Source of the DNA: Burkholderiales bacterium | GTDB taxonomy: Bacteria; Pseudomonadota; Gammaproteobacteria; Burkholderiales; Burkholderiaceae_E | DNA: 10,427 nt | Direction: 5' to 3' | NCBI GenBank assembly: GCA_020348765.1 | Contig: CP070753.1 | Location: 2,443,913-2,454,339, forward strand | Part shown: positions 1 through 10,427 of the stretch, piece by piece | Numbering within the stretch: the stretch's first letter is position 1 | How the letters are laid out: each line of letters opens with the position of its first letter | The notes under the pieces: generated by a model | Database searches by the model: none | Seen by the model: the letters and a program-made list of their open reading frames with translations, nothing else | What the model was told of the DNA's origin: nothing | Translations under genes and position numbers: made by a program

Positions 1-594
1 CCGTACCAGGGCTCGACGCCGTACAACGACATCGGCAGCCTGGCCGCGATCCGGCTGGGCGGCCGGTTCCTCGCGCGCGCGGTGCGCGATGCCGGCGACA
101 TCGAGGCCAGGCACCAGCTGATGTTCGCCTCGACGCTGGCAGGCCTCGCGTTCGGCAGCGCCGGCGTGCACATCCCGCACGCGATGTCGTACTCGGTGGC
201 GACGCTCAAGCATGCCTTCACCGCGAGGGGCTACGAGGACCGCGACGCGATGGTTCCGCACGGCATCGCGGTGGTGATCAACGCGCCGGCGGCGTTTCGC
301 TTCACCGGGTCCGTCAACCCGCAGCGCCACCTCGATGCCGCGGCGGCGCTGGGTGCCGACGTCGCGGGCGCGCAACCCGAGGACGCGGGCGAGATCCTGG
401 CCACCACCTTCATCGCGCTGATGCGCGAGACCGGACTGCCCAGCGGCATTGCCGAGCTGGGTTATGCCGAAGCCGACGTGCCCGCGCTGGCGGAAGGCGC
501 GTTCGCGCAGCAGCGTCCGCTGGTTATGGCGCCGCGCAGCGTTTCGCTCGAGGACCTGCAGGGGCTGTATCGCGCAGCGATGCGCTACTGGTGA
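1..594 (+). CDS. Hydroxyacid-oxoacid transhydrogenase (ADHFE1-like iron alcohol dehydrogenase), C-terminal part
   Basis: The reading frame is open from base 1 to the TGA at 592-594, so the 5' part lies outside the window and 197 C-terminal codons are present. Members of this family transfer hydride between 4-hydroxybutyrate (or a similar hydroxyacid) and 2-oxoglutarate, giving succinic semialdehyde and D-2-hydroxyglutarate, using a tightly bound nicotinamide cofactor and a metal. The first residues (PYQGSTPYNDIG) match the PYQGSNPISD stretch typical of the ADHFE1 branch. GSAGVHIPHAMSY and the later PHGIAVVI carry the histidines expected to bind the metal in group III iron alcohol dehydrogenases. 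The C-terminus (ADVPALAEGAFAQQRPLVMAPR) is also family-like. I am confident of the family. The substrate is inferred, and a maleylacetate reductase-like or other Fe-ADH activity cannot be excluded without the N-terminal half. Confidence 0.88.
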   Translation, partial: PYQGSTPYNDIGSLAAIRLGGRFLARAVRDAGDIEARHQLMFASTLAGLAFGSAGVHIPHAMSYSVATLKHAFTARGYEDRDAMVPHGIAVVINAPAAFRFTGSVNPQRHLDAAAALGADVAGAQPEDAGEILATTFIALMRETGLPSGIAELGYAEADVPALAEGAFAQQRPLVMAPRSVSLEDLQGLYRAAMRYW

Positions 595-745
595 AATCGG
601 CCGCAGCGACGAGCCGCAGGACGCCCTGGTCGGCATCGGCAGGCTGACCGGCGACGCGTCCTTGCACCCCGGCGGCGCAGGGTCTCGCTCGGCGGCCTGC
701 GCCCGGCCGAGGCACGCACGACCCCGGACGCACCTCGTGGCACGC

Positions 746-1642
746 TCAGCGCGCGAGCAGCGACAACAGGCGGTCGGGGTAGTCCGTCATGATGCCGTCG
801 ACCGGCAGGCCGAGAAGGCGGTTCATGTCGCTCGGGTCGTTGATGGTCCACACCTCGAGTTTGACGTTCAGGCGTCGCGAGTCCTCCGCAAAGCGCCGCG
901 TCAGCAGTTCGAACCCGCCTACGCCCTCGGGCACCTGGAACACCTGCGCACGCGGCGCGAAGAGCGAGCCGAGGAACGCATAGCTCATCCAGGCAAAGCG
1001 GATCGCTTCGTCCCGGGTGGCGGCGGTCGCGACGGTCGGGCAGGCGGCGCGGAAAGCGTCCATTGCGGCCTGGTCGACCGCGGCCACCACCACACGGCGC
1101 TGCATCGCATGCTGACGGATCAGCGTGCACAAGCGTGCCGACATCGCGGCCCCGCTGCCCTTGATCTCGAGATTCATTCGCATCGTGGGCAGGGCGGCGA
1201 AGACCTCGCGCAGACTCGGAACGCCGATGCCCTGGCCCCGGTACGGGAATGTCCTGCCCCCGTCGCCGGTCCAACGGTAGCCGGCGTCGAGGCGCCGGAG
1301 TCCTGCGATGGTCAGCGCTCCGACGGCACCTTGGCCGTCGGTGGTTCGATCGACCGTGTCGTCGTGCAGCACGACGATCTCGCCGTCGGCGGTCATGCGC
1401 AGGTCCATCTCGAGCACGTCGACGCCGAGCGCGGCAGCGTTGCGGAAGGCATGCAGCGTGTTCTCCGGCCACAGGCCGCGTCCGCCGCGGTGCGCAATGA
1501 CATGCGGGCGGCCATCGCTCCAGAACGGATGCGGGGGCAGCGGCTCGACGGTCGCGCCGACGAGCAGGTGCGCGACGATCAGCAAGACGCCGAGCAGTGC
1601 CGCCAGGAATGCGAGACGTCGTGGTTGGCCCATCGCCGACAC
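746..1642 (-). CDS. Glycerophosphodiester phosphodiesterase, membrane-anchored
   Basis: It hydrolyses glycerophosphodiesters to sn-glycerol 3-phosphate and an alcohol. The GDPD TIM-barrel motifs are all present. Numbered from the ATG at 1633, they are HRG (48-50), EN (57-58), EMD (75-77) and HDD (90-92); NLEIK follows, and near the end WTINDP and DGIMTDYP. Residues 8-26 are hydrophobic after a basic start (MGQPRR), so the protein is probably anchored in the inner membrane with the catalytic domain outside. Length is about 295 residues, normal for the family. The start is uncertain: the ATG at 1633 has no well-spaced ribosome site, while the GTG at 1642 has GAGG seven bases upstream, so I use 1642. 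The frame stays open a further 97 codons upstream, but that part runs antisense or out of frame to the DUF924 remnant and looks non-coding. It may have been co-transcribed with that remnant. Confidence 0.9.
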   Translation of the reverse strand: MSAMGQPRRLAFLAALLGVLLIVAHLLVGATVEPLPPHPFWSDGRPHVIAHRGGRGLWPENTLHAFRNAAALGVDVLEMDLRMTADGEIVVLHDDTVDRTTDGQGAVGALTIAGLRRLDAGYRWTGDGGRTFPYRGQGIGVPSLREVFAALPTMRMNLEIKGSGAAMSARLCTLIRQHAMQRRVVVAAVDQAAMDAFRAACPTVATAATRDEAIRFAWMSYAFLGSLFAPRAQVFQVPEGVGGFELLTRRFAEDSRRLNVKLEVWTINDPSDMNRLLGLPVDGIMTDYPDRLLSLLAR

Positions 1643-2205
1643 GATACACCCTCGCGGCGCCGCGTTCGCTCGAGCATGGCAAGGTGGTGGCGCGTCGCTT
1701 GGGTGAAGCACCACTGGTAGATCTCCCGGAGCGCGGGCGGATCCTGGGCATACGCTCGAGGCGTGCCGCAAAACGCCGAACGTGAGAACTGGTCGAGCAC
1801 GAGCACCAGTGCGAGACGCCCTCGCGGCATCTGTGCCCAGCCCGACGGATCCCCACTTGCCGCGCGCTCGGAGAGATCGACGAAGCGCGCGTCGATTCCG
1901 GCGTGGGCGCCGGCGTGCATCCACCAGTCCCACCGGGCCCTGTGCCGGTCGGCATCACGGTCGAGCCCCTCCGGGAGCCAGAAGTCGAGCACCTCGTCGA
2001 TTTCGTTTGGCCGGGCCACGGGCAACTGAAAGCTGATCTGGGCACGGCCAGCGTCGAGCATCTCGGAATGACTGTCGGTGCAGGCCATCGCTTCGCGGGA
2101 CCACCCGACCGCATTTCCGCGGGGACCGTAGGGCTGTGTCCGATCTGTCGGGAATTGCGGGGAAACAACGCATTGCCCGCTGATCTCCTGCCACCCCCGC
2201 TTCAT
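1579..2205 (-). pseudogene. DUF924 family protein, C-terminal half missing
   Basis: The open frame has 208 codons, but only its middle is family-like. Residues about 65-160 (positions about 2013-1726) read as the N-terminal half of DUF924: NEIDEVLDFWLP, a WDWW motif, then PRGRLALVLVLDQFSR and GTPRAYAQDP. After ALRE the expected continuation, including the conserved LPFEHSED-type segment and the histidine/arginine-rich C-terminal helices, is absent. It is replaced by low-quality sequence that runs into the start of the phosphodiesterase gene and ends at a stop at 1579. DUF924 proteins are usually about 180-220 residues and helical, with no firm function. The ATG at 2205 has GAGGTG seven bases upstream and lies 15 bases after the stop of the preceding gene, so it may be translated. 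The first 64 residues are not recognisable; ATGs at 2088 and 2061 are alternative starts. Confidence 0.65.
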
Positions 2206-2220
2206 CTAGGAACACCTCGG

Positions 2221-2910
2221 CTAATGCAAGGTCGGCTTGCTCCCCAGCATCGTCTCGAGCGCTTGTCCGCGGGCGCGCTGGCACGAGATGGTGGCCTTGT
2301 TCATCTCCTTTTCGGCGATGATCGTCAGTTGCTGGATATTTTGAAGCAACGCCTTGATGTCACCGGGTTCCGCCGACTTGGTCGGATCCTCGAGCAAGTC
2401 AACGGCTCCCGCCAGCATGGCGCGCGCTTCGGAGAGCACCCCGAGCGCCTGATGGGCGCGCACCGGTAGATCGATCTGATCCTGAGAGCCGAACAGGCCC
2501 TCCACGAAGCCGTCGAGTTCCTGTCGGCGAACGAGCGCCAGGTGTTTCAGGCCGTCGCGCGTCTGCTCCACCTCGAAGCGCAGAAGCCGGAAGGGATGGC
2601 GGCTGCTTTGGTGCTCGGTCAGGCGGTTCCACAGTCCCGCGACCAACACGTGGAGGAGTTCGTTCACCGCGTCGATGGAATCGAATGCCGGCAGTTCTCC
2701 ACCCCATAGCCCCTTGACGGTTTCCATCGGCGAGGCGTTCAGAACGGGCGAGGCGATGCTGCCGAGAAACCGGGTCCGCACCTCGTGAAACGGCGTCGGG
2801 CAGTTGTAGCGTTTCAACATCGCGACAACTTCGTCGTCGCCCGCGCCTGCCGGTGTTTTCTTGCTCAGAGATCCACCTCGTCCTTCTTCGCTGCTCGACG
2901 TTCGCGGCAC
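2221..2910 (-). CDS. Conserved-looking hypothetical protein, function unknown
   Basis: I do not recognise a named family. The frame is intact to the TAG at 2221. The N-terminal half from residue 31 has strong coding character and looks like a compact domain: RYNCPTPFHEVRTRFLG, then LWGGELPAFDSID and NELLHVLVAGLWNRLTEHQ, then LVRRQELDGFVEGLFG. The C-terminal third is predicted helical and charged. No signal peptide, membrane segment or catalytic signature is visible, so a cytoplasmic protein is likely. Start choice is open. The GTG at 2910 gives 229 residues but has no clear ribosome site. The ATG at 2820 gives 199 residues and begins just before the conserved-looking part. A CTG at 2866-2868 has GAGGTG five bases upstream. 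It lies 12 bases after the stop of the YhaN-like remnant and 15 bases before the DUF924 remnant, so it may be the last working gene of an old operon. Confidence 0.6.
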   Translation of the reverse strand: MPRTSSSEEGRGGSLSKKTPAGAGDDEVVAMLKRYNCPTPFHEVRTRFLGSIASPVLNASPMETVKGLWGGELPAFDSIDAVNELLHVLVAGLWNRLTEHQSSRHPFRLLRFEVEQTRDGLKHLALVRRQELDGFVEGLFGSQDQIDLPVRAHQALGVLSEARAMLAGAVDLLEDPTKSAEPGDIKALLQNIQQLTIIAEKEMNKATISCQRARGQALETMLGSKPTLH

Positions 2911-2922
2911 CCAGGCGAAGCA

Positions 2923-3300
2923 TCAAGGCTGCGCGTTGCAGACACCCCCCTCATCCAGGGTCGCGCGCGCCAGCTCGACGAGATGTCCAGGACGCGCGAA
3001 AAGCATGACCTGGCCTCCTCCGGCAAGACGAACCAGCGCGCGCAGCAAGTCGGCGGCGCGTTCGTCATCCGAGGTGACAAGTACGTCATCGAGTATAAGC
3101 GGCATCTGCGGGTGGGAAGAACGTCTCGGTTCCAAGGCCGCGAGGCGAAGATGCTGGCGGGGTTCGGCCTTGATGCCATCCCGGAGAGGACATCCATCGT
3201 GACATACGTCTGCCTGACGAACTGCACGCAGACGGCGACGAGCACGCATGGACAGAACTCGGACACCTGCACATCGTCGATGGGCCCCGGCAGTCTCATG
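2923..3300 (-). pseudogene. YhaN-like AAA ATPase, C-terminal fragment with frameshift
   Basis: Positions 3180-2923 encode the end of an SMC/RecN-type ATPase head as in YhaN. RQHLRLAALE corresponds to the signature helix (usual form DQLYLALRLAALE), PLILDDVLVTSDDERA is Walker B with the D-loop, and QVMLFARPGHLVELA corresponds to the H-loop strand, where the usual QVLLFTHHxHL has lost its histidine pair. Upstream, VLVAV, then RQTYVTMDVLS, which would precede the signature motif, is in a different frame. The frame changes at about 3181-3184, between CTCTCC and GATGGC. Family proteins have several hundred more residues (Walker A and coiled coils), none of which is present. Normal function would be an ATPase partner of the YhaO nuclease in DNA repair. 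The frame upstream stays open to about 3420 with coding-like codon use but unrecognised content. The fragment cannot be a working ATPase. Confidence 0.7.
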
Positions 3301-3393
3301 TTGTCCCGGAGGTCGACGAGCGTCGAGTTCCGACCAGGGCCGGGCCAGATTCCTGCGCCAATCGCATGACCGCCGCCGTGCGGAATGAAGATG

Positions 3394-3410
3394 CCCGCCT
3401 CGCGGGCGGG
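3394..3410 (-). terminator. Possible terminator hairpin of the PEP-CTERM gene
   Basis: CCCGCC and GGCGGG form a perfect 6-bp stem around a five-base loop, 22 bases beyond the stop of the PEP-CTERM gene. On the minus strand it is followed by CATCTTCATT, only mildly T-rich. The sequence could also be part of coding-like DNA upstream of the YhaN remnant, so this is tentative. Confidence 0.35.
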
Positions 3411-3432
3411 TCGGTGCCGACTGCAGTTCGCG

Positions 3433-4181
3433 TCAGTGAGGCTTGCGCCGTCGGGTTGCCGCTAGGCCGGCGAGGCCGATGCCGAGCAGGGCGAGCGTGG
3501 CAGGGGCGGGGACGCCAACCGCGTCGTCGATCATCACGTTGTCCGGGTAGTCGCTGCAGGCGTTGCCTCCGGTGCTCAGCGAGCCTGGCGCCCAACCATG
3601 GATCTCAGTCAACCCGAATCCGTCGTCGGGTGCGCCGTGTCCGATGTTCTTTCGGACGAAACCTGCGAACGGGAATTCCAGCAGACGCCAGCCCGAGAAG
3701 TCGTCGACAAAGCTGACGTTCCAGCGTTCTGCATCATCCGTTGTCGAGCCGGGATTGCGGTTGTCGATTACATCGAAAACGAGATCCGGGCCCGCGTTCA
3801 TTCCGTGACGCCAGAACGAAACCCTTTCGGATCCGCTCCGGTCCTGCGAAACCCAAGTGTCGACAGCGACATTCGGGAACAGGAACGGAACACCCCCGAA
3901 GCTGGCGACGTTGACGTCCAGTTGCAGCACGCTATTCGGAGTTCCGATTATTCGGAGTTCCGAGTGCGGGCAGTACGGGGGCCGGTGGCGTAGCCGCCCG
4001 TGTATGGGAAACGGGGCTGCCGTCTGAGAAAACAAGCGCCGATTGGGACTGCGCTTGCGGTGTCTGCTCCGCTGGGCAAGCTCGCCTCGAAATCGTTGAC
4101 GATCCCGGCCCGTGCCGCGGCCGGAATGGCGAGCAATGCCGCCATGACCACATGGGGCCAAAGCGACCGTCGACTCAGCAT
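3433..4181 (-). pseudogene. PEP-CTERM sorting-signal protein, broken by two frameshifts
   Basis: PEP-CTERM proteins are exported and processed by exosortase, usually in exopolysaccharide-producing bacteria. The start is the ATG at 4181 with GGGAGGG four bases upstream. The first frame gives a signal peptide (hydrophobic MAALLAIPAAARA, cleavage likely after ARA) and GIVNDFEASLPSGADTASAV. The second frame continues as LVFSDGSPVSHT and ALGTPN, from about 4045 to 3950. The third frame runs from SVLQLDVNVASFGG to the stop at 3433. The C-terminus is VPAPATLALLGIGLAGLAA followed by TRRRK: a VPAP variant of the V-PEP motif, a membrane helix and a basic tail. The second shift coincides with a 16-base-period tandem duplication (3933-3963), which moves the frame by one. 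The middle resembles secreted beta-rich domains but I cannot name it. Probably non-functional, unless the assembly has indel errors. Confidence 0.75.
3933..3963. repeat. 15-bp direct repeat, period 16, inside the PEP-CTERM gene
   Basis: TATTCGGAGTTCCGA occurs at 3933-3947 and again at 3949-3963 with one base between. A 16-base duplication adds one base modulo three, and the reading frame of the surrounding gene changes at this place. Confidence 0.9.
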
Positions 4182-4431
4182 CGCACCCTCCCCGCCTTGG
4201 TTCGGCCGTCAAATCAGACTGTGTTCCAGGAACTGGTTCGCGCCAGCCGCTAAGACTGAATCCAGGCATGACTCGGGCCAGGTTCTCGGAAAGCCAAGAG
4301 AAGCAACCACCTGCACCCCATCGAGCGACTGCACGCGGTGGCGGCTGCAAGTTGTTCCGACAGTTCTGGGCTTTCTGGCCGATATCGCTCCCGCCTCTGT
4401 TCTGAGTTCTGCCCGAAGCAACGACAGGCCG
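4182..4431. other. Region without recognisable gene
   Basis: Between the PEP-CTERM start and the coding-like scrap I see only the ribosome site of the PEP-CTERM gene at its left edge. Open frames here on either strand lack a ribosome site and any motif I know. No good sigma-70 or sigma-54 promoter for the PEP-CTERM gene stands out; a TTGACG at about 4206-4211 (minus) has no matching -10 box. Confidence 0.4.
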
Positions 4432-4590
4432 AGCTCCGACGGCATCGCGTTGCTACCGCGCGGGATCAAGGTGCAGCTGAACGGCGGTGCGGTGCTGGTG
4501 ATGCCGCGCGGAGCGGCAGGTAGGTCGAGGTGGCGATCAGCCCGGACGGGCTGGTGGTGAGTGCCGGGGTGTTTGCGACGCCAGGAAGGG
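4432..4590 (+). pseudogene. Short coding-like remnant, unidentified
   Basis: Two adjacent frames join into one plausible protein segment: SDGIALLPRGIKVQLNGGAV and LVMPRGAAGR, then VEVAISPDGLVVSAGVFATP. The frame changes near 4520-4526, where one missing G in AGGTCGAG would explain it. Codons have strong G/C at third positions, like the intact genes. There is no start, no ribosome site and no recognisable family, and the frame runs on into the tRNA region. I infer a fragment of a lost gene; chance openness in GC-rich DNA is the alternative. Confidence 0.3.
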
Positions 4591-4604
4591 CATGTCTGGC
4601 GTCG
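4576..4604. other. 9-bp perfect inverted repeat, 11-base loop
   Basis: CGACGCCAG (4576-4584) is the exact reverse complement of CTGGCGTCG (4596-4604). It lies 114 bases beyond the 3' end of tRNA-Phe. No T-tract follows on either strand, so it is a weak terminator candidate, or a remnant of a mobile element. Confidence 0.4.
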
Positions 4605-4717
4605 ATCGTGAAGGCGACAAGCCGCCAAATTGATCTAGCGCGGCTACGCTGCGGCTACATGTTCTGCCCAGACTTTTCGAAGTGTGTGATTGCTATCTGG
4701 GGAACCCCTGAAATTGC

Positions 4718-4793
<76 letters not shown>

Positions 4794-4848
4794 AGGCCGG
4801 ACGATGCGGCTGCCGGCAGGCCTGCGAGCGACCCGCCGGAGCGCGCGA

Positions 4849-4877
4849 GTATAGCCGACCGGCCCCGGGCCCGACAA
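4849..4877 (-). promoter_or_regulatory. Sigma-70 promoter for tRNA-Phe
   Basis: On the minus strand TTGTCG (4877-4872) and TATACT (4854-4849) are separated by exactly 17 bases, a near-consensus pair. Transcription would begin near 4842, about 50 bases before the mature tRNA. Confidence 0.6.
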
Positions 4878-4889
4878 ATCCGTCGCCCC

Positions 4890-4895
4890 TATAAT
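4890..4895 (+). promoter_or_regulatory. Consensus -10 box for the ubiH-family gene, predicting a leaderless mRNA
   Basis: A perfect TATAAT ends seven bases before the ATG at 4903, so the expected transcription start falls on or next to the start codon. No purine-rich ribosome site lies upstream of that ATG, which agrees with leaderless translation. No -35 hexamer is visible at 16-18 bases. Confidence 0.45.
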
Positions 4896-4902
4896 CGGCG
4901 CC

Positions 4903-6102
4903 ATGCGCAAGACCCCTTTCGATGCGGCCGTGGTTGGCCGCGGCCCGGTGGGCGCGGCCGCGGCGCTGGCGCTCGCGCGCGCGGGGCTTCGAACCGCGCT
5001 GGTCGGCGCGAGGCCGAAGGCCCCGCGGCCTCGCACCGGCGATGACTGGGACAGCCGAATCTATGCCCTGTCTCCGGGCTCGCGCACGCTGCTCGAGACC
5101 CTGAAGGCCTGGGGTGCGATGGACGAGGACCGGATCGCGCCCGTCTATGACATGCGGGTGCGCAATGCCGCGCGCGGCGACGAGCTTCACCTGAGCGCGT
5201 ACGAGGCAGGCATCGAGACCCTGGCCTGGATCGTCGAGCATCGCGAGATTGCGCGTGCGCTCGAAGGCGCGCTCGGCTTCTCCGAGGTGCAGGCTTTCGA
5301 AGGCACGGCGAGCCGGGTCACGGTCGAGGACACCGCAGCCACGGTGCGGCTGGACTCCGGCGACGCGTTGCGCGCGCGGCTGGTCGTCGGTGCAGACGGG
5401 TCCGACTCGATGGTGCGGGCCTCGATGGGCTTCGTGACCCGCGAGACCCCGTACGGCCAGCAGGGCGTGGTGGCGAACTTTCGCTGTGAACGGTCGCACC
5501 TGGACTGCGCATGGCAGTGGTTTCGCGACGACGGCATCCTGGCCGTGCTGCCGCTGCCGCCGGGGCTCGGCGACACCGGCGAGCGCTTCTGGCGCTTCAG
5601 CATCGTCTGGTCAGCGCCGAATGCGCATGCCGAGTCGCTGCTCGCGCTCGAGCCCGCGGCGCTGGCCGGGCGGGTCCGCGAGGCGGTGCACGACCGGTTC
5701 GGCGCGCTCGAGCCGCTGACGCCGGCACGCGCCTTTGCGCTGCGCCTGATCACCGTCGACCCGATCGCCGACGAGCGCATCGCGCTGGTCGGCGATGCCG
5801 CGCATGTCGTGCACCCGCTGGCCGGCCACGGCATGAACCTCGGCTTCGGCGACGTCGCCGACCTGGCACGGGTGCTCGCCGAGCGCGAGCCCGAGCGAGA
5901 CCCGGGCGATCCGCTGCTGTTGCGCCGCTACGTGCGGGCGCGCGCCGAGCCGGTGACGGCGATGCGGCTGACCACCGACGGGCTGTTCCGCCTGTTCTAC
6001 CGGTCCCCTCCGCCCGTCGTGGCGTTACGCGACATCGGCTGGCGGTTCGTCCAGAATAGCCGCTGGCTGAAGCGCCAGCTGATCGCCCAGGCGGTTCGCT
6101 AG
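4903..6102 (+). CDS. ubiH: UbiH/UbiF/COQ6-family FAD-dependent hydroxylase
   Basis: Class A flavoprotein monooxygenases of this family use FAD, NAD(P)H and O2 to hydroxylate the ring of ubiquinone precursors at the inner membrane. The 399 residues match the usual length. The FAD fold begins VVGRGPVGAAA (GxGxxG, residues 12-17). DWDSRIYALS (47-56) is the family's DxRxxALS motif, VVGADGSDSMVR (160-171) is the DG motif, and RIALVGDAAHVVHPLAGHGMN (291-311) carries the GD flavin-binding motif with the HPLAGxGxN signature. The C-terminus is basic and helical, as in membrane-associated members. dsbC follows after 21 bases on the same strand, an order familiar from betaproteobacteria. The family is certain. 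The hydroxylated carbon (C6 for UbiH, C5 or C1 for paralogues) cannot be told from sequence alone, so the symbol is provisional. Confidence 0.9.
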   Translation: MRKTPFDAAVVGRGPVGAAAALALARAGLRTALVGARPKAPRPRTGDDWDSRIYALSPGSRTLLETLKAWGAMDEDRIAPVYDMRVRNAARGDELHLSAYEAGIETLAWIVEHREIARALEGALGFSEVQAFEGTASRVTVEDTAATVRLDSGDALRARLVVGADGSDSMVRASMGFVTRETPYGQQGVVANFRCERSHLDCAWQWFRDDGILAVLPLPPGLGDTGERFWRFSIVWSAPNAHAESLLALEPAALAGRVREAVHDRFGALEPLTPARAFALRLITVDPIADERIALVGDAAHVVHPLAGHGMNLGFGDVADLARVLAEREPERDPGDPLLLRRYVRARAEPVTAMRLTTDGLFRLFYRSPPPVVALRDIGWRFVQNSRWLKRQLIAQAVR

Positions 6103-6123
6103 GGCGCATCCACGGAGACCACC

Positions 6124-6849
6124 ATGAAATTCCGAGTGCTGCTGACCGCCGCGGTTGCGGCCCTGACCACCTTCGCGGGATCCGCGTCGGCGAATTCCGA
6201 TTCGGTCAAGGCCGCGGTCGAGGCCTGGCTCAACGGCCGCTTCAAGGTGCAGGAAGTGCGCAAGTCGCCGGTGCCGGGCATCTACGAGGTGCGCATCGGC
6301 AACGACCTGCTGTACGCGCACGAGGACGGCCAGTACGTGTTCGTCGAGGGCCAGCTGATCGACATGAAGTCGGGGGTCAGCCTGACCCGGGCGCGGCTGG
6401 ACGAGATCCTGCGCATCGACTTCAAGACGCTGCCGCTCGAGCTGGCGATCAAGGAGGTCAAGGGCGACGGTAAGCGCGTGTTCGCGATCTTCGAGGACCC
6501 GAACTGCCCGTACTGCCGCAAGCTGCGCACCGAGATGGAGCAGCTCAGCAACGTCACGATCTACACCTACGCGATCCCGATCCTGTCGCCCGACTCCGAG
6601 CGCAAGGTACGTGCGGCCTGGTGCGCCGAGGACCGGGTCGAGGCCTGGAACGAACTGCTGATCCACGGGACGGTGCCGGCCAACGACGGCAAGTGCGACG
6701 TGCCGGTGCCGGCGCTGCTCGAGCTGTCGCGCAAGCTGGGCGTGACCGGCACTCCGACGATCTTCCTGACGACCGGGCAGCGCGTGCCCGGCGCGGTCCC
6801 GCTGCAGCGGCTCGAGCAGCTGCTGGACGCGGCCGCCCGCGCCAGCTGA
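6124..6849 (+). CDS. dsbC: Thiol:disulfide interchange protein DsbC
   Basis: DsbC is a periplasmic dimeric disulfide isomerase kept reduced by DsbD; it reshuffles wrong disulfides in secreted proteins. The 241-residue product starts with a signal peptide (MKFR, a hydrophobic stretch, likely cleavage after ASA at 23). The N-terminal dimerisation domain spans roughly 24-85. A linker helix follows, then a thioredoxin fold with the active site FEDPNCPYCRKL (Cys128, Cys131) and the cis-proline loop TGTPT (Pro211). A second cysteine pair (Cys167, Cys191) matches the structural disulfide known in DsbC. The CPYC motif differs from the CGYC of E. coli. GGAG six bases before the ATG supports the start. 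It is probably co-transcribed with the hydroxylase 21 bases upstream. The last codons and the stop lie inside a 23-bp tandem repeat. Confidence 0.95.
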   Translation: MKFRVLLTAAVAALTTFAGSASANSDSVKAAVEAWLNGRFKVQEVRKSPVPGIYEVRIGNDLLYAHEDGQYVFVEGQLIDMKSGVSLTRARLDEILRIDFKTLPLELAIKEVKGDGKRVFAIFEDPNCPYCRKLRTEMEQLSNVTIYTYAIPILSPDSERKVRAAWCAEDRVEAWNELLIHGTVPANDGKCDVPVPALLELSRKLGVTGTPTIFLTTGQRVPGAVPLQRLEQLLDAAARAS

Positions 6850-6899
6850 TCGGAGCCGGCCGCGCCGGCTGATCGGGGCCGCCCGCGCCAGCTGATCGG
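6831..6899. repeat. Three tandem 23-bp repeats across the dsbC stop codon
   Basis: Units at 6831-6853, 6854-6876 and 6877-6899 each contain GCC(A/G)GCTGATCGG. The first and third are identical; the middle differs at three positions. The first copy holds the last codons and TGA of dsbC, so the other two are non-coding duplicates of the gene's end. Confidence 0.9.
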
Positions 6900-6901
6900 C
6901 C

Positions 6902-6922
6902 GGCCGCGACGCGCTCGCGGCC
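6902..6922. terminator. Hairpin between convergent dsbC and mltA
   Basis: GGCCGCGA and TCGCGGCC form a perfect 8-bp stem around a five-base loop, 53 bases after the dsbC stop and 22 bases beyond the mltA stop. There is no T-tract, so intrinsic termination is uncertain, but the placement suits a bidirectional transcription barrier. Confidence 0.4.
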
Positions 6923-6943
6923 CGGCCGCCGCGCACGCGTCGC

Positions 6944-8320
6944 TCAGCGTGTCGCTGCCGCGGCAGACATCGCCGGTATCGGCGGCTCCTGGCCTCGCGG
7001 CCACAGCAGCCAGAGCCGCATCCGGGCGCGCATGACGCCGGCTTCGCGCTGCGCCCGGTCGCCGGCACCCCAGAACAGGTCGGCACGGATCGCGCCCCGG
7101 ATCGCGCCGCCGGAGTCCTGTGCCAGCGCCAGCCGGCGCACCGGGGCACCGTCCAGCCGGTGGTCGCTGGTGAAGTACACGAACGAGCCCAGCGGCACGG
7201 CCGCCGGGTCGATCGCCAGCGAGCGCAGCGGCGTCAGCGGCACGCCCATCGATCCCGGCGGGCCTTCCTCGGGGTCGGCGGCCGGCGGCAACTCGCGGAA
7301 AAACACGTAGCTCGGATTGCGCTGCATCAGCTCCCGAGCCTGGCCCGGGTGGGTCGCGAGCCAGGCCCGGATCGCCGGCGCACTGACATCTTCCAGGCTC
7401 AGCGCGCCGCGTTCGACCAGCTCGCGGCCGATCGCGCGGTAGGGATGGCCGTTCTGGTTCGCGTAGCCGACGCGCACGGTGCTCCGGTCGGGCAGGCGCA
7501 CCTTGCCCGAGCCCTGGATCTGAAGGAAGAAGGCATCGACCGCGTCGTCGACCCAAAGGATCTCGTGGCCTGTCAGCGCGCGACCGTTCTCGATCTCGGC
7601 CCGACTCCAGTACGGAACGACGCGCTTGCCGTCGAGCCGGCCGCGCAGCCGCAGCCCGCGGGTCTGCGGATAGACCGCCGCCAGGTCGATGACCAGCAGG
7701 TCGTCGGGCTGGCGGTACAGCGGGACCTGGTACGGGCCGCCGCGCTCGCGGCTGCCATTGAGCAGCGGTTCGTAATAGCCGGTCAGCAGGCCCGTGTCGC
7801 GCGTGGCACCTTCGCGGTCTGTGACCTCGATCGCGTAGGCGTCGAAGCGCGATTCGATCCACGCGCGCAGCGCTGGGCCGGAGCGCGATCGAGCCTCGTC
7901 GCACAGTCCGGACCAGGCGAAAGCGCTGCGGCTGGCATCGCACTGGCGCGCGATCGCGCGTTCCAGGTCCGCGAGCGGGTCCGTGTGCCATCCGGGTATC
8001 GCAGCGAACGTGGCGGGAAGCAGCCGCACCCCGGGTTCGGTCGGGCGCGGTGCCACCGAGCATCCCGCGATGGCGACGGCGAGCACGAGGAGCAAGGCCC
8101 GCGGCAGCCGGGCCCAGGGCAGCCGGGCCCAGGGCAGCCGGGCCCAGGGCAGCCGGGCCCGCGGCAGCCGGGCCCAGGGCAGCCGGGCCCAGGGCAGCCG
8201 GGCCCAAGGCAGCCGGGCCCAGGGCAGCCGGGCCCCACTCGGCGAAAGGCTCGCGCGCGCTGTGCAAGCCCCGTGCGTCTTAGAATCCGGGCGTCGAGCG
8301 AGGTCGGACATGTGGGTCAT
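6944..8320 (-). CDS. mltA: Membrane-bound lytic murein transglycosylase A, with repeat-expanded N-terminus
   Basis: MltA is an outer-membrane lipoprotein that cleaves the MurNAc-GlcNAc bond of peptidoglycan, forming 1,6-anhydro ends. Family motifs: TGYYEPLLNGS (residues 180-190), LQIQGSGKVRL (266-276), VGYANQNGHPY (284-294), then the 3D-type barrel with ALAQDSGGAIRGAIRADLFWG, where Asp402 is the probable catalytic acid. A lipobox IAGC puts the lipidated cysteine at residue 87. Before it lie a hydrophobic core (ALLLVLAVAIAG) and nine in-frame pentapeptide repeats (ARLPW or ARLPR, about residues 30-75), so the pre-sequence is far longer than the usual 15-30 residues. No in-frame ATG or GTG occurs between 8311 and the hydrophobic core. 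A TTG at 8095 would leave no basic N-terminal region, so the start must be 8320 or 8311. The start overlaps the divergent small gene by up to 11 bases. The enzyme call is firm; the N-terminus is the doubtful part. Confidence 0.92.
   Translation of the reverse strand: MTHMSDLARRPDSKTHGACTARASLSPSGARLPWARLPWARLPWARLPWARLPRARLPWARLPWARLPWARLPRALLLVLAVAIAGCSVAPRPTEPGVRLLPATFAAIPGWHTDPLADLERAIARQCDASRSAFAWSGLCDEARSRSGPALRAWIESRFDAYAIEVTDREGATRDTGLLTGYYEPLLNGSRERGGPYQVPLYRQPDDLLVIDLAAVYPQTRGLRLRGRLDGKRVVPYWSRAEIENGRALTGHEILWVDDAVDAFFLQIQGSGKVRLPDRSTVRVGYANQNGHPYRAIGRELVERGALSLEDVSAPAIRAWLATHPGQARELMQRNPSYVFFRELPPAADPEEGPPGSMGVPLTPLRSLAIDPAAVPLGSFVYFTSDHRLDGAPVRRLALAQDSGGAIRGAIRADLFWGAGDRAQREAGVMRARMRLWLLWPRGQEPPIPAMSAAAATR
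8096..8235. repeat. 15-bp minisatellite, nine copies, inside mltA
   Basis: GGCAGCCGGGCCC starts at 8103, 8118, 8133, 8148, 8163, 8178, 8193, 8208 and 8223, always 15 bases apart, with a partial copy (GGCCC) at 8096. The two joining bases are AG in most units, GC at 8101 and 8161, and AA at 8206. The GC variants lie 60 bases apart, suggesting a four-unit block was duplicated. Each unit encodes ARLPW or ARLPR on the minus strand. Confidence 0.97.
8281..8286 (+). promoter_or_regulatory. Putative -10 box of the small membrane protein gene
   Basis: TAGAAT lies 23 bases before the ATG at 8310, giving a short leader that contains GAGG. No clear -35 hexamer is visible. The same TAGAAT form occurs upstream of rpe in this window. 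Confidence 0.4.
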
Positions 8321-8393
8321 CTATCTCGAGGCTGCCGTAGCCGTCGGCCTGCTGCTGCTGATCGTCTGGTGGACGATGCGGGGCAAGAAGTAG
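8310..8393 (+). CDS. Predicted 27-residue single-pass membrane protein
   Basis: The ATG at 8310 has GAGG six bases upstream and a TAGAAT box before that; the frame ends in TAG at 8391-8393. The product begins MWVIYLEAAVAVG, continues with a leucine-rich hydrophobic stretch (LLLLIVWW), and ends in a basic tail (TMRGKK). This is the layout of a single transmembrane helix with the C-terminus in the cytoplasm. I have an impression of similar small proteins in Burkholderiales but cannot name a family or function. It is head-to-head with mltA, and the first bases of the two genes overlap. A 16-bp palindrome nine bases after the stop could end its transcript. The frame stays open upstream through the mltA repeats, but that part is antisense to mltA and is not claimed as coding. 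Confidence 0.6.
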   Translation: MWVIYLEAAVAVGLLLLIVWWTMRGKK

Positions 8394-8401
8394 CAAGGGT
8401 A

Positions 8402-8417
8402 GCGCAGGCGCCTGCGC
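8402..8417. terminator. 16-bp perfect palindrome after the small membrane protein gene
   Basis: GCGCAGGCGCCTGCGC reads the same on both strands and begins nine bases after the stop at 8393. It could form a terminator hairpin or bind a dimeric protein. No T-tract follows. Confidence 0.35.
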
Positions 8418-8600
8418 GCGGCCTGGACCGAATCGGGTGCGCGCCGGTGCGGCTTCTGCCAGGCGGGCCAGCTGCTGTTCAGCGCCGGGCCGCTGCATCG
8501 CGCCGGCCGCCTCGTGCCGGGCCTTGCGCGTTGGGGGCGATTCGGCTGCCAGCCCGTCAGCGCGGGCACCTTTGCCGAGTCGGCCGCCCGGCTGACAGCC

Positions 8601-8615
8601 CGGCCGTGGCGGCCG
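8601..8615 (-). terminator. Possible hairpin downstream of apaG
   Basis: CGGCCG at 8601-8606 and 8610-8615 can pair around three bases, just beyond the apaG stop. An 11-base direct repeat (CGGCCGCCCGG at 8581 and 8610) overlaps it. There is no T-tract. The rest of 8418-8600 shows no gene I can support. Confidence 0.25.
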
Positions 8616-8620
8616 CCCGG

Positions 8621-8995
8621 TCAGTGCAATGCGCCCGGCGCGACCAGCGCGAACTCCGGAATCGGCACTTCGAACCGGTTTCCGTCCTCGGCGACGAAGA
8701 AATACGCGCCGCGCATCGAGCCGGTGGACGTGGCCAGCGGCGAGCCGCTGGTGTACTCGAAGCTCTCGCCGGCGCGAAGCAGCGGCTGGTGCCCGACCAC
8801 GCCCAGCCCCTTGACCTCGGTGACCTGCCCGCTGGCATCGGTGATGATCCAGTGCCGGCTGATCAGCTGCGCGGCAACCCGTCCGGTGTTTCTGATCGTC
8901 ACGGTGTATGCGAACAGGTAGCGGCCCTCACCCGGATCGGACTGCTCGGGCAGGAATCTTGGCTCGACATGGATTCGGAACTCGTAGTCGCTCAC
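8621..8995 (-). CDS. apaG: ApaG domain protein (Co2+/Mg2+ efflux protein ApaG)
   Basis: ApaG is a small fibronectin type III-like beta-sandwich protein; its gene name comes from Co2+ resistance and low Mg2+ phenotypes in enterobacteria, and the molecular role is unsettled. From the GTG at 8995 the product has 124 residues, against 125 in E. coli. Characteristic stretches are YEFRIHVEPRFLPEQSDP, YTVTIRNTG, LISRHWIITDASGQ, then VKGLGVVGHQPLL and YTSGSPL followed by GSMRGAYFF. The frame is open to an ATG at 9040, but that extension is arginine-rich and outside the family length, so I chose GTG, which has AGG seven bases upstream. It is transcribed divergently from rpe across a 94-base gap containing an inverted repeat. 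Confidence 0.94.
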   Translation of the reverse strand: MSDYEFRIHVEPRFLPEQSDPGEGRYLFAYTVTIRNTGRVAAQLISRHWIITDASGQVTEVKGLGVVGHQPLLRAGESFEYTSGSPLATSTGSMRGAYFFVAEDGNRFEVPIPEFALVAPGALH

Positions 8996-9045
8996 TGCGT
9001 GGCCTGCGGTGCTCGGTCGCGGCGATCGTCGGATGCGCACACGGT

Positions 9046-9064
9046 TAGAATGAGCCGCATTCTA
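9046..9064. promoter_or_regulatory. Inverted repeat with a TAGAAT box on each strand, apaG/rpe intergenic region
   Basis: TAGAATG (9046-9052) and CATTCTA (9058-9064) are exact reverse complements separated by five bases. Read on either strand the site begins with TAGAAT, a good -10 box, 38 bases before the rpe ATG and 63 bases before the apaG GTG. No convincing -35 box is seen on either side. It may be a pair of back-to-back promoters or an operator. Confidence 0.45.
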
Positions 9065-9089
9065 GAACGCGTTCATCGCGCCCGGTGCC

Positions 9090-9800
9090 ATGTCCACAGT
9101 GTCGTCATCCGGTGCCTACCGGATCGCCCCCAGTCTGTTGTCGGCCGACTTCGCGCGTCTGGGCGAGGAGGTGCGCGCGGTCGAGGCCGCCGGGGTGGAC
9201 CTGATCCACTTCGACGTGATGGACAACCACTACGTCCCGAACCTGACCGTCGGCCCGCTGGTGTGCGAGGCCATCCGTCCGCACGTCTCGATTCCGATCG
9301 ACGTGCACCTGATGGTGCGCCCGGTCGACCGACTCGTCGGCGACTTCGCCAAGGCGGGCGCGAACCTGATCACCTTCCATCCCGAGGCCAGCGATCATGT
9401 CGACCGCACGCTGCAGCTGATCCGTGACCACGGCTGCAAGGCCGGGCTGGTGTTCAACCCGGCCACGCCCCTCGGATGGCTCGACTACGTGATGCCAAAG
9501 CTCGACATCGTGCTGCTGATGTCGGTCAATCCCGGGTTCGGTGGCCAGAAGTTCATCGCCTCGACGCTGGGCAAGCTGGCCGAGGTGCGCGCCCGGATCG
9601 ATCGCCACGTGGCCGGCGGCGGCCAGCCGATCTGGCTCGAGGTCGACGGCGGCGTCAGGGTCGACAACATCGCCGCGATCGCGCGCGCCGGTGCCGATAC
9701 CTTCGTCGCCGGCTCGGCCGTGTTCGGCGCGCCCGATCCGGACCGCGGCTACCGCGGCGTCGTCGGGCGCATGCGCGACGCGCTGGCCACGGTCGACTGA
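9090..9800 (+). CDS. rpe: Ribulose-phosphate 3-epimerase
   Basis: It interconverts D-ribulose 5-phosphate and D-xylulose 5-phosphate in the pentose phosphate pathway and, in autotrophs, the Calvin cycle. The 236-residue TIM barrel is full length. It opens [16 protein letters not shown]. Metal ligands are in [14 protein letters not shown] (His40, Asp42), DVHLMV (His73) and WLEVDGGV (Asp186, the probable acid/base). The phosphate loop is [12 protein letters not shown], and a second phosphate site is in FVAGSAVFG. The ATG at 9090 is chosen because the family usually begins a few residues before IAPSLLSAD; the ribosome site there is weak. The next gene begins directly after its stop, so translation is probably coupled. 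Confidence 0.97.
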
Positions 9801-10427
9801 GTGAACCCCGCCCCGATGCCACGAGCCGAAATGGTCGCCGGTGCTGCCGCGAACCGCCATGCCGATGCCGGACGCGGGCGCACGTTCCGGGCACGCGCGG
9901 TCATCATCGACCTGGACGGCACGCTGCTCGATACCGCAGGCGACCTGGCTGCGACCGCCAACGCGATTCGTGCCGAGTTCGGCATGCCGCCGCTGCCGGT
10001 CGAAGTGATTGCGACCTATGTCGGCAAGGGTGCCGGCATGCTGGTGCACCGGGCATTGACCGCAGATCTTGCCGGCGAGGTCGACTCCGAGACGCACGCG
10101 CGAGGCATGCGGGCCTTCGACCGCATCTACGCGATGGAGAACGGCCGCACCGCGCGGCCGTATCCGGGTGTGCTCGAGGGGCTCGAGGCAATGCGCGCCA
10201 AAGGGCTGCGTCTGGCATGCGTGACCAACAAGCCGCAGGCGTTCAGCGACGCGCTGCTGCGCAGCAGCGGGCTGGACGGCTACTTCGAGCTGGTGATCGG
10301 TGGCGATGCGCTCGAGCGCCGCAAGCCGGATCCGTTGCCGATGCGGCACGTGGCCGAGCGGTTCGCGGTGCCGGCGACCGAGACCGTGGCCATCGGCGAC
10401 TCGGTCAACGACGTGCTGGCCGCGCGC
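9801..10427 (+). CDS. gph: Phosphoglycolate phosphatase (HAD family), 3' end outside window
   Basis: It dephosphorylates 2-phosphoglycolate, formed by DNA repair and by Rubisco oxygenation, to glycolate. Numbered from the GTG at 9801, HAD motif I is VIIDLDGTLLDT (Asp37 nucleophile, Asp39), motif II is CVTNKPQ, motif III has the lysine of RRKPDPLP, and motif IV is AIGDSVND. The cap region between motifs I and II has the usual length of the Gph branch. The frame is open to the window edge, 209 codons in. The GTG directly follows the rpe TGA (TGAGTG), suggesting translational coupling. ATGs at 9816 and 9831 are alternatives, and the first 30 residues are poorly conserved in type. rpe-gph, often followed by trpE, is a familiar Burkholderiales order. 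Confidence 0.93.
   Translation, partial: MNPAPMPRAEMVAGAAANRHADAGRGRTFRARAVIIDLDGTLLDTAGDLAATANAIRAEFGMPPLPVEVIATYVGKGAGMLVHRALTADLAGEVDSETHARGMRAFDRIYAMENGRTARPYPGVLEGLEAMRAKGLRLACVTNKPQAFSDALLRSSGLDGYFELVIGGDALERRKPDPLPMRHVAERFAVPATETVAIGDSVNDVLAAR

Follow-up and report, generated by a model that had tools for sequence, protein, structure and literature searches.

A private 15-bp repeat array ahead of the MltA lipoprotein signal in an array-rich Burkholderiales genome

The window, a stretch of 10,427 nucleotides from a Burkholderiales genome, carries nine tandem 15-bp units directly in front of the lipoprotein signal of mltA. This array is best read as a private minisatellite in an array-rich genome, through which mltA is likely translated from the ATG at 8311 or 8320, and which is probably functionally passive. 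A probability of about one half is assigned to this reading as a whole.

Results

The mltA reading frame lies on the minus strand (6944..8320) and encodes 458 aa when read from ATG 8320, or 455 aa when read from ATG 8311. Its product belongs to the MltA family, with the Pfam domains MltA (PF03562, 213.8 bits) and 3D (PF06725, 69.5 bits) both above the cut-off. The match to the NCBIfam equivalog PRK11162 was below the cut-off (148.8 of 242). The solved MltA chain 7esj_A was aligned over residues 85-442 of the 455-aa form with 284.6 bits. The neighbours identified by their domains are dsbC, apaG and rpe, together with a phosphatase-like frame recognised by eye. A search for RNA families across the window returned a tRNA at 4721-4793 only, and no consensus sigma-70 promoter or terminator was found at 7900-8640. 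The window also contains a second tandem array, made of three copies of a 23-bp unit (6832..6899, plus strand) at the 3' end of dsbC, the first copy of which holds the dsbC stop codon.

The lipoprotein signal of MltA, ALLLVLAVAIAG-C, was recognised by eye. Its hydrophobic core and lipobox are located at 8060..8098 on the minus strand, with the Cys codon at 8062-8060, and the in-frame codons TTG 8095 and GTG 8086 lie inside it. The lipobox Cys (IAGC) is residue 87 when counted from ATG 8320, as the earlier note had calculated, and residue 84 from ATG 8311. The 74 residues preceding the core contain 14 Arg and one Lys.

The array itself was detected by TRF at 8103-8235, with a period of 15, 8.9 copies, 94% matches and a score of 245. 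Read in the phase of mltA, it consists of nine 15-bp units at 8099..8233 on the minus strand (GCCCGGCTGCCCTGG), and both sets of coordinates are consistent with the 8096-8235 first proposed for it. From 8233 to 8099 in the mltA frame, units 1-4 and 6-8 encode ARLPW and units 5 and 9 ARLPR, in agreement with the repeats described in the earlier note. Only three copies deviate from the rest: unit 2 has CCTTGG, where the CCT is silent, while units 5 and 9 have CCGCGG, which replaces Trp by Arg. The last unit (ending CTGCCGCGG) adjoins the hydrophobic core. The presence of nine in-frame units ahead of the signal core was thus borne out both by TRF and by the unit-by-unit reading.

Chance is excluded as the origin of this array, since the best TRF score in 100 dinucleotide-preserving shuffles of the window was 70 (median of the maxima 43) against the observed 245. 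With its near-identical units arranged head to tail and within about 10-100 bp, the array is a minisatellite. It is not a phase-variable contingency locus, in which the unit is not a multiple of three and the frame is switched, since its unit is 15 bp. The longest exact repeat within the array is 51 bp. All six frames of the array are free of stops, and an open frame across it therefore cannot be taken as a sign of coding. RNA structure was considered as a function of the array and rejected. The mltA mRNA strand has a predicted fold of -99.7 kcal/mol versus -93.6 for shuffles (z -1.57) and the plus strand one of -100.1 (z -2.70), and such folding is expected from a GC-rich unit with GGGCCC.

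Tandem arrays are abundant in this genome. A sample of 20 stretches of 20 kb from the genome record (G000), corresponding to 392 kb without N, or 13%, contained 112 non-redundant arrays with a score of at least 50, of which 39 had a score of at least 100 and are called strong here. This amounts to 9.9 strong arrays per 100 kb, or about 300 genome-wide if the 13% sample is typical. Five relatives, sampled over 80 kb each, gave 0, 6, 0, 1 and 1 strong arrays (0, 7.5, 0, 1.2 and 1.2 per 100 kb); when weak arrays were included, G007 had 33.8 arrays per 100 kb, more than the 28.6 of the window's genome. According to a crude gene finder, by which 89.5% of the sample is coding and about 10.5% non-coding, the 39 strong arrays comprise 23 intergenic ones, seven that straddle a gene end and nine inside predicted genes. 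Arrays being this common and mostly located in spacers, the mltA array needs no special role. Its score of 245 is higher than that of every sampled array (maximum 221).

It had also been emphasized that the repeated unit is a multiple of three. This holds for a unit of 15 bp, but the property is not distinctive, as 17 of the 52 arrays between genes share it; the corresponding counts were 43 of 52 in genes and three of eight among those straddling a gene end. Among strong arrays, the period is divisible by three in all nine within predicted genes versus five of the 23 intergenic ones. The 15-bp period as such was rejected as a special feature, minimal periods of 12, 14 and 21 being commoner (14, 13 and 12 arrays versus 9).

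The 12-bp core GGCAGCCGGGCC of the mltA unit forms two arrays in the window's genome. The other one, also with a 15-bp period, is found at positions 1501-1598 of locus L002 (G000:C1:1187441-1187538), immediately before a start codon assigned by eye to accD, and adjoins a 100-N gap. In a collection of genome contigs that may omit the window's genome, a single record, from Pseudosporangium ferrugineum, matched three copies of the core exactly. There was thus no sign of an element common to relatives, and the idea of a special unit sequence was dropped. Another case of a repeat near a gene start was seen at L077 4705-4829, where a 30-bp array lies in frame close to the 5' end of a gene with a CMAS domain and before a later ATG, which may be the true start of that gene.

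The mltA locus was then compared in related genomes, a check that the earlier note had proposed. Of 80 relatives searched, 76 had an mltA match, and TRF was run on the loci of 43 of these, covering at most 480 bp on and beside the signal peptide. No counterpart emerged, since none of the 43 loci has a comparable array ahead of the lipobox (TRF scores from 40 up). Weak arrays were present in 12 of the 43 loci, with a score above 70 in L025 only. Array-like matches in other relatives were rejected as counterparts; they proved to be tandem repeats of different sequence (six loci run), matched because the repeat was part of the query. Among the best 120 of 7998 candidate proteins scored, one is near-identical, P0001, which is the window's own and comes from one contig; the next is 60% identical, and no second strain was found. 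An MltA scan of genome contigs confirmed no relative. L025 itself (G030, genus g12) has a 24-bp in-frame array with a score of 164 in the linker that follows the MltA Cys, where its congeners L027 and L039 have none by TRF. The N-terminal region of MltA thus accepts in-frame arrays elsewhere too.

Two candidate start codons for mltA, ATG 8320-8318 and ATG 8311-8309, are located at 8309..8320 on the minus strand, with a TAG stop directly upstream. There is no in-frame ATG, GTG or TTG between ATG 8311 and the TTG at 8095 inside the core, which favours translation through the array. An in-frame ATG is found at the place of 8320/8311 in 11 of the 43 relatives' loci, belonging to three genera of the same family: six to g15 (ITHM), three to g12 (MTHI) and two to g3 (MTHI, MTHM). 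In these 11 loci the ATG overlaps the start of a divergent small ORF, and the signal peptide behind it has its Cys at position 24-36 of the line-up. In the remaining 32 loci the start is elsewhere or unclear. Because this ATG position is kept in the 11 relatives, mltA most likely starts upstream of the array. On these sequence grounds mltA would most likely be translated through the array, at odds close to even.

The divergent small ORF (8310..8393, plus strand; MWVIYLEAAVAVGLLLLIVWWTMRGKK) is a 27-aa membrane ORF with a single span. Within the palindrome CATG, its start codon and ATG 8311 of mltA overlap. Its sequence here is MWVIYLEA...IVWWTMRGKK, with one hydrophobic span. The window is one of 33 loci, out of 44, in which a version with the WWT motif lies divergently upstream of mltA. 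In 14 versions of 26-27 aa, pN was lower than pS in 91 of 91 pairs (means 0.18 versus 0.48). No Pfam family matched the small ORF at E 0.001, no NCBIfam family was above cut-off for the window's version and those of four relatives, and a literature search on its neighbourhood found nothing.

The hexamer TAGAAT at 8281..8286 (plus strand), 29 nt before the small ORF's ATG, is its probable -10 box. An exact TAGAAT occurs within 80 nt upstream of the small ORF in 10 of the 33 loci, and at most twice in any of 1000 shuffled sets; it stands 28-29 nt before the start in the window and in L049, L050 and L051. A stricter consensus promoter scan found no promoter at the small-ORF leader. The hexamer and the overlap with the leader indicate that 8234-8308 would be the leader of the small ORF, its probable promoter and possible MltA code. 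In L004, L005, L006, L013 and L014, all of genus g15, a -10-like box for the small ORF was recognised by eye (TATGAT or GATAAT) within the AIIA codons of the mltA signal peptide, and one stretch seems in these loci to act both as mltA code and, on the opposite strand, as a promoter.

The same stretch raises the main alternative, which is possible but clearly less probable than translation through the array. The array would be an untranslated spacer, mltA would start inside it at a CTG or in the core at TTG 8095 or GTG 8086, and the region up to ATG 8311 would be only the promoter and leader of the small ORF, as the TAGAAT box would suggest. The stretch from ATG 8311 to the array (8234..8308, minus strand; SDLARRPDSKTHGACTARASLSPSG), which overlaps the small-ORF leader and the -10-like box, has codon usage like that of non-coding DNA. 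Its 26 codons gave -0.60 log-odds per codon with a codon table derived from 181 long ORF segments in the window's genome. As few as 0.33% of 2131 coding windows, drawn from the same segments, are that low, and 96.2% of non-coding windows are higher or equal. Among 66 control genes whose ATG is supported by a Shine-Dalgarno sequence, the lowest value for codons 2-26 was -0.44, so that none came down to this level.

Some relatives score poorly at this place as well, in a comparison that is rough because the table is that of the window's genome. Over 26 codons from the start inferred at this place, the window locus is lowest (-0.64), followed by L005 (-0.54), and ten others are at -0.24 or above. 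Over the first 15 codons, L051 (-0.57), L050 (-0.41) and L005 (-0.40) are all below the window locus (-0.29). With such relatives also scoring low, the codon test leans against coding without settling the matter. Codon usage was dropped as decisive proof against coding, given L005 nearly as low in the first measure and three relatives lower in the second. Part of the low score may stem from the overlap with the small-ORF leader.

A start inside or after the array is also favoured by other observations. The database-predicted protein P0001 (407 aa, MPRARLPW...) begins inside the array, in unit 5, where the window has CTG, and the crude gene finder, with ATG, GTG and TTG as permitted starts, chose GTG 8086. 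The CTG of the last unit would yield MPRALLLVLAVAIAGC, a textbook lipoprotein signal peptide. The location of most strong arrays outside genes and the array of the L077 CMAS-domain gene point in the same direction. Translation through the array is further disfavoured by the stable predicted fold of its mRNA strand, and by the relatives seen, none of which combines a comparably long stretch ahead of the core with an equally clear start. However, CTG starts are rare, no purine-rich ribosome site was seen by eye before the CTGs of the array, and the array RNA is very stable. With a start at TTG 8095 or GTG 8086, the core would be preceded by no basic residue, and the ATG kept in 11 of 43 relatives argues for the upstream start. 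The earlier view that the array is translated as part of MltA is therefore strengthened by the conserved ATG place and weakened by the 26 non-coding-like codons before the array and by the database protein that starts within it.

Discussion

The array occupies a short divergent spacer between the 27-aa membrane ORF and mltA. Under the favoured explanation, a private minisatellite that is read through with MltA, it would have grown by duplication of a stretch beside the mltA signal core, where a short direct repeat would have been multiplied by slippage or by unequal recombination. The MltA precursor would carry an unusually long (71-74 residues) and arginine-rich stretch ahead of the core, which would be cleaved off with the signal peptide at the lipobox Cys and tolerated by the cell. 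The array would have been retained because a multiple-of-three unit keeps MltA readable, frame compatibility being in that case a filter on surviving repeats rather than the sign of a switch. The structural part of the earlier interpretation is more likely than its rivals.

An assembly error, either in the copy number or in the joining of the array to mltA, is improbable. The assembly is fragmented: the G000 record has 3.02 Mb and is listed as 57% complete, with many 100-N gaps and 7777 N in the 400-kb sample, and the array on the accD side adjoins such a gap. However, the longest exact internal repeat of 51 bp means that longer k-mers would resolve the array, and one 150-base read, if the reads were of that length, could span its 133 bp. 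The flanks are also consistent, with the small ORF and apaG on one side and the signal core and MltA on the other.

The earlier note had further suggested that the number of units could tune how MltA is exported or lipidated in different strains. In this reading the copy number would be an adaptive rheostat, acting between strains or between cells. The multiple-of-three unit, the near-identical copies, the site just before the core and a score above anything in the 392-kb sample would fit such a role. It is nonetheless quite improbable, as the genome has many arrays, mostly in spacers, a third of the spacer arrays have a multiple-of-three period (17/52), and the array is absent from all 43 relatives' loci. 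The closest protein after the window's own, at 60% identity among the best 120 of 7998 candidates, offered no strain comparison. Export tuning by copy number is thus unsupported beyond the position and the period of the array. Quite improbable, too, is the elaboration in which the minisatellite is an expandable n-region whose unit count sets the rate of MltA export, while per-unit CTG starts set the mix of N-terminal forms.

If translated, the array would make a natural signal peptide with an n-region expanded by repeats to more than 70 residues, and a limit case for the sequence that the export machinery tolerates ahead of the core. In a repeat-rich, high-GC genome, stop-free spacer arrays are easily absorbed into reading frames, so that "in-frame repeats" call for a test of the start site first. 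The small membrane ORF, conserved and sharing its start with mltA, may be a clearer lead than the array. Literature searches on repeats in signal peptides, long signal peptides and MltA with repeats gave no direct match, as judged mostly from search results.

Among known systems, bacterial minisatellites or VNTRs resemble the mltA array in their short, near-identical head-to-tail units, with many loci per genome that are mostly in spacers. In PMC2884548, minisatellites are counted among the small segments that vary between strains, and the units considered in that paper are at least 20 bp, versus 15 bp in the mltA array. The mltA array differs from these systems in reaching the region of a lipoprotein signal peptide, and it is seen here in one genome. 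Regarding the MltA lytic transglycosylases, the window gene shares with them the MltA and 3D domains and the match to solved chains, but it has an array before the lipobox with no comparable one in the 43 relatives' loci. In the carbapenemase BKC-1, the signal peptide has been altered by an internal duplication, but in that enzyme the duplication affects the hydrophobic part and its function has been assayed, whereas in MltA nine units precede an unduplicated core and are known from sequence alone. Finally, the long signal sequences of autotransporters are a feature of a class of secreted proteins, whereas the mltA array is a private repeat on a lytic transglycosylase.
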